From: Anaerolineae bacterium
Lineage (GTDB): Bacteria > Chloroflexota > Anaerolineae > Anaerolineales > Anaerolineaceae
Reading direction: 5' to 3'
NCBI GenBank assembly: GCA_013314735.1
Contig: JABUFD010000008.1
Location: 64,001 to 128,000 of the forward strand
Length of the DNA: 64,000 bases
Shown here: positions 1-64,000 of the stretch, piece by piece
Layout of the letters: each line of letters opens with the position of its first letter
Numbering within the stretch: the first letter of the stretch is position 1
Translations under genes and position numbers: made by a program
Notes under the pieces: generated by a model
What the model was told of the DNA's origin: nothing
Seen by the model: only the letters and a program-made list of their open reading frames with translations
The model's database searches: none

Positions 1-492
1 CAGCAGGCCGGCATAGGCCGGGTCGGCCAGGTCGGCCAGAGTGGCGGGGACGGGCAGCCCCTGCGCCGCGAACCAGGCTTTGTCGTAGTTGATGCACACA
101 TCGCCGTAATTGACCGGCAGGGCTTCGTTGCCCGGCGACAGTTCAAAGGCATCGGGCACCTGCGCCAGCAGGGGCGAGGCGTACGGTTCAAAGATACCGG
201 CTTCCAGCGCGCGCGAGAGGAAGGTGTTGTCGACCCCGTAGAACACGTCGGCGATGGGGGCATCTTTGGCGAGGACGGCGCGGTTGAGGGCGGCGCCGGT
301 ATCGCCGGATTTGATGAAGGTTACCGTCACCTGGTGGGCGGCTTCAAAGGCGGTAATCACCGACTCACTGACGGCGAAGGAATCGTGGGTCATCACCACC
401 AGTTCGGCGGGTTGTTCCGCGGCGGCCGGGGCACAGCCCGCCGCCAGCAGGGTCACGATCACGATTAAAACAGCAAACAATGTTTTTTTCAT
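1..492 (-). CDS. thiB: Thiamin ABC transporter substrate-binding lipoprotein (partial)
   Basis: Periplasmic or cell-surface binding protein that would deliver thiamin or its phosphates to an ABC importer. The N-terminal 164 residues are present and the gene runs off the window at base 1. It starts with a lipoprotein signal (MKKTLFAVLI, then lipobox LAAGC with the lipidated Cys at residue 20). ThiB-like segments follow: a THDSF motif, GDTGAALNRAV, the FYGVDNTFLSRA stretch and YGDVCINYDKAW. The ATG at 492-490 lies 8 bases after the thiN stop with an AGAGG ribosome site overlapping that stop, so both genes are one transcript under the upstream TPP riboswitch. The permease and ATPase genes are presumably beyond the window edge. 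Confidence 0.87.
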   Translation of the reverse strand, partial: MKKTLFAVLIVIVTLLAAGCAPAAAEQPAELVVMTHDSFAVSESVITAFEAAHQVTVTFIKSGDTGAALNRAVLAKDAPIADVFYGVDNTFLSRALEAGIFEPYASPLLAQVPDAFELSPGNEALPVNYGDVCINYDKAWFAAQGLPVPATLADLADPAYAGLL

Positions 493-500
493 AGCTACCT

Positions 501-1190
501 CTATTCGGAATCGATGGTTTGTGTATCCTCCGCAGCGCGATGGGCCGTGCCGCGGGTATGGATGCACAGCAGGGCGCCGCGGGCGGCCTGCACCCCGGCG
601 ACGGTGCCGAGCATTTCGTTGCTGATGCCGCGCGTCTGGGCGCGGTGGAGGGTTTCATCGTTGAGCGCCCAGCGCAGGCCCTGGGTGCGCACGCCCGTCA
701 CCTCGTCATCCAGCGGGAGCAGCGAAACGATCTCGCCCGGCTGGCCGTGGATGGTGAAGCGCTCCCCCACCAGGCGCACTTCTTCCACCCCGTCATCCAG
801 CCCCAGGTCGAGCGCGGCATAGGCGGGGTGGGTAAGCAGGCTGATGTTGCCGAGGGTCTGGTCGAGGCGGCCGCCGAGGGCGCCCACCAGGCGCAGGCGG
901 GTGCAGCCGCGCTGCACGGCATGGCGCAGCGCCAGTTCCAGGTCGGTCCAGTCCTTGTCGGCGGGGTAGCGGATGATTTCGGCGCCGGCGGCTTCGATCT
1001 GCGCCACTTCCGCGGCGGAGAGCGAATCGAGGTCGCCGACGAGCAGGTGCGGGTGCAGGCCCAGGCGCAGCAGGTGGCGCGCGCCGCCGTCGGCGGCGAC
1101 CAGCAGCACGCCGGGGGTGATCAACGCGCGCGCGGCTTCGGGTTGGGGCAGGTGGCCGTTGACGAAGATCAATGCGGTTGTGGGGGGCAT
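501..1190 (-). CDS. thiN: Thiamin pyrophosphokinase
   Basis: Catalyses ATP-dependent pyrophosphorylation of thiamin to TPP in the cytoplasm. The 229-residue protein shows the family signatures: a nucleotide-binding start (ALIFVNGHLP), AADGGARHLL, the acidic GDLDSLS motif around residue 53, and YPADKDWTDLELAL, the DKDxTDxExAL block. Length fits bacterial thiamin pyrophosphokinases. The ATG at 1190 is preceded by GAAAGGAA. It is first in a two-gene operon with the ThiB-like protein, which supports salvage: imported thiamin is converted to the coenzyme. A TPP riboswitch and an attenuator hairpin precede it. Confidence 0.92.
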   Translation of the reverse strand: MPPTTALIFVNGHLPQPEAARALITPGVLLVAADGGARHLLRLGLHPHLLVGDLDSLSAAEVAQIEAAGAEIIRYPADKDWTDLELALRHAVQRGCTRLRLVGALGGRLDQTLGNISLLTHPAYAALDLGLDDGVEEVRLVGERFTIHGQPGEIVSLLPLDDEVTGVRTQGLRWALNDETLHRAQTRGISNEMLGTVAGVQAARGALLCIHTRGTAHRAAEDTQTIDSE

Positions 1191-1234
1191 GGTTCCTTTC
1201 TGAATCGAGTCCCGGGTGCTGCCTGGGGCGGGAC

Positions 1235-1268
1235 AAAAAACACAGCCGCCGTTGGGAGGGGGCTGTGT
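1235..1268 (-). terminator. Intrinsic terminator between TPP riboswitch and thiN
   Basis: On the minus strand an 8-bp stem (ACACAGCC pairing with GGCTGTGT, 1240-1247 and 1261-1268) is followed directly by six U (1235-1240). It lies after the riboswitch aptamer and before the thiN start, the place expected for transcription attenuation by TPP. Confidence 0.8.
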
Positions 1269-1279
1269 GGGGGTTCCGT

Positions 1280-1398
1280 GTTCGCCATCCCTCCGCCGGT
1301 ATGATCCGGATCAGGTGTTGCGGGTCGAAAGCCGGTACCGGCCTGGATACGGCGCGGCTGCTTTCCTCTCAGCCCGTTTCCGCGGGCTCCCCGTGCAG
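1280..1398 (-). promoter_or_regulatory. TPP riboswitch (THI element)
   Basis: Read on the minus strand the segment contains the two conserved THI-box cores: a GC stem (GGGGAGCCCGCGG / CGGGCUGAGAGG) carrying CUGAGA, and the 3' core ACCUGAUCCGGAUCAUACC followed by GGCGGAGGGA. Between them is a variable stem with GCCGGUACCGGC. The aptamer lies upstream of thiN-thiB and is followed by a U-tailed hairpin, so TPP binding would stop transcription. Confidence 0.95.
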
Positions 1399-1440
1399 GA
1401 TTGATTCAATTGTAGTTCCAGTATACCCTGCCTGCGGTGG

Positions 1441-2330
1441 AATTGCAAATGTTGGCCTTCACCACCGCGGCGTGCCTTTGGCGTTCCGCGCCACCGTTTC
1501 ACACTTACCACCGCCATCCCATCCCGGAGGGAGGCAGCCAGCTCACGAACACATGCGGCGTATGTCCCTCCCTTCGGGATGGAGGTTCGGGAATGTAACG
1601 TTCGCCATTCCCAATGTTCACCACCGATGGGTGCCGGTGACGTTCCGAACAACCCTTTTACACCTACCCTTCGCCATCCCATCCCGGAGGGAGGCAGGCA
1701 GGTACCGAACACATGCGGCGTATGTCCCTCCCTCCGGGATGGAGACCTCCCTTCGGGATGGAGGTTCAGAAGTGTATCATCCATCATTCCCAATGTTCAT
1801 CACCGATGGGTGCCTTTGGCGTTCCGCGCCACGCTTTTACACTTACTTTCGCCATCCCATCCCGGAGGGAGGCAGTCTGGTCACGAACACATGCGGCGCA
1901 AGTCCCTCCCTCCGGGATGGAGGTTCAGAAGTGTAACATTAACCATTCCCAATGTTCACCACCGCGGCGTGCCTTTGGCGTTCCGAACAACCATTTCAAA
2001 CTTACCATCGCCATCCCATCCCGGAGGGAGGCAGCCAGGTCACGAACACATGCGGCGTATGTCCCTCCCTCCGGGATGGAGGTTCGGAAGTTTATCTTCA
2101 TCAATTCCCAATGTTCATCACCGCGGCGTGCCTTTGGCGTTCCGAACAACCATTTCAAACTTACCATCGCCATCCCATCCCGGAGGGAGGCAGCCAGGTC
2201 ACGAACACATGCGGCGTATGTCCCTCCCTCCGGGATGGAGACCTCCCTTCAGGATGGAGGTTCGGAAGTTTATCTTCATCAATTCCCAATGTTCACCACT
2301 GCGGCGGGCGTTTCGCCGCCTTTGCGCATT
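1441..2330. repeat. Five tandem ~160-178 bp hairpin repeats
   Basis: Imperfect direct repeats whose hairpin arms start near 1515, 1674, 1852, 2011 and 2170. Each unit has a spacer of about 65 bp (CCCAATGTTCACCACCG... GCGTGCCTTTGGCGTTCCG) and a long inverted repeat. In the fourth unit the arms CATCCCGGAGGGAGG (2017-2031) and CCTCCCTCCGGGATG (2064-2078) are a perfect 15-bp stem around a 32-base loop with a further ACAT/ATGT pairing. Two units carry an extra half-arm. The several long open frames here are repeats read in all frames. From 2340 to 2590 the DNA becomes AT-rich without a gene and probably holds the promoter of the next gene. Confidence 0.9.
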
Positions 2331-2596
2331 GTTTCACAATCTGCTAAGCAAACCAGCCTGCCGCGCTCATCTGCTTGTGAAATGCTTCGCAATCTCACCC
2401 AACTCCTATACAACATTTATATATCCAATATTTTTATATACAAAATGATAATAATTCCTCGCTATAGTAAGGCAATTCGCGAAGTTTGGAAGCACCAACA
2501 AAACATTAACAAAACACGTCACACAAAAACTCAACACAACACATTTGGATCGCCGGAGGAGAGACCCCCGCCGCGATAAGAAAAAGGAAAAAAGTC

Positions 2597-4783
2597 ATGA
2601 AAAAGTACCTCATCCCCCTTGTTCTCCTGATCGTCCTGGTGATTGGCGCCTGTACCCAGGCCGCCCCCGAACCCACCGCCCCGGTGGTGGAAGAACCCGC
2701 CGCGGAAGAACCCACCGCGGAACCGACCCCCGTTCCCACCGAGGAACCCGAACCCACCGATATGCCCCCCAGCACCATCGTTGATCTGGCGGTGGCCGAT
2801 GGCCGCTTTACCACCCTCGTCGCCGCCCTTGAGGCTGCCGAACTGGTGGAAACCCTCCAGGGTGAAGGCCCCTTCACCGTCTTCGCCCCCACCGATGACG
2901 CTTTCGCCAAACTGCCCGAAGGCACCGTCGAAGCCCTGCTGGCCGACATCCCCACCCTCACCAGCATCCTCCTCTACCACGTGGTCGCCGGTGAATTCAA
3001 AGCCGCCGATGTAACCGAACTGAGCTACGCCACCACCGTCAACGGCGAAGACGTGCTGATCAAAGTCACCGACGCCGGTGTGTTCGTCAACGACGCCCAG
3101 GTGATCATCACCGATATCATCGCCGACAACGGCGTGATCCATGTCCTCGATACCGTGATCCTGCCGCCCTCCGCCGATATCATTGATACCGCCGTCGCCG
3201 ATGGCCGCTTTACCACCCTCGCCGCCGCCCTCGAGGCCGCCGGCCTGATCGATACCCTCAAGGGTGATGGCCCCTTCACCGTCTTCGCCCCCACCGATGA
3301 TGCCTTCGCCGCGCTGCCCGCCGGCACCGTCGAAGCCCTCCTGGCCGATATCCCCGCCCTGACCGACATCCTGCTCTACCATGTCGCTGAAGGTGTGGTG
3401 CCCGCCGCCGATGTGGTGGAACTGAGCAAGGTCCCCACCCTGCAGGGCAAGAAACTCGATGTAACCCTGCCCGAAGGCATGGTCTACCTCGACAATGCCC
3501 AGGTGATCATCACCGACATCCTCACCACCAATGGCGTGATCCATGTGATCGACGCGGTGATGGTGCCCCAGCCCGATATCGTTGAAGTTGCCGTCGCCGA
3601 TGGCCGCTTCACCACCCTCGCTGCCGCCCTCGAGGCCGCAGACCTGATCGATACCCTCAAGGGTGACGGCCCCTTCACGGTCTTCGCCCCCACCGATGAC
3701 GCCTTTGGCAAACTGCCCGAAGGCACCGTCGAAGCCCTCCTGGCCGATATCCCCGCCCTGACCGAGATCCTGCTGTACCATGTGGTCGCCGGTGAAGTCA
3801 AAGCCGAACAGGTGGTTGAACTGAATTTCGCCACCACCGTCAATGGACAGGATGTGCTGGTGAAAGCCTCAGACGCGGGTGTCTTCATCAATGACGCCCA
3901 GGTGATCATCACCGACGTTCCGGCCGATAACGGCGTGATCCATGTGATCGACACCGTGATCCTGCCCCCCGCTGCCGATATTGTTGACACCGCCGTGGCT
4001 GACGGCCGCTTTACCACCCTCGCCGCCGCCCTCGAAGCCGCCGGTTTGATCGACACCCTCAAGGGAGAAGGCCCCTTCACCGTCTTCGCCCCCACCGATG
4101 CCGCCTTTGCCAAACTGCCCGAAGGCACCGTGGAAGCCCTGTTGGAAGACATCCCCACCCTGACCAGCATCCTGCTCTACCATGTGGCCGAAGGCCGCGC
4201 CCTGGCCGCGGATGTGGTGGAACTGCCCTACGTGGAAACCATCAACGGCGCCCCCGCCCTGATCCAGGTCAATGACCAGGGCGTGTTCCTCAACGGCGCC
4301 CAGGTGATCATCACCAACATCCTCACCACCAACGGCGTGATCCATGTGATCGATACCGTGATCCTGCCGCCCTCTGCCGATATCATCGACACCGCGGTTG
4401 CCGATGGCCGCTTTACCACCCTGGCTGCCGCCTTGGAAGCCGCGGACCTGATCGACACCCTCAAGGGAGAAGGCCCCTTCACGGTCTTCGCCCCCACCGA
4501 TGACGCTTTTGCCAAGCTGCCCGAAGGCACCGTGGAAGCCCTGCTGAATGACATCCCCACCCTGACCAATATCCTGCTCTACCACGTGTCGGATGGCCGG
4601 CTGCTGAGCGGCGATGTGGAAGGCTTCAAGTACGTGGATATGCTCAACGGCCAGGAACTGACGCTGAAGATCACAGCCGACGGCGTCTTCATCGGCCAAT
4701 CGCAGATCATCATCCTCGACCTGCTGACCAGCAATGGTGTGATCCACGTGATCGATGCCGTACTGCTGCCCCCGGCACAATAA
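2597..4783 (+). CDS. Secreted lipoprotein with five FAS1 (fasciclin) domains
   Basis: A 728-residue surface protein likely involved in adhesion or matrix contact, the usual role of FAS1 proteins. It begins with a lipoprotein signal ([19 protein letters not shown], lipidated Cys 19) and a Pro/Glu/Thr-rich linker (about 22-56). Five FAS1 domains follow at roughly 57-190, 191-323, 324-457, 458-592 and 593-727. Each has VADGRFTTL, the H1 box [18 protein letters not shown] and the H2 box [10 protein letters not shown]. The domains are so alike in DNA, with a period near 400 bp, that recent tandem duplication or gene conversion is likely. GGAAAAAAG precedes the ATG, and a strong terminator follows. 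Confidence 0.95.
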
Positions 4784-4807
4784 ACTTCCGAACTTCGTCC
4801 GAACCCC

Positions 4808-4841
4808 GAACCTGCGGCGCCCTGCCGCAGGTTCTTTTTTT
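4808..4841 (+). terminator. Intrinsic terminator after the FAS1 gene
   Basis: Perfect 11-bp stem GAACCTGCGGC / GCCGCAGGTTC (4808-4818 and 4824-4834) with a 5-base loop, followed by seven T (4835-4841). Confidence 0.93.
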
Positions 4842-4864
4842 GTGGAGCAGGGCGGAATTTCCTG

Positions 4865-4870
4865 TATAAT
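4865..4870 (+). promoter_or_regulatory. Consensus -10 box upstream of hsdR
   Basis: A perfect TATAAT preceded by TG one base upstream (CCTGTATAAT), 40 bases before the hsdR start and just after the FAS1 terminator. No good -35 box is visible, so it looks like an extended -10 promoter. Confidence 0.6.
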
Positions 4871-4913
4871 AAGATTGTTATCCATCCCGGAGCGGGGTCA
4901 CCAAGGAGAAATG

Positions 4914-7469
4914 ATGGCGCATCAACCGGAAGCCAAAGCACGCATCAAGATCAACCACCTGCTGGAGAAAGCCGGCTGGCGATTTTTCGCCGATGAGAAC
5001 GGCCCCGCCACCATCCTGCCCGAAGCCCATACCGCCTGGACGCGCGAAACATTGAATGCCCTGGGTGACAATTTCGAAGGGGTAAAGCACGGCTTCATGG
5101 ATTACCTGCTGGTGAATGAACAGCAGGTGCCGATGCTGGTGGTGGAAGCCAAAAGTGAGAATAAGAACCCGATGGATGGCAAGGAGCAGGCGCGCCGCTA
5201 TGCCCGCGCAAACCATGTGCGCTTTGTGATCCTCTCCAACGGCAACCTGCATTATTTCTGGGACCTCGAATCCGGCAATCCGCGCGTGATCACCGAATAC
5301 CCCACGCTGCAATCGCTGCAGGCCAAAGGCAAACACCTGCCGCGACCGGAACTGCTCTCCCGTGAAAAGGTGGAAAGCGACTACATCGCCCTATCGCAGG
5401 ACCCCGCCTACCGGCGCAGCCCGGATTGGATCAACGAAGAAACCCGCCCCCAGTTCCTTGCCGCCACCGGCCTTCGTTTTTTGCGGGAATACCAGCTGCG
5501 TGCGATCCATGCCCTGCAGCACGCGGCGGAAAAAGGCAGCGACCGCTTTTTGTTTGAAATGGCCACCGGCACCGGCAAAACCCTCACCGCCGCGGCGGTG
5601 ATCAAACTCTTTCTGAGAACCCGCAACGCCACCCGCGTTTTATTCCTCGTTGATCGCATTGAACTGGAAAACCAGGCGATGAAAAGTTTTCGCCAATACC
5701 TGCAAAACGATTATGAAACCGTGATCTACAAACAAAAACGCGATGACTGGCGCCGGGCGCAGATTGTGGTGACCACGGTGCAATCCCTGATGTTCAATAA
5801 CAAGTACATGGATTTGTTTTCGCCCACCGACTTTGACCTGGTGATCTCGGACGAAGCCCACCGCTCGATCAACGGCAACGCGCGCGCGGTGTTTGAATAT
5901 TTTGTCGGCTACAAACTCGGCCTGACGGCCACGCCCAAAGACTACCTTAAACATATCAACCCCGAAAAACTCAGCCAGGATGACCCGCGCGCCTGGGAAC
6001 GGCGCCAACTGCTGGATACCTATAAGACCTTTGGCTGCGCGGACGGCGAACCCACTTTCCGCTACAGTCTGCTCGATGGCGTCAGGGAAGGCTTCCTGAT
6101 CAACCCGGTGGTGGTGGACGCGCGCACCGAGATCACCACCCAGCTGCTTTCCGACCAGGGCTATGCGGTGCTGGTTCAGAATGCGGAGGGGGAGGAAGGG
6201 GAACTGACCTATGGGTACCGTGATTTTGAGAAAACCTTCTTTTCGGAATTCACCAACTGGACCTTCTGCCAGGCATTCCTGGAACATGCCCTGCACGATC
6301 CCGTGAACGGCGAGATTGGCAAGAGCATCTGCTTCTGCGTCAGCCAGGACCACGCCGAAAAGATCACGGCGATCCTGAATGAACTGGCGGAGCAAATGTG
6401 GCCCGGACGGTACCATTCCGATTTCGCCGTGCAGGTTACCTCGCGCATCCCCGACGCGCAGCAGTTCACGCTCAATTTTGCCAACAACAACCTCAACGGC
6501 CATTCACGCGTGGTGCCGGGTTACCGCACCTCCAAAACGCGCGTGTGCGTTACGGTGGGGATGATGACCACCGGCTACGATTGCCAGGATTTGCTCAACC
6601 TGTGCCTGATGCGCCCGGTGTTTTCGCCCACCGATTTCATCCAGATCAAAGGGCGCGGCACACGCAGGTTCAACTTCAAATTTGAAGGCAAGCTCCACGG
6701 GCAGCGCCAGACGCTGGAACAGCACAAGGCGCACTTCAAGCTGTTTGACTTCTTCGCCAACTGTGAATATTTCGAGGAACAGTTCGATTACGATGAAAAG
6801 CTGCAATTGCCCGCCCAACCCGCACCGGGGAAGAATGGCGTGAGTGAACCGCGCATCGGAAAGGATGGCGCAGACCAGCCCGCCCTGCCCGCACAAACCA
6901 CGATTAACGATCGCGACCGGATCACTTCGCTGGTGGAGCAGGTCATCGGCGCGGAAGGGATGAAGATTGACCGCGAATTGTTCCAGCGCTGGGCACGCCC
7001 GATTTTGGCGGATGCCGACATATCCACCGCGGTTGACCTGGAACAATGGGACAAGGCCACCGCCATCCTGCGCGACCGCTATGTGGACAAACCCCAGGAT
7101 TTTGTCACGCTGGAAAAACTGATCCACAGCGAGGGCCTCGACCGCCGCCTGACGTGGCGCGAGGTGCTGGAGCGCATCTTCGGCATCATCCCGGGCTTCA
7201 AGTCACGCAGCGAACTGCTCGAAGAAGAGGTGCAGAAGTTCATCGCCACCTACCAGCCCGAAAGCGCCCAGGTGCCGCTGATCCGCAACTTCCTGATTAC
7301 CTATATCACCGACCCGACCGTACGTGATATTATTGACCAGCGCCAGTTTGCCAAATTAAACACCAATGCGCGCCTGCCGATGGCAGAATTCATGGCATTG
7401 GAGCAGCAATGGCGCAGGCAAGTGCCCGAATACGTCAAAGATTACGTCCGGCTGAACACGTTCATTTAA
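4914..7469 (+). CDS. hsdR: Type I restriction enzyme, HsdR (R) subunit
   Basis: ATP-dependent translocase and nuclease of a type I restriction system (EcoEI-like), about 851 residues. The N-terminal PD-(D/E)xK nuclease is visible as MDYLL near residue 61 and VVEAK near 77. The SF2 motor has Walker A GTGKT (about 216), the DEAH box ISDEAHRS (about 311), motif III GLTATP and an arginine-finger motif GRGTRR. The C-terminal domain resembles EcoEI_R_C. Two ATGs overlap (4911 and 4914). The second is 5 bases from AAGGAG and is preferred. An in-frame extension to 4755 would run back into the FAS1 gene and is rejected. The gene ends 9 bases before the HsdM-HsdS fusion, so the two form an operon. Confidence 0.93.
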   Translation: MAHQPEAKARIKINHLLEKAGWRFFADENGPATILPEAHTAWTRETLNALGDNFEGVKHGFMDYLLVNEQQVPMLVVEAKSENKNPMDGKEQARRYARANHVRFVILSNGNLHYFWDLESGNPRVITEYPTLQSLQAKGKHLPRPELLSREKVESDYIALSQDPAYRRSPDWINEETRPQFLAATGLRFLREYQLRAIHALQHAAEKGSDRFLFEMATGTGKTLTAAAVIKLFLRTRNATRVLFLVDRIELENQAMKSFRQYLQNDYETVIYKQKRDDWRRAQIVVTTVQSLMFNNKYMDLFSPTDFDLVISDEAHRSINGNARAVFEYFVGYKLGLTATPKDYLKHINPEKLSQDDPRAWERRQLLDTYKTFGCADGEPTFRYSLLDGVREGFLINPVVVDARTEITTQLLSDQGYAVLVQNAEGEEGELTYGYRDFEKTFFSEFTNWTFCQAFLEHALHDPVNGEIGKSICFCVSQDHAEKITAILNELAEQMWPGRYHSDFAVQVTSRIPDAQQFTLNFANNNLNGHSRVVPGYRTSKTRVCVTVGMMTTGYDCQDLLNLCLMRPVFSPTDFIQIKGRGTRRFNFKFEGKLHGQRQTLEQHKAHFKLFDFFANCEYFEEQFDYDEKLQLPAQPAPGKNGVSEPRIGKDGADQPALPAQTTINDRDRITSLVEQVIGAEGMKIDRELFQRWARPILADADISTAVDLEQWDKATAILRDRYVDKPQDFVTLEKLIHSEGLDRRLTWREVLERIFGIIPGFKSRSELLEEEVQKFIATYQPESAQVPLIRNFLITYITDPTVRDIIDQRQFAKLNTNARLPMAEFMALEQQWRRQVPEYVKDYVRLNTFI

Positions 7470-7478
7470 AGGAACCCC

Positions 7479-9974
7479 ATGCTCGACACCGAAACCAAAC
7501 GCAGAATCGACAACGCCCGCAATGTACTCGTCGGCAAGGTGCCTGACCCCAAAGCGCAGGTCGAACAGATCACAATCGCGCTGATCTATAAGTTCATGGA
7601 CGACATGGACCAGCAATCGCTCAATCTGGGCGGCGAAGCCAGTTTTTTCACCGGTGAATTCGCGCAGTATGCCTGGCACCGATTAATGAGCCCGGCACTG
7701 GGCGGGCACGAACGACTCAACCTCTACATGCAGGCGTTGATGCGCATGGATGAGAACCCCGGCCTGCCCGCGTTGTTCCGCAATATCTTCCGGAACGCCT
7801 ACCTGCCCTACAACGCGCCGGACACCTTAAACCTGTTCGTCAAAGAGATTGACGGCTTTACCTATGACCATTCCGAACGGCTGGGGGATGCCTTCGAGTA
7901 TCTGCTGATGGTGCTGGGTTCGCAGGGTGACGCCGGGCAATTCCGCACGCCGCGCCACATCATCGAGTTCATCGTCGATTGCGTCAACCCCACCAAGGAC
8001 GACCGCGTGCTCGATCCGGCCTGCGGGACGGCGGGATTCCTGATCTCGGCCTATAAACATATTCTGGCGCAGCACGGCGAGGACAACACCCTGACCGGCG
8101 AGGAGCGCGAAGCATTGATGCGCAACTTCACCGGCTATGACATTTCTCCCGATATGGTGCGCCTGGCGCTGGTCAACCTGTATCTGCACCAGTTCCCCGA
8201 CCCGCGCGTGTTTGAATATGACACCCTCAGCAGCGAGGAGCGCTGGGACGAATACGCCGAGGTGATCCTCGCCAACCCGCCCTTTATGACGCCCAAAGGC
8301 GGGATCATCCCGCACAACCGTTTTTCGATCCGCGCCAACCGTTCCGAAGTGCTGTTTGTCGATTACATCGCCGAACACCTCACGCCGGATGGCCGTGCCG
8401 GTATCATCGTGCCGGAGGGTATCATTTTCCAGTCATCCAACGCCTACAAGAACCTGCGCAAAATGCTGGTGGCAGAAGGCTACCTGTACGCGGTGGTCTC
8501 CCTGCCGGCGGGGGTCTTCAATCCCTACGCCGGGGTCAAGACCTCGGTCTTGCTGCTGGACCGCCGGATTGCCAAACACACCGACCAGGTGTTGTTCGTC
8601 AAAATCGAGAACGACGGCTTTGACCTGGGCGCGCAGCGCAGCCCGATTGAAAAGAATGACCTGCCTGAAGCCCTGCAATTGGTGCAACGTTTCCAGCAGG
8701 ATCCCAACGCGGATTGGCAGGATGGCGAACTGGCGATTGCCGTGAAGAAGGAAAAAATTGCCGAAGATGGCGATTACAACCTGACGGGTGATCGGTATCG
8801 GGTTTCTGATCTATATACTTCAGTTACTTGGCCGCTGGTTGAATTAGGTGAGGTTTGCGTTTTGATTGGTGGTGGTACACCGTCCAAGCAGAAAAAAGAT
8901 TATTGGGAAAACGGTAACATAAAGTGGGTGGCATCCAGGCATATTAGTACAGGCGGTGCAATATCGAGTTATGAATATATAACTGAAAAAGCACTGGAAG
9001 AATCATCAGCAAATATTGTTCCAACAGGAGGAACTATATTAATAACTCGCGTATCAGTAGGAAAGTTTGCTTATGCTGATGATGATTATGCAATTAATCA
9101 AGATTTAACAGGGCTTGTCCCAAAAAGTATTGATCAATTGTCCCCTCGGTATTTAAGAGTTATTGTCCCTAGAGTTGCCAGTTTTGTTGAACAGAGCTCC
9201 AACGGTATTGGTGTCAAAGGTGTAACACGTAAATACTTGGCTTCCCTCCAAATCCCCCTGCCACCACTGGCGGTGCAGGAGGAGATTGTGGCGGAGATCG
9301 AAAGCTACCAGCGCGTGATTGACGGCGCGCGCCAGGTGGTGGCAGCCTACCAGCCCCGCATCCCTCTCGACCCCGCCTGGCCCATGGTCGAGCTGGGGGA
9401 GGTGTGTGAGGTAAATCGAGAAAGTCAAAATCCAGCAGAAATTTTTGGTGATGATGAGTTTGTTTACATAGACATTTCATCAGTCGATAATGAAACAGGT
9501 TTTGTAAGTCTAGAAAACAAAATCAAAGGAACAGATGCCCCAAGCAGAGCTCGCAGAGTGATTCAGGAAGGGGATGTTCTTCTATCAACAGTAAGACCGA
9601 ATTTGAAAAGTTTTGCATTATTGAAAACCGTACCTGAAAAAGCTCTTGCTTCGACTGGATTTGCAGTACTAACGCCTTCGGATAATATATTACCTCAATT
9701 TTTACTTACCCAGATACTTTCGGATTTTATGGTAAATCAAATGATTGCGAGAATGGGCAAAGGATCATATCCAAGTATCAATCAAACTGATGTGAAACAA
9801 TTAATATTCCCCCTTCCCCCCATCGAAACCCAGCGCGCGATCGTGGCGCGGATCGAGGAAGAACAGGCGCTGGTGGACGCCAACCGCCGCCTGATCGACC
9901 TGTTTACCGCCAAAATCGAACGCAAAATCGCCGCCGTGTGGGGTGAACCCCCCATGTTAAAACATTCCCGGTAG
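7479..9974 (+). CDS. hsdMS: Fused type I methyltransferase-specificity protein (HsdM-HsdS)
   Basis: 831 residues joining what are normally two polypeptides. Residues 1-440 are an N6-adenine methyltransferase with a helical HsdM N-domain, AdoMet motif I DPACGTAGFL (about 179) and catalytic NPPF (about 266). Residues 443-831 are a full HsdS half-repeat pair: TRD1 (443-587) beginning WPLVELGEVC, a conserved helix LPPLAVQEEIVAEIE, TRD2 (642-774) beginning WPMVELGEVC, and a second helix LPPIETQRAIVARIE. The two TRDs are AT-rich (line 9001-9060 and line 9601-9660 each have 21 G+C of 60) against about 58% in the methylase part (35 of 60 at 8281-8340). This suggests TRD exchange by recombination. It modifies the site that HsdR restricts. 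Confidence 0.93.
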   Translation: MLDTETKRRIDNARNVLVGKVPDPKAQVEQITIALIYKFMDDMDQQSLNLGGEASFFTGEFAQYAWHRLMSPALGGHERLNLYMQALMRMDENPGLPALFRNIFRNAYLPYNAPDTLNLFVKEIDGFTYDHSERLGDAFEYLLMVLGSQGDAGQFRTPRHIIEFIVDCVNPTKDDRVLDPACGTAGFLISAYKHILAQHGEDNTLTGEEREALMRNFTGYDISPDMVRLALVNLYLHQFPDPRVFEYDTLSSEERWDEYAEVILANPPFMTPKGGIIPHNRFSIRANRSEVLFVDYIAEHLTPDGRAGIIVPEGIIFQSSNAYKNLRKMLVAEGYLYAVVSLPAGVFNPYAGVKTSVLLLDRRIAKHTDQVLFVKIENDGFDLGAQRSPIEKNDLPEALQLVQRFQQDPNADWQDGELAIAVKKEKIAEDGDYNLTGDRYRVSDLYTSVTWPLVELGEVCVLIGGGTPSKQKKDYWENGNIKWVASRHISTGGAISSYEYITEKALEESSANIVPTGGTILITRVSVGKFAYADDDYAINQDLTGLVPKSIDQLSPRYLRVIVPRVASFVEQSSNGIGVKGVTRKYLASLQIPLPPLAVQEEIVAEIESYQRVIDGARQVVAAYQPRIPLDPAWPMVELGEVCEVNRESQNPAEIFGDDEFVYIDISSVDNETGFVSLENKIKGTDAPSRARRVIQEGDVLLSTVRPNLKSFALLKTVPEKALASTGFAVLTPSDNILPQFLLTQILSDFMVNQMIARMGKGSYPSINQTDVKQLIFPLPPIETQRAIVARIEEEQALVDANRRLIDLFTAKIERKIAAVWGEPPMLKHSR

Positions 9975-10870
9975 GGGCAGAAAAGCGGGCATTGACCCGG
10001 CAACATCATATACCCCGCGCAAGCATTTCTGCCCGTTCCCCCGCCCGTAACAACAAACCCACCCGCCACACCGGGCAGAAATATTCACGTCAATCAGCTT
10101 CCGCCGTCAAGGGCGCCGATGGTACGTATATTCGCCCGCATCATGGCCGGGGCCATTTTTCTGCCCCTACGCGGTGAACCGTTTTTATTATGTACCCCCC
10201 GTAGGGGCAGAAAAGCGCAGTATTTCGACAGGCTCAATGTAAACATTTCTGCCCGCCCGTAACAACAAACCCACCCGCCACACCGGGCAGAAATATTCAC
10301 GCACCGTATCGCCTCCGCCTATGGCGGCGATGGTACGTTTCCCCGCACGCGTCTTGGGCAGGGTCATTTTTCTGCCCCTACGCGGTGAACCGTTTTTATT
10401 ATGTACCCCCCGTAGGGGCAGAAAAGCGCAGCATTTCGACAGGCTCAATGTAAACATTTCTGCCCGCCCGTAACAACAAACCCACCCGCCACACCGGGCA
10501 GAAATATTCACGCACCTTATCGCCTCCGCCTATGGCGGCGATGGCGCATTTTACCACCCGCATCATGGGCAGGGGCATTTTTCTGCCCCTACGCGGTGAA
10601 CCATTTGATGATGAACCCCCGTTGCCCACCCGAACATATCAACCCGCATGCGCCCGCCATCCGCCGCATCCTGCCCGCAACAACAACCCATCCGCCACAC
10701 CGGGCAGAAATATTCACGCACCTTATCGCCTCCGCCTATGGCGGCGATGGCGCATTTTACCACCCGCATCATGGGCAGGGTCATTTTTCTGCCCCTACGC
10801 GGGTGTGGGTCGGGGGGATGATGGGTGGAAATTCATTGCCGCCATCGGTTGGCAAATTGCGGGGGGTGTG
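9971..10870. repeat. RAYT-associated BIME-like repeat array (upstream)
   Basis: Direct repeats of 211-230 bp; the start GTAGGGGCAGAAAAGCG occurs at 9971, 10201 and 10412, and a diverged fourth unit extends to about 10800. Each unit carries two inverted repeats: TTTTCTGCCCCTACG / CGTAGGGGCAGAAAA (for example 10157-10171 and 10200-10214, 15 bp) and ATTTCTGCCCG / CGGGCAGAAAT (11 bp). The array ends just before the transposase start, and a further copy follows the gene. This is the arrangement of REP/BIME elements mobilised by REP-associated transposases. The first bases overlap the end of the hsdMS gene. Confidence 0.88.
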
Positions 10871-10883
10871 CCACAATATTGTC

Positions 10884-11408
10884 ATGCCCTCCACACGCCC
10901 CAACCGCCGATCGATCCGCCTGGCGGGGTTTGATTACACCCAACCCGGGTATTATTACCTCACCCTGTGCACCCCGCATCACCAATGCCTGTTCGGCACC
11001 ATCCACGATGCCCAACCCTGCCATTCCCCCATCGGGCAGATTGCCGCGGCGGAACTGCTGCGCCTGCCGGAACGCTTTCCCCATCTCGCGCTGGATGCCT
11101 GGGTGGTGATGCCCAACCATGTACACCTGATCCTGCAGATTGTGGCGGACCTGCACGGCACGGAGCAGCACATGCAATACCAGCAGCCCGTGCGGGGGTC
11201 GATCGCGGCGGTGGCGCGCGCCTACAAGGCCGCCGTGACGCGCCGCGCGCGCAAACAAAGCGGCAATCCCGGTTTGGTGGTGTGGCAGCGGGGGTATTGG
11301 GAACGCGTGCTGCGCAATGAACGGGAACTCACCGCGCGCCGCAAGTACATCGCCGCCAATCCATACCGGTGGAGAGAAGACCCGTTTTTTGCCGGCCATG
11401 CCGGATGA
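10884..11408 (+). CDS. REP-associated tyrosine transposase (RAYT, Y1/IS200-like)
   Basis: A 174-residue single-strand DNA transposase of the HUH/Y1 type. It shows the RAYT opening (FDYTQPGYYYLTLCT), the HUH motif in MPNHVHLILQ near residue 81, the C-terminal block VWQRGYWERVLRNERELTARRKYIAANPYRW with the likely nucleophile in RKYI, and no second partner protein. The ATG at 10884 matches the usual N-terminus; an upstream in-frame ATG at 10596 would lie in the repeats and is rejected. A CACAAT box ends 6 bases before the ATG, suggesting a leaderless transcript. The surrounding array and the copy at 11.43 kb are probably its cognate REP elements. Unlike IS200 there is no sharply bounded mobile unit. 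Confidence 0.88.
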   Translation: MPSTRPNRRSIRLAGFDYTQPGYYYLTLCTPHHQCLFGTIHDAQPCHSPIGQIAAAELLRLPERFPHLALDAWVVMPNHVHLILQIVADLHGTEQHMQYQQPVRGSIAAVARAYKAAVTRRARKQSGNPGLVVWQRGYWERVLRNERELTARRKYIAANPYRWREDPFFAGHAG

Positions 11409-11424
11409 ATGAACCCCGAAAATG

Positions 11425-11565
11425 ATGCCCCTACGCGGTGAACCATTTGATGATGAACCCCCCCGTAGGGGCAGAAAAGCGGGCATTGACCCGGCAAAAT
11501 CACATCCCCCACCCAAGCATTTCGACAGGCGCAATGGTAACATTTCTGCCCACTGCCCCCCCACC
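11425..11565. repeat. RAYT-associated repeat (downstream copy)
   Basis: One copy of the same unit as at 9971-10870: GCCCCTACGCGGTGAACC, then CGTAGGGGCAGAAAAGCGGG, ending in CATTTCTGCCC. Together with the upstream array it brackets the transposase. Confidence 0.85.
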
Positions 11566-11669
11566 CGAACCACCTGTTTCCTTTTGCCGGGCGGCGTGGT
11601 ATCATCAGGGTATGCGGGCTGCCGGGGGGAAACAGGAACGGGCGGCATTGATTGGCAAGGAGAATCACC

Positions 11670-12347
11670 ATGGCTGAATCCATTTGTCCCCAGTGCGGCA
11701 AGGGAATTCGGGCAAGCGCGAGTTTCTGCCCCCATTGCGGCGTCTCGCTCCCGTTCCAGCCGCCCAGGCGTGTGACGTATACACCGGAGCACGTGCAGCA
11801 ATTGCTGGCCAGCCACGCGCAATGGCTGCGCAAGGAAACGGGCGGGATCAAAGCCAGTTTCCAATCCGCCGATTTTCACGGCATCGACCTGAACGGCGCC
11901 AACCTGGAAAAGGCCGACCTGGAATTTGCCGACCTGTCTGGCGCACAATTGCGCGGCGCCCGGCTGATCGGCGCGACCCTGAGCAACGCCAACCTGGCCG
12001 GGGCGGACCTTTCGGGCGCCGACCTGCGCTCGGCTTCGCTGTTTGGTGCCCGGCTGAATGGCGCGCGCCTGCACGGGGCGGATGCCGGCTATGCATCCTT
12101 CGGGGGTGCCGACCTCAGCGATGCGGATATGCAGAATGCCAACCTGCAGGGGGCGCGGTTCGACTACGCCAGGATGATCGGCGCCAACCTGGGCGGCGCG
12201 AAAGTGTTCCTGCGCGCGTTTGAGAACACCTTCCGCACCGAAAAAGACTTCCACCCGATGCAGAAGGTCAGCACCTACCTGATCATCGCCGCGGTGGTCG
12301 TGATGGTGATCCTGGCACTGTTCGGGGATGCCATTTTCGGCGGATGA
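11670..12347 (+). CDS. Zinc-ribbon pentapeptide-repeat membrane protein
   Basis: 225 residues in three parts. The N-terminus is a small zinc ribbon (CPQC ... CPHC, residues 6-23). The centre (about 60-180) is a run of A(D/N)LxX pentapeptides, such as ANLEKADLEFADLSGAQLRG, expected to fold as a right-handed quadrilateral beta-helix. The C-terminus has one transmembrane helix (STYLIIAAVVVMVILALFGDAIF). AAGGAG lies 7 bases before the ATG. The zinc ribbon and anchor suggest a membrane-tethered scaffold; no enzymatic function is visible. It has its own TGGTATCAT promoter-like box near 11600 and is convergent with the phage-type gene at 12857-12372. Confidence 0.85.
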   Translation: MAESICPQCGKGIRASASFCPHCGVSLPFQPPRRVTYTPEHVQQLLASHAQWLRKETGGIKASFQSADFHGIDLNGANLEKADLEFADLSGAQLRGARLIGATLSNANLAGADLSGADLRSASLFGARLNGARLHGADAGYASFGGADLSDADMQNANLQGARFDYARMIGANLGGAKVFLRAFENTFRTEKDFHPMQKVSTYLIIAAVVVMVILALFGDAIFGG

Positions 12348-12355
12348 GGTTGTGC

Positions 12356-12386
12356 GCGGTATGGCGTGGCTTTAGCGCCACACCGC
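12356..12386. terminator. Hairpin between convergent genes
   Basis: GCGGTATGGCG (12356-12366) pairs with CGCCACACCGC (12376-12386) with one mismatch. It lies between the pentapeptide gene and the 3' end of the convergent gene. There is no U-tract, so the terminator assignment is tentative. Confidence 0.45.
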
Positions 12387-12857
12387 TTCGCCCCATGCCA
12401 GGGCGCCGTCCCACACGGACCCCTGGTAAATGGCCAGGTCGACCGGCGGGTAATACGGCCCGGCGCAGGAAAGCTGGCAGCTGATGCGGCTGCGGGCGGG
12501 GGTGTGCAGTTCGGTGGCGCAGTGCCCCAGCGCGCCCAGGCTGGCGAGGACGCCCATCCCGCCGGTGAGGGTGATGCCCGCTGCCTGCGCCAGGAAACCC
12601 TGCAGCCAGGCGTAGCTTTCGGCGCGCGTCCACGGCGCAAATCCGCCGGCGGGGGTGACGAGCGCATCGGCGAGGAGCACATCGAAATACACGCGCACCG
12701 CCAGCGTGCCATCGGAGCTGCGTTCGCGTTGGATGGCGACCGCGCCCGGTTCACCGCCGGATTCGGATTGCAGCAGGAAACCGCACCCCGCCCCGCCATT
12801 CACGGCCGGGTGGTGCAGGATGATGTGGCAATTGCTGCCGAGGATCGGTTCTGTCAT
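12372..12857 (-). CDS. Phage-module protein of unknown function
   Basis: 161 residues starting MTEPILGSNC at an ATG preceded by TGGAGC. It is not recognised by family. It is Ala/Gly-rich with several Cys (NCHIILH, GAGCGFLL, ISCQLSCAGPYY) and predicted alpha/beta. It lies in the same direction as, and about 690 bases beyond, the minor head gene, and its MTEP opening resembles the tail-like protein at 19.3-20.5 kb, so it is probably the last gene of the phage head module (perhaps a head completion or tail protein). The 85-bp repeat array separates it from the rest and may break the transcript. Confidence 0.55.
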   Translation of the reverse strand: MTEPILGSNCHIILHHPAVNGGAGCGFLLQSESGGEPGAVAIQRERSSDGTLAVRVYFDVLLADALVTPAGGFAPWTRAESYAWLQGFLAQAAGITLTGGMGVLASLGALGHCATELHTPARSRISCQLSCAGPYYPPVDLAIYQGSVWDGALAWGEAVWR

Positions 12858-12877
12858 GGTAATGCTCCATTGAAAGT

Positions 12878-13545
12878 TAACCACGGTGCTTCGACCGGTC
12901 CCTGAGCCTGTCGAAGGGCAGCAACCGGCGCGAATCTTCGCAGATTTTTTTTCTTTTCTCCGCGCAAATCTGTGAAATCCGCGGTTTCGTTTTTTTTATT
13001 AACCACGGATAACGCGAATCTACACGGATATTTTTTCTTTTCTCCGCGTCAATCTGTGAAATCCGCGGTTTCGTTTTTTTTATTAACCACGGTGCTTCGA
13101 CCGGTCCCTGAGCCTGTCGAAGGGCAGCAACCGGCGCGAATCTACGCGGATATTTTTTTTCTTTTCTCCGCGTCAATCTGTGAAATCCGCGGTTTCGTTT
13201 TTTTATTAACCACGGATAACGCGAATCTTCGCAGATATTTTTTTCTTTTCTCCGCGTCAATCTGTGAAATCCGCGGTTTCGTTTTTTTTTATTAACCACG
13301 GATAACGCGAATCTTCGCAGATATTTTTTCTTTTTTCCGCGCAAATCTGTGCAATCCGCGGTTTGTTCTTTTTTAATAACCACGGATAACGCGAATCTAC
13401 GCGGATATTTTTTTTCTTTTCTCCGCGTCAATCTGTGAAATCCGCGGTTTCGTTTTTTTTATTAACCACGGATAACACGAATCTACGCGGATATTTTTTT
13501 CTTTTCTCCGCGTCAATCTGTGAAATCCGCGGTTTCGTTTTTTCT
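12878..13545. repeat. Tandem ~85-bp repeat array (AACCACGG type)
   Basis: Seven copies starting with TAACCACGG at 12878, 13000, 13084, 13207, 13293, 13377 and 13463. The basic period is 84-86 bp and two units of about 123 bp contain an extra segment TGCTTCGACCGGTCCCTGAG plus CCTGTCGAAGGGCAGCAACC. Each unit reads AACCACGGATAACGCGAATC, then an AT/pyrimidine run, then CAATCTGTGAAATCCGCGGTT. The start and end form an inverted repeat (AACCACGGAT with ATCCGCGGTT). Short open frames in it are not genes. Diverged single copies are scattered through the window (16.45, 19.15, 28.48, 40.76 kb). Confidence 0.92.
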
Positions 13546-13549
13546 ACCG

Positions 13550-13843
13550 TTACTCCATCACGATCTTTGGCCCGGGGCGGCGGGGGGCGCGCGGGCGCGG
13601 GCGCGGGACGGGGCCTTTGCCGGGGAAACGATCCTCCGGCGGCAGCGGGCGGAGCGGGGTATCGCTTTCGCCCAGGGTGGTGCCCACCCGCACCAGTTCG
13701 CAGTCACAGCCACCGTGGAAGCCCGGCAGCACCAGCGCCTGCCAGGTTTCCAGCGGCAGCACCACCCCCGCCAGGGCGGCGCAGCGCGGGCAATTCTCCT
13801 CGCCGCGCGTGCGCCACTCGTACAGCGGCAGCGCCGCGCTCAC
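13550..13843 (-). CDS. Phage minor head protein-like, C-terminal type
   Basis: 97 residues beginning at a GTG (13843) that overlaps the TGA of the preceding gene as GTGA, with TTGGAG 7 bases upstream. The core CPRCAALAGVVLPLETWQ ... LPGFHGGCDCELV matches the cysteine-bearing end found in SPP1 gp7/Mu F-like minor head proteins (two CxxC-like pairs, likely zinc). The tail is Pro/Arg-rich (RPRPRAPRRPGP). It is much shorter than usual minor head proteins, so it is either a separated terminal domain or a remnant. Translation is coupled to the adaptor gene. Confidence 0.6.
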   Translation of the reverse strand: MSAALPLYEWRTRGEENCPRCAALAGVVLPLETWQALVLPGFHGGCDCELVRVGTTLGESDTPLRPLPPEDRFPGKGPVPRPRPRAPRRPGPKIVME

Positions 13844-14478
13844 CGCGGCTCCAACCCCCAGCCGAAACCGGGCAGAGCGGGCTGCGGCGAACCCCCCATC
13901 GGGCGCATCGCCATCAGCTGCAGGGTGAAGCTCTGCCACCAGTTCTGCCCCAGCGCGAACAGCTGGTTGTGGTCACTGGCAGGCGAACCATGCGCCTCCA
14001 GCAGCGCCGCGGCGCGCATCGAGGCGGCGCGGGCCGCCGCCCCCAGCCCCAGCAGGGCCTGCAGCGTATCGGGCACGGTCGTTTCCGCCGCGCCATCGAG
14101 GCCCTCCAGGCGGTGCAGGGCGCAGTAACTGAGGCGGATCGATTCGCCGGCGGTGAAGCTGCCGCGGAACAGGCGCAGGGCGGGCACGCCGCTCTTCCAA
14201 TAAAACACCCAGCTGCGCAGCGAAGGCGTCACCGATTGCATCCCGTCCCACGGGTAGCACACCGACAGCACCTGGGTGATGCGCGTCAGCCCGTCGAGGT
14301 CACATTCGGTGCCGCTGTCGAGCACATTCACGGTCGCCTCGAGGATCAGCGGCACCTCGAGCGAGAGGGTGGTGAGGGCGTCGCGCAGGGCGTCATCGAG
14401 CAATTCATCGCCGTAGCGCGCGGCGCTGGCGTCGCCCAGCAGGCGGCGGATATGGGCATGCAGGCTGTCACGATCCAT
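13840..14478 (-). CDS. Phage head-tail adaptor-like protein
   Basis: 212 residues, mostly helical (MDRDSLHAHIRRLLGDASAARYGDE start), with a beta-rich centre and a Gly/Pro-rich end. It overlaps the 3' end of the portal gene by 11 bases and is followed by a GTGA-coupled minor head-like gene. The N-terminal pattern (short helices, ALRDALTTLSLEVPL) and position after the portal fit a head-tail connector (gp6-type), but no diagnostic motif is visible. Confidence 0.55.
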   Translation of the reverse strand: MDRDSLHAHIRRLLGDASAARYGDELLDDALRDALTTLSLEVPLILEATVNVLDSGTECDLDGLTRITQVLSVCYPWDGMQSVTPSLRSWVFYWKSGVPALRLFRGSFTAGESIRLSYCALHRLEGLDGAAETTVPDTLQALLGLGAAARAASMRAAALLEAHGSPASDHNQLFALGQNWWQSFTLQLMAMRPMGGSPQPALPGFGWGLEPR

Positions 14479-15808
14479 TCTGGGTACCTCCGTTGGTGGT
14501 CAATGCGGGTCCGGTCTCCCCGGCGAAGCGGTAGATCACCCGCAGCAATTCTTCATCGTTGATCAATCCTTTGTCATGCAGCGGCCCAAACGCCGCCGCG
14601 GCCTGCTGCGCCGCTTCAGAAAGCGAGAGGTTGTCGCGCGCTGAAATATCGGCCCCCTGCACCTCGATCACGGCAGTGGGGTCCACCGCGCGGTCGACGG
14701 CGGCGCGGCGCTGCAGCGCGAGGCGCAGCAGGTCCTGCACCAGCCACAGGAAAAAGCGCTGGCGCTGCTGGTAATGGCGGAAGGTTGGCCCGCCGGAAGA
14801 TTCAGCCGTGGTGCGCGTGGCGGATTCGGGTTCGGCGAGGAAGTGCAGCGGCAGCCCGGCGCCGGTGGCGATCATCTTCTTGAGCGAGAGGCCGTCGAGC
14901 GAGGCATCGGCCGCCGCCAGCTGCGGGGCAATGATCTCCCAGCTTTCGTTCTCATCCGCCACCAGGATCGATCCCGGGGTGGGCGGCTGGGCGTTGAGCA
15001 GGCGCTGGCGCGCGTTGCGCTCGCTTTCCGAAAGGAAGCGCCCCTTGACCACGTAGAGGAAGGCGTTGCGGTAGCGGTTGAGGCGGGCGCGGTCCTCGAG
15101 CCAGTTGGCGTAGCGCGCGATCCAGCGCAGCAGCGGGTTGAGGTCGCTCTCGCCCCACGCGCTGCCCACCGCGCGGTTGACGGCGTAATGGCGGATGACA
15201 ACATCGTCCACAACCCAAGAGTCACCCCTCGACAGCACTTCGACGTTGCTCAGTGTAAAGCTCGGGGTGCGTGTTAATGGAAGACATAGTTCCGTCACCC
15301 ACGGCGCGGGGTCGGGGTCCTCGGCGGTCGCTTTGGGATACACACGCAGCACCTGTTCCACATCGTTGGGGGCGCTCTCGATGCGCTCCACCTGCGAAGC
15401 CGGCACGGCGCGGAAATAACTCATCCCGGCGGCATCGGTGCTGACGAGGATGAACAGGTTGCCGGAGCGGGTCAGTTCATCGCACCACTCCATCAGGCGC
15501 GTGTCGAGGTGGTTGAGGGGGTGCGCCCAGCACGCCTGCAAAAAGGCTTCACTGGCGGCATGCGCGCAGCGCGGGCGCGTGCCTGCCCCCACCACGTACT
15601 GCGTGGTCAGCTGCACAATCCGCCGCGCCAGCGGGTTGACCTGCCAGGCCAGCAGCGCCTGCGCCAGCAGTTCCTCGCGGTCATGCGGTTCGCGTTCGCG
15701 CTCGTTCTGGCGCCACAGCGTGCTGCCCAGGGCGAGGGTGGCATCGGTTTCGGTGTGCAGGGCGGCGCGGCGGGTGTTGCGGTTGGTGAGTTTTTGCCAC
15801 AGGTTCAT
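14468..15808 (-). CDS. Phage portal protein
   Basis: 446 residues forming the dodecameric DNA gate of a phage head. Portal features visible: LLAQALLAWQVNPLARRIVQLTTQYVVGAG near residues 45-75, LDTRLMEWCDELTRSGNLFILV (the canonical D-x-x-L-x-x-G-N stretch), ASQVERIE, HYAVNRAVGSAWGESDLNPLLRW (the stem/clip transition) and LLNAQPPTPGSILVADENE. Residues about 178-195 (TRTPSFTLSNVEVLSRGD) are an in-frame copy of a dispersed genomic repeat (see 15225-15275). The start overlaps the preceding small gene as ATGA. It lies downstream of the capsid gene, the reverse of the usual portal-protease-capsid order. Confidence 0.83.
   Translation of the reverse strand: MNLWQKLTNRNTRRAALHTETDATLALGSTLWRQNEREREPHDREELLAQALLAWQVNPLARRIVQLTTQYVVGAGTRPRCAHAASEAFLQACWAHPLNHLDTRLMEWCDELTRSGNLFILVSTDAAGMSYFRAVPASQVERIESAPNDVEQVLRVYPKATAEDPDPAPWVTELCLPLTRTPSFTLSNVEVLSRGDSWVVDDVVIRHYAVNRAVGSAWGESDLNPLLRWIARYANWLEDRARLNRYRNAFLYVVKGRFLSESERNARQRLLNAQPPTPGSILVADENESWEIIAPQLAAADASLDGLSLKKMIATGAGLPLHFLAEPESATRTTAESSGGPTFRHYQQRQRFFLWLVQDLLRLALQRRAAVDRAVDPTAVIEVQGADISARDNLSLSEAAQQAAAAFGPLHDKGLINDEELLRVIYRFAGETGPALTTNGGTQNGS
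15225..15275 (-). repeat. Dispersed palindromic element inserted in frame in the portal gene
   Basis: Minus-strand sequence CGCACCCCGAGCTTTACACT, continuing GAGCAACGTCGAAGTGCTGT and CGAGGGGTGA, is identical base for base with an intergenic copy on the plus strand at about 16297-16346. In the portal it is read without stop as PSFTLSNVEVLSRGD and keeps the frame. Confidence 0.85.
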
Positions 15809-16020
15809 CGGGGTTCCTCCGCGGGATCGTCCTCGGGTGGATCGGTTTCCCGCCGTTGTTCAGGCAGCCCCCTGTGCGCGGGTGGGGCCTTGCGGGGTTT
15901 GCGTTTCAGCGGCACATAACTGATCGGCCCGCCGGGGCGGAGCACCGCCCGGCTGGGGCGGCCTCCGCGGTTCGGCGACTGGGGGTCACAGGGGGGCGTT
16001 GGGATGGGTTCAGTGCTCAT
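15805..16020 (-). CDS. Small basic proline-rich protein
   Basis: 71 residues (MSTEPIPTPPCDPQSPNRGG ...), rich in Pro, Arg and Asp/Glu, with no recognised domain. It sits between the holin-like gene (overlapping it by 11 bases) and the portal gene (ATGA overlap), so it is probably translated by coupling. A second ATG at 16023 is also possible. It might be a spacer frame that merely links the neighbours. Confidence 0.45.
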   Translation of the reverse strand: MSTEPIPTPPCDPQSPNRGGRPSRAVLRPGGPISYVPLKRKPRKAPPAHRGLPEQRRETDPPEDDPAEEPR

Positions 16021-16243
16021 CATTCTTGCGGCTGCCGGGCGCCACCGAGAGGTAATCGCCCTTGCCGGCATCCTCGATGGCGGTGCCGAGGATGTAGCTG
16101 GCGATCACCACCACGCTGTACACCAGGGTTTCGTCATCGAGGGGAAAGTCGGGCAGCAGCCCGCGCAGGAAGACGATCAGCAGCCCGGCCAGCGCCGCCC
16201 AGAACTTGCGCGAGTGGAAAATTGCAATCCATTTGTTGGTCAT
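16010..16243 (-). CDS. Holin-like small membrane protein
   Basis: 77 residues starting MTNKWIAIFHSRKFWAALAG. It has two hydrophobic segments (AALAGLLIVFLRGLLP and LVYSVVVIASYILGTAIEDAG) joined by an acidic turn and a charged tail. Such small two-helix proteins in phage clusters are usually holins. AAGGAG lies 8 bases upstream of the ATG. An upstream in-frame GTG/TTG extension to 16294 would lie in the repeat and is rejected. Confidence 0.6.
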   Translation of the reverse strand: MTNKWIAIFHSRKFWAALAGLLIVFLRGLLPDFPLDDETLVYSVVVIASYILGTAIEDAGKGDYLSVAPGSRKNDEH

Positions 16244-16289
16244 TCGGTAGTCTCCTTGTTGAAAATCAGGTGGCAGCGATCGTTGCAAA

Positions 16290-16550
16290 CACACGCACCC
16301 CGAGCTTTACACTGAGCAACGTCGAAGTGCTGTCGAGGGGTGATCCTCATATGCCCGCGACGACGTCGCTTCGACAAGCTCAGCGACCGTTGTAAACACG
16401 CACCCCGAGCTTTGCACGGAGCAGCGCCGAAGTGCTAAGCGACGCTGGTTTTTTTAACCACGGATCAACACGGATTTACGCTGATTTGATTCATCCCATA
16501 TCCGCGCAAATCTGTGAAATCCGCGGTTTGTCATTTTTTCCATTCATCAC
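16290..16550. repeat. Dispersed palindromic repeats plus one AACCACGG unit
   Basis: ACGCACCCCGAGCTTTACAC... with CTTCGACAAGCTCAGCGACC, repeated at 16391-16437, then AACCACGGATCAACACGG ... AATCTGTGAAATCCGCGGTT at 16457-16530. It occupies the whole gap between the capsid gene and the holin-like gene, so no other gene is seen. Confidence 0.85.
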
Positions 16551-16571
16551 AGCGCTTCGACCGTTCCCCCC

Positions 16572-18638
16572 TTATGCATCCGCCACGTTCGCCTTGTACA
16601 ATGGGCGGTAATCATTGACCCACACGCTGAGGAAGTGGCGCACCTTCAGGCGGTGCTGGTCATTGGTGAACACCGCGCCGATGTTCTCTTCGCCGGAGAG
16701 GAAAATTTCCGGCATCAGCCCGAAGCGCTCACCCACGTACACCGCCGGCGCCAGGCGCGGGTCGCATACCGCGGCCCAGTTGGTGGCATCGTCCCATTCC
16801 GGCACGGTGACCACATCGCCGGGTTCACCGCGCTGCTGGTTCTCGCTGTAGATGTTGGCGGCGCGTTCCAGGCTGGGGTACAGCAGGCGCATCGCCGCCA
16901 GCTGCAGGTCGCGCGGCACCAGCAGGTAGCGCGGGTTGATCGCCATCGCCGGGCCGCTGCCCCGCACCCCGGCGGCATTCTTCACCAGCATCGGCTGCTT
17001 GTACACCGACTGGCAGGCGGCTTCCCAGCTGTCGGCATCCAGCGCGGCCGTACCCAGGTTCTTGTGGCCGCCGGGATCGGTGACTTCGCCATCGTTGAAC
17101 AGCGCAGCCTCATCCGCCAGGGTGGGGCCGACCCCGCCATTGGCCGTGAACACTGCCGCCACCAGGGCCGAGATCTTGCGCAGCCCGGCGGAAGCCAGTT
17201 CGCGCGGGTAGGCGCGCAGCTTGTGGGTCTCGTCGCGGTCGATCAATTCCAGCGTGAGGGGGATATAACCGCCGTACTTGGTGAAGCTGGCGGTTTCGGG
17301 GCTGTCGCCGATGCTCAGCTCGGTGTAGGCGGCGCCTTCCGCCACGCTCGGTAGGCTGCCCACCGTGCCGACGAGGATACCGGTGACCTGGTTGAGGGTG
17401 TTAAAATGCTCCACGCGGCAGATGCGCTGCCACCAGTCGTAGCCGGCGCGCCCCAGCGCTTCCCAGGTATTAACCACGATCTTGTTCATCGCGTTCTTGA
17501 CCAGGCCGGAAAAATCGCTGGTGGTGGCCAGGCGCACGCGCTCGGGGTAGATGCCGCCGTGCAGGTCTTCATCACCGGTGAGGGCAAAATACAGCTCGCG
17601 GATGCCGGAAAGGCGCGCCGGGCGCACGTTTTGCAGGTGCGCCTCCCGCGGGACGCCGAACAGGTCATCCACGGCGGCCTGCAGCCGTTCCTCGCTGGTG
17701 AACTGGCTGTGGATGCGGGCCGGGCCCTGCACGGTACGGGCGGCGGTCAGCGCCGCCACCAGGGCGCGGCTGTCATCGATGGCGTCCTGCAGTTCCTGCG
17801 GTGAAAAGCTGCGCCCGCTGAATTGCTGGCGCAGGCGCTCGGCGGCGGGGACGGGCAGCTGCGCCGCCTGCAACGCGGTTTCCAGCAGGTACGGATGCAG
17901 GTCGTTGGCACTTTCCGGCTGGGCGGTTTGTGCCGGTGCGGTTTCCGGGCGGGGGAGGGGTTCGGTCATGGGGTCATTCTCCTTGCTTGGTTCGGGTGGG
18001 GTAGATGGATCAGACTGGAACGCGCGCAGGAATTGCCCCCCGCGCGCGGGATCAAACACGAGGTCAACAGAAAACACCTTGAGGATGCGCTCGACGGTAT
18101 TGCCCTGGGCGCTGAACAGCAAATCCGCCGAAAATCCGACACGCGGATGGTCCCCGAGCTCAGTCGAGGGGTGGTCCCCGACCGGTCCCTGAGCCTGCCT
18201 GTCCTGAGCCCCGTCGAAGGATCGAAGGGTCGAGGGGTGATCTCCACAGGAGGGGTGATCTCCGCAGGCGGGTGGATCGCCCAGCACGGCCTGCCCCAGT
18301 TCGCGCAGCACATTGGCGGCGGGGCCGAAGGGGTGCAGGCGCAGGCGGATGCCCTGGCGCGCCTCATCCCACTGCGGATCGCGGCAGTAGCCGGCCAGGT
18401 CGCGCAGGGATCGCCCCCCGGGGGCGCGGAACTGGTGGTCGAGGAAGGTTTCCACCTGCCCCCACAGCGCCAGCGATGCGCGCAGGACGGCGGCCGGGAA
18501 ATGCCAGCCGTTGCCCTCCCCGGCGCTGATCGCGAGGATCTCAAAGGTGCCGGTCTGTCCATCGGCGCTGCGCGCAAAAACCGCCTGGGCGGTGTGGATG
18601 GTTTCGCGGTGCGGGACGGTGTTCAGGGGTGTGCTCAT
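16572..18638 (-). CDS. Phage prohead protease-major capsid protein fusion
   Basis: 688 residues. The first ~210 resemble a phage head-maturation protease: FEILAISAGEGNGWHFPAAVL, His 68 in FLDHQF, and Ser 170 in VGFSADLLF followed by VERILKVFSVDLVFDPARGG. Residues 121-165 between them are repeat-derived (GDHPS units). After an acidic/Pro-rich scaffold-like linker, the last ~350 residues form an HK97-fold capsid-like domain related to Mu gpT-type heads: LYFALTGDEDL, GYDWWQRI, TGILVGTVGSLP, KYGGYIPLTLELIDRDETHKL, ALVAAVFTANGG and a C-terminal VNDYRPLYKANVADA. The start overlaps the preceding gene as ATGA, with AAGGA upstream. An N-terminal extension to 18719 is rejected. Confidence 0.78.
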   Translation of the reverse strand: MSTPLNTVPHRETIHTAQAVFARSADGQTGTFEILAISAGEGNGWHFPAAVLRASLALWGQVETFLDHQFRAPGGRSLRDLAGYCRDPQWDEARQGIRLRLHPFGPAANVLRELGQAVLGDPPACGDHPSCGDHPSTLRSFDGAQDRQAQGPVGDHPSTELGDHPRVGFSADLLFSAQGNTVERILKVFSVDLVFDPARGGQFLRAFQSDPSTPPEPSKENDPMTEPLPRPETAPAQTAQPESANDLHPYLLETALQAAQLPVPAAERLRQQFSGRSFSPQELQDAIDDSRALVAALTAARTVQGPARIHSQFTSEERLQAAVDDLFGVPREAHLQNVRPARLSGIRELYFALTGDEDLHGGIYPERVRLATTSDFSGLVKNAMNKIVVNTWEALGRAGYDWWQRICRVEHFNTLNQVTGILVGTVGSLPSVAEGAAYTELSIGDSPETASFTKYGGYIPLTLELIDRDETHKLRAYPRELASAGLRKISALVAAVFTANGGVGPTLADEAALFNDGEVTDPGGHKNLGTAALDADSWEAACQSVYKQPMLVKNAAGVRGSGPAMAINPRYLLVPRDLQLAAMRLLYPSLERAANIYSENQQRGEPGDVVTVPEWDDATNWAAVCDPRLAPAVYVGERFGLMPEIFLSGEENIGAVFTNDQHRLKVRHFLSVWVNDYRPLYKANVADA
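18125..18270 (-). repeat. Dispersed palindromic elements inside the protease-capsid gene
   Basis: On the plus strand: GATGGTCCCCGAGCTCAGTC, GAGGGGTGGTCCCCGACCGG, TCCCTGAGCCTGCCTGTCCTG, then repeats of GAGGGGTGATCTCC. These are the same modules as the intergenic clusters. They are translated as a GDHPSTLRSFDGAQDRQ-type insert between the two catalytic motifs of the protease. Confidence 0.8.
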
Positions 18639-18946
18639 GCTTTGGGTTCCTTGAGTTTCTTCAGGCGTTCCTTCAGGTCGCGCAAGGCGCTGTCGTCGCC
18701 CTCGGCGGCGGCGTTCCACAGCGCCTCCACCAGGTCATCGAGGTGGATGCCGGCCTTGAGGCGCGTTTCGCGTTCCTCGGCGCGCGGGTCTTTGGGGTCA
18801 TGCGCCGCGCGCAGGTCGGCGAAGGTCTGTTCCTCCTGCGGGGTGAGGGGGCGCTCAAAGCGTGCCCGTCCGAGGGCATCGAGGGAGATGATCGGCAGCC
18901 CGGCCGCCTCGCAGGTTTTGAAGAGTTTTTCGATGTTGAGGATCAA
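18635..18946 (-). CDS. Small helical phage-module protein
   Basis: 103 residues from a TTG start (18946) that has AAAGGAG 5 bases upstream; the reading frame is open further to 18967. It contains SLDALGRARFERPLTPQEEQ and a charged C-terminus (DDLVEALWNAAAEGDDSALRDLKERLKKLKEPKA), predicted helical. Its TGA overlaps the ATG of the protease-capsid gene, so both are translationally coupled. Function unknown. Confidence 0.6.
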   Translation of the reverse strand: MILNIEKLFKTCEAAGLPIISLDALGRARFERPLTPQEEQTFADLRAAHDPKDPRAEERETRLKAGIHLDDLVEALWNAAAEGDDSALRDLKERLKKLKEPKA

Positions 18947-18967
18947 GATGGCTCCTTTCACTGTCAC

Positions 18968-19225
18968 GCTCCCCGAGTTTTACACTGAGCAAGATCGAAG
19001 TGCTGTCGAGGGGAGAACTATTCATGGGCGCGAGGATGTCGCTTCGACAGGCTCAGCGACCGGTCGAAGCGACATCGCCGCGGGTAACTTGCGATCTCCC
19101 CTCGACGAGCTCGGGGAGCGTTAAACCGGTCGCTGCCCCTGTCGATCTTTTCTTAACCACGGATCAACACAGATTTCACGGATTGATTTCCCTTTCTCCG
19201 CGAAGATTCGTGAAATCCGCGGTTT
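18968..19225. repeat. Dispersed palindromic repeat cluster
   Basis: CGCTCCCCGAGTTTTACACT... CTTCGACAGGCTCAGCGACC ... CCTCGACGAGCTCGGGGAGC modules (18968-19125), then a single AACCACGGATCAACACAG ... TGAAATCCGCGGTTTC unit to 19225. No gene is seen here. Confidence 0.85.
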
Positions 19226-19253
19226 CTTGTTTCCGGTGCCGCAACCCTCCCCA

Positions 19254-20522
19254 TTAACACCACACCACCCCCGAGAGGATCGCCTTGTTGTACGTGCCCG
19301 TGCTGGTGGGGTGCGAATACTCGCAGATATTCAACTTCACCAGCCCCGGGCCGGCCAGGTTGTTGTACTGCACCGTCCCCTTGAAATTGACCCCCGAGGA
19401 CGATCCCAGCACCACGTTCCCGCCGATGCTGTCCACCCCGATCCCCACCCGCGCCGGGTCACCCGCCACCGAACCGCTCTGGTCGCCAAACAGCGACACC
19501 TGCAGCGGCGACTTGATCCCCAGCAGGAGGTTGACAAAGTTATTGCTGTCATCGTTCCAGGACCGCCAGGCGGCCGCGGCATAGGTGTGGGTGGTGCTGT
19601 CCACCTGGTAAAACAGGCGCGGGCAGGCGTTGAAGGCGTTCCACACAAAGCGGTTCTTTTCGGCATCGACCGCCATGCCGGAAGCCCCCACGCGCACCGA
19701 ACCGAGGTACAGTTGGAGCGGATCGGACGCCAGCACCCAGCGCCCATCGAGGGCGGCCAGCGGGGCGGCGCGCACGGTATCACTGCTCCACGCCTGGGCG
19801 GTAAGCGCCAGCGCGCTCCCGTTCCAGTGCGCGAACAGGTCATAATTGGTATTGGCAGTGGCTGGCAGCCCCAGTGAAAGCTCCGTGAGCAGGTGGCTGC
19901 GCCAGCCGGCGCCGGGGGCATAGGTCTGGAGCACATCGGAGTTGAAGGGGGTGTAATACACCGTCCCGCCGGCGCGGTCAGTGGTGGGCAGGGGTTCGCC
20001 GCTTTGCAGGCACAGGCGCCCGCCGCACAGGCTGGCGGGGGTAAAGTTGAGCGCGCGCAGCAGGTCGGCGCGGCGGGCGAGCACGATCGAATCGGCGGCG
20101 ATGGCGCTGCCGTCCCACCAGCACGACCCAAGCAGGCGCTGCCCGGCGGCGGGGGTGGGGCTGGTGTTGGCGGCCAGGGTAAAGCCCGTCGAACCCGCGT
20201 TGCGCTGGGCAAACACGTACCACGCCGCCGCCGCACCCGAAGGCGCGGACGCCGCAGGCAGGTCCACATTGGCGCTGGCACGGCAAAAGCCGCCGTCGAT
20301 CACCACCGCCACCGCTTCGCCGGGCGAGGCCACCACCCGCAGGCGGTTGGAACCCAGCAGGGACAGGTTGAGGTTGTGGCTGTAGCCCGCCAGCAGGGTG
20401 GCAAGCGGCACGGCATCGGCGGGGTCAAAGCCGCCGTAGAGGGCATCGAGCCGCAGGGTATTGTAGTGCGCCGCCGCGGTGGGCTGCCCGGCGGAAACCG
20501 CGCTGGAAAGGGGTTCGGTCAT
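19254..20522 (-). CDS. Phage tail/receptor-binding-like structural protein
   Basis: 422 residues starting MTEPLSSAVSAGQPTAAAHY, with GAGGAA 7 bases before the ATG. Predicted almost entirely beta, Ala/Gly/Ser/Thr-rich, with Trp/Tyr patches (RSWNDDSNNFVNLLLG). The C-terminal third (CPRLFYQVDSTTHTYAAAAW...) resembles accessory structural proteins in phage clusters. No catalytic motif is visible. It is the first gene of the minus-strand phage module and lies 55 bases downstream of an 18-bp element that also precedes the plus-strand packaging module. Confidence 0.6.
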   Translation of the reverse strand: MTEPLSSAVSAGQPTAAAHYNTLRLDALYGGFDPADAVPLATLLAGYSHNLNLSLLGSNRLRVVASPGEAVAVVIDGGFCRASANVDLPAASAPSGAAAAWYVFAQRNAGSTGFTLAANTSPTPAAGQRLLGSCWWDGSAIAADSIVLARRADLLRALNFTPASLCGGRLCLQSGEPLPTTDRAGGTVYYTPFNSDVLQTYAPGAGWRSHLLTELSLGLPATANTNYDLFAHWNGSALALTAQAWSSDTVRAAPLAALDGRWVLASDPLQLYLGSVRVGASGMAVDAEKNRFVWNAFNACPRLFYQVDSTTHTYAAAAWRSWNDDSNNFVNLLLGIKSPLQVSLFGDQSGSVAGDPARVGIGVDSIGGNVVLGSSSGVNFKGTVQYNNLAGPGLVKLNICEYSHPTSTGTYNKAILSGVVWC

Positions 20523-20576
20523 CAGGGGATTCCTCGGCAATTCAGGGTAACCGGATTAGAAATTTTGTTCTACGTG

Positions 20577-20594
20577 TTCCGATTAAACCAGAAC
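20577..20594 (-). promoter_or_regulatory. Shared upstream element of the head module
   Basis: TTCCGATTAAACCAGAAC on the plus strand; its exact reverse complement occurs at 28738-28755 upstream of the packaging module. Both face their module at 55-145 bases from the first start codon. Flanking GC-rich DNA is partly similar. It is possibly a promoter or regulator site. Confidence 0.55.
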
Positions 20595-20786
20595 CGCCCC
20601 GCCGCTACAAGCTGTTGCTTTATCGCATCTGTACCGCAGCAATTGGCAAAAACCATTGTTCAAAGGTGCAGGCGGCGAAACCGGTACACGTTTCCCGTGC
20701 CGCAACCCAACCCCCGACCGCTTGACCCAGGGTGTATCATTGAATTAACCCAATCGATTCCACCCGGGAATCGGAAGGAGGTGCTT

Positions 20787-21104
20787 ATGCCCAAAACCAC
20801 CCCCGGCAAATGGTCCCTGATCCTGATCATCCTCATGCCGCTCCTGTTCGCGGCCGGTACATCCCTCGCCGATACGCTGTATGCCGCCGTCCCCGCCGGC
20901 GACACAATCCTGGCAGACATCGCCGCCCGCCCGGCGCTGGCACTGACGATGCTGGCGGGCTTCGCCTGCGGCATTGCCGCCTGTGTCACCGGCCTGCTGG
21001 CGATCCTCCGGCGCAAGGAACGCGCCTGGCTGGTGTACCTCTCCACCCTGCTTGGCGCAGGGGTGATCGTATTCCTGGTGCTGGAATTCGCCTTCCCTGA
21101 ATGA
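20787..21104 (+). CDS. Small membrane protein of unknown function
   Basis: 105 residues with a very good ribosome site (GGAAGGAGG, 6 bases from the ATG). Three hydrophobic helices: LILIILMPLLFAAGTSLA, ALALTMLAGFACGIAACVTGLLAIL and WLVYLSTLLGAGVIVFLVLEFAF. The RRKER turn places a loop in the cytoplasm. No family recognised. A TGTATCATTGAA box near 20735 could be its promoter. The longer frame reaching back to 19893 is antisense to the tail-like gene and is rejected. Confidence 0.75.
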   Translation: MPKTTPGKWSLILIILMPLLFAAGTSLADTLYAAVPAGDTILADIAARPALALTMLAGFACGIAACVTGLLAILRRKERAWLVYLSTLLGAGVIVFLVLEFAFPE

Positions 21105-21290
21105 CGGACTTCGTCCGTCAAATGGGAGAAAGCGGCTGCACCGCTTTCTCCATGAACGTTGGTTATTCTGTTGTCGTAATCATCCGGTTGGCCGTCGAAT
21201 GACGGGCGAAACCCGTCAAAGGGGAGAACGAATGACGGACTGCGTCCGTCAAATGGGAGAAAGCGGCTGCCCGCTTTCTCCAGGGCTTGT
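21102..21290. repeat. Paired hairpins, two copies, between convergent genes
   Basis: TGACGGACTTCGTCCGTCA (21102-21120) and GGAGAAAGCGGCTGCACCGC TTTCTCC (21125-21151) recur as TGACGGACTGCGTCCGTCA (21229-21247) and GGAGAAAGCGGCTGCCCGCT TTCTCC (from 21252), with GACGGGCGAAACCCGTC between them. They lie between two convergent genes and probably act as terminators. Confidence 0.75.
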
Positions 21291-21292
21291 GG

Positions 21293-23899
21293 TTATTCGG
21301 TGATTACAATCGTTCGATACGCGGTCCAGCGCCCGAAGTTGCGGCCATTCTTGGCCCGCACGTGCCATTTGTAGGTGATACCGGGTTCAAGGATGCCGTC
21401 GTCGATCGTCCACACACAGGAATCGCCGTCGGTGCAATACGTGGCATCACTCACCAGGTAGTTGCCCACCAGGGTATCATCCGGCAGGCGCAGCTGGAAC
21501 AGGTACATCGTCGCACCGGTGATCTCACCCCATTCGAAGGTCGGGGGGGAGTCCGCCGTGCTGTACCCATCCGCCGGGCTGATCTGCCAGGTGCGTTCGA
21601 GGGGCGTATAGGTGAACATCCGTGTTTCCGACCACGGGCCCTCGATGCCGTTGCTGACCGTGCGCACGCGCCAGTCATAATCGCCATACGCGCTGCCCAG
21701 GTCCATCGTGTTCGGGATGCGGAATTCGCAATAGGTGACGGCATCGCATTCCGGGTTCTTCTGCCATTCGCCGATGAGGGTGTCAGACGGGTCATAGAAT
21801 TCGATCTTGTAACTGGTGGCGTCTGCATCATAATACCATTTGAAGGTCGGCCGTCCGCCGTAGACGGCTGCATCCACGCCCGGGGAACGTAACAGGGTTT
21901 GTTGGGGAGTAATATTAAACACGTTATAAGTTGACCAATCCCCTACATACTCACCGACGCTTCCTGCAACATGCCATTTGTATTGTCCAGTGGAGAGTTC
22001 TTCCTCTATTGTGATGGAACAAATTGCCACTGTGCAATACGTGCCTGATTCATAGATGTTTTTATATACCAGACTATTATCATTGTTATTTTTTATCTCC
22101 ACCACATATTGGGAAGCACCATCCAACGGTGCCCACGAATAAGTAACCACGCCATCAACCAACTCGCTATCCTCTTCTGGTGCTACCAGATTTGGTGACG
22201 AAAGTTGAAAATCGACAGAGAAGGAATTCACATCACTCAAATAGCCATATGAATGATCACCCTCGTGTCCTAACACAGCCCACATATACTCTTTTCCAGG
22301 TTCCAATGGCTCCTCAACAGTGATTGTACATACTTCATCGGCACAAATTTCTGACGCTGCATATTGCGCCAGCAAGATCTGAATGTTTGGGTCAACCATT
22401 TCTACAATGATGGAATAACTATCCGCAAATTCAACAACTTCCCAGGTGTAACTCACCTGGGGTACAACCACAACCTCCCCATCTGCTGGGCCAATCAATT
22501 GTGGTGACGGCACATAAGCAGCCGTAAAACTCCACGGCTCACTAACTTCACTAATTGCTCCTTCCCCTTCTGCAAGCACATGCCAGTACCATAGACCAGT
22601 GTGTATTTCCTCTGGGAATAAGTAGGACGATTCAGATACTGTTACTTGATATTTGAAAGAATCAGACGCATCATCACTATACAAAAGCACATAACTGGTT
22701 GCGCCATCTACATCCTCCCAGTCGAGGAAAACTGCCTGGGGGGGAACATAATGCGCGCCATTAAATGGTGCTCTGTGAACAGGTGTATCCAGCACACATT
22801 TTTTCCCTGCATCCCGAATCTGCCAGGCATCATTATCAATCATGTTGGTTCGCGCAATCTCACCTTCACAATAATAACTATTCCCCCCACTGAAGCTAAC
22901 GCCACTTTGCAAATCTTGTTGTGCCCATCCAATCAGCAGCGCATCATAATTTTCAGTAGATAATTGGATATTTTCAAACATGCGGTCAGCTGATGTTAAC
23001 GAACCGACATCCCACTGACCGAGGTCTTGATCGAAATGATCTGCTCTAAAAAACATATCTGTCATATCTGCAACGTTGGAAGTATCCCAATTGCCAATAT
23101 CTTGATTGAATAAAATCGCGCTTGAAAACATTTCACGCATGTTGGTAACGTTTGCTGTATTCCAGGTGCTGATATCCTGATTGAATACCGTTCCTGAGAA
23201 CATTCCCCACATATTGGTTACGTTTGAAGTATCCCAGGCACCAATGTTTTGATCAAAACTTTCAGCAAGATAGAACATACCGGACATATCGGTTACGTTA
23301 GATGTGTCCCAGGCACTGATATCTTGATTGAATGTCCTGGCTTGATGGAACATAAAACTCATATCTGTAATGGTCGATGTTTGCCAATGACCAATGTCAG
23401 CATCCAAATTAGAAGCACCTACGAACATCCCTCTCATGCTTGTAACATTGCTTAAGTCTGGACGATCAGTGGCGTTGATCGTCATATTTTTACAACCATA
23501 AAAAGCTTCTTCCATTGATGTCCATTTTCCTGTACCCCACTGATCTACTGAAATGATATCCCATTCACTTATCCCCAAACCAAAGTAAATGCGAGGAAAA
23601 CCTGTACCATCACCAACATTATCTTGAATTCGAATTGTATGTTCACCAGAGGCACTATAAGTACATTGATAACCAGAAGTCCGACCAGAAGCTTCGTTAG
23701 TACCATCATTATCGCAATCCACATTGTAGTTATATGTTTCGCCATGATAAATCGGAATGACAAAAGAACTACCTGTGATGGTAATTACAAAATCATCCGC
23801 AGAACCACTCGCTTCTTCAGCATTGACCGGTCCTTGAACAGTCACAATTAGAATGATCAAAATAAATACACCTAAAATTTGCCACCTGAGTTGTTTCAT
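21293..23899 (-). CDS. Secreted surface protein with DUF285 (BspA-like) repeats and Fn3-like domains
   Basis: 868 residues with an N-terminal signal segment ([23 protein letters not shown]). The first ~340 residues contain the 25-residue DUF285 repeats ([25 protein letters not shown] and similar), a leucine-rich-like module of surface proteins. The remainder is a series of beta-sandwich domains with paired Cys ([26 protein letters not shown]) and Trp/Tyr-rich strands ([26 protein letters not shown] at the end). The ATG at 23899 has CAGGAG 8 bases upstream. The last ~205 residues are nearly identical to the end of the neighbouring gene. Upstream DNA to 24177 is AT-rich and empty. Confidence 0.85.
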
Positions 23900-24177
23900 T
23901 TGTTCTACTCCTGTCAATTCAATTCCCACTTACTGCAGAAGTCTTGCGCTGTTCGATCCCCTGCGCGGTCGATGGGTTTGATAAACCATTGATGTAGCTT
24001 TGATTATAACCGACTACAAAAAACAACGGTCATCAACCCTCCATTCACCTGCACCAGCACTTTATATTTCCCCCACCTATCAAATGGAACATCATCATTA
24101 CCAAACCGTGTTGGTGAAGAACAATGCCCCTGCCCATGCTATTGGCGGGGAACCGCTGAAAAATGGGAGAACAAGGA

Positions 24178-24293
24178 GGCTGTCCCAAAAGTCACCTTGA
24201 AAACTATCGAACCGCCATATCTGGCGGTTCGATTCATTATTTAATCCCAGATGTAGGTGCGCGGCTCAGCCGCGCTGGACTTTTGGGACAGCC
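24178..24293. mobile_element. 116-bp MITE-like element with 16-bp terminal inverted repeats
   Basis: GGCTGTCCCAAAAGTC (24178-24193) and its exact complement GACTTTTGGGACAGCC (24278-24293) bound a 116-bp segment without coding capacity. Inside is a perfect hairpin TCGAACCGCCA / TGGCGGTTCGA. The ends resemble those of several IS families, as in non-autonomous miniature elements. No clear target duplication is seen. Confidence 0.75.
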
Positions 24294-24305
24294 CCAGAAC
24301 GCTGC

Positions 24306-26612
24306 TTATTCGGTAATTGTGATGGTTCTATACGCGGTCCACCGACCAAAGTTTCTGCCGTTCTTGGCCCGCACGTGCCATTTGTAGGTCACGCCGGGTT
24401 CAAGGATGCCGTCGTCGATCGTCCACACACAGGAATCGCCGTCGGTGCAGTAGGTGGCGTCACTTACCAGAATGTTGCGCACCAGGCTGTCATCCGGCAG
24501 GCGCAGCTGGAACAGGTACATCGTCGCGCCGGTGATCTCACCCCATTCAAAGGTCGGGGTGGTGTCGGATGTCGTGAACCCATCCGCCGGGCTGATCTGC
24601 CAGGTGCGTTCGAGGGGCGTATAGGTGAACATCCGTGTTTCCGACCACGGCCCTTCGATGCCGTTGCTGACCGTGCGCACGCGCCAGTCATAATCGCCAT
24701 ACGCGCTGCCCAGGTCCATTGTGTTCGGGATGCGGAATTCGCAATAGGTGACGGCATCACACACCGGGTTCTTCTGCCATTCCCCGATCAGGGTATCGGA
24801 CGGGTCATAGAATTCGATCTTGTAGCTGGTGGCGTCCGCATCGTAATACCATTTGAAGGTCGGCCGTCCGCCGTAGACGGCTGCGTCCACGCCCGGGGAA
24901 CGCAGGCGGGTGGCTGGCGGGGTGACGGTGAAGGTGTTGTAGGCGGACCAGGTGCCGCCGGAGATGGCCGAAGTGCCGATCACATGCCATTTGTAGCGGT
25001 CGACACCCAGCGTCAGGGTGGCCGGCAGGGTGCAGGTGTAGGCATCGCACACATCCGCCGCATCGATTTCCTGGGAATGAACCACCGCATTATCAGAGAC
25101 CTTCTTCACTTCAAAGGTATACCTGTCCGCATGCGGCGCGGTGCGCCAGGTGAAGACGCTCGGGGCATCCGAATCCTCACTGTTGTCCGCCGGGGTTTCG
25201 GGCACCGGCGCATCCAGCGGCTGCAAGGCGAGGTCAATAATGAATCCCCGTCCGCCAAACAGCCAGGATACACCATCCACCAGGTTCTGGGCGTAACTTT
25301 CAAAAGTGATAAATTGCCCATCCGCTGACATACTGGATGATCCCCAGGAATCACCACCGGGAGGGCTGCCATCGAAGGTCTTTGAAATCAACCGCAGATT
25401 ATCATTGACCAGGTCGTACACAAACACATCGCTCAACCCCCCACTGAGATCTTCTGCCACCAGGTTACTCGCCACACTTCCAAACATAGCATATCGGCTG
25501 TCTGCGCTGAATGCTCCGCCCCATTGCGACGTACTATTGCCGATGCTGCCGTCACTGTTCGATTTGGAAACCAGCGTGATCGTACCTCCAACACGGTCGT
25601 AGATGAAGATATCCTTTTCATCATTGGTATCTCCTGCAACCAGGTTGTTTGCATCCGTATGGAACATTACATAATTTCCATCCGGACTGATCGCCATGAA
25701 CTGGGAATTCCCATTTCCCTGGGTGCCATCATTGGTTTTGGAAGCAAGTACGACAGTCCCGGTGTTTCGGTCAATCACAAACACATCCCCCTTGCCGTTA
25801 TTATCTCCGGGGATGATGTCGGTTGCATTGGTGCTGAAACCAACATAGCGACCATCCGCGCTGAATCCGGCACTGCCGATCCGAGCATTGGCAGGACTGC
25901 CGTCATGGGTTACTGCCACCAATTCGGTCGTCTCTGTCACCGTATCATACACAAACACATCAGATTGATTGTTGGCATCCCCCGCAACCAGGTTGCTGGC
26001 ATCACTGACAAAACCGATATAGCGATCGCTGCCAAACAATTGCCCACCGTAGGTGTCTTGATTCGCAGGACTGCCGTCGTAACCATCCGTGACCAGGGTG
26101 ACGGCATCTGTCTGCCGGTCGATCCAGTAGAGGTTGGCGTATGGACCCGTTGCATTCACAGTCTCGGTGTTGGGGACAGCCGGTGTGGGAACAACAGAAC
26201 CGGGCAGGTTCGTTGCCCGGCTGGAAATGACAACATAGCGCCCAGTATCATCGAGATCGGAGCAATAGGAATCGTCATTGCCGGCGTCGCCACTGCTGTT
26301 CTTTGACACAACTTCAATCGTTTCACCGGTCAGGTTAACCAGATAGCATTGGTCCTTGTCGTTGGTATCTTGCGCAACAAGGTTGGTTGCTGCACTGTTG
26401 AAAATGGCATACGTGCCATCCGCATTGATCACGGGATTATTGACATCGTCATTGCTGATTTCGCCGGACGCAGAATGCGTGAAAAGCCGGGTGAACCCGG
26501 TTTCGATCACCACATTCACAGCCTCCGCCTGGAGGCTCCCGCGCGGAAACAGCAACAGGACAGCCATTACCAACGCCGCAGCGGACAACATACGGAAAAT
26601 CGTTCGTTTCAT
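24306..26612 (-). CDS. Secreted beta-propeller (TolB-like) protein with Fn3-like C-terminus
   Basis: 768 residues with a signal peptide (MKRTIFRMLSAAALVMAVLLLFPRGSLQA). Residues ~45-450 carry about seven TolB/WD40-like repeats (FSADGRYVGFSTNATDIIPG; SPDGNYVMFHTDANNLVAGD). Residues ~465-565 are one Fn3-like domain, and the last ~205 residues are two cassettes almost identical to those ending the neighbouring gene ([20 protein letters not shown] ... TAYRTITITE). No anchor is visible. AGGAG (CAAAGGAGTGAAAC) precedes the ATG. The two genes probably arose by duplication of the cassette. Confidence 0.85.
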   Translation of the reverse strand: MKRTIFRMLSAAALVMAVLLLFPRGSLQAEAVNVVIETGFTRLFTHSASGEISNDDVNNPVINADGTYAIFNSAATNLVAQDTNDKDQCYLVNLTGETIEVVSKNSSGDAGNDDSYCSDLDDTGRYVVISSRATNLPGSVVPTPAVPNTETVNATGPYANLYWIDRQTDAVTLVTDGYDGSPANQDTYGGQLFGSDRYIGFVSDASNLVAGDANNQSDVFVYDTVTETTELVAVTHDGSPANARIGSAGFSADGRYVGFSTNATDIIPGDNNGKGDVFVIDRNTGTVVLASKTNDGTQGNGNSQFMAISPDGNYVMFHTDANNLVAGDTNDEKDIFIYDRVGGTITLVSKSNSDGSIGNSTSQWGGAFSADSRYAMFGSVASNLVAEDLSGGLSDVFVYDLVNDNLRLISKTFDGSPPGGDSWGSSSMSADGQFITFESYAQNLVDGVSWLFGGRGFIIDLALQPLDAPVPETPADNSEDSDAPSVFTWRTAPHADRYTFEVKKVSDNAVVHSQEIDAADVCDAYTCTLPATLTLGVDRYKWHVIGTSAISGGTWSAYNTFTVTPPATRLRSPGVDAAVYGGRPTFKWYYDADATSYKIEFYDPSDTLIGEWQKNPVCDAVTYCEFRIPNTMDLGSAYGDYDWRVRTVSNGIEGPWSETRMFTYTPLERTWQISPADGFTTSDTTPTFEWGEITGATMYLFQLRLPDDSLVRNILVSDATYCTDGDSCVWTIDDGILEPGVTYKWHVRAKNGRNFGRWTAYRTITITE

Positions 26613-26879
26613 GTTTCACTCCTTTGGTCTGCAATCCCCCCGTTGCACCAGAAGCAGTACAGCCAATTCAACCCCTGCACACGGACGGTAGTCAATATCC
26701 TTCAATGATATCTCTACCCGCATTATAACAAAAATCAAAAAAAACAACGGCCCCAACCCGGCACCCGTGGCATGCATTTCAACCCCGACATGGCGGTTCA
26801 TAACCACACGGTTCATCACAAAATGGGGTACCGTGCAGAGGGTTAACGCTTTGGTGTTTCTGCCTGCGTTATGCACAGG

Positions 26880-27280
26880 CGCAGCATGTGGATAGTCATT
26901 AATCATTCACTTAATGAATTGTATTTAAAGGTTAAAGTAGTCGTAGTAGGGGCTGTGGAAAAGTGGATAACCAGTCGCGGCGCGCCTTGCGGCCCCCATC
27001 CCTGCCGCCTGTGCCAGGGCACCCCCGCCCATGTGGGGGCAGATGGCCGGGGTTCACTGCGTTTTTATCCACAGCCGCGCCTGTGGACGGATTGTGTACC
27101 AATGTGGACAGGTTATCCACCATTGTCTGTGGATAACTGCCTTTCCGCACAAGTGGTGCTGCTTTCCGGCTACCCCCCAGATATGGGGGTGAGGGCAACA
27201 TTAAAACTCGAAAATAATTTCGAGTTTTCCACAGGGCGGGCGAGTTATCCACAGTTTTTGCACACTTATCCACAAAAAAA
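26880..27280. other. oriC-like DnaA-box cluster
   Basis: Four perfect DnaA 9-mers TTATCCACA (27065-27073, 27245-27253, 27266-27274 on +; 27128-27136 on -) and several one-mismatch boxes (26887-26895, 26962-26970, 27113-27121) lie in 400 non-coding bases. AT-rich stretches adjoin them (26900-26940 and 27196-27230), including the palindrome AAAACTCGAAA / TTTCGAGTTTT (27203-27213, 27218-27228). There is no adjacent dnaA or dnaN. The short open frames across the region are not genes. Confidence 0.7.
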
Positions 27281-27297
27281 CAGGGCTGGGTGAAATT

Positions 27298-28383
27298 TCA
27301 GGCGGAAGGGGTACCCCCCATATCTGCCCAGTCGTTTTCCCAATCAGCCACATCTGCGGGGGGCGCTGCCGGCTCCCATTCACTCACCGGCGCCAGCCCG
27401 ACCGCAGAGGAGAGCTCGTCCATCGTCTCGGCGATCCCGTCCAGCCAGGCATCGAGGCCGTCGAAGCGCGCTTCCAGGTCGGCATCGGCCAGGCCGGTGG
27501 TGTGCAGCAGCTGCTCGTAGGCCGCGGCGGATTCCGCCGGCTGCGGGCCGGGCAGGTCGAGCGCGGCCCAGGTGCGCAGCAGGATCCACAGCGCCGCGGC
27601 GGGGGTATCTTCCACCAGGGCGGCGGCGGCCTGGGCGTAGTAGTTTTCTTTGAGGGGGTGCAGTTCCAGCGGGGGCTGCTGCAGGGCGCGGTAGGCGGCG
27701 CGCCACGGATCGATCCACCCGGCGAGGGTTTCCCGCGCGGGGATCTCCTGCGAGAACTGCCCGATCAGCTGGGCGGTCCATTGGGGGGCATCGAGCGCGG
27801 CGGCGCGCTGCGGGAAATCCAGCAGCAGGCGGCGCGTGCCGAGGGGGGTGCTTTCCAGCAGGGCGAGGGCGTTGGCGCCCTCCTCCACCGCGCGCAGGCA
27901 GCGCAGGCGCTGGCGGGCGGCATCCTGTTCCTGGTAGGCGGCCATCTGCTGGCGGCGGGCATTTTGCAGCGCCGCGCGGGCGCGCCACAGCGAGTTCTCG
28001 GGGCTGTCGAACTGCGAGAAGGCCCCAGCCAGGACGAAATCGAACCAGTGGTTCTGCTCAAAGAACACGGTGGGCTTGCGCCACAGGTCGCACCCCAGCC
28101 ACGGCTGGCGGCGCAGGGCGCGCGGATCGCTGTACTCGGATTGGGCGCGGTGCAGCAGGTCAAAGTGGACCTCATCGGAGAGGCGCAGCAGTTCGCGGCG
28201 CGGCGCGCCGTTGGGGTAGGCATGCACGAACACCAGGTCGATATCGCCGGCGCCGCCCAGGCGGTTGTCCTCGTCCAGCAGCGAGCCGGCCAGGTAGACG
28301 CAGACGATGCTGCGGTCCTGGGCGGTGCGTTCGCGCACCAGTTGCCTGGCGTTCTGGGTCATGATCGATGGATTGATCCGCAT
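27298..28383 (-). CDS. Nucleotidyltransferase-fold protein
   Basis: 361 residues. The N-terminal third is a pol-beta/MNT-type nucleotidyltransferase: VCVYLAGSLLDEDNRLGGAGDIDLVFV contains the GS motif and the DxD catalytic pair (DIDLV), then a third acid in DEVHFDLL. The rest is helical (QMAAYQEQDAARQRLRCLRAVEEGANAL, HEPN-like in layout). The ATG at 28383 has CAGGAG 7 bases upstream; the frame is open to 28431. A TGGTATGAT box on this strand near 28430 may be the promoter. Substrate unknown; no partner antitoxin gene is visible. Confidence 0.8.
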   Translation of the reverse strand: MRINPSIMTQNARQLVRERTAQDRSIVCVYLAGSLLDEDNRLGGAGDIDLVFVHAYPNGAPRRELLRLSDEVHFDLLHRAQSEYSDPRALRRQPWLGCDLWRKPTVFFEQNHWFDFVLAGAFSQFDSPENSLWRARAALQNARRQQMAAYQEQDAARQRLRCLRAVEEGANALALLESTPLGTRRLLLDFPQRAAALDAPQWTAQLIGQFSQEIPARETLAGWIDPWRAAYRALQQPPLELHPLKENYYAQAAAALVEDTPAAALWILLRTWAALDLPGPQPAESAAAYEQLLHTTGLADADLEARFDGLDAWLDGIAETMDELSSAVGLAPVSEWEPAAPPADVADWENDWADMGGTPSA

Positions 28384-28484
28384 AGGTGTTCTCCTGCCCC
28401 GGGGGTGTGCAAAATGGAATGGCTCAATCATACCACAAGCCGCGGGCGCGGGTTTACGGGGAGCATTGCTGTATTAAAACGATA

Positions 28485-28680
28485 ACCACGGATTTCACGG
28501 ATTGGCGCGGAAAAGGAGGAAAATATCCGTGAGAATCTATGTTGATTATGAGAAAATCTGCCTTCGACAGGCTCAGGCAGCGTTTTAACGGTTGCTGAGC
28601 CTGCCTGCCCAGAGCCATGTCGAAGGGTCGAAGCACCGCGGTTAATAAAAAAGATCAACCCGCGGTTAACAAAAAAACCA
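28485..28680. repeat. Dispersed repeats (AACCACGG and CTTCGAC types)
   Basis: AACCACGGATTTCACGGATT near 28483, CTTCGACAGGCTCAGGCAGC near 28562 and CCATGTCGAAGGGTCGAAGC near 28616, ending in CGCGGTTAA motifs. Non-coding. A small hairpin GTTGCAG/CTGCAAC follows at 28683-28700. Confidence 0.75.
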
Positions 28681-28737
28681 GTGTTGCAGCTTCCTGCAAC
28701 CGGCACTGCATGTTTGACCGCTTGCGCGCGGGCGGGG

Positions 28738-28755
28738 GTTCTGGTTTAATCGGAA
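28738..28755 (+). promoter_or_regulatory. Shared upstream element of the packaging module
   Basis: GTTCTGGTTTAATCGGAA, the exact reverse complement of 20577-20594. It lies about 127 bases before the first gene of the packaging module and points the same way relative to it as the other copy does to the head module. Confidence 0.55.
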
Positions 28756-28881
28756 GTAGAAAATAGAACATTAATTCTACAATTCCTGACTGATTTTCTC
28801 CTCTCCTCCTCCCTCCTCTCCGTGCGCCGGGGATGGCCCCTCACCATCCCCGGCAACGGAACACCCCCATCGGAGAACGCC

Positions 28882-29157
28882 ATGCCGCCCGCATCCCTGC
28901 CCACCGCGCCCAACCCCTCGCTCGCCGATGAGATCGCTCTCGTCCGGCGCTTGCTGCAGCGCGTGAAGGCGCTTTCCGACAGCGAAGACTACGGCCTCGA
29001 CGATCTCCTCAAACTGCTCAACTCGGTCAGCCTCGCCGGTTCGCGCATGGCGCGCCTGCTGCATACCGAGGCGCAGCTCACCAAAAAAGAAGACCTTACC
29101 GAGATGCTCAACCGCACACTGGCGCAACTGCTGGATGAAATGGATTCGGAACGGTAA
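28882..29157 (+). CDS. Small helical phage protein, possible small terminase component
   Basis: 91 residues, nearly all helical: SLADEIALVRRLLQRVKALS, LDDLLKLLNSVSLAGSRMARLLHTEAQLT and a charged C-terminal helix LLDEMDSER. The ATG at 28882 has CGGAGAAC upstream. It is the first gene before the terminase on the plus strand. Position and helical make-up fit a DNA-packaging accessory or small terminase-like protein, but no HTH is clearly recognised. The following 200 bases to 29360 hold no obvious gene. Confidence 0.55.
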   Translation: MPPASLPTAPNPSLADEIALVRRLLQRVKALSDSEDYGLDDLLKLLNSVSLAGSRMARLLHTEAQLTKKEDLTEMLNRTLAQLLDEMDSER

Positions 29158-29360
29158 GAGACCATTGATTTGACTCCGCGGAAGGCGGAAGGCCGGCTGG
29201 CGCAGCCTGACTGCCATGGCCGGACCGGGCAAGGACACCCACCCCCTCAGCGCGTACCCGCCGGGGACCGTGCCGTACACAGGGTACCGCTCCCCTGCCC
29301 GCATCCGGGCCGCCGTCCTTCCCCCACGCGGAGTGGTTCATTTTCAAGGAGCCCCCCTTC

Positions 29361-29639
29361 ATGCCGGACGACCAGTTCAAACTCCTTTCCGAACGCATGG
29401 CGCGCGCCGTGGAGCGCGTGCAGCGTGAACTCAAAGAAATGCGCAGCCTGCTGGAACACAACCAGGCCCTGCTGGAACAGCGCGTCAGCCTGCTGGAAAG
29501 CGCCAGCCGCGACCACGAAACCCGCCTGCGCGAGGCGCACACCGGCATCACCCAGTTCAAGGTGTGGTCGGGCCTCACCAGCGGTTCTTCGGGGCTGCTC
29601 TCGCTGCTGGCCTTGCTGCGCACCTTCCTTGGCCGTTGA
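29361..29639 (+). CDS. XhlA-like coiled-coil membrane protein
   Basis: 92 residues: a long coiled coil (SERMARAVERVQRELKEMRSLLEHNQALLEQR...), then a C-terminal hydrophobic helix (SGLTSGSSGLLSLLALLRTFLG). This is the layout of phage haemolysin XhlA, which acts with a holin in lysis. AAGGAG lies 10 bases before the ATG. Its last bases overlap the likely TTG start of TerL. Confidence 0.6.
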   Translation: MPDDQFKLLSERMARAVERVQRELKEMRSLLEHNQALLEQRVSLLESASRDHETRLREAHTGITQFKVWSGLTSGSSGLLSLLALLRTFLGR

Positions 29640-31332
29640 TCCCCCGCGCACGCTCGAACAGGCGCTGCACTGCGCCCTGCGCGACCCGCTCGTGTTCTGC
29701 GCGGCGGGGAGCGGCCTGCGCCTGCGCCGCTACCAGCAGGCCCCCCTGCGCGCCATCCTCCAGGCGGTGCGCAGCGGCAGCGGGCACAGCTTTGTGGTGC
29801 TGTTCCCGCGCCAGAGCGGCAAGAACGAACTCCAGGCGCAGCTGGAAGCCTACCTGCTGCTGACCCTCTCGCTGCGCGAGAGCGAGATCGTCAAGGTGTC
29901 ACCCACCTGGAAACCACAAAGCCTGAATGCGATGCGCCGCCTGGAACGCGTGCTGGAAGCGAACCTCTTCACCCGCGGGCGCTGGAGCAAGGAGAGCGGT
30001 TACATCTACCGCCTGGGACGGGCGCGGGTATTCTTCCTCTCCGGCCAACCCACCGCCAATATTGTCGGTGCCACCGCCTCGACCCTGCTGGAGGTGGATG
30101 AGGCGCAGGATGTGGGGATTGAGAAATTCGAGAAGGAGATCGCCCCGATGGCGGCCAGTACCAATGCGGTGCGCGTGTTCTGGGGTACGGCCTGGACCTC
30201 CGCCACGCTGCTGGCGCGGGAACTGCGCGCGGCCCAGGCGCAGGAGCAGATTGACGGCGTGCGGCGTGTGTTCCGGATCGATGCCGATGGTGTGGCGGCC
30301 GAGGTGCCCGCCTATGGGCGTTTTGCGGCGGCGCAGGTGGCCAAACTTGGGCGCCAGCACCCACTGGTGAAAACCCAGTTCTACGGCGAAGAATTGCAGG
30401 GCGAAGGCGGGATGTTTCCGCCGGAACGCACCGCGCGCATGCAGGGCAGCCAACGCCCCGAAGCCGCCCCCGCCCCCGGCGCGCTGTACGCCTTCCTGAT
30501 CGACTTCGGCGGCGCTGCCGTTAACACGCTGCCCGAAAAAACGCTCCCCGAGCTTGTCGAGGGGAGATTGCAACATAATCGCAACGATGTCGCTTCGACC
30601 GTCAAAACGCTGCCTGAGCTTTACACTGAGCAGCGTCGAAGTGCTGTCGAAGGCAGATTCTCGCATGAGCACGACGCCGATCGTCAGCATGACGCTGAGC
30701 GTCAGCACGACGCTGAGCGTCAGCATGACGCTACTGCCCTGACCATCGTGCGCGTGCTGCCGCCCGGCACGGAAACCGGCCTGCTGCCGCTGCCGCGCTA
30801 CCTGGTGGTGCGCCGCCTCTCCTGGACTGGCGCGCCCTACACCGCCCTCTACAGCGCCCTGCGCGGCCTGATCGACACCTGGCAGCCGCGCGCCGTGGTC
30901 ACCGATGCCACCGGCCTGGGCGCCCCGCTGAGCGCCTTCCTCGAACATGCCTGCCCCGGGCGCGTGTTCCCGTTCGTGTTCACCGCCGCTTCCAAGAGCC
31001 AGTTGGGGTGGGATTTCCTGGCGTTGGTGGAGGGTGGGCGCTGGCAGGAACCGCTCACCGATGCCGACCCCGAACAGCGCGCGGCACAGGCGGCCTTCAC
31101 CCGCCAGCTGCAATTCACCCGGATGGAAACCCGCCCCGGCGAGGGGCGCAGCCTGCGCTGGGGAGTACCCGACGGCACGCGTGATGCCGCCAGCGGCGAA
31201 ACCATCCACGATGACTGGGTGCTTTCCGCCGCCCTCGCCGCCCGCCTCGACCGCCTCGATTGGCGCGCCGCCCCCGTCCCGGCCCTGATCCGCGCCGCCG
31301 ATCCGCTGGATTCCCTCGACCGCGGTTTCTGA
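29629..31332 (+). CDS. Phage terminase large subunit (TerL)
   Basis: About 567 residues from a probable TTG start (29629); the start is not certain because no strong ribosome site is seen. ATPase motifs: Walker A PRQSGKNE (about 60-67), Walker B TLLEVDEAQDV, coupling motif FWGTAWT. The C-terminal nuclease has FLIDFGG, VVTDATGLG and HDDWVLSAAL (acid cluster). Between the first nuclease strand (residue 297) and the next (369) about 70 residues are repeat-derived, including three 6-residue tandem repeats DAERQH. This insertion lies next to the catalytic centre, so activity is doubtful. Longer in-frame extension to 29170 is rejected. Confidence 0.85.
   Translation: MAVDPPRTLEQALHCALRDPLVFCAAGSGLRLRRYQQAPLRAILQAVRSGSGHSFVVLFPRQSGKNELQAQLEAYLLLTLSLRESEIVKVSPTWKPQSLNAMRRLERVLEANLFTRGRWSKESGYIYRLGRARVFFLSGQPTANIVGATASTLLEVDEAQDVGIEKFEKEIAPMAASTNAVRVFWGTAWTSATLLARELRAAQAQEQIDGVRRVFRIDADGVAAEVPAYGRFAAAQVAKLGRQHPLVKTQFYGEELQGEGGMFPPERTARMQGSQRPEAAPAPGALYAFLIDFGGAAVNTLPEKTLPELVEGRLQHNRNDVASTVKTLPELYTEQRRSAVEGRFSHEHDADRQHDAERQHDAERQHDATALTIVRVLPPGTETGLLPLPRYLVVRRLSWTGAPYTALYSALRGLIDTWQPRAVVTDATGLGAPLSAFLEHACPGRVFPFVFTAASKSQLGWDFLALVEGGRWQEPLTDADPEQRAAQAAFTRQLQFTRMETRPGEGRSLRWGVPDGTRDAASGETIHDDWVLSAALAARLDRLDWRAAPVPALIRAADPLDSLDRGF
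30535..30735 (+). repeat. Dispersed palindromic elements and 18-bp tandem repeat inside terL
   Basis: CGCTCCCCGAGCTTGTCGAG, GATGTCGCTTCGACC and GCTGCCTGAGCTTTACACTG followed by AGCAGCGTCGAAGTGCTGTC are standard modules of the intergenic clusters. They are followed by GACGCTGAGCGTCAGCAC repeated about 3.5 times (18-bp period, 30680-30735). The whole insert is open and in frame. Confidence 0.85.
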
Positions 31333-31351
31333 TCTCTCCTGCGAATGATGG

Positions 31352-31357
31352 TACAAT
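31352..31357 (+). promoter_or_regulatory. Extended -10 box (TGGTACAAT)
   Basis: TACAAT preceded by ATGG, 33 bases before the PP-loop gene start. The same box and flank (TGGTACAATCACC) occurs at 38414-38426 before another gene. Confidence 0.5.
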
Positions 31358-31390
31358 CACCCCAGGTTGTCCATTCCGCCGGGGTACCGC

Positions 31391-32599
31391 ATGCACATTT
31401 CCCAGCCGCAGCTCCAATTCGATGCCGAAACCGCCACCCTTTCCGCCGCGGTGGTTTGTGATACCCCCGGGCTGAACCTGCCGGAAACCCTCTGGCTGCG
31501 TTTCCCGGCCGCCGTGGCGCCCTACCTCGCGCCGCGCGCCGATGCCTTCCTGGTCGCCCTGCTGCTGCCGGCGATGTTGCTCGGCGAGGGCCTCACCGTG
31601 GAAGGCGAGGTGTCGCCGCGCCTGCTGCGCGGGGTGGATGATTTTCAGCACCTGTTCAGCGCCTGGCGTCCGGGCGTGCTGCAGCGGGTTCCCATTTCCG
31701 CCCCGCGGCGCTCCGTCCCGCAAGCCGCCTCCCACGGCCGCAGTGCCGCCGCCACCTTTTCCGGCGGGCTGGATTCGTTCTATAGCATCTGGCGCCACCA
31801 GCCGCCGCAGTGTTCCGCCCCCGAACGCCAGGTGCGCCATGCCCTGGTGATGACCGGCATCCCCGGCATCCGCGTCCACCAGGCCGAAGCGGTCTCCGGC
31901 TGGATCGACAGCCAGCGCGCGCTGCTGGCCGGGCTGGGGGTGCAACTGCTGCGGATCGATTCCAACTGGGAACAATTCCAGCCGCGCGGACTCGAAAACC
32001 AGATGTCCTATGCCATGCCGCTGATCGCCGCCGCCCATGCCCTCGCGCCGCTGCTGCATACCTTCTACCTGCCGGGCGCGCTCAACTACGACAACCTCCA
32101 CCCCGACGGCTCCACCCCCTACAGCGACCCGCTCCTCAACAGCGAGATCCTCGAGATCTATCCCCACGGCAGCGCGGTGGGACGGATGGACAAGCTGCGC
32201 GCGATGCAGGACTGGCCGCCGCTGCACGGCAACCTGCTGGTGTGCTTCGACAGCACCCGCCCCGATTTCGCCGCCAATTGCGGGGTGTGTTCCAAGTGCC
32301 TGCGCACGCGCATGATGATCGAGATGCTCGGCAAAACCGGCACCTTCCGCACCTTCCCCGCCGCCCTCCAGCCGCGCGACATCCTCCTGTGGGGACGCTG
32401 GCTCGAGATCGGTTTCCGCTGGGAAACCGAAGTGCTGCGCCACTGCCTGCGCCAACGCCGCGACCTGCTGCCGCTGGTGCTGGTCAGCCTGGCGCTGGGC
32501 TACGCGCGCCGCTGGCTCAAGCGCGTCCTGCCGCGCGGCCTCAAGCGCCGCATCTATCGCCGCACCAGTCCCGCCTATTACCGCCGCTACCTCGATTGA
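31391..32599 (+). CDS. PP-loop ATPase superfamily protein (first of tandem pair)
   Basis: 402 residues. The centre has the PP-loop signature ATFSGGLDSFYSIW (about 122-135), which binds ATP and adenylates a substrate in QueC-, NadE- and ThiI-type enzymes. The C-terminal NCGVCSKCLRTRMMIEMLG carries a Cys cluster like the QueC zinc site. The N-terminal ~110 residues are beta-rich and the last ~50 are basic. Substrate unknown. The paralogue follows 12 bases later, so the two are co-transcribed. They lie just after terL but are more likely host or cargo genes than phage morphogenesis genes. Confidence 0.72.
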   Translation: MHISQPQLQFDAETATLSAAVVCDTPGLNLPETLWLRFPAAVAPYLAPRADAFLVALLLPAMLLGEGLTVEGEVSPRLLRGVDDFQHLFSAWRPGVLQRVPISAPRRSVPQAASHGRSAAATFSGGLDSFYSIWRHQPPQCSAPERQVRHALVMTGIPGIRVHQAEAVSGWIDSQRALLAGLGVQLLRIDSNWEQFQPRGLENQMSYAMPLIAAAHALAPLLHTFYLPGALNYDNLHPDGSTPYSDPLLNSEILEIYPHGSAVGRMDKLRAMQDWPPLHGNLLVCFDSTRPDFAANCGVCSKCLRTRMMIEMLGKTGTFRTFPAALQPRDILLWGRWLEIGFRWETEVLRHCLRQRRDLLPLVLVSLALGYARRWLKRVLPRGLKRRIYRRTSPAYYRRYLD

Positions 32600-32611
32600 C
32601 CGGAGCCGCCG

Positions 32612-33814
32612 ATGATCATTGACCCCCCGCAAGTGCGCATGCTCGAATCCCAGGTGGAACTCTCCGCCGCCGTCACGGTCGATTCCCGCGCGCACGCCTT
32701 CCCGCCGCGCCTGTGGTTCCGCTACCCGGCGGCGCTGGCGGCGCAAGTGCATCCGCGCGCCGATGCCTTCCATGCCGCCCTGCTGCAAACCGCGATGGCC
32801 CTGGGCGAAGACCTGCACACGCGTGGGCCGCTTTCGCCGCGCCTGTGGTACGCCGCCGAAGATTACCAGGCGCTGTTCCGCACCTGGCGCCCGGCAGTCT
32901 TTCCCCGCCCGATCCGCGTGACGGCCGAAGACCTGGTGGAACTGCCCCCCGCCGCCTGTGCCGGCCGCAAGGTGCTGGCCTTCTCCGGCGGGCTGGATGC
33001 CTACTTCACCCTGCACCATTTATTAAAGGAAGAAGCCGACCACCCCGGGGAGACCGTCTTCGATGCCGGGCTGACGATCCTCGGGCTGCGCCGCACGCGC
33101 CTGGAAGACCAGCCCCGCTACCAGCGCCAGCTGGCGCAGCACCAGGCGGTGCTGTCCGCGCTCGGCAAGCAATGGATCGCGGCAGAAACCAATATCCTCG
33201 ACTTTTTCCCGCCCGGGCTGGATTTGCTGATGTGGATCGCAACCTCGCTCAACAGCACGGTGATGGGGCTGGGCGGGTTGTTCGGCACGCTCTACATGGC
33301 GGCCGGCACCGATTACAGCCGCCTGGTGCCGGCCGGGGCCAGCCCGTTGGTCAACAACCTGCTGCGCACCGAACGCCTGGAGGTGTACACCCACGGCATG
33401 CCCTACAGCCGGCTGGAAAAACTGCGCCTGCTGCAGGATTGGCCTGTACTGCATGACAACCTGGTGGTGTGCTTTGACCACCTGCGCCCCGATTACACCG
33501 TCAATTGCGGGGTGTGCCCCAAATGCCTGCGCACGCGCGCCGCAATGGAAGTGCTGGGGATCACCGGGCGCATCCGCACCTTTCCGGCGCAATTTACCCT
33601 GCGCGATGTGCTGCGCTGGGGGCGCTGGCTCGAGATCGGGCACGGCTGGGAGGGGCACCTGCTGGCGTACGCCCGCGCCCACAACCGGCGCGTGCTGCCG
33701 CGCCTGCGCCTGGGGATCGCGATCGGGGTGGTGCGGCGCGTGCTGAAAACCCTCACCCCGCCCTTCCTGCGCCGCCTCGCCTACCGCCTCAGCGCCCCGC
33801 GCTATTTCCGCTGA
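32612..33814 (+). CDS. PP-loop ATPase superfamily protein (second of tandem pair)
   Basis: 400 residues, paralogous to the preceding gene throughout. The PP-loop is VLAFSGGLDAYFTLHHL; the usual SGGxDS serine is replaced by Ala (GGLDA). The Cys cluster is NCGVCPKCLRTRAAMEVLG, and the end block is LRWGRWLEIGHGWEGHLLAYARAHNRRVLPR. CGGAGCCG precedes the ATG. The Ser-to-Ala change might reduce catalysis, so one copy may be regulatory. Pathway unknown. Confidence 0.7.
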   Translation: MIIDPPQVRMLESQVELSAAVTVDSRAHAFPPRLWFRYPAALAAQVHPRADAFHAALLQTAMALGEDLHTRGPLSPRLWYAAEDYQALFRTWRPAVFPRPIRVTAEDLVELPPAACAGRKVLAFSGGLDAYFTLHHLLKEEADHPGETVFDAGLTILGLRRTRLEDQPRYQRQLAQHQAVLSALGKQWIAAETNILDFFPPGLDLLMWIATSLNSTVMGLGGLFGTLYMAAGTDYSRLVPAGASPLVNNLLRTERLEVYTHGMPYSRLEKLRLLQDWPVLHDNLVVCFDHLRPDYTVNCGVCPKCLRTRAAMEVLGITGRIRTFPAQFTLRDVLRWGRWLEIGHGWEGHLLAYARAHNRRVLPRLRLGIAIGVVRRVLKTLTPPFLRRLAYRLSAPRYFR

Positions 33815-33910
33815 ACCCGCCGCCTGCCGCAACCTGTTGTTGCCATCACCCGGAACCGTTTCAACGCCCCGGCTGGGAGGGTGCGCTGCGATCCGTGCCC
33901 ATGGTTCAGG

Positions 33911-34534
33911 TTATTCCGATCGCGGCTTTTTCACCCACATTGCCGGCCGTACGCCACCTTGATTGCTTTTCGTGATGGGATGAAGCGTATTGAATGTGGT
34001 TTTGGAGATCCCATTCCCCTGGATGCCAATGTTCCCATCGCCATGAATATACACCGCCACCCTGTTATGTTTTCCAGGCGTTCGTGTCCACCACCACCAG
34101 GACGAATCCATGAACAGCGCCTTTCTTTTGACGTTGTTCTCATCTTTGCGTTCAAACCAGTAGCGTTGGTTTTGTTTTGGCTGGTCCAGCAGCCGGCTGC
34201 TATCCCCAAAGTAGGATCGCACAACTTCATTCAACGACAGTAAGAATACGCGATCCAGGGTATCTGCGCCGCCCGGGCTGCCGTACCAGGGGTTGCCTGC
34301 GTTTTCATTGTGCGTGGTGACTATTTGCTCCTGGTCAGCGGCGCTGAATCTTTCAAGGAACGTCGTATTTAAATAGTGCCGGATTTCGGATTGCTCCCAG
34401 GTGATCGGTTCTTTTTGATCATGATAATCCCGCTGCTCGATCATCTGATCCGAGAGGATCAACACCCGGTCTTCCTGGATATCCAGTATTCTCCATGGCG
34501 TATTGCCAAAAGTGATGATGCTGCCAATGTTCAT
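33911..34534 (-). CDS. DUF6273-type protein
   Basis: 207 residues: MNIGSIITFGNTPWRILDIQEDRVLILSD at the N-terminus, WEQSEIRHYLNTTFLERFSAADQ, DRVFLLSLNEVVRSYF, WWWTRTPGK and GGVRPAMWV. These are the hallmarks of the DUF6273 family (a formylglycine-generating/SUMF-like fold is often suggested), found in secreted and cytoplasmic proteins of many bacteria. No signal peptide. Its GC content is intermediate between the GC-rich left and AT-rich right neighbours. Function unknown. Confidence 0.8.
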   Translation of the reverse strand: MNIGSIITFGNTPWRILDIQEDRVLILSDQMIEQRDYHDQKEPITWEQSEIRHYLNTTFLERFSAADQEQIVTTHNENAGNPWYGSPGGADTLDRVFLLSLNEVVRSYFGDSSRLLDQPKQNQRYWFERKDENNVKRKALFMDSSWWWWTRTPGKHNRVAVYIHGDGNIGIQGNGISKTTFNTLHPITKSNQGGVRPAMWVKKPRSE

Positions 34535-34849
34535 TGAACGGTTCCTTATCTGATCTATCTCTTCCGCCCGTGCCAGGCGCGAGCTGTTGTTTCTATGCCC
34601 AGGATTGGGGATGTGGTGCGAGTTTCACAGCCAATAGTACCATCGGAACCCAACAGGGTCACCAGTTATTGCTGTTCCCAACCCAATCACAAGTTGAAAG
34701 GTAAACAGGTTATTCTTCATGAATCTATGTGCATGTATTGGAAGGAGAAAAATTTTTTTTTGAATGCTATACTAAGGTAAAAGACAACCAATTTTATCGA
34801 TATCATCTATACATAACATTGTTCATCTACGAAGTAAAGGAGTCAGAAG

Positions 34850-37357
34850 GTGAGGGGATTACGATCTCAAAAATTTTGGCTATCCCTCCAGACTTGGTTC
34901 ATAAGACTTCAGGGGTTTGTAAGAAGTATTCAGTTCATTTTTCAGAAGATTTTCTATAAATTACGCGAGGTTATTACTAAAGCCATTGATGATATTCATA
35001 TATTCGTTGTCTTAGTTAAAACTGTATCATTTTCTATACTCTTTGCTCTCATTACCATCTTAATTATTTACTTTCTCAGTCCCTATGTCGGGTATGTAAA
35101 TATTTCAAACGTTGAAAGTTATGATAACTTATTAATTGCGGTAGCAAGTATCACGGGAATATTTTTATCCCTATACTTTACTGGTCTAAATACCGTTATT
35201 GGAAGTTTATATGCTAAATCACCGCACCCAGTCCGTAACCTATTTATTCAGGAAAGGATTGGAAGTTTTTCCGTTAATTTTATTATCTGGCTAACTTTAG
35301 TGTCTTTGGGTTCGTTAGTGTTAGGTGTTACTTGGGATGTTCGGTCAAAATTAACTGTCATAGTTATTGTTGTTTCTGGTTGTTTTTCCATTTTATTCTT
35401 TGCTCAATTGGGGAAACGTGCTTTTTACTTTTTCGACCCAACAGGTTTTTCACCGCAGTTGCTTTCCGAATTAGCTAGATGGAGCAGACAAGCATCTTCT
35501 AATGGAGTCTTGTTTGCCAACCCTGCATTTCAATTTTATTATCATAGGAAAGGAAATATTGTTTTAGATAGCTTTATTGGATTAAACAAAGTCGCGTTAT
35601 CAGAAAACCATTTAAAAGAAGAGGCTTTATCGTATTTAATTAGTTCTGTCATTTCAACATATTCCAGGTACTTATACACAAAAAAAAGTATCCCAACAAA
35701 AAGTAGATGGTTTCCATATAAAAATAAATATAAAGATTGGTATCTACCCTCTGATTATTACATACATATTGCAGCAACCGCAAAGGCTGAGTTATTCCCT
35801 GCATCAGAGCCGGATCACTATTGGCTTGAAAATGGTTTTGAAAATATTGAGGTTAGTGCCCTAAAAGCATCAGTAAATAGCGACTTCCCAAGTACTACAA
35901 GCAAAATTCTTGCTGATGTTTTTTCCCAATTTACTGAACTCGGTAGATCAGGAGAAATTCAGCAGGCACTGCTGTTCCATTCAAAGATTGAATTATCTAT
36001 AAGAGCTACACTAGAAAACAATCTACCTACAATAGCGGAATTACAGGTAGATCAAAACGATGCAATTCAAACCATCGGCATATTAGAAGTATTGTGTTCT
36101 TACTTAGTCACACTAGTCGCAGGTTTCTTTTCCTCCTTTGATTCACTTGATCCTTCCTCATTTTCAATAAAAATTGAAAGGCAAAATTGGACAAGATCAG
36201 ATTCCCCTTATGCTCTAGGACTCCCATTTAGCATACTACCAGATATTGAAGACATTTCCGCTAAACTTATCTTTGAACACCAAGTTGAAGGTAAATTCAT
36301 CACGCCAGATTGGTATATTAGTGAATTAATCGCTCGAAAAATTTCCTTGTATCTTGTTGAAACAATGTCTTCTTTACTAACTAAAGGTATTAAGTTCTTC
36401 TTATATTGGATAAAAGCTTTTGAAGAAAATCATCAAACTATCAAAACTATAGTGGTTATCGATCGGGGAATGGAGTTTTCGGAAAAATTAAAAACAATGG
36501 CGATATCTGGTAATCAATTGATACGAAATCTATATAAATTGAAATCAATTGATCTTACATGGGGGACATGGAATCATGATGATAAGTTATCCGAAATCGA
36601 GCAATTCAATAAAGAATTGATTACCCGTTTGGCCTCTCATTTACCTGAACTGTCAGGACTAAAGAGGACTGACAATATCCCTGATTATTTTGGGAAATCT
36701 TTAGTGATTATCGGGGATGAGTGTTTTCGTTCTCTTGATTCGAATGAGCAAATGTACTTCGAGGCAATTTTTCAAAAATACTTTATTGGATGTCTATTAA
36801 TATATGAAAACTTAAGGAAGACAACTGAGGATAGGAACCTCCATGATCGATTTATTGCATTATCAGAACCATTAATGGATTTATTTGATATGAGTGGATA
36901 TTCTCTTCTTTATTCAGAATTCCATCAAAATCCGGAGCTATGGAAAATATGCATGTCCGTATGGGATGATTATTTTAATGTTGAAGATTCAGAAGGGTTA
37001 TTACAAACAATGGGAGCTTTGTATAATTACAGGCAAGATTCCTTTGTTAATACCGAGCGTGAAAATATTAGAACCCAATGGAAAATGAAGTTCCTCCATC
37101 GATTGAGGCTTCTGCCAAAAAAACACATTGAGGAAGTAGGTTTTTTAGGGGGGTGTACAGTTCCCGATCATCCAAGTGAAATTATATCAGTGGTAGCAGA
37201 CTGTGGCGAAATTATGATGCCAAGTTATAACCCCGATGAAATCTTTATAGATCTTTACATAAAAAAACAAGCAGTCGCAAAAGATATAGATTTTAGATTG
37301 AGATACCCGATTACAGAGATGATATCATGTAACCATAATAGAAAACCAAGCAAATGA
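34850..37357 (+). CDS. Large AT-rich membrane protein of unknown function
   Basis: 835 residues from a GTG that has AAAGGAG 7 bases upstream. About four N-terminal membrane helices: LFALITILIIYFLSPYVG, LLIAVASITGIFLSLYFTGL, IIWLTLVSLGSLVLGVTW and LTVIVIVVSGCFSILFFA. The rest (about 195-835) is soluble, Lys/Ser/Phe-rich and predicted helical with no recognised motif. The N-terminus loosely recalls DUF2254. Composition differs sharply from neighbours (21 G+C in 35041-35100), which suggests horizontal transfer. It probably forms a two-gene cassette with the next gene. Confidence 0.8.
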   Translation: MRGLRSQKFWLSLQTWFIRLQGFVRSIQFIFQKIFYKLREVITKAIDDIHIFVVLVKTVSFSILFALITILIIYFLSPYVGYVNISNVESYDNLLIAVASITGIFLSLYFTGLNTVIGSLYAKSPHPVRNLFIQERIGSFSVNFIIWLTLVSLGSLVLGVTWDVRSKLTVIVIVVSGCFSILFFAQLGKRAFYFFDPTGFSPQLLSELARWSRQASSNGVLFANPAFQFYYHRKGNIVLDSFIGLNKVALSENHLKEEALSYLISSVISTYSRYLYTKKSIPTKSRWFPYKNKYKDWYLPSDYYIHIAATAKAELFPASEPDHYWLENGFENIEVSALKASVNSDFPSTTSKILADVFSQFTELGRSGEIQQALLFHSKIELSIRATLENNLPTIAELQVDQNDAIQTIGILEVLCSYLVTLVAGFFSSFDSLDPSSFSIKIERQNWTRSDSPYALGLPFSILPDIEDISAKLIFEHQVEGKFITPDWYISELIARKISLYLVETMSSLLTKGIKFFLYWIKAFEENHQTIKTIVVIDRGMEFSEKLKTMAISGNQLIRNLYKLKSIDLTWGTWNHDDKLSEIEQFNKELITRLASHLPELSGLKRTDNIPDYFGKSLVIIGDECFRSLDSNEQMYFEAIFQKYFIGCLLIYENLRKTTEDRNLHDRFIALSEPLMDLFDMSGYSLLYSEFHQNPELWKICMSVWDDYFNVEDSEGLLQTMGALYNYRQDSFVNTERENIRTQWKMKFLHRLRLLPKKHIEEVGFLGGCTVPDHPSEIISVVADCGEIMMPSYNPDEIFIDLYIKKQAVAKDIDFRLRYPITEMISCNHNRKPSK

Positions 37358-37414
37358 TGTCAATAAAAGAAGGTCTAGCGAAGATGGTTTACCGAAAAAT
37401 GGGATAGTAAATAC

Positions 37415-38398
37415 ATGAGAAAAAAGCTAATTCATTTTGAACCCCGTAGCGTTTCTTTTCAAACTGACAGCGTGTACTCTCGCTATCAAGATCGTGCTTT
37501 TTATGCGCATATGTTCCTTGAAGATTTTGGTACTTCAATAATGCCGATCGGTGGAAGACGTTATTCAGGAAAACCGTTTTCTGTTTCTGTTTTACCGGAT
37601 GAAAAACAACATAGAATAAAAGTTAACCTTCTCTTTCCAAGCGAATATCACTCATATGACAAACTGTATTCACCGATGGAAGAGACTGTATCAGGTTTTA
37701 TTGAACATTGCGCAAAAAGGCTAATTGTTCGTGGCACTCAATATTATGAAATTGTACCTGCTTCGGTAAATCCTGAAATGGTAAAAGGAACTCCGAATTT
37801 CACTGAACCGGTATTTGTTCTGGTAAATATATCAGGCAGGGTTAAGAAATTGGGAGGTGTATATATTCAATTCATCCCCAAGAATCTTTGGAATAAGGTG
37901 CATAAAAAATTTGTTTTACTACCTGCAAGTTCGGTATGGCAAGTTTCTATTCCCAAGGAAATAGTTGGAACAAGATCAATCGAGAAAGTGCTGAAAGGCT
38001 TATTTGTCGCTGGAGGAAAACATCAGGTTGAAATGAAATTAATTGATGAAGGTATATTAAAAAAGGGAACATTCGATGTTGATGCTTATAATCGGAATGT
38101 AGAGTTATATGTTGCTTGGCTTACAAGATACTGGGGATGGGATGTCAGGTCTTCCTTACAAAGATATACCCTAGAATATTATCAAATCTATAGAAGGATA
38201 GTGTCTGCGTATAGCCTAGCAATTTTTCGTGAGTATATTTTTCAAAACATGAATTCTTTGCTACGCAAGATTGGTTATGGTTGTCAAATGGATATGGATG
38301 GATTGCCAACGTCATTTTCCATTTCACAAATGTTTACAAAGTTAGAGGAAAAGGGGATATCTTTTAAAGAAGCATATGATTTAACGAATATACATTAG
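37415..38398 (+). CDS. AT-rich soluble protein, partner of the preceding membrane protein
   Basis: 327 residues (MRKKLIHFEPRSVSFQTDSV ...), predicted soluble alpha/beta with aromatic-rich segments (RYWGWDVRSSLQRYTLEYYQIYRR). No family recognised. It starts 57 bases after the membrane gene, in the same direction and with the same low GC, so the two are likely co-transcribed and co-inherited. No Shine-Dalgarno better than a weak GGGA stretch is seen. Defence, sensing or surface assembly are all possible but unsupported. Confidence 0.75.
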   Translation: MRKKLIHFEPRSVSFQTDSVYSRYQDRAFYAHMFLEDFGTSIMPIGGRRYSGKPFSVSVLPDEKQHRIKVNLLFPSEYHSYDKLYSPMEETVSGFIEHCAKRLIVRGTQYYEIVPASVNPEMVKGTPNFTEPVFVLVNISGRVKKLGGVYIQFIPKNLWNKVHKKFVLLPASSVWQVSIPKEIVGTRSIEKVLKGLFVAGGKHQVEMKLIDEGILKKGTFDVDAYNRNVELYVAWLTRYWGWDVRSSLQRYTLEYYQIYRRIVSAYSLAIFREYIFQNMNSLLRKIGYGCQMDMDGLPTSFSISQMFTKLEEKGISFKEAYDLTNIH

Positions 38399-38416
38399 CT
38401 TCACTTACCATCATGG

Positions 38417-38422
38417 TACAAT
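38417..38422 (+). promoter_or_regulatory. Extended -10 box of a probable leaderless gene
   Basis: TACAAT in TGGTACAATC, ending 6 bases before the ATG at 38429, so transcription would start at or next to the start codon. Confidence 0.55.
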
Positions 38423-38428
38423 CACCGC

Positions 38429-39052
38429 ATGCCCGAACCCACCCCCTCCCCGGCGATGCAGGCCTTCCTGGACAGCCTGCAGATCGATTACTACAAATGG
38501 CACGACGGCATCGGCTATGACCTGCACGCGCTGCGGCAGCTGCGCGGCGCGGAACAGCAGCAGGCCGAAGACCTGCTGGTTGCCAACCGCCACCGCGATT
38601 GGCGCGAGGTGGAAGCCCTTGCTGCCCTGGCCACCCCGCGCGCCATCCAGGCGCTGCACGACTGCCTGGAGAGCCCCAACAACGATGTATGCCTGTTTGC
38701 CGCGCGCTATTTAAAGGAAATGGGCATCGCTGACTGCGTGGAGGCGGTGGTGGTGGCAACCCTGCCGCGCACCCGCATTGGTTATGGCATGACGTACGCC
38801 CTGGCGCTGGCCAGGGACTACCCCGGCGAGCGCATCCGCGAAACGGTGCTGCGCTGCGCCTTGCACGGCAACGACGATATCCGCATCCACTGCGCCGCGA
38901 TGGCGCTGCACCTGTACGGGGTCACCGAGCAGGAATTTGACCCCGCCTTTCCGGTGATCTACGCGGTCGGCACGCAGGCGGAACCCCAGCGCCGCGCGGC
39001 CTTCGCCGAACTGTGCCGCCTGGTTGGGCAGGACCCGGCGCGCTTCGGCTGA
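38429..39052 (+). CDS. HEAT-repeat protein
   Basis: 207 residues of helical HEAT-like repeats: EVEALAALATPRAIQALHDCLESPNNDVCLFAARYLKEMG and DIRIHCAAMALHLYGV. It begins MPEPTPSPAMQAFLDSLQID. GC content returns to the window average here, marking the right edge of the AT-rich islet. There is no ribosome site, but a -10 box lies 6 bases upstream (leaderless). A protein-interaction role is typical for such proteins; no specific function can be read. Confidence 0.72.
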   Translation: MPEPTPSPAMQAFLDSLQIDYYKWHDGIGYDLHALRQLRGAEQQQAEDLLVANRHRDWREVEALAALATPRAIQALHDCLESPNNDVCLFAARYLKEMGIADCVEAVVVATLPRTRIGYGMTYALALARDYPGERIRETVLRCALHGNDDIRIHCAAMALHLYGVTEQEFDPAFPVIYAVGTQAEPQRRAAFAELCRLVGQDPARFG

Positions 39053-39064
39053 CGATCTGGCTGA

Positions 39065-40459
39065 TCAGTCCCCGCTGGCCGACCCTTTGGGTTGCGACCC
39101 TCTGGGTTGCGACCCTCCGGGTTCCGACCCAAAGGGTTGCGCTTCCTGAAGCGCTGCCGCGTACTCCGGCAGGTCACGTTCCAGGGTGCGGGTGGGCCGC
39201 CAGGCGTACATCACGGCGGTGACCGCGAACATCAGCGTGCCGGCGATCACCATCAGCAGCCCCATCCCGCTGCCGGGCTGTGTGCCCACCAGCGGCGCCA
39301 CCGCCTGCCATCCCGCGCCATCCACGGCCGGCTCCAGCACACGGTCCACCAGCGGCCCGGTGACCGCGTACGAGAGCGGGTTGGCCAGGTACATCAACTG
39401 GAACAGGATCGAGAACACGCGGCCCTGCATCTCCGGCGGCACCTTGGCCTGCAGGATCGACATGAACGAGGCATCGATCAGGGGTGAGGCGAAAAAGATG
39501 AAGAACAGGGAAATCCCCAACATCAACGGGCTGCGGGAAACCCCGTACAGCACCAGGCACAGCGCGCGGAACAACAGCCCGATCATGATCCCGTGCACGC
39601 GTGGGCGGGTGCCGCCGAAGATCGCCACCAGCACCCCGCCGACCACGATCCCGGCATTCATCATCCCCAGCAGGATGCCCAGCTGCGCCTCGCCGCCGGT
39701 GAGGGTGAGGATATAGGGCGTGGAAAGGTGGGTGGGGCCGGAGAGAAGGAAGTTGATCACCGCCGCCAGCAGCATCAGCAGCACCAGGGCTTTGCGGTCG
39801 AGCAGAAAGCGCAGGCCTTTTTTGTATTCCGCGGCGAAAAAGCGCGCCGAAAGCGGTTCGCTGCGCGGGGTGCCGGGCTGGGGGATGCGCACCAGCACCA
39901 CCACCGCCGCCGCCGCGAGGTAGGTTGCCAGGTCGACCATCATCACCCCGGTCACGTCGATCAGGGCGTAGACAAAGCCGGTGACCACCGGGGCGATGAT
40001 CCCGGCGATGGGGCCGATCAGCTGGCGCACCACGTTGGCGCGGTCGCGGTGGCGCTCCGGCACCAGCATCGTGGTTGAGGCCTCCATGGCCGGACGCTGG
40101 AACATATCCATGATGCCGCCGATGAAGGACAGCAAATACAGCTGCCACAGCGCAAAGTGGCCGGTGAAGAAGGCCGTCATCAGCAGCAGCGTGCACAGCG
40201 CCGAGATGCTGTCGGTGAGCAGCAGCACCGTGCGGCGCTTCCAGTGATCCACCAGCACCCCCGCGAAACTGCCCCCCAGGATCAGCGGCAGGGCGCTGAA
40301 GAGCGAGGTGAGCATCACCGGGGTGGTGCTGCCGGTATCCTGAAAAATGCGGATACCCAGGGCGATGCCGGTCATGCGGCTGCCAATGCCAGACAGCACC
40401 TGGGTGCCGGCGATCCAGAAAAAAGTACGCATGGTATGGGCAGGTCGGGCGGCTTCCAT
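39065..40459 (-). CDS. Major facilitator superfamily transporter
   Basis: 464 residues with about 12 transmembrane helices, including MRTFFWIAGTQVLSGIGSRMTG and VMLTSLFSALPLILGGSFAG, and motif A-like DHWKRRT after helix 2. It resembles MFS efflux/enterobactin exporter-like (EntS, MFS_3) permeases. The ATG at 40459 has GGAGG 8 bases upstream; the frame extends to 40474. The C-terminus ends in a short repetitive tail EPGGSQPRGSQPKGSASGD encoded by tandem GGGTTGCGACCC-like repeats (39080-39140), probably a recent repeat insertion. Substrate unknown. Confidence 0.9.
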   Translation of the reverse strand: MEAARPAHTMRTFFWIAGTQVLSGIGSRMTGIALGIRIFQDTGSTTPVMLTSLFSALPLILGGSFAGVLVDHWKRRTVLLLTDSISALCTLLLMTAFFTGHFALWQLYLLSFIGGIMDMFQRPAMEASTTMLVPERHRDRANVVRQLIGPIAGIIAPVVTGFVYALIDVTGVMMVDLATYLAAAAVVVLVRIPQPGTPRSEPLSARFFAAEYKKGLRFLLDRKALVLLMLLAAVINFLLSGPTHLSTPYILTLTGGEAQLGILLGMMNAGIVVGGVLVAIFGGTRPRVHGIMIGLLFRALCLVLYGVSRSPLMLGISLFFIFFASPLIDASFMSILQAKVPPEMQGRVFSILFQLMYLANPLSYAVTGPLVDRVLEPAVDGAGWQAVAPLVGTQPGSGMGLLMVIAGTLMFAVTAVMYAWRPTRTLERDLPEYAAALQEAQPFGSEPGGSQPRGSQPKGSASGD

Positions 40460-40539
40460 CAGCGGGTCCTCCATTCGATTGTCGTTTTCTTCCTGCCGCT
40501 GAGTATATCACGCTTGGCCGCGTGCAACCCATTCCTGGG

Positions 40540-40960
40540 CGTTGTTTTCGCACGCTCCCCATTCACACGCTCCCCATTTCACACGCTCCCCATTCACACG
40601 CTCCCCGAGCTTGTCGAGGGGAGAACCAATCTTACCCGCGACGATGTCGCTTCGATGGTTGGTGAGCCTGTCGAACCACAGGCTCAGCGACCGTTAAATC
40701 GAAAGGTCGAAGTGTGTCGAGGGGAGGTTCTCTCATACCCGCCACAATGTCGCCCTCTTATGTTAACCGCGGATAACGCGAATCTTCGCAGATAGCTCTC
40801 CATATCCGCGTCAATCCGTGAAATCCGTGGTTAATCCGCCCTGTTAACACACTGCCCATTCACAAGCTCCCCATTCACACGCTCCCCGAGCTCTTGCACT
40901 GAGCCCTTGCACTGAGCCTGTCGAAGTGTGTCGAGGGGAGGTTCTCTCATACCCGCGAGG
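40540..40960. repeat. Dispersed palindromic repeat cluster
   Basis: Several CACGCTCCCC(ATTCA) and CGAGCTTGTCGAGGGGAGAA modules with GATGTCGCTTCGATGGTTGG and one AACCGCGGATAACGCGAATC unit (40764-40840). The region to 41089 holds no gene other than a possible promoter near 41054 (GGTATGAT). Confidence 0.85.
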
Positions 40961-41089
40961 GTGTTGTTTCGGTAGAATACAAACATTAAATAAAATTAAT
41001 ATTACCAAACCGCCACGCCTGGCAATCCCTTGCCACAGCCCCCCGCTTCCGGTATGATTGAAGCACACCCCCGCACCCAGGAGAATCCC

Positions 41090-41716
41090 ATGCCCAAACC
41101 AACCGCCACACCCCCGACCAAACCCACCATCGACCCCCGCCAACCGTCCCCGCCCGCCGGCTACGAACTGGCGAAAACCATCGTCTTCACGCGCGACAAC
41201 CCCAATTACCTGTGGGTCAACATTTTGATGGCGCTGCTGCTGCTGGTGTTCTACCAGTTGTTTTCCAACCTGACCGTGACCCTGGTGCCGGGCTTTGAAG
41301 GCGCGTGGCTGGGTGGGTTTTCCGGCTGGGGCGTGCTGCTGGTGTTCCTGATGGCGTTCGTGATGATGTTCCTGCACGAAAGCATCCATTACCTGGGGAT
41401 GTGGGTGCTTTCCGGTGTGCGCCCGCGCTTCACCGCCAAAAGCTTCAACCCACGCGCGGTGTTGGCGCAAACCTGGTTCCCGCCGCTGGTGTATATTGCC
41501 ATGAAACTGACCCCACTGGTGCTGCTGACCGCGGTGTATTTTCTGATCGCTCCATATCTCCCGCTCGACTGGCTCGATTATGTGATCTTCTTTTTTGCCG
41601 GCAACGCCGCCTATGCCGCCCAGGACCTGCTGAGCGTGGCCGGGGTGCTGCGCGTGCCCGGTAAAAAACTGGTCGAAGACCGCAGCGAAGTGGTGTTCAT
41701 CTACACCGCCAGGTAA
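41090..41716 (+). CDS. DUF3267-like putative zinc metalloprotease, membrane
   Basis: 208 residues with four to five transmembrane helices and a zinc-binding HExxH in FLHESIHYLGMWVL (about residue 99). A disordered Pro-rich N-terminus (about 25 residues) is followed by NYLWVNILMALLLLVFYQLF and VLLVFLMAFVMMF. The DUF3267 family is a membrane metalloprotease-like group related to M50. AGGAG lies 8 bases before the ATG. Substrate unknown; the gene stands alone between two repeat clusters. Confidence 0.78.
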   Translation: MPKPTATPPTKPTIDPRQPSPPAGYELAKTIVFTRDNPNYLWVNILMALLLLVFYQLFSNLTVTLVPGFEGAWLGGFSGWGVLLVFLMAFVMMFLHESIHYLGMWVLSGVRPRFTAKSFNPRAVLAQTWFPPLVYIAMKLTPLVLLTAVYFLIAPYLPLDWLDYVIFFFAGNAAYAAQDLLSVAGVLRVPGKKLVEDRSEVVFIYTAR

Positions 41717-41744
41717 GCGGGACTGCGACCGTAACCCCCAAACG

Positions 41745-42140
41745 CTTCCCATTCACACGCTCCCCGTTAACACGCTCCCCGAGCCCTTGCACTGAGCCTG
41801 TCGAAGTGTGTCGAAGTGTCGAGGGGAGAACCTAAGTTAACCGCGACAATGTCGCTTCGACAGGCTCAGCGACCGTTGTTCTTACACGCTCCTCATTAAC
41901 ACGCTCCCCGAGCCTGTCGAGGGGAGATCGTAACTTGCCCGCAAGGATGTCGCCTCGACGCTGCTCGGCGACCGTTGGATTTGCACGATCCCCGAGCTCT
42001 TGCACTGAGCCCTTGCACTGAGCCTGTCGAAGTGTGTCGAGGGGAGAACCTAAGTTAACCGCGAGGATGTCGCTTCGACAGGCTCAGCGACCGTTATGAT
42101 GAAGGGTCGAGGGGAGATCCAATCGTCCCCGCAAGGATGT
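41745..42140. repeat. Dispersed palindromic repeat cluster
   Basis: Repeated CACGCTCCCCGAGCCCTTGC, CTGTCGAAGTGTGTCGAAGT, GGGGAGAACCTAAGTTAACC and GCTTCGACAGGCTCAGCGAC modules. No gene. A short AT-rich stretch before 42292 may hold the promoter (TGGTATTGT near 42230). Confidence 0.85.
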
Positions 42141-42291
42141 CGTTATCCATAACATTAAAAATAATTAATCTAACCATCCCACCCTGATACCCTTTGACAG
42201 GCATTTGACAGGTTTTGATAGCCGCGCGTGTGGTATTGTTATCGCAGCGGCCAGGGGGCAGGCACGCATACCCAATCAAGGAGAAACAAAC

Positions 42292-43950
42292 ATGACAGAA
42301 TCCGAAACGACATCGATCCTGCAACCCGCCCCGGCGCAAAACACCGGCTTGCCGCGGCGGCTGCGCGCCTTTTTTCTCGGCGGCTTCGCCGTCAGCCTCG
42401 CCGTCGACCTGCTCTTCTGGCAGAAACCCTTCGGCTGGTCGTACCTGGTATGGGTCGGGCTGATCCTGCTGGCGGCGCTGATCCTGGGGCGGGTGGAAGG
42501 CAAACGGCCGCACCCGGCCGCCCTGCTGTTGATGGGCGGCGCGCTGCTGTCTGCCGCCCTGGCGGTGTGGCGTATGGAGATCGGTACGCGCGTTTACAAT
42601 GTGCTCTTCTCCCTGCTCTTCATGGGCCTGGCGTGTGACAGCCTGCTCAGCGGCGAGGTGCTGCGCTTCCGTATGGTGGATGCCTTTCTGCGCGGCGCGC
42701 TGACCGTCTTCGCCGCCATCGAGCGGCCCATCAGCGCCCTGCTGCGGTTGGGCGATCAGAAAAAGCGCGGCGAACACCCCGGCACCTGGCGCAGCGTCGG
42801 CTTCCCGATCCTGCGCGGCGTGCTGTTGGCGCTGCCCGTGCTGCTGGTGTTCGGCCTGCTGCTCGCCAGTGCCGATCCGGTCTTCGGGCAGTACCTGGAA
42901 GGGTTCTTTGCATGGCTCAAGGTCGACAACTGGTTCGATTTCGCCTTCCGCGTGTTCTATGTGCTGGTGCTGGGGTTCCTGTTCAGCGGCCTGCTGCTGC
43001 ATGCCTACAGTGAAAAGCGCCATTACCGCCGCCCGGATGGTGGTCAGGGCATGGTTCAACCCTTCCTCGGGCGGATCGAGACCTACACCGTGCTGGGGCT
43101 GGTGCTGCTCCTGTTCGGCGCCTTCCTGCTGGTGCAGGCGCGCTATTTCTTCGGCGGCGACACCAACATCAACCTCGATGGCTACACCTATGCCGAATAC
43201 GCGCGCAAAGGCGCGGAGGAGCTGATCATCGTGGCGGTGCTGTCGCTGGGGCTGTACCAGGTGCTGCATACCGTTACCAAACTGCCGGAAAAGAAGGACC
43301 GCCTGGTGCTGCACATCCTGTTGACGATCCTGATGATCGAAGTGGTGGTGATCCTGTTTTCCAGCTACCAGCGCCTGATGCTGTATGAAACCGCCTACGG
43401 CTTCACCCGCATCCGCGTGCGCACGCATTTGTTTATCCTGTGGCTGGCGGCGTTATTGGCACTGGTGGTGGTGATCGAGTGGCTGGGGAAAAGCGACCGC
43501 TTCTTCCCGGTGCTGCTGGCAGTCAGCTTCGGATTCGTGGTGACGCAGGGCTTGCTCAACATCGACCAGCACATTGTGCGCCAGAACCTGGCGCGCCTGC
43601 AAGGCGATTTGCCGGCGGATGCCAGCCGCACGCTGGACCATTATCATCTTTCCACCCTCTCGGATGATGCTGTGCCGGCGATGCTGGATGCCGCCCGTGA
43701 CGGCGCCCTGGGGGAACTGGAGCGGGAGATGTTCACGGCGGAACTCAGCTGCCGCCTGTGGAACTGGTCACGGGAGGCAGAAGGCGCAGACCCGCTGCCG
43801 TGGTACGCGCGCAACCCTTCGACGGTACGGGCACAGGCCCTGCTGGCCGGTTTTGCCCCCCTTCCGGTGACCGACAGCGTAGAAATGCCGTCGGTGGCGC
43901 TTTCCAACGGCGATTCGCATGCTTGCGGCTGGGGGCCGTACTGGGACTAA
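42292..43950 (+). CDS. DUF4173 family multi-pass membrane protein
   Basis: 552 residues with about 10 membrane helices. The family core is VQARYFFGGDTNINLDGYTYAEYARKGAEELIIVAVLSLG, matching the DUF4173 signature (FVQ-rYlFG ... tYAEYaRkGFfeL). A charged segment (KKRGEHPGTWRSV) and a cytoplasmic C-terminal ~110 residues follow. AAGGAG lies 8 bases before the ATG. No molecular function is known. A perfect hairpin follows the gene. Confidence 0.85.
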   Translation: MTESETTSILQPAPAQNTGLPRRLRAFFLGGFAVSLAVDLLFWQKPFGWSYLVWVGLILLAALILGRVEGKRPHPAALLLMGGALLSAALAVWRMEIGTRVYNVLFSLLFMGLACDSLLSGEVLRFRMVDAFLRGALTVFAAIERPISALLRLGDQKKRGEHPGTWRSVGFPILRGVLLALPVLLVFGLLLASADPVFGQYLEGFFAWLKVDNWFDFAFRVFYVLVLGFLFSGLLLHAYSEKRHYRRPDGGQGMVQPFLGRIETYTVLGLVLLLFGAFLLVQARYFFGGDTNINLDGYTYAEYARKGAEELIIVAVLSLGLYQVLHTVTKLPEKKDRLVLHILLTILMIEVVVILFSSYQRLMLYETAYGFTRIRVRTHLFILWLAALLALVVVIEWLGKSDRFFPVLLAVSFGFVVTQGLLNIDQHIVRQNLARLQGDLPADASRTLDHYHLSTLSDDAVPAMLDAARDGALGELEREMFTAELSCRLWNWSREAEGADPLPWYARNPSTVRAQALLAGFAPLPVTDSVEMPSVALSNGDSHACGWGPYWD

Positions 43951-43961
43951 ACCATGACAAA

Positions 43962-43994
43962 ACAGAGGGCGGTGGAGAAACCACCGCCCTCTGT
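43962..43994. terminator. Terminator-like perfect hairpin
   Basis: ACAGAGGGCGGTGG / CCACCGCCCTCTGT (43962-43975, 43981-43994), a 14-bp stem with a 5-base loop. On the minus strand TTTTG follows. It probably ends the DUF4173 transcript and can act in both directions. Confidence 0.75.
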
Positions 43995-43995
43995 T

Positions 43996-44225
43996 CATTA
44001 ACACGATCCCCTTTAACACGCTCCCCGAGTGGGTCCCTGAGCCTGTCGAAGGGTCGAGGGGAGAACGTAAGTTACTCGCGACAATGTCACCTCGACGAGC
44101 TCGGTGACCGTTGTGTTCGCACGCTCCCCGAGTGGGTCCCTGAGCCTGTCGAAGGGTCGAGGGGAGATCGCAACTTACCCGCAAGAATGTCACTCCGGCA
44201 GGCTCAGCGACCGTTCCTCTCAAAC
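43996..44225. repeat. Dispersed palindromic repeat cluster
   Basis: CACGATCCCCTTTAACACGC, CTCCCCGAGTGGGTCCCTGA, GCCTGTCGAAGGGTCGAGGG and CAATGTCACCTCGACGAGCT modules in about two copies, ending just before the 3' end of the YhfC gene. Confidence 0.85.
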
Positions 44226-44278
44226 GCCTTCAGAGAACCGGATCTCCCAATCCGCCCGAATGCCCGGGCATTCTCCGC

Positions 44279-45106
44279 TCAGGAGCCTTCCTGCAGCAGG
44301 TCCTCCTGCGGGCCGGGATCGGGCAATTTTGACGGATGGAACAGGCTGTCGGTGCCGTGTTTGCGGTAGATCACAGCAATATACCCGGCCGAAGCCGCCA
44401 TCACCACTGCCATTACCCCCTCCAGCGCCAGCGGCGACCAGCCCAGGCTGCCCAGGTACACCACCACCCCATTCACCACCCCATGCCATGCAATCGCCAT
44501 CACCAGGTAAGCCGGCTTGCGGTAGCGCACCCCCAGCCACACCATGCACGAAAGCGACAGGTGCAGTGTCACCGCCGCCACCCGCTCGAACGCGCCCAGC
44601 AGCGGCAGGTACCACGGCGTTTCGGCCAGGCCTGCATACGCCGCGGCGGCTTCCGGCGGCAGCATGCCGGTCAGGTTCCCGCCCAGGTACAGGATCAGGG
44701 AAATCGCCGAACCCAATACCGAGAACCCCACCAGGAAACTTTCGATCCCGCCGTGCCCGGCCCCCAGCATCAGGGCGGAGCGGAAGGGTTTGTTCTCCGC
44801 TTTGAGCATCTTGAAGGAAAACCAGCGCGCCACCTCCTCGCACAGCCCGGAAAGCAGCCCGAGGATGACGGCATTGAGTGCCAGCAGTGCCGCCATCGGC
44901 CACGATTGTTCGATCCCGCTGCGCGCGCTGAGAAGATCGACCAGGTACAGCAGCGGCAGGTGCACAATCTGTGATGCCACAAAGGCCAGCGCACCGATGA
45001 AGAACACCTTCCACGAAGCACCGTAGCGCTTCCACAACCACACCCCCACCGCGAACGGCAGCAGCAGTTCGATCAATCCAGCAACGACAAAAGTGGTGGT
45101 CAGCAT
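44279..45106 (-). CDS. YhfC-family intramembrane metalloprotease-like protein
   Basis: 275 residues, about eight transmembrane helices. Family features: LSGLCEEVARWFSFKML (the EExxR motif, about residues 85-102), LGAGHGGIES (the GxGHGGxE motif) and MAIAWHGVVNGVVVY. These put it in the YhfC branch of the CPBP/PrsW-like group. GGAGGA lies 5 bases before the ATG at 45106. A triple DnaA-box array and a parS site lie within 25-100 bases upstream, so its promoter region overlaps potential replication/segregation sites. Confidence 0.82.
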   Translation of the reverse strand: MLTTTFVVAGLIELLLPFAVGVWLWKRYGASWKVFFIGALAFVASQIVHLPLLYLVDLLSARSGIEQSWPMAALLALNAVILGLLSGLCEEVARWFSFKMLKAENKPFRSALMLGAGHGGIESFLVGFSVLGSAISLILYLGGNLTGMLPPEAAAAYAGLAETPWYLPLLGAFERVAAVTLHLSLSCMVWLGVRYRKPAYLVMAIAWHGVVNGVVVYLGSLGWSPLALEGVMAVVMAASAGYIAVIYRKHGTDSLFHPSKLPDPGPQEDLLQEGS

Positions 45107-45129
45107 GTTATCCTCCGGGTTTGCACAGG

Positions 45130-45179
45130 TTATCCACAAATGAAACGGGTTATCCACAAGAATAACACACTTATCCACA
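45130..45179. promoter_or_regulatory. Triple DnaA-box array
   Basis: Three perfect TTATCCACA sites in the same orientation at 45130-45138, 45150-45158 and 45171-45179. The spacing is 20 and 21 bp (about two helical turns), so all sites face the same side. The array lies 13 bases from the parS site at 45192. The same spacing recurs at 50.6 kb. Confidence 0.85.
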
Positions 45180-45191
45180 GGGTTATACCCC

Positions 45192-45207
45192 TGTTTCACG
45201 TGAAACA
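45192..45207. promoter_or_regulatory. parS site (ParB binding)
   Basis: TGTTTCACGTGAAACA, a perfect 16-bp palindrome identical to the consensus chromosomal parS. Confidence 0.93.
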
Positions 45208-45224
45208 TTTACCCGCGAGGACGT

Positions 45225-45600
45225 CGCTTCGATGGTTGGTGAGCCTGTCGAGGGGAGATCGCAACTTACCCGCAAGAATGTCACCTCGACGAGCTCGGTG
45301 ACCGTGGCATTGAAACGCTCCTCATTAACACGCTCCCCGAGCCTGTCGAGGGGAGAACCTCTCATACCCGCAAGAATGTCGCTTCGACAAGCTCAGCGAC
45401 CGTTGCATTCACACGCTGCCTGAGCCTGTCGAAGGCAGATTCTCTCATACCCGCGACGACGTCGCCTCGACAAGCTCAGCGACCGTTGCATTCACACGCT
45501 CCCCGAGCCTGTCGAGGGGAGATTCTCTCATCCTCGCAAGAATGTCGCTTCGATGGTTGGTGAGCCTGTCGAACCACAGGCTCAGCGGCCGCTGTATCGG
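45225..45600. repeat. Tandem 83-bp palindromic repeat cluster
   Basis: CGCTCCCC/CGCTGCCT modules start at 45331, 45414 and 45497, an exact 83-bp period, each containing a GAGCCTGTCGAGGGGAGA half and a GCTTCGACAAGCTCAGCGAC half. The first ~100 bases hold partial units. Confidence 0.9.
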
Positions 45601-45622
45601 AAGGCCATCCTGAAAATCCTGC

Positions 45623-45922
45623 TTACCCACCATCCTCTGCCGCTTGCTCCCGTGGGCGAGAGAGGCGCACCAGTGATTCCACATCCCCTTCGATCAGTGC
45701 TTTTTTCTTGTCGTGTGACCAGCCCTGGATTTGCTTTTCCCGCAGCCAGGCATCGCGGATGCTGTCATAGTATTCCCGGTACGCCAGTACCACCGGGCCA
45801 TGCTTGCGGGTGTAGTTGGCCCCTTCGCCGCTTTCGTGCTGCGCCAGGCGCTGTGCCAGCGACCAGGTGCTGCCGGTGTAGTAAGTGCCATCAGCACATT
45901 TGAGGATATAGACATACGGCAT
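45623..45922 (-). CDS. GIY-YIG endonuclease (UPF0213-like)
   Basis: 99 residues: YVYILKCADGTYYTGSTW (the Y-I-L...Y-T-G signature), LAQRLAQHESGEGANYTRKHGPVVLAYREYYDS with the catalytic Arg and a conserved Glu in LREKQIQGW. This matches small stand-alone GIY-YIG proteins related to YhbQ. No clear ribosome site is seen. It stands alone between two repeat clusters, and its role (DNA repair or mobility) is unknown. Confidence 0.88.
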   Translation of the reverse strand: MPYVYILKCADGTYYTGSTWSLAQRLAQHESGEGANYTRKHGPVVLAYREYYDSIRDAWLREKQIQGWSHDKKKALIEGDVESLVRLSRPREQAAEDGG

Positions 45923-46014
45923 CGTGTCGCTCCCGGGTAGAAGGTGGGGGAATACCTTATCATGGTAGCATAGTTTTGAGATCCGGTGGGTGTCCGGGGT
46001 GGGGACGTTGTATT

Positions 46015-46565
46015 CGCACGCTGCCTGAGCCTGTCGAAGGCAGAATCCTGCATACCCGCGACAATGTCACCTCGACAAGCTCGGTGACCGTAACTGCGAA
46101 ACGCTGCCTGAGCTTGTCGAGGGGAGATTCTCTCATACCCGCGACAATGTCGCTTCGATGGTTGGTGAGCCTGTCGAACCACAAGCTCAGCGACCGTTGC
46201 ACCGAAACGCTGCCTGAGCTTGTCGAAGGCAGATCATAAGTTACCCGCAAGAATGTCCCCTCGACAGGCTCGGTGACCGTGACAGCGAAACGCTCAGCGA
46301 CCGTTGCATTCACACGCTCCCCGAGCTTGTCGAGGGGAGATTCTCTCATACCCGCGACAATGTCGCTTCGACAAGCTCAGCGACCGTTGCACCGAAACGC
46401 TGCCTGAGCTTGTCGAGGGGAGACTGTACGTTACCCGCAAGAATGTCCCCTCGACAGGCTCGGTGACCGTAACTGCGAAACGCTGCCTGAGCCTGTCGAA
46501 GGCAGAATCCTGCATACCCGCGACAATGTCACCTCGACAAGCTCGGTGACCGTTGCGTCGAAACG
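46015..46565. repeat. Tandem 83/106-bp palindromic repeat cluster
   Basis: Unit starts (CGCTGCC or CGCTCCC) at 46019, 46102, 46208, 46315, 46398 and 46481. Periods are 83, 106, 107, 83 and 83 bp; the long units carry an extra GATGGTTGGTGAGCCTGTCG segment. Ends next to the parS at 46577. No gene. Confidence 0.9.
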
Positions 46566-46576
46566 CTGCATTCGTA

Positions 46577-46592
46577 TGTTTCACGTGAAACA
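46577..46592. promoter_or_regulatory. parS site (ParB binding)
   Basis: TGTTTCACGTGAAACA, a second perfect copy 1385 bases from the first, between the repeat cluster and the 3' end of the GGDEF gene. Confidence 0.93.
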
Positions 46593-46608
46593 TGTAAGAA
46601 CAAATGTT

Positions 46609-47343
46609 CTATATAATCGCCACCTGGTTCTTGCCAGCATGCTTCGCCTGGTACAATGCTTCGTCCAACGTCGCCATCAGTTCGTCCGGTCGGCCCACCA
46701 GCGGGTTCCAGGTCGTCACCCCCATGCTGACGGTCACCGGGCAATCACCAGCATGGCTGTTCTCTTGCTTCAACTGGCATAAAATCCTGTGCAGGTCCTC
46801 CGCCAAAGCCTCGGCCTGCACCGCGTTGGTGTTCGGCAGCAGCAGCACAAATTCGTCCCCGCCAATGCGCGCAAATACATCCGTCTTGCGGATGCGCGCA
46901 TGTACCACCTGCGACAGGTGCTGCAAAAACGCATCGCCCGCCGGATGCCCCCGGGTATCATTCAGCTGCTTAAAATTGTCGCAATCAATCATCACCAGCG
47001 AAAAGGCATGCCCATAACGCCGGCAGCGTTCGATCTCTTTTTCCATTTGCAATTGCAGGTAGCGCCGGTTGTAAGCTTCGGTCAGTTCATCCGTCACTGC
47101 CAGCCGCTCCAGGTCCTGCCGGGCTTCATCCAGCTTGAACAGCAGGTTGATCAGCACGTACAGTACCGGTGTGCCGGAAAACAGCGGGATCAGCAGGCCC
47201 ATCTGGCGCGCAACCGGGTTCAACCCACCGTAAAATACACTCATCAGCACTGTTGTGATCAGGTACGAAACCCCCGTTGCGAAAAATGAACCCAGAACCA
47301 GCAGCCACCACTTGCCGATCCGTTTCGCCCATCTGGGAAGCAT
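46609..47343 (-). CDS. Membrane-anchored diguanylate cyclase (GGDEF)
   Basis: 244 residues that would make cyclic di-GMP from two GTP. Two N-terminal helices (WWLLVLGSFFATGVSYLITTVLM and MGLLIPLFSGTPVLYVLINLLF) anchor it. The GGDEF domain (about 85-244) is intact: VTDELTEAYNRRYL, MIDCDNFKQLND, the signature RIGGDEFVLLLP, and an inhibitory site RKTD five residues before it. This implies product feedback inhibition. No separate sensor domain is visible. Confidence 0.93.
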   Translation of the reverse strand: MLPRWAKRIGKWWLLVLGSFFATGVSYLITTVLMSVFYGGLNPVARQMGLLIPLFSGTPVLYVLINLLFKLDEARQDLERLAVTDELTEAYNRRYLQLQMEKEIERCRRYGHAFSLVMIDCDNFKQLNDTRGHPAGDAFLQHLSQVVHARIRKTDVFARIGGDEFVLLLPNTNAVQAEALAEDLHRILCQLKQENSHAGDCPVTVSMGVTTWNPLVGRPDELMATLDEALYQAKHAGKNQVAII

Positions 47344-47441
47344 AAATTATTCCTCTGTTTAACTATTCTTGTTGAGCCGATTATAGCATTTTCCACCGTT
47401 GTTTCACAAATGTTGAGGAAATTCTTAATTGCCTCCGGCAG

Positions 47442-47447
47442 TATAAT
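47442..47447 (+). promoter_or_regulatory. -10 box of a probable leaderless transcript
   Basis: Perfect TATAAT ending 6 bases before the ATG at 47454, with no ribosome site between. This implies a leaderless mRNA for the kinase gene. Confidence 0.6.
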
Positions 47448-47453
47448 CATTCC

Positions 47454-48980
47454 ATGGCATCTGATCTGTTACTCGGCCTTGATTGTTCCACCAGCGCCTG
47501 CAAGGCGGTGATTTTCGATCCCGCCGGCCGGCGCCTGGCGGAAGGCCGTGCGCCGCTTTCGCTCCACAAGCCGCACCCCGGTTGGCATGAGCAGGATCCG
47601 GCGGATTGGTCCGCGGCCGCGTGTGATGCCATCCGCGCGGCCGTGGCGCAGGTCGATCCCGCCCGCCTGGCGGCACTCAGCTTCAGCATCCAGCGTGAAA
47701 CCTTTGTGCCGGTGGATGCCAACGGCGCGCCCCTGCGACCGGCGCTGTTGTGGATGGATACCCGCGCCGCGCCGCAGCTGCCCCCGCTGGCAGCGGACCC
47801 CCGCCTGGCGGATTTCCAGGCACGCACCGGCAAGCGCCTCTCGGTCAATCTCGCCCCACCGCGCCTGTGCTGGCTGGCGCAGCAGGAACCGGCGGTGTTC
47901 GGGCAGGCAGCGGCGTACTGGGATGTGCATGCCGCCCTTGCTTTTTTCTTCGCCGGTCAGGCGGCGGCATCGTGGGGCAGTGCCGGGCCGATGGGGCTGC
48001 TCGACCTGCGCACGATGGATTGGTGCGATCCTGTGCTGCAAACCTGCGGCATCCACCGGGAACAACTGCCGCGCCTGGCCGCGCCGGGGAGTCGGATCGG
48101 TACGGTGAGTCAGGCTGCGGCGGCGCAGTGCGGGCTGCCGGTTGGCCTGCCGGTGGTGGCCGGTATCGGCGATGGCCAGGCGTGCGGCCTGGGCGCGGGG
48201 ATCACCCAACCCGGGCGCGCGTATCTCTCGCTGGGGACCTCGGTCATTTCCGGCACGTTTTCGCCCACGTTTGCCGCCGCGGATGCCTTCCGCACCATGG
48301 TGGGCGGTCTGCCCGGTACCTACCTGCTGGAAACGGTGTTGCTGGGCGGCACCTACACCATCGACTGGCTGCTGAACGATTTCCTGGGCCATCCCGGCCT
48401 GGATTCGCTCGAGGCGCTCAGTGCGGAGGCGGCCCTGTTGCCGCCCGGCGCCGAAGGCCTGGTGCTGCTGCCGTACTGGAACAGCGCGATGAACCCGCAT
48501 TGGGACGCGCATGCCCGTGGCGCGGTGATCGGCTGGCGCGGCAGCCACCGCCCGGCACACCTGCTGCGTGCCATTCTCGAAGGGATTGCCTTTGAGCTGC
48601 GCCTGCAGCTGGAGGCAGTTGAAAATGCCCTGGGCACCGCCATCCGCGAACTGGCCTTGATGGGCGGGGGCAGCCGCAGCCGCTTGTGGTGCCAGGTGAT
48701 CGCTGACGTGTGCAACCGCCCGGCGGTGACCGTGCCGGAACCAGAAGCCGCCGCCCTTGGCGCGGCGATGCTGGCTGCCGCCGGGGTGGGCATTCATGCC
48801 AATGCGGCACAGGCGGCCGAACACATGCGCCCGGCGTTGCAGGAACCTGCCTTCCAGCCGGACGCGGAACATGCCGCCCGGTATGATGATCTCTACCGGC
48901 AGGTATACCGGCCGCTGTATCCCGCCCTGCGCGGGATCATGGGGGCGATGGCGCAGCTGCCATCAGCAGGACCGGATTAA
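47454..48980 (+). CDS. FGGY-family carbohydrate kinase (xylulokinase-like)
   Basis: 508 residues. ATP-dependent sugar kinase with the actin-like fold: N-terminal LLGLDCSTSACKAVIFD (phosphate 1 motif), IQRETFVPVD, WMDTRA; catalytic Asp in GIGDGQACGLGAG (about residue 240); phosphate 2 motif YLSLGTSVISGTF; adenosine motif LALMGGGSRSRLWCQVIADV; and the FGGY-C block VTVPEPEAAALGAAMLAA. It is closest to xylulokinases, but the substrate is not certain. It has no sugar-utilisation neighbours and overlaps the convergent HNH gene by 4 bases. Confidence 0.9.
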   Translation: MASDLLLGLDCSTSACKAVIFDPAGRRLAEGRAPLSLHKPHPGWHEQDPADWSAAACDAIRAAVAQVDPARLAALSFSIQRETFVPVDANGAPLRPALLWMDTRAAPQLPPLAADPRLADFQARTGKRLSVNLAPPRLCWLAQQEPAVFGQAAAYWDVHAALAFFFAGQAAASWGSAGPMGLLDLRTMDWCDPVLQTCGIHREQLPRLAAPGSRIGTVSQAAAAQCGLPVGLPVVAGIGDGQACGLGAGITQPGRAYLSLGTSVISGTFSPTFAAADAFRTMVGGLPGTYLLETVLLGGTYTIDWLLNDFLGHPGLDSLEALSAEAALLPPGAEGLVLLPYWNSAMNPHWDAHARGAVIGWRGSHRPAHLLRAILEGIAFELRLQLEAVENALGTAIRELALMGGGSRSRLWCQVIADVCNRPAVTVPEPEAAALGAAMLAAAGVGIHANAAQAAEHMRPALQEPAFQPDAEHAARYDDLYRQVYRPLYPALRGIMGAMAQLPSAGPD

Positions 48981-49432
48981 TCCTCTTCGTAGTAGAACGG
49001 CGTGTCCGCCTCACCACGGGCGGCCAGGTAGGTTCGCACACGTTCCCGCGGATCGGAGGCAAACAGCGCGGGCTGCGGCTGGTCGGGGTCATCGCTGCCT
49101 TTGGACCAGTTGCAGCGTCCGCAGGCCGGCACCACGTTCCCGATCGTCGTCCCGCCCCCGGCATCAATCGGGATGAAGTGTTCGAGGTGTTCAAACGGCC
49201 GCGCCTGGCAGTAGGCGCACAACCCGTTGAAATCCGCCACGGTTTGCAGCCAGGCTTCCAGCGTCAGGTCGGCGGGCAGGCCGGCGGCAGCGGCGCGGGC
49301 GTTCTGTGCCTGCACGCGCTGGCGTTCGCGCCCCCATTCGGTTTCACGGCAGGCTTCACAATACAGCAAGGCCTGCGGATCGCGGATGGGTTGGCCGCAG
49401 CGGATGCAGCGGCGGGTATGCAGGTGATCCAC
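48977..49432 (-). CDS. HNH endonuclease with N-terminal zinc ribbon
   Basis: 151 residues from a GTG (49432) with TGGAG 6 bases upstream. An N-terminal ribbon CIRCGQPI ... YCEAC is followed by an HNH site: LCAYCQARPFEHLEHFIPIDAGGG ... NVVPACGRCNWSKG, with two zinc-binding Cys pairs around the catalytic His and Asn. It follows the D-threonine aldolase-like gene by 4 bases and is probably co-transcribed with it. It may be a nicking or repair nuclease; no phage context is visible. Confidence 0.85.
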   Translation of the reverse strand: MDHLHTRRCIRCGQPIRDPQALLYCEACRETEWGRERQRVQAQNARAAAAGLPADLTLEAWLQTVADFNGLCAYCQARPFEHLEHFIPIDAGGGTTIGNVVPACGRCNWSKGSDDPDQPQPALFASDPRERVRTYLAARGEADTPFYYEED

Positions 49433-49436
49433 CGCG

Positions 49437-50561
49437 CTACTCCAGCAGCAGGGTGGCAATGCGGCGGCCATCGAGCGTGACCAGTTCGCGCATCGCCTGC
49501 AGTGCCAGGCAGGAATGGGCCGGGAGGATGCCCAGCAGATCGCCGGGGTGCAGCTGTGCCAGGCTCACGGGCGGCAGTACCGCCACGCCGTGTTCCTGCG
49601 AGAGCGAACGCACCCAGCCGCCGGGGAGCGGTTCCCCCCAGCCGTGTTCGCCCAGCAGCACCGGCAGGCCGTAGCTGACCGGATGATCCCCCGCGGGGTG
49701 AAAATCCTTCGAAAGATGGATCGCCCCGCCGTACAGCACTGCTTCGCCGCGCTGCGGATGCAGTGCCGCCACCGGGCAGGCCATCGCCACGGCCACTTCC
49801 GCCGCGGTGCAGGCGCCGATCGCCAGCTGGGTGCTGTCGTAAAATACGAAGTTGCCGGGGCGCATCTCTGTCACCCCGCCCAGGTCATCCAGCAGGGCGC
49901 AGGAAGGGGTGTCGCCGATCGAAAGCGCCAGGGCGCCGAAGCCGTGCGCCGCCAGGGTTTGCTGGGCCTGCCGCAGGTGCGCCAGGCTGGCGTGATACAG
50001 CGCGGATACTTCCTCCGCCCCGCGGGCATGGTAGGTGTCGCCGAAGTGCGAGAGCAGCCCGTGCAGGCGCAGGTGCCGGGCACTGCCCACCACTGCCGCG
50101 GTGTGCTCCAGCAGGCGCGCATCGTCCCAGCCGATGCCGGTGCGGTGGTAGCCGCAGTCGATCTTGAGCCACACGGCGGTCGGGGCATCGAGGGCGGTAT
50201 CCAGCGCCGCGGCGCTTTCCACACTCTCCAGCAGCAGGTGCAGGCGGGGCACGCGCCGCGCCAGTTCCGCCACCGCCGGCAGTTCGCGCAGGTTGAGCGG
50301 AAAGGCGATGGTGATATCCTCCCAGCCGTGGGCGGCGAAATACTGCGCCATCATCACCGAAGACACCGTGCAGGCGCGCACCCCTTCATCGCGGAACCAG
50401 CCGCCGATCTCGGCGCTCTGGTGGGTTTTGAAGTGCGGGCGGAAATGCACCCCTAGGCGGCGTGCTTTGGCCGCCATGCGCGCGATGTTTTCACGGCAGC
50501 GGCCTTCATCAAGCAGCAGGGTGGGGCGGGTAATTTCGGGAAACAGGGTCATTGTAGGCAT
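49437..50561 (-). CDS. PLP-dependent D-threonine aldolase/D-serine dehydratase-like (fold type III)
   Basis: 374 residues. Alanine-racemase-like barrel: TLLLDEGRCRENIARMAAKARRLGVHFRPHFKTHQS, in which Lys binds PLP; GWEDITIAFPL; WLKIDCGYHRTGI; and LHGLLSHFGDTYHAR. The C-terminal metal site of the DSD1 family is present as ILPAHSCLALQ (His and Cys). It would cleave or dehydrate a D-3-hydroxy amino acid with a metal ion. The start is uncertain (50567, 50561 or 50552); 50561 is used. A triple DnaA-box array lies 38-87 bases upstream. Confidence 0.87.
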   Translation of the reverse strand: MPTMTLFPEITRPTLLLDEGRCRENIARMAAKARRLGVHFRPHFKTHQSAEIGGWFRDEGVRACTVSSVMMAQYFAAHGWEDITIAFPLNLRELPAVAELARRVPRLHLLLESVESAAALDTALDAPTAVWLKIDCGYHRTGIGWDDARLLEHTAAVVGSARHLRLHGLLSHFGDTYHARGAEEVSALYHASLAHLRQAQQTLAAHGFGALALSIGDTPSCALLDDLGGVTEMRPGNFVFYDSTQLAIGACTAAEVAVAMACPVAALHPQRGEAVLYGGAIHLSKDFHPAGDHPVSYGLPVLLGEHGWGEPLPGGWVRSLSQEHGVAVLPPVSLAQLHPGDLLGILPAHSCLALQAMRELVTLDGRRIATLLLE

Positions 50562-50598
50562 CTGCACATTAAGAATAATTTTCTATATTTTTATCATG

Positions 50599-50648
50599 TT
50601 ATCCACAATGCGTGGTATTTATCCACAGTTTTGGGGTAGTTATCCACA
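50599..50648. promoter_or_regulatory. Triple DnaA-box array
   Basis: Three perfect TTATCCACA sites in the same orientation at 50599-50607, 50619-50627 and 50640-50648. Spacing is 20 and 21 bp, exactly as in the array at 45.13 kb. It lies upstream of the D-threonine aldolase-like gene and after the pentapeptide gene. Confidence 0.85.
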
Positions 50649-50692
50649 GTTTTTCGGAAATGGTGGATATCCTGTTCGTGTAGCACTGCATG

Positions 50693-51115
50693 TTAACGCA
50701 AATGGCCCTCCGGCAGTCGCGCGCCGTCCAGGCGGCAGCCGGTCAGGTCGGCGCCGATGAGGGTCGCATCGCCCAGGTCGGCGCGCAGCAGGCTGGCATT
50801 GCGCAGCACCGCGCCGGAAAGGTCCGCGCCGCGCAGGTCGCAGTCATTCAGGTAGGCGCCGCTGAAATCGGCGCCGCTGAGATCGGCCCCGGCCAGGCAG
50901 GCCCGGCTGAGGTCTGCCCCGGCAAAGCGCGTGTTGGCGCAGTGCGCGCGGCGCAGGTCGGTGTGGCGCAGGCTGGCGCCGGATAGGTCCGCCGCTTCGA
51001 GGCGTACGCCTTTTAAATGAAAGAACGAGAAGTTCGCGCCGCGCAGCGCCTTGCCCGACAGCCGCGCGAAGCGCAGCAGGCCACTCAACCCCAGGATCGA
51101 ACGCAGGAGGGTCAT
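50693..51115 (-). CDS. Pentapeptide-repeat protein
   Basis: 140 residues starting MTLLRSILGLSGLLRFARLS. About 20 pentapeptides of the A(D/N)LxX type (GADLSGADFSGAYLNDCDLRG, LLRADLGDATLIGADLTG) would form a right-handed beta-helix. No signal peptide or anchor. It follows the glycosyltransferase gene by 13 bases and is probably co-transcribed. A gyrase-protective role as in MfpA/Qnr is possible but not indicated. Confidence 0.85.
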   Translation of the reverse strand: MTLLRSILGLSGLLRFARLSGKALRGANFSFFHLKGVRLEAADLSGASLRHTDLRRAHCANTRFAGADLSRACLAGADLSGADFSGAYLNDCDLRGADLSGAVLRNASLLRADLGDATLIGADLTGCRLDGARLPEGHLR

Positions 51116-51128
51116 GGGGCTTTCCCTC

Positions 51129-52316
51129 TCATCCCAGTGCGTTCTCGTACACAGTACGCAGGGCGCTGGCATACCGTGCGGGGTCATGCTGCCGGCGCAG
51201 GTGTTCCAATGCGGCCGCCCCCTTGCGGCGCACAAGCTGCGGGTTGGCGGCAATCTCATGCAGCACGCGTTCCAATCCTCCCGTCAGCGCATGGCTGATG
51301 CGCTCCCGCCCTTCCGCCGTGGTGTAGAGGGCTTCTCCCAACGGGTTTTTCGGCACTTCGATCAGCCAGCCGGCATCCGGGGGATTCATCTCCGGCAGGG
51401 CGCGCACATCCGAGGTGATCACCGGGCAGCCACAGCTCTGAAACTCCAGCACGGAATAGCCGTAGGTGTCGGCATAGGAAGGCAGCAATCCCACATCGGC
51501 GCTTTTCATCAATGCCAGCACCCCGGCATTGGGCAGGCTGCGGTGGTGGGTGATCCAATCCTGGTTGGCGTCGATTTTTTCCAGTGCCCAGGCGACATCG
51601 GCCGGGGTTTCTTTGGCGGCGTAATCCTCAATCCGCATCGAGGTCACCAGGATCAGTTCCAGCGGGTAATGGTACTGGCGCACCATTTTTTCAAAGCTGA
51701 GCAGGATCTCGCGCCCGCCCTTGCGGAAAAATGCCGCCCCCACCAGCATGAAGCGCAGGCGCTCCCCGGGGGCAGGCTTGTCTTCGATGGTGTCGATCTG
51801 CGGCGCCTGGGGCGGGTGCAGTACCATCATTTTCGGCGCCACCGCGGCCTCGAATTCGGCATGCTCATGCAGCAGGTCACGCTGCAGGGCGGCACTGCAT
51901 TGCGAAAGCGCGATCAATTGCCGGCAGGCGGGCCCGGCCAGGGCGCGCAGGGCACGGCGCGCGTGCGCGCTGAGCGGTTTGTGTTCCGTTTGGCCGCCCT
52001 GGTGTCGGGTGACCAGTTCCCGCAGGCGCGGCAGGCTGCTTTCAAAATGGCTGACCCAGGGGGTGCTGCCGTAGCTGATGCCGTTGAAAAAGTGCAGGAG
52101 GTCCACCGGGCTGCGATTCCCATCCATGAACTGGTTGTTGAGGTCAAAGGTGTTGATCAGTTTGCGCCCCATTACGCGGTTGAGCTTGTTGGCGGCGCGG
52201 TTGAGGGTGCTGTACACATCCCACACCGGCACATAGTCCACCTCTGGCACCTGGTGGAGGATGGTGCGGAGATAGGGGTAATAATCAAAACGGTAATTGA
52301 GCACGCCAACCTTCAT
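51129..52316 (-). CDS. Glycosyltransferase family 4-like protein
   Basis: 395 residues of GT-B type. The N-terminal domain begins MKVGVLNYRFDYYPY and contains DLLHFFNGISYGST; the C-terminal half has FMLVGAAFFRKGGREILLSFEKM and the nucleotide-sugar motif SADVGLLPSYADTYGYSVLEFQSCGCPVITSD (E-x7-E pattern). It would transfer a sugar to an envelope or lipid acceptor; the donor is unknown. AAGGAG lies 7 bases before the ATG at 52316. Confidence 0.87.
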   Translation of the reverse strand: MKVGVLNYRFDYYPYLRTILHQVPEVDYVPVWDVYSTLNRAANKLNRVMGRKLINTFDLNNQFMDGNRSPVDLLHFFNGISYGSTPWVSHFESSLPRLRELVTRHQGGQTEHKPLSAHARRALRALAGPACRQLIALSQCSAALQRDLLHEHAEFEAAVAPKMMVLHPPQAPQIDTIEDKPAPGERLRFMLVGAAFFRKGGREILLSFEKMVRQYHYPLELILVTSMRIEDYAAKETPADVAWALEKIDANQDWITHHRSLPNAGVLALMKSADVGLLPSYADTYGYSVLEFQSCGCPVITSDVRALPEMNPPDAGWLIEVPKNPLGEALYTTAEGRERISHALTGGLERVLHEIAANPQLVRRKGAAALEHLRRQHDPARYASALRTVYENALG

Positions 52317-52396
52317 GCGGGTCTCCTTACGCTGGATTGTTGTCAATCATACCATGAACCCGCGTGGAATTCTGTTCCGGCTGGCTGGCACTCCCC

Positions 52397-53560
52397 TTAC
52401 AGCCGCAGGCGGTTGAGGAATTTGCCCAGGGGCGGGGTTTCCACCTGTACCGCGTCAAACGGGCACAGTTCCTGGCAGCAGTAACAGCGGATGCAGTCCT
52501 CATAATGGTAGCTGGGGGCCTTGGTCCTATCGCCGTCGTGCCAGTTGACGGCCTTGGGCGTGCTGGGGCAGGCGTGCACGCAGTTGCCGCAGCGCACGCA
52601 TTTGTCTTCTTCAATATAAGGCCGCGCCACCACGTACTGCTTGAGGAAGGTTTCGAGGAAGCCGCCGACCACGGTGGTGGGGGCGGGTTCGCGGTTGGCT
52701 TTGAACTCCGCCGGGTTGACGATGAAGCGTTCCAGCGGTTCACCGACATATTCGATATCCTGGGTTTCTCCCAGCCCCCATTCCTGCGCGTAGCGGAACA
52801 CGCTGGAGAGGCGCGGATCGAGCTGGATGATGCGCGCCATGGTGGCATCGAGCGCGGCCATGTCGTTTGAGAACAGCAGCGCTTTCAGCGGGTAGGGGTC
52901 GCCGTTGCGCGGGCCGTTGCCCTGCATCGCCACGATCCCGTCCATCACGCAGAAGCGCGGTTTGAGCAGCAGGTTGAGGTCCACCAGCATGCGCGCGAAC
53001 TTGTCCTCGTCACTCATGCGGGCATGGAAACCGGCCTTGCGCGCGCCGGGTACACAGCCGAACTGGTTCTTGATCGCGCCGGTGATGCGCATCATGCCGT
53101 GGGTCTTGAACTTGGCCACCGATACCAGCCCATCGGCTGCCAGCACGCCTTTGGCGATGTCAAACTGCTTGACAAAATGGCCTTCGGGGAAGGATACCGT
53201 TTCGGCTTCTTCGAAATCCGCCAGGGGCACGCCGCATTCATCGGCAACGCGGCTGAGGCCCATGCGGCGCGCCACGGCCGAAGGTTTGCCAAAGCCGGGC
53301 GAATCGCCGTAGGTCAGCTGCACGCCGGCGGCTTGCAGGGCTTTGATCACACCCCTGAACACGGCCGGGTGTGGGCTGACGTTTTTATCGGGGGTATCGG
53401 GGGAGAGCATGTTGGGCTTGAGGACGATCTGCTCGCCGGGCTGGAAGAACCGGCCCGCGCCGCCCAGCAGGTCAAACCCGCGGGCGACTGCCGCCAAGAC
53501 GGCGGCTTCATCCTCATACGATTCACAAAAAACCAGGGCGACTGTTGCGGCGGGACTCAT
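52397..53560 (-). CDS. DUF362 iron-sulfur protein
   Basis: 387 residues. The DUF362 domain (about 10-260) contains VLKPNMLSPDTPDKNVSPHPAVFRGVIKAL, YGDSPGFGK and VAKFKTHGMMRITGAIKNQFGCVPG. The C-terminus is a two-cluster ferredoxin: CVRCGNCVHACP and CIRCYCCQELCP, each a CxxCxxCxxxC/P motif binding [4Fe-4S]. The family probably takes part in redox or cofactor reactions but has no known substrate. GAGGAGG lies 8 bases upstream of the ATG. The gene stands alone. Confidence 0.92.
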   Translation of the reverse strand: MSPAATVALVFCESYEDEAAVLAAVARGFDLLGGAGRFFQPGEQIVLKPNMLSPDTPDKNVSPHPAVFRGVIKALQAAGVQLTYGDSPGFGKPSAVARRMGLSRVADECGVPLADFEEAETVSFPEGHFVKQFDIAKGVLAADGLVSVAKFKTHGMMRITGAIKNQFGCVPGARKAGFHARMSDEDKFARMLVDLNLLLKPRFCVMDGIVAMQGNGPRNGDPYPLKALLFSNDMAALDATMARIIQLDPRLSSVFRYAQEWGLGETQDIEYVGEPLERFIVNPAEFKANREPAPTTVVGGFLETFLKQYVVARPYIEEDKCVRCGNCVHACPSTPKAVNWHDGDRTKAPSYHYEDCIRCYCCQELCPFDAVQVETPPLGKFLNRLRL

Positions 53561-53705
53561 CTCGGCTGCCTCCTCGTTGTGCGCTGATGGGTGGATGTGC
53601 TTTCCTTATTATAGGCGCATTTGCCGCAAGCGCCGCGCCGAATGGGAGTTTTCTCATGCAGTTCCCCACGGTGCAGGTGTTCCCATTCGGCGGCGCGGGT
53701 ACCAC

Positions 53706-54512
53706 TTACCCGTTGCCCTGCTGGGGCGGGGGATTGTCCTTGCTGGACCACAAGCGGCAGGCGCTGATCGCAGCTTCTACCGGTACGGCTTCCCGCAGGG
53801 TGGTGGTGTAGACCACATCATGCTTGTGGCAGTAATACAAGTTGTCCCACTGTGCCTTCAAACCGGCGAAGGCCGCTGCCTCTTTGCGGTAACCTTCCAT
53901 GGCGGCATTGTAGAGATCATCGGTGCCTTTCAGGCTGTCAGCGATGTTGCCAACAATGGCGATAGCCAATCCTCCCACCAGCCCCACCACCACGCCACCA
54001 ATGATGCAGCCGAAGATCACCCCCAGCGGGGAATGATACAGGTTGGTATAAAAGTCCAGTTGGGTCAGGATGGCAACGGTGCCGATCCCGGCGATGATGG
54101 CCCCGGCAGTGCCCCAGCAGCCGGGCGCGGCGTACCATTCCCGTTTCGGTTCGGTCGGCGCTTCCGGCAGGCTCAGTTTTTTCGCCAGTTCGGTCTGGCT
54201 TTTGTGGTACGAGGTGCTGCTGCTGGAAGAATAGGCGTTGGCAACTTTCTCGCCGCTCCGTTCCGAATACACACTGCTTGAGCCGCTGCTGGTGCTGCTG
54301 CCCTGGCTGATGCTGGTGCTGCCGCCGACGATGGCGGAAACTTTTTGCACCGCATCGGCATGGCCGCACAGCGGACAATCAAAGTCATGCGCTGGCGCTT
54401 TGACCTCCACCTCCAGCTTCATTCTGGGGGGTTCGGGAGTGGCGCGCCCGCACTGCGGGCAGAACTTAAAGGAATCGTCATAAGAAAAACCGCATCCGTC
54501 ACAGATTGGCAT
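53706..54512 (-). CDS. Zinc-ribbon membrane protein of unknown function
   Basis: 268 residues. N-terminal zinc ribbon MPICDGCGFSYDDSFKFCPQCGR, then a second ribbon-like CPLCGHADAVQK, a Ser-rich linker (STSISQGSSTSSGSSSVYSE) and two membrane helices around 140-200 (WGTAGAIIAGIGTVAILTQL; GVIFGCIIGGVVVGLVGGLAIAIVGNI). A YYCHKHDVVY cytoplasmic tail may hold another metal site. GAGG precedes the ATG at 54512; the frame is open to 54689 but the extension is rejected. Function unknown. Confidence 0.78.
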   Translation of the reverse strand: MPICDGCGFSYDDSFKFCPQCGRATPEPPRMKLEVEVKAPAHDFDCPLCGHADAVQKVSAIVGGSTSISQGSSTSSGSSSVYSERSGEKVANAYSSSSSTSYHKSQTELAKKLSLPEAPTEPKREWYAAPGCWGTAGAIIAGIGTVAILTQLDFYTNLYHSPLGVIFGCIIGGVVVGLVGGLAIAIVGNIADSLKGTDDLYNAAMEGYRKEAAAFAGLKAQWDNLYYCHKHDVVYTTTLREAVPVEAAISACRLWSSKDNPPPQQGNG

Positions 54513-54649
54513 TCGTACCTCGCTGAATCTATCGATTGATCGCTTCCCCCGGCGGAAGGCTTCCGCGAAGGCTGTGTTGATGATAGTGGGAATGGCACAT
54601 TCCGTCAATCCCCAATTTTGGGTGGGACGGCCGTGCGCCAGGATTGTTT

Positions 54650-54725
54650 TTGATCCGCGCCAATCCGCGCGGTTACTGCCCTTCGACAAGCTCAGGGACC
54701 GGTCGAAGCACCGTGGTTACTTTTT
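54650..54725. repeat. Dispersed repeat with CTTCGAC module
   Basis: GATTGTTTTTGATCCGCGCC, AATCCGCGCGGTTACTGCCC, TTCGACAAGCTCAGGGACCGG and TCGAAGCACCGTGGTTAC. A near-identical copy is at 63290-63345. A hairpin GGCTGAGCCGCGCACCTGCC is nearby (54788). The rest of 54513-54848 shows no gene. Confidence 0.85.
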
Positions 54726-54848
54726 TCGGCGGGCGGGGTGGAACAGCCTGCGAGGATGGTTGCGGATGGTATCCGGTTGGCCGGCATGGCTGAGCCGCGC
54801 ACCTGCCAGGGGGGGGGCGCGGCTCATTGGTTCAATGGCGGGGGTGGT

Positions 54849-57272
54849 TTACTGGCGGAACAGCGCCACGAACTGGCGGCGCAGGGTTTCCATCGGGACG
54901 GCGTTCATGTATTCTTGCAGCAGCCCGAAATACTGCGTTTTCTCCAGGGTCCTGCCGCGGTAGCTCTCCAGTTTGCGGTCATAGGTTTTGAAGGTTTCGA
55001 TCTGCTGCGGGGTGAAATTCACGCGCCGCACCCACAGGTACTGGCCGCGCGAATCGACAAAGATCATCCACACCGCGCGCTGGTTCAGCAGCAGGTGCAG
55101 GCGCTTGCGCTGCTCCGTTGAGAGCGGGTCGCTGGCGGCGGTGCCGGGGCTGTCATCGTACGGGTTCAGCCAGGTTTCCTTAAAGGCCGGGTCTGTGGGG
55201 TTGTCGAGCACCAGCGGGTAGACCCCGAACACATCCCCCAGTCGCCCGGCATACAGGTCCACATGCAGGCGCATCGGGGTGGCATCCGTGACCGTGGTCT
55301 GGAATTCACCGCGGTCGGCGCGGACAATCACCGCGGCCTGTTCCTGCCCGCCCTCGCACACGATGAACACCATCGCCTTTTGCAGCTCATTCAGCATGCG
55401 CGGCGGCAGCGCGCGCGGGTCTTTTTTCACCTGCTCCCACTGCGGGTAACGGCAGGGCGGGGCGGCGGGTTTGGGCTGCGGCTGTGGTTTGGGTTTGGGC
55501 TGCTGCGGCACGGGCGCGCCCAGTTTTTCCAGCAGTTTGGCGGCCTGCTTGCGCACCTCCTCCTCCTCGGCGTTGAGTCCCTCCTGCAGCGCGGGCAGGG
55601 CGGTATCGCCTTTTTTCAGCAACCAGCTGGCGGCGGCGGAACGGGATTGTTCATTGGCCAGCATCCGCACCAGGGCCGGGCAGGCGGTATCGCCTTCCAG
55701 CATACCCAGCGCCTTGACGATGTACGAATCATCCACATGCGCCAGCCAGGCATCTTCCAGCGGACCTGCCGCACGGGGATCCCCCAGCCGTCCCAGCAGG
55801 TCCGCGGCTTCGCCGGTGCTTAGCGGCCAGCCTTTATCTTTGAGGGTTCTCTTCAGCGACAGAACGAGGGGGTCGAAGATCGGCTCACCGATCGTCAGCA
55901 GGGCGCTGTCGCAAGCCGCCCGTAGTTCCTTGGCAAAGTGCTGGTCGATGGCAATATCGATCATCGGTTGGATCGCGCGTGGGTCGCCTATCCGTCCCAG
56001 GATGGAAGCCGCCGATTTCTGGGCATCGAGCTGACCATGCAGTAATACCTCGATCAACGGCAGGACAGCCTTTTCCCCCATGTTTTTCAGGCGGGTGCCG
56101 GCGGCACGCCGCAGCACGGGGTCTTTTGAGTGCAGGTCTTTGATCGCTTCGGCGAGGGGGTCGCGGGGCGGGGCGGCGGCTGGCGCGGGTTTGGGGGCGG
56201 CTTGCGCGGCTGCCGATGATGCACCGGGTTTCACCCCCTGCGGGTAGACACGTTTGACGGTGTCTTTCACCTTTTGCGCGGCTTCGGCGCTGATGATGGT
56301 GTTGATCAGCTTGAGCGCCTGCTGTGCTTCGGCCACGGCGGCGCGGGTGTCCTCCGCCATGCCGAGTTGTTCGTAGATCAGCGCGAGGTGAGTGGCACAG
56401 CCATACGCCACCGAGGCGGTGATCGGGTTGAGCCACAGGGCCTGGATGAATTGATCCGCGGCCGCGGCGACATTCTCCTGCATCAGGTAGATTTTGCCCA
56501 TGTTGCTGTGGGCGGCGGCGGCGTAGACGGAGGTCAGCCCGGTACTGAGCGCCTTGTGGTAATGGGCCAGCGCGTCCGGGTAGCGCTGCTGGTTCCAGTG
56601 TTCCAGCGCCGATTGGAATTCCGCCGCGCCGTTGCCCGGCCCTTCCTTCAGGTTGCCGTCATGCACGTAAGTATGGGCCGGGATCGGCCCCGGCAGGCGG
56701 GCGGGGAGGGGTGTGCTGGCGGGGGCGGGTTTGGGCGCCGCGGCAGCTGGCACGGCAGCCTGCGGTTTGGGTTTGGGTTGCGGCGCGGGGGTGGCCTGTG
56801 GCGCGGGGGTGGCCTGTGGCGCGTGTGTGGCCTGTGGCGCGGGGGTGGCCTGTGGCGCGTGTGCCGATGCGATCATGCGCAGCGCCGATTCCGCCGCCCG
56901 GCCCAGGCTGTCGGAGCCGTCAAAAAAGAATCCCTTCACCACAGATTCTGTGACCTTGCGCAAGGCAGGCACCGCCCGTGCATCGCCGATGCTGCCCAGG
57001 GCATAGGCGGCAGCACTGCGCAGCTCGTTGTTGGCGGTTTTGATTTTCCATACGGCATCCGCTTCCATATTCAGCATGTCCATGCTGAAGTATTCATATT
57101 GCAGGATTCCGATCAGGTGCGGTACCGCCGCCGGGTCGCCGATCTCGCCCAGCGCGGATATCGCCTTTTTGGTTTGCTCCATATCCTTGCTTTTGGACAG
57201 CAATTTCAGCAGGCCATTGACATCTTTTTTGGCTTTCATTTTCTCAATATTGGGGGGGCCGAATAACGGCAT
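54849..57272 (-). CDS. HEAT/TPR repeat protein with conserved C-terminal domain
   Basis: 807 residues. It starts MPLFGPPNIEKMKAKKD, the same N-terminal tag as its upstream neighbour. HEAT-like repeats (about 20-135) lead to a low-complexity APQATPAPQAT segment (about 138-195), TPR-like helices (215-330, YPDALAHYHKALSTGLTSVYAAAAHSNMGKIYL), more HEAT repeats (365-620), a PQPKPKPQPQPKP linker and a C-terminal ~150-residue alpha/beta domain (FVDSRGQYLWVRRVNFTPQ). No catalytic motif is seen. AAAGGAG precedes the ATG. It is the last gene of the HEAT/WD40 operon and probably a scaffold. Confidence 0.85.
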   Translation of the reverse strand: MPLFGPPNIEKMKAKKDVNGLLKLLSKSKDMEQTKKAISALGEIGDPAAVPHLIGILQYEYFSMDMLNMEADAVWKIKTANNELRSAAAYALGSIGDARAVPALRKVTESVVKGFFFDGSDSLGRAAESALRMIASAHAPQATPAPQATHAPQATPAPQATPAPQPKPKPQAAVPAAAAPKPAPASTPLPARLPGPIPAHTYVHDGNLKEGPGNGAAEFQSALEHWNQQRYPDALAHYHKALSTGLTSVYAAAAHSNMGKIYLMQENVAAAADQFIQALWLNPITASVAYGCATHLALIYEQLGMAEDTRAAVAEAQQALKLINTIISAEAAQKVKDTVKRVYPQGVKPGASSAAAQAAPKPAPAAAPPRDPLAEAIKDLHSKDPVLRRAAGTRLKNMGEKAVLPLIEVLLHGQLDAQKSAASILGRIGDPRAIQPMIDIAIDQHFAKELRAACDSALLTIGEPIFDPLVLSLKRTLKDKGWPLSTGEAADLLGRLGDPRAAGPLEDAWLAHVDDSYIVKALGMLEGDTACPALVRMLANEQSRSAAASWLLKKGDTALPALQEGLNAEEEEVRKQAAKLLEKLGAPVPQQPKPKPQPQPKPAAPPCRYPQWEQVKKDPRALPPRMLNELQKAMVFIVCEGGQEQAAVIVRADRGEFQTTVTDATPMRLHVDLYAGRLGDVFGVYPLVLDNPTDPAFKETWLNPYDDSPGTAASDPLSTEQRKRLHLLLNQRAVWMIFVDSRGQYLWVRRVNFTPQQIETFKTYDRKLESYRGRTLEKTQYFGLLQEYMNAVPMETLRRQFVALFRQ

Positions 57273-57368
57273 GGGTTGCTCCTTTCTTCTGGTACAGATT
57301 CCAGCCGCCCAACGGTGAGGGCAGCGCCCGTATTTTACAGGGATTATGGATATCTCAATTTTTGTTTC

Positions 57369-59372
57369 CTATCCGGTCGTATTCCTCACAGCACGGACGT
57401 GGTAGCTGTAGGTCTTGAAGTAGGTGATCGGTTTTCGATAGTTGCCACTCTCCGGGTCAAAGTCCACTGTATAGGCAATTCGCTCGGGGGCTTCAGCCCA
57501 GTTGAGTTCAGAAATTGCCGTATGCGCCCAATAGCGGCCTCTTATGATATCTGGAAATTTCTTTTTCAGGGTACCAGGTGACACAGAAGCAAGTTCATTC
57601 AATTCTTCTTTGGTCGGCAGCCTCCAATCATCGTGACCTGCGATGCGTAAGGAACGGCAGTAGGTAAGCGCATCTTCATATGTGCGTTCACCACCGTCAT
57701 CAGCTTGCTGCCAGAGCAAACCCGATCTTGTGTCAGTCACAGTACCATCATTGTTAGCAACGAGTACATCAACTTTGCTAAATGCCTCAAGGCTTCCCGA
57801 TATCTGTTTATACCAGAACTCCTCTACGGTTTTCAGAAGAGCAGTAATTGGTCGAATAGCGCGCGGATCGCCGATCTTTCCAAGCGCTTCAGCAGCGTAG
57901 GTTTTCACCCTTACACTCTCATCATCATCCTGGAGAAGATTGATGAGAGCATCGACAGCGCGTCTATCACCAATGATCCCAAGCGTCTCGGCTGCCAGAG
58001 AGCGCCCCCACTCATCACTCTCAGCGGTCAGAGCTGCGATAAGGGGTTCCACGGCCGGTTTTCCAATTTTTACAAGCGCCGGGATGACCTTCTGATTTCC
58101 AGCTACATATATATCGATAGCTTCGATGAGAGGTTCGATAGCTACGGCTCCAAGATTGGCTGCCGTTTCATATTCCTCCTTGGCAACCCGGTACCAGGCG
58201 ATGATTTCCGCCTGCTCCAGTTTCCAGCCCACATGCTCAACCAGCGCCTTCACTGCAAATAAACGAATGTTGCCCTTGTCATTCTTGAAAAGATCTACCA
58301 GGATATCTTCGACCGGTGCGCCTACCTTAACGAGTCCTTCTACGGCACTGAGCACACCTCTTCGGGTGGCATAAATCAGGGGTTCGACAGCTACACTTCC
58401 GAGGGCACTTGCTCTCTGATAATTGGACCTGGCAACCCAATACCAGGCACTCACCTCATCCTCGCCTGGCTTCCATCCGATCCGCTCAAGAGCAGCAGCC
58501 GTATCTTTGGACGGGTTGCTTTTCAGGCGGGTTATGAGGTGGGGGATGGCGCGTGGATCCCCAATCTTTCCCAATGCTTCTACCACCTCAACCCGATCAT
58601 CTCTAGATTTGGTTTGATCGGTGAGTGCAGCGATGAGTGGCTCGACAGCCTGTGGACTACCTATTTCTCCGAGCATCTGGGCAGCAAGCCACTGCTTCCG
58701 ACGATTGGGATCGTCAAGCAAGATGGCTAGTGGTTGGACAGAAGGTTCTCCAATCTTGATAAGGCAATCCTTGGTCTGGCTAAACCTCGGCCCATTGTCA
58801 TTCTCTGCGATGGCTTGTGAGAATTCAACGATGAGAGACTCCACCGAAGGTGCGCCGATTTGAACCAATGCTTTGGCAGCAGATGAACGTACGTCCCCAG
58901 AAAGTGATACATCCGTGAGTGCAGCTATCAGCAATTCCGTAGTGCGAGCGCCGCCAATTCTGCCCAAAGCCGCAGCGGCATACTCACTCACTTTGTGGTT
59001 TTTGTCCTCCAGTGCGGCGATGAGCGATTCAACGGCGCGGGAATCGCCAATCTCACCCAGTGCTTTGGCAGCAGATGAACGTACGCCCTCAGAACCTGAT
59101 CCATCCGTGAGAGCAGTTATCAGCAATTCCGTAGTGCGGACGCCGCCAATCCTGCCCAAAGCCACGGCGGCATACTCACTCACTTCGTGGTTTTCGTCAT
59201 CCAGCGCGGCGATAAGCGGTTCCACGGAGCGAGCATCGGCAAGATCGCCCAGCGCTTGGGCAGCGTCCTGGCGCAAAAGCCAGTCCTTCTGGTAACTCAG
59301 CGCCTTTATCAAACCCTCGACATCTTTTTTGGCTTTCATTTTCTCAATATTGGGGGGGCCGAACAGTGGCAT
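57369..59372 (-). CDS. HEAT-repeat protein with C-terminal DUF1566 domain
   Basis: 667 residues. The N-terminal tag MPLFGPPNIEKMKAKKD is followed by about 15 HEAT/PBS-lyase-type repeats (DARSVEPLIAALDDENHEVSEYAAVALGRIGG and variants) up to about 535. The C-terminus (about 545-667) is a DUF1566/Lcl C-terminal domain: TDTRSGLLWQQADDGGERTYEDALTYCRSLRIAGHDDWRLPTKEEL ... YWAHTA. Such lectin-like domains are usually extracellular, yet no signal peptide is present. AAAGGAGC lies 8 bases before the ATG at 59372. Confidence 0.87.
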   Translation of the reverse strand: MPLFGPPNIEKMKAKKDVEGLIKALSYQKDWLLRQDAAQALGDLADARSVEPLIAALDDENHEVSEYAAVALGRIGGVRTTELLITALTDGSGSEGVRSSAAKALGEIGDSRAVESLIAALEDKNHKVSEYAAAALGRIGGARTTELLIAALTDVSLSGDVRSSAAKALVQIGAPSVESLIVEFSQAIAENDNGPRFSQTKDCLIKIGEPSVQPLAILLDDPNRRKQWLAAQMLGEIGSPQAVEPLIAALTDQTKSRDDRVEVVEALGKIGDPRAIPHLITRLKSNPSKDTAAALERIGWKPGEDEVSAWYWVARSNYQRASALGSVAVEPLIYATRRGVLSAVEGLVKVGAPVEDILVDLFKNDKGNIRLFAVKALVEHVGWKLEQAEIIAWYRVAKEEYETAANLGAVAIEPLIEAIDIYVAGNQKVIPALVKIGKPAVEPLIAALTAESDEWGRSLAAETLGIIGDRRAVDALINLLQDDDESVRVKTYAAEALGKIGDPRAIRPITALLKTVEEFWYKQISGSLEAFSKVDVLVANNDGTVTDTRSGLLWQQADDGGERTYEDALTYCRSLRIAGHDDWRLPTKEELNELASVSPGTLKKKFPDIIRGRYWAHTAISELNWAEAPERIAYTVDFDPESGNYRKPITYFKTYSYHVRAVRNTTG

Positions 59373-59406
59373 GGGGTTGCTCCTTTCGTTGCATCTTGGG
59401 ATTGCT

Positions 59407-60378
59407 TTACTTCTTGAAGATTGAAAATAAACCCTTCCCTGGTTTTTTAACTTCCTTTCCACTCACCAACTGGCGGATTTCCAGTGTTTGTGCCACCATA
59501 TCATCATTGCTGGCCTGAGCCGCCAGTATCATCTCCCTGCCGTTTGGCATCAGTATCGCCAGGGAGGACCCCACCTTTTGCGACCGCAGCACTGTTCCGC
59601 TGACGCGGTCCCAGGTTTTCAGGATGAAATCGTTATCCAGGCTGACCCCGGTTCTCCCGTCCGGGCTGAGCGCCATCCAGGCGGTGTACATGATCCCGGT
59701 GACGCGATTTGTCTCATGGATGGGAAGGGTGCGCCGCAAGGTACCCTCTGCCAGGTCCCATTCCATGATCTCGCCGCGGGATGTCCCGTGATACAGAAAC
59801 CTGCCATCCGGGGAAAACACCATCGCTTTTGCCGCACGCGACTTGGCGGTTGGCAGTTTCAGGGTCTGATGGAGAGTACCCTGTGTTACATCCCAAAGCT
59901 GGATTTCACGGGCCTGAACGATGCCGCCGATCACCCATTTTTCATCCGGTGAAAGCACCAGTCCTTCCACCCGGCCAGTGCATTCAAACGTGTGCAGCAG
60001 GGTGTTATTGGGGAAATCCCACACCTTGATGGTGTTGTCGTCTGCACCGGAAACCAGGTATTTGCCATCCGCGATAACGGCCAGTGATTTGATACAACCG
60101 GAGTGGCCTGCATAGGTTTGCACAACGCTGCAATCCGCCAACTGGCGCAGGATGATCTGTCCATTGCTGCTGCCGGTGAGAAAATGATGGTTATCGGGTG
60201 TGGCGGCCAGCGCGTACAGGTCATCCGTTCTTTCCATCATCTGGATCATTTGCCCATCCGGCAGGTTCCAGATGCGAATCGAACCGTCCCACGAGCTGGA
60301 AATCACTTTGCTTTCATCCGGTGTTACCGCGATGGCGATAATGCCGTTCTGATGTCCCTGGAATTTTTTGTTTTGCAT
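59407..60378 (-). CDS. WD40-repeat protein
   Basis: 323 residues, predicted to be a seven-bladed beta-propeller: SSSWDGSIRIWNL, SGADDNTIKVWDF, AREIQLWDV, SRGEIMEWDL and NDFILKTWDR. No catalytic domain. GAGGAG lies 7 bases before the ATG. It sits in the middle of the HEAT-protein operon, where a propeller-HEAT scaffold complex is plausible but unproven. Confidence 0.9.
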   Translation of the reverse strand: MQNKKFQGHQNGIIAIAVTPDESKVISSSWDGSIRIWNLPDGQMIQMMERTDDLYALAATPDNHHFLTGSSNGQIILRQLADCSVVQTYAGHSGCIKSLAVIADGKYLVSGADDNTIKVWDFPNNTLLHTFECTGRVEGLVLSPDEKWVIGGIVQAREIQLWDVTQGTLHQTLKLPTAKSRAAKAMVFSPDGRFLYHGTSRGEIMEWDLAEGTLRRTLPIHETNRVTGIMYTAWMALSPDGRTGVSLDNDFILKTWDRVSGTVLRSQKVGSSLAILMPNGREMILAAQASNDDMVAQTLEIRQLVSGKEVKKPGKGLFSIFKK

Positions 60379-60429
60379 GGCATTCTCCTCGTATCGAATG
60401 GATTGGCTGAAAGTTTCGTTGACGGATGG

Positions 60430-61458
60430 CTATGTTCCCAACCGTTTCAACGCTTTTTTGGCAGCATTCCGGACCGCCATTTTTTTGTCTCCTGTCATTT
60501 GCGCCAGGGTTTGGATCACCAATGGGGTGTTTTCCATCTGTTCCATTTTTTTGATCACGTGCAGCCGGATATCTGCATCGGGATCGTTACTGCAACGGGC
60601 AATGATCGACGGCACCTGCGCATCCCCCAAAGCAGCCAGCCGCGTAATGGCTTTCTGGCGCTTTGACCTGTTTTCCGTTGGGCTGGCGGCGATCTCCGCC
60701 AGGATGGGCACCACTTCCTTCCAGCCATGGTCAAACATGAATTGATACAGGCCTGTTTGTGCTGGCCCTTCATCCATACTGCTGATCCATTTCGACAGGG
60801 CCAGCTCGATGATACGGGCGGCACTATCGTGATCCCCCAGGCGGATCAGTGACAGGCCTGCAAAGCTGCCTGCGTAGTACCAATTCCGCCAATCCAGAAG
60901 CATTGGCAGGTTGAATCCCAACACAGTTGCGCCGACACTGCTTTCATCCGGCAGCATGTTCCGTAATGCATAGATCACAGTATCGGTTTTCCGACCACCG
61001 CCCAGGGCGAAAGCCACCAGGCACCTGGCCGTGGCCGTATGAACATCTGGCGGCGTCTGTTCCAGGTAAGCAGCCAGGATACCTTCCACCCCCTCAGGCA
61101 TTTGGGGTTGGATCTGATCCAGGTTCAATCGCGCATTGGCATTTTGCGATGCGGCAAATGCGCTGATTCCAGCGAATTTCATCGCGGCATGCCGCACGGC
61201 TTTGTCTGTTTCCCTTTTAAAAGGGCTCTCAAAGACCCCCTGATAGGCTGCCGGGATGCCAATCTGCACCAGTGCCATCGCGGCAGCTTCTTTGGCGTTG
61301 GCAAACATCTCTTTTGAATTCAGGTATTCCACCAGGTGCGGGACTGCTTCGGGGTCTTTGCTGAGGCCCAGGGTTTCTGCCGCTTTCTCATGCTCCCTGG
61401 GAAATCCCGCACGGTTCAGTATTGCAATACTCTCCAAAACAAGCGGACTGCTGGCCAT
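60430..61458 (-). CDS. HEAT-repeat protein
   Basis: 342 residues of helical repeats (EAVPHLVEYLNSKEMFANAKEAAAMALVQIG; VPSIIARCSNDPDADIRLHVIKKMEQ; MAVRNAAKKALKRLG). No other domain. GAGGAG lies 10 bases before the ATG. It follows a tiny gene (61627-61481) by 22 bases and precedes the WD40 gene by about 50, all on one strand. Confidence 0.85.
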   Translation of the reverse strand: MASSPLVLESIAILNRAGFPREHEKAAETLGLSKDPEAVPHLVEYLNSKEMFANAKEAAAMALVQIGIPAAYQGVFESPFKRETDKAVRHAAMKFAGISAFAASQNANARLNLDQIQPQMPEGVEGILAAYLEQTPPDVHTATARCLVAFALGGGRKTDTVIYALRNMLPDESSVGATVLGFNLPMLLDWRNWYYAGSFAGLSLIRLGDHDSAARIIELALSKWISSMDEGPAQTGLYQFMFDHGWKEVVPILAEIAASPTENRSKRQKAITRLAALGDAQVPSIIARCSNDPDADIRLHVIKKMEQMENTPLVIQTLAQMTGDKKMAVRNAAKKALKRLGT

Positions 61459-61480
61459 TTTCCTGTTCTCCTCTTTTGGG

Positions 61481-61627
61481 TTACAAATTGATTTCCCATC
61501 TCATCCACCGCAGCGCAATCTGGCATTGAACCTGTTCCGGGCGATTCGCTTTTTCACAGGTCAACCTGGCAATGTCCCCTTTGGCTGCCAACGCTTTCAC
61601 ATCCGGTTTGCGTTGAAACAGGCTCAT
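61481..61627 (-). CDS. 48-residue protein resembling the HEAT N-terminal tag
   Basis: A short frame with a strong ribosome site (GAAGGAGCAACC) in front of ATG 61627. The product starts MSLFQRKPDVKALAAKGDIA and ends EQVQCQIALRWMRWEINL. The opening matches the tag of the two large HEAT proteins in pattern (M-x-L-F, then a helix with K-D/G-D). It may be a degraded relative of those proteins or a small subunit. It is 22 bases upstream of the next HEAT gene. Confidence 0.55.
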   Translation of the reverse strand: MSLFQRKPDVKALAAKGDIARLTCEKANRPEQVQCQIALRWMRWEINL

Positions 61628-61826
61628 GGTTGCTCCTTCGATGACGAGTCAGTGCATGGGGAAAAAGCGGCGATGCTGCTGCGCATGCGCAGGCACTTGC
61701 TTCCTTTAATGCAGTGTAGCATATTCGGCCAACCGGTACAACAGGGAGCGCCCGGTTGGGCACGGAGACCGGGGATCATGGGTGTTGTCGGTTCAGCGTC
61801 CGTTTGCAAGCCGGATCAATGCCGGA

Positions 61827-63143
61827 TCATTGGTTGCCCCACCATTCCTGCCATTCGCTTAATGTCGAAAAATGCTCTCCCGTGATCGACTGCAATGCAT
61901 AGTGTGCCTTTTGCGCGCTAAGGGTGTAATCGTTTTCCAGGTAGTGGTCGAGTTGATCGATAATGACTGGAACCGCTTCAATCGCATCCGGACCGATCGT
62001 ACCCAGAATTCGCACTGCTGCCGGACTGGGTATTGCGTACGGACTGTCATCCGGTGATTCCAGACGGGAGATGATCTCCGGCATCACATCAATCGCGTCT
62101 GGACCAAGCTGCATTAGCAGTGCAGCGGCTACATTCTGGATGAAACCATCATCCGATTTGAATGCCTGCAGCAGGTCAACCGGAGAATTGCGTTGTTCCA
62201 ACAGGGCAGTGATCTGCGGGGAGACTGTTTTCCACCATTTACTCCATGCCTTCGGATCCTCCCCAGACAGGTTCATCAATGTAATGTTTCGTAATGTGCC
62301 ATTATCCCAATGCTCGGTTTCGTAGAGGTAGATCAGGTACGGAACGGCTTCGATGGCGGCAGGGCCCAGGTGGCTCAACACCAGGTCCGCGTTCCATTTT
62401 TCGTTGTCATCGCCAGTCATCAGTTTTTCAATTAAAAATTCAATGGCTCCTTCTGATCTCAATACAAATGATTCAGAAAACAGGTCCGACCCGGATGAAT
62501 CCACCACTTGCAGTTCGGCCCACAATGCTTTAGCGCCAAATAATTTTCGCAGGTTTTCGAGGACTGCAACGTGCATCATGCTGCCAACGGGAGATGCATT
62601 TTGATCCGGGCAGGTGTTTCCGCTAATCATCGCGGGAGGTTCCTTTCTTTGGAAGATCGCAACTTCGATAGTGGGATGGCCGGTGGCTGTCACTGCCATT
62701 TCGCCCAGGATTTCACCGCCGGTATGGCAAGTCTGGGCTTTTTTAATCCCGCCGATATTTTGATAGGATCCGCTCAATGCTTCTCCCGTGGCATTGACGG
62801 CCAGGGTGAAATCGCAATCGCTCGAAACAACCTGAAAACCCATCTCCTCCAACACCCGTTTCATCATCACTTCCGGCTTTTCAAACTCATTGTTGCGGGG
62901 AAATGACAGATTGCTTTGCAGGCACACCTGATCCACTTTTACATCTTCCCACCCATTGTGCGGGATGCGTAGGGGCGGTATATCTGGCAGCGGGGGGAGT
63001 TCCATCGGTTGGAAGAAGAATCGTTCATAAAGGATGCGGTACAGTGGTGTCCCATTCCATTCTGCCAGCAACGCAAGTCCGGCAAGAAAGACAACAAAGA
63101 TTGCCGAAATGATCCAGCCCTGAACTTTTTTATGATGGCTCAT
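61827..63143 (-). CDS. Membrane-anchored HEAT-repeat protein
   Basis: 438 residues. One N-terminal membrane helix (WIISAIFVVFLAGLALLAEW, about 9-28), a mixed domain (about 50-250) with Cys (VDQVCLQSNLSF; DCDFTLAVNATG) and C-terminal HEAT-like repeats (LGPAAIEAVPYLIYL; IGPDAIEAVPVIIDQL) ending in EWQEWWGNQ. The bulk is probably outside the cytoplasm. AAAGGAAAG lies upstream of ATG 63143; the frame reaches 63203 but the extension is rejected. It heads the HEAT operon, with a 200-base gap to the next gene. Confidence 0.82.
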   Translation of the reverse strand: MSHHKKVQGWIISAIFVVFLAGLALLAEWNGTPLYRILYERFFFQPMELPPLPDIPPLRIPHNGWEDVKVDQVCLQSNLSFPRNNEFEKPEVMMKRVLEEMGFQVVSSDCDFTLAVNATGEALSGSYQNIGGIKKAQTCHTGGEILGEMAVTATGHPTIEVAIFQRKEPPAMISGNTCPDQNASPVGSMMHVAVLENLRKLFGAKALWAELQVVDSSGSDLFSESFVLRSEGAIEFLIEKLMTGDDNEKWNADLVLSHLGPAAIEAVPYLIYLYETEHWDNGTLRNITLMNLSGEDPKAWSKWWKTVSPQITALLEQRNSPVDLLQAFKSDDGFIQNVAAALLMQLGPDAIDVMPEIISRLESPDDSPYAIPSPAAVRILGTIGPDAIEAVPVIIDQLDHYLENDYTLSAQKAHYALQSITGEHFSTLSEWQEWWGNQ

Positions 63144-63289
63144 CGCTCTCTTTCCTTTGCGAGAATTTTCCAGCGGATGCCAATTGTGTTGTTTTGGTGA
63201 CAATCTGAGTATATCAAATTAACAGGTGGATTCCAACTTCGCCCGGATGGCCGGCGCGGCTGAGCCGCGCACCTACCAGGGGGGATTGT

Positions 63290-63345
63290 TTTTGATCCGC
63301 GCCAATCCGCGCGGTTGCTGAGCCTGTCGAAGCACCGTGGTTGAT
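63290..63345. repeat. Dispersed repeat copy
   Basis: ATTGTTTTTGATCCGCGCCA, ATCCGCGCGGTTGCTGAGCC and TGTCGAAGCACCGTGGTTGA, nearly identical to 54650-54725. The palindrome GGCGCGGCTGAGCCGCGC (about 63253) lies next to it. The remaining bases to 63460 are AT-rich and hold the promoter of the DtxR gene. Confidence 0.8.
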
Positions 63346-63460
63346 TATTTCCATGCACCGCGGTTTTCATTTCTTTCAATTTTCTCATCTTTCCCTTGCC
63401 GCTTTGGCGTTCCCGTGATACATTTTTAGGAGAAACATAAAATGTTCGCAGGAATTCTTA

Positions 63461-64000
63461 ATGAGCAACGAATTATTAACCGCCAACCCACTTCCCGGCA
63501 GCGCCCTCAGTGAAAGCGAGGAGATGTACCTCATCACCATCGCCAACCTGATCGAAAGCCAGTTGCTGCAGGTGGTGCCGCTTTCGCTGCTGGCCGAGGC
63601 GCTCAAAATCCACGCCGTTTCCACCAACCAGATGATCCGCAAACTGGAAGAGAGCGGCCTGGTGGATTACCTGCCCTACAAGGGCGTCTCCCTCACCGAA
63701 CGCGGGGAACGCGCCGCGCGCCGCATGATCCGCAACCGACGCCTGTGGGAGGTGTTCCTGGTGCGCCACCTGCAATTGCCGGTGGACCGCGCCGTGGAAC
63801 TGGCGTGCGGCATGGAACATATCACCGACGGCGCGGTGTGCGCGCGCCTGGCAAAATTCCTCGAATATCCCCAGTTTGACCCCCTCGGCAACCTGATCCC
63901 CGCCTGCGACGAGGAGCCCGCCCCCGAACCGTGGTTCCCGCTGGCGCAGGCGCGCCTGCATGACCGCGTGCTGGTGCGCCAGATCGACTGCGACCCCGCC
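63461..64000 (+). CDS. DtxR/MntR-family metal-dependent transcriptional repressor (partial)
   Basis: 180 codons to the window end, no stop. It begins MSNELLTANPLPGSALSESE. The winged helix (about 15-75) includes LLAEALKIHAVSTNQMIRKLEESGLVDYLPYKGVSLTERGERAA, followed by the dimer/metal region RNRRLWEVFLVRHLQLPVDRAVELACGMEHITD, with conserved Glu, Cys and His ligands. A FeoA/SH3-like end would be expected beyond the window. It would repress iron or manganese uptake genes when metal is bound. A TTAATG start lies 8 bases after AGGA. The downstream target may be a transporter beyond the edge. Confidence 0.88.
   Translation, partial: MSNELLTANPLPGSALSESEEMYLITIANLIESQLLQVVPLSLLAEALKIHAVSTNQMIRKLEESGLVDYLPYKGVSLTERGERAARRMIRNRRLWEVFLVRHLQLPVDRAVELACGMEHITDGAVCARLAKFLEYPQFDPLGNLIPACDEEPAPEPWFPLAQARLHDRVLVRQIDCDPA

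Follow-up and report, generated by a model that had tools for sequence, protein, structure and literature searches.

Two triple arrays of DnaA boxes in this Anaerolineae genome are probably isolated copies of the distal DnaA-box triple of the genome's own oriC, without its unwinding element, and we favor a role as origin-proximal DnaA sinks similar to the DBCs of B. subtilis. The window analyzed comprises 64,000 nucleotides (bases 64001-128000 of the 131,425-bp contig C8) of a genome of 4,085,580 bases in 13 contigs. Array 1 (45130..45179) and array 2 (50599..50648) each consist of three perfect DnaA boxes TTATCCACA on the + strand, starting at 45130/45150/45171 and 50599/50619/50640, with a spacing of 20/21 bp. 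Exact matches at all six starts confirm the two co-oriented triples described by the first-pass annotation. The pair of arrays is real, but the inventory was incomplete, as a third array of the same spacing at 27225 and two perfect parS sites had been overlooked. The helical phasing proposed for the boxes holds as well: the spacing corresponds to two helical turns, lies far above chance and is conserved. No other boxes were found within 700 bp of either array.

Chance was excluded as the origin of the arrays by the box count, the clustering of pairs and the expected number of triples. The window contains 10 exact DnaA boxes, compared to 0.25 expected from shuffles. Genome-wide, 35 exact boxes were counted on both strands, while the reversed 9-mer control occurs 18 times; single boxes are thus enriched about twofold, no more. 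Five times in the whole genome, two exact boxes follow each other in the same orientation with 8-16 bp between them, always inside the window (control: 0), and 6e-10 exact 20/21 triples are expected by chance given 35 boxes. Enrichment of the spaced pattern over chance, on which the earlier claim was to be judged, is borne out in 61 genomes: 72 of 87 exact direct pairs with gaps of 4-34 bp have a spacing of 20 or 21 (spacing 20 in 13, 21 in 59, 22 in 8, others in 7). Without the five pairs of the own genome the fraction is 67 of 82.

The third array belongs to a cluster at 26869-27274 that is probably organized as a bacterial origin carrying a DnaA-trio/BUS element. Ten boxes with ≤1 mismatch are found here in both orientations, including those at 26869 and 26887. 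The probable oriC itself (26930..27274, + strand) was assigned by its box layout, the neighboring gene and the GC skew of Pelolinea. It combines a DnaA-trio/BUS-like element, scattered boxes and a distal triple, so that an unwinding element lies beside DnaA boxes, as expected for a replication origin. The BUS-like element (26938..26970, + strand) consists of the trios TAGTCGTAGTAG, a GC stretch and two reversed boxes with one mismatch each, reading TAGTCGTAGTAGGGG before the two reversed boxes. These are the parts named in an excerpt of PMC8287927, where BUS is defined by DnaA boxes and DnaA-trios. In the window the element is part of oriC and is missing from arrays 1 and 2, where the pattern scan gave no match and this mark of a replication origin is therefore lacking. 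The distal triple TTTTCCACA/TTATCCACA/TTATCCACA (27225..27274, + strand) starts at 27225/27245/27266 and hence shares the spacing of 20/21; its first box (TTTTCCACA, 27225) carries one mismatch. Next to oriC lies a gene without Pfam match (27298..28431, - strand), whose relatives adjoin the triple in 25 of 38 array loci. This gene appears to be a steady oriC neighbor across the family. The dnaA gene (C9:498244) and the ParB gene (G000:C9:913629) are located on a different contig from the arrays. Autoregulation of dnaA by DnaA boxes was rejected for the own genome, where no box with ≤1 mismatch was found between positions -600 and +100 relative to the earliest start of dnaA.

Judging from comparison with related genomes, the 20/21 triple is a conserved oriC module. 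Conservation in relatives, which had been put forward as a check, was found in 41 of 61 genomes (own included; ≤2 mismatches), and both arrays recur in the congener G001. The triple was not found at this threshold in 20 of the 61 genomes, and the reversed-pattern control gave 0 in all. It is present once in 38 genomes, twice in G005 and G058 and three times in the own genome. A scan of the family at ≤3 mismatches detected it in 80 of 147 genomes, eight of which have two or more, and not in the other 67; genus g17 had the triple in none of 14 genomes at this threshold. An exact scan of 84,980 species genomes yielded 107 triple-matching stretches, which by their titles we take to comprise 96 from Chloroflexota, 9 from other groups (two of them from one Cytophagales MAG) and 2 without a group. 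In relatives the triple is accompanied by boxes near -150 and a pair near -260/-270, the same as in the window. A BUS-like element near -250 to -330 was detected in 18 of 47 arrays scanned, including the oriC of the window and of the congener, and 23 arrays had none; the regular expression behind these counts was composed after viewing the element of the window. Of its 24 hits, 6 were dismissed as spurious on visual inspection, being misplaced or devoid of TAG/TCG trios, and plausible elements recognized by eye in Pelolinea and G005 escaped it. Further support is provided by the complete chromosome of Pelolinea submarina. Based on 32 sampled stretches of 20 kb each, its GC skew changes sign between 334.0 and 352.0 kb, being negative before and positive after, apart from a single deviating sample in the positive arm (880 kb). 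The triple lies at 326,645, 7-25 kb from the switch, and parS at 284,023. The surroundings of the own arrays 1 and 2 showed no synteny with Pelolinea apart from the oriC gene. In G165, four 20/21 triples were observed within 2.2 kb (L263 12488-14715), one of them with a BUS-like element.

Both arrays are linked to the origin and show conservation within the genus, as they recur in matching gene surroundings in the congener. The comparison draws on one genome, G001, which is 69% complete, and on one contig of 5,084 bp. This contig carries a degenerate array and an imperfect 16-bp parS upstream of a YhfC gene. The counterpart of array 1 reads TTTTCCACA/TTATCCACC/TTATCCACA with a spacing of 20/22 and is located beside parS, whereas the counterpart of array 2 (L069 2840-2889) lies between a pentapeptide-repeat gene and an HNH gene. 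The oriC of G001 carries a three-mismatch triple and a BUS-like element. Between array 2 and its counterpart, 26 of 27 box bases are identical but only 8 of 23 spacer bases (Fisher p = 5e-6), and the flanks match in 15 of 40 and 14 of 40 bases. The conservation of the boxes relative to the spacers indicates that the boxes are under selection.

All three arrays of G001 lie within 4 kb, an arrangement that would also suit a spread-out multipartite origin or secondary start sites, and bipartite origins are known (excerpt of PMC5295017). On the own 131-kb contig, the cumulative GC skew could be read in the same way, being lowest at 47.9 kb of the window, between arrays 1 and 2, and not at 27 kb; this contig is too short to decide, and its skew was discarded as an uninformative origin locator. 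A multipartite origin nevertheless appears very unlikely, because both species have the BUS-like element at the 27-kb cluster while arrays 1 and 2 lack it, and because the AT-rich stretch at array 2 and the trios lie on opposite sides. For want of a BUS-like element, a second origin at the arrays was dismissed as unlikely.

Lying near oriC and having no unwinding element, arrays 1 and 2 would most likely act as DnaA sinks. Like DBCs, arrays 1 and 2 are groups of several boxes in a short noncoding stretch outside oriC, and they lie at a DBC-like distance (17.9 kb for array 1, 23.4 kb for array 2) from the distal triple of the probable oriC, within one contig. Among the interpretations offered by the first-pass annotation, the DBC-like one fits best, given box clusters close to the origin; the copying of oriC and the link to parS had not been reached. 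From the sequence we infer DnaA binding at the arrays, its cooperativity and its effect. Boxes two helical turns apart would seat three DnaA molecules on one DNA face. The arrays would then vie with oriC for DnaA and, being duplicated soon after initiation, would damp re-initiation; array 1, 12 bp from parS, could additionally bring DnaA to the centromere. In E. coli, measurements exist of DnaA titration by oriC-proximal boxes (excerpt of PMC12371093). In B. subtilis, deletion of six DBCs advances initiation, with a strong effect only if all six are gone (passages of PMC5295017). E. coli DnaA in vivo (ChIP) prefers boxes 2-3 bp apart, not 11-12 bp (excerpt of PMC11317965), which counts against simple cooperativity at the arrays.

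The likeness to the B. subtilis DBCs concerns groups of boxes near but outside oriC that have no unwinding element and are proposed to lower free DnaA (same passages of PMC5295017). The putative sinks described here differ in being stereotyped 20/21 triples that copy oriC's own module, in that one copy abuts parS, and in belonging to another phylum. With datA and DARS of E. coli they share the organization as noncoding DnaA-box groups outside oriC, which there control initiation. However, datA requires IHF and promotes DnaA-ATP hydrolysis (PMC5295017, in part), and the arrays here are 18-23 kb from oriC. Only in very few bacteria is replication control understood in detail, and no publication on an Anaerolineae or Chloroflexi origin was found in the literature searched. 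The phased triple offers a sequence handle on the origins of the phylum Chloroflexota, and the 0 to 3 triple copies beside oriC could serve as natural variants for DnaA titration.

Relatives also harbor isolated clusters outside the oriC-type array. We considered 17 of these (16 plus the extra arrays of G165). L310-L314 and L316-L318, from genomes without a known triple, were left out, and a second match in G020 (3 mismatches) was not taken up. L266 (G145) was dropped as an extra array because its genes map to the Pelolinea oriC. Most of the 17 clusters consist of several boxes in a row at 20-23 bp, such as the four of G010 and the six of G022. Five of the 17 are located 2-29 kb from a triple on the same contig (G011, G013, G039, G079, G165). 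For six others, neighboring genes in one-way tblastx indicate synteny with an origin region, either that of Pelolinea or that of the own genome: G005, G022-C38 and G028 at about 49-54 kb from the Pelolinea oriC, G167 at about 24 kb, G055 at about 14 kb, and G010, which matches the origin region of the own genome, at about 10 kb. The remaining six (G036, G022-C57 with weak hits, G014, G049, G060 and G058) had no placement. At least 11 of the 17 clusters are thus within about 55 kb of oriC, a lower bound, albeit from one-way mapping, and the Pelolinea stretch used makes up 2.8% of the chromosome, giving a chance expectation of about 0.5 in 17. The positions of the clusters vary between genera. 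Together with two clusters between convergent ORFs, these variable positions favor a sink and disfavor promoter control as the common task.

Promoter control of the adjacent genes was considered for the arrays themselves. Array 1 lies next to a gene for a YhfC-family (PF10086) intramembrane protease (44279..45106, - strand), whose likely ATG at 45106 is 23 bp from the array. The longest YhfC frame given by the ORF tool starts at 45208, inside parS, and array 1 falls within that frame, before the likely ATG. Downstream of array 2 an Ala_racemase_N/D-ser_dehydrat gene (PF01168/PF14031; 49437..50567, - strand) was found, and on the opposite side of the array a pentapeptide-repeat gene (50693..51259, - strand); judging by gene order, a pentapeptide-repeat gene, whose protein in L069 was identified by eye, also adjoins array 2 in G001. 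The two neighbors given by the first-pass annotation were confirmed, the "aldolase-like" gene at array 2 being the one with Ala_racemase_N and D-ser_dehydrat domains. As DnaA-regulated promoters, the arrays would be operators for YhfC and for the Ala_racemase-like/HNH gene set. The position of array 1 would suit this, and the candidate starts of the gene next to array 2 lie 31-46 bp beyond the end of the array; the counterpart of array 2 in G001 stops 45 bp before the HNH start, and in both species AT-rich DNA separates array 2 from the gene. However, the own genome and G001 differ in the gene that lies downstream of array 2. Promoter-like hexamers were absent near array 1, and array 2 has one weak match on the + strand that is directed away from the gene, although the consensus may not suit this phylum. 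Two of the 17 isolated clusters of relatives (L303 and L306) are flanked by convergent ORFs, as called mechanically, and YhfC genes occur near parS without an array in 9 of 44 parS loci outside the genus. With both arrays 23-46 bp before likely starts promoter control is conceivable, but we consider it rather unlikely.

The second neighbor of array 1 is the 16-bp sequence TGTTTCACGTGAAACA, which we take to be parS by its consensus. The first site (45192..45207) follows 12 bp beyond array 1 and the second, of the same sequence TGTTTCACGTGAAACA, is located at 46577..46592. These two perfect parS sites are the only ones in the genome, and no third exact 14-bp core was found genome-wide. Diverged repeats with a period of 83 bp fill much of the space between both sites (45210-46590), around a GIY-YIG gene. 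In Caulobacter, DnaA boxes adjoin parS and DnaA acts on the centromere (excerpt of PMC6399470). The same adjacency is seen at array 1, 12 bp from parS, and not at array 2, which has no parS within 4 kb. DnaA bound to array 1 might therefore act on the ParB-parS complex next to it and couple origin segregation to DnaA activity. This would concern array 1 alone and would be compatible with a sink role. Apart from the Caulobacter precedent (PMC6399470, in part), the idea draws on the 12-bp distance to the first of only two perfect parS sites, on the presence of a ParB gene and on the boxes flanking parS in G001 as well, three before and one after. The survey of relatives points the other way. The exact 14-bp parS core is present in 47 of 61 genomes, yet an exact DnaA box within 300 bp was found at none of 44 parS loci outside the genus (one-mismatch boxes at 5), and none had a triple nearby, the closest being a single three-mismatch triple 2.1 kb from parS in G028. 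DnaA boxes were therefore ruled out as a general parS feature of the family. The union of array and parS is thus, as far as seen, a feature of the genus. We regard a DnaA-gated centromere as doubtful. Next to the Caulobacter arrangement of DnaA boxes beside a centromere (PMC6399470, in part), the arrangement here is a phased triple, observed only in this genus among the 46 parS loci analyzed. Array 1 may be a second example of a DnaA-bound centromere outside Proteobacteria. Besides the 9 of 44 parS loci outside the genus, one locus with an imperfect parS also has a YhfC gene close by, and the proximity of YhfC and parS (44279-45208 in the window) may reflect an old linkage.

NrdR is a dNTP-sensing repressor of ribonucleotide reductase. 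In the window, an NrdR-box-like palindrome CCCCCAGATATGGGGG (27174..27189) is located 35 bp before the oriC triple and is the only copy in the genome at ≤1 mismatch. At ≤3 mismatches, 34 of 146 arrays have the palindrome CCCCCATATATGGGGG in the 150 bp preceding the triple, versus 1 of 730 control windows; it mostly starts 61-63, 51-52 or 40-41 bp before the triple. At ≤1 mismatch it has 68 sites in 38 of 61 genomes, 13 by a triple and 55 elsewhere. Twenty of these 55 sites were fetched, mostly exact ones and hence not a random sample; 13 lie before nrdR, 5 before dnaA and 2 before neither. The genes next to nrdR were ribonucleotide reductases in 5 of 5 cases scanned, and in relatives the palindrome also precedes nrdR-nrdJ. 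A copy with four mismatches is present about 350-370 bp upstream of the own dnaA. Of 17 promoter sites, 6 have a partner box at a start-to-start distance of 30-33 bp, as do a few oriC sites (≤6 mismatches, counted without a chance control). NrdR recognizes paired boxes separated by 14-17 or 24-27 bp (excerpt of PMC12051234), and its gene is frequently found in clusters with dnaA and further genes of replication (passages of PMC4898720). No report of an NrdR box in a replication origin was found in the excerpts of the literature searched (PMC4898720, PMC9110341, PMC12051234, PMC12075136). Tentatively, and at less than even chances, the origin may be under three inputs: a putative NrdR box phased with the oriC triple would gate initiation by dNTP supply, at the origin and at dnaA, while the triple copies would act as sinks, one of them tying DnaA to parS. 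An NrdR-type box in oriC would open the link between dNTP supply and initiation to direct testing. In G013, a cluster 24 kb from oriC (L299 4030-4656) was observed to contain twelve DnaA boxes and a one-mismatch NrdR-type palindrome, and is oriC-like without a BUS match.
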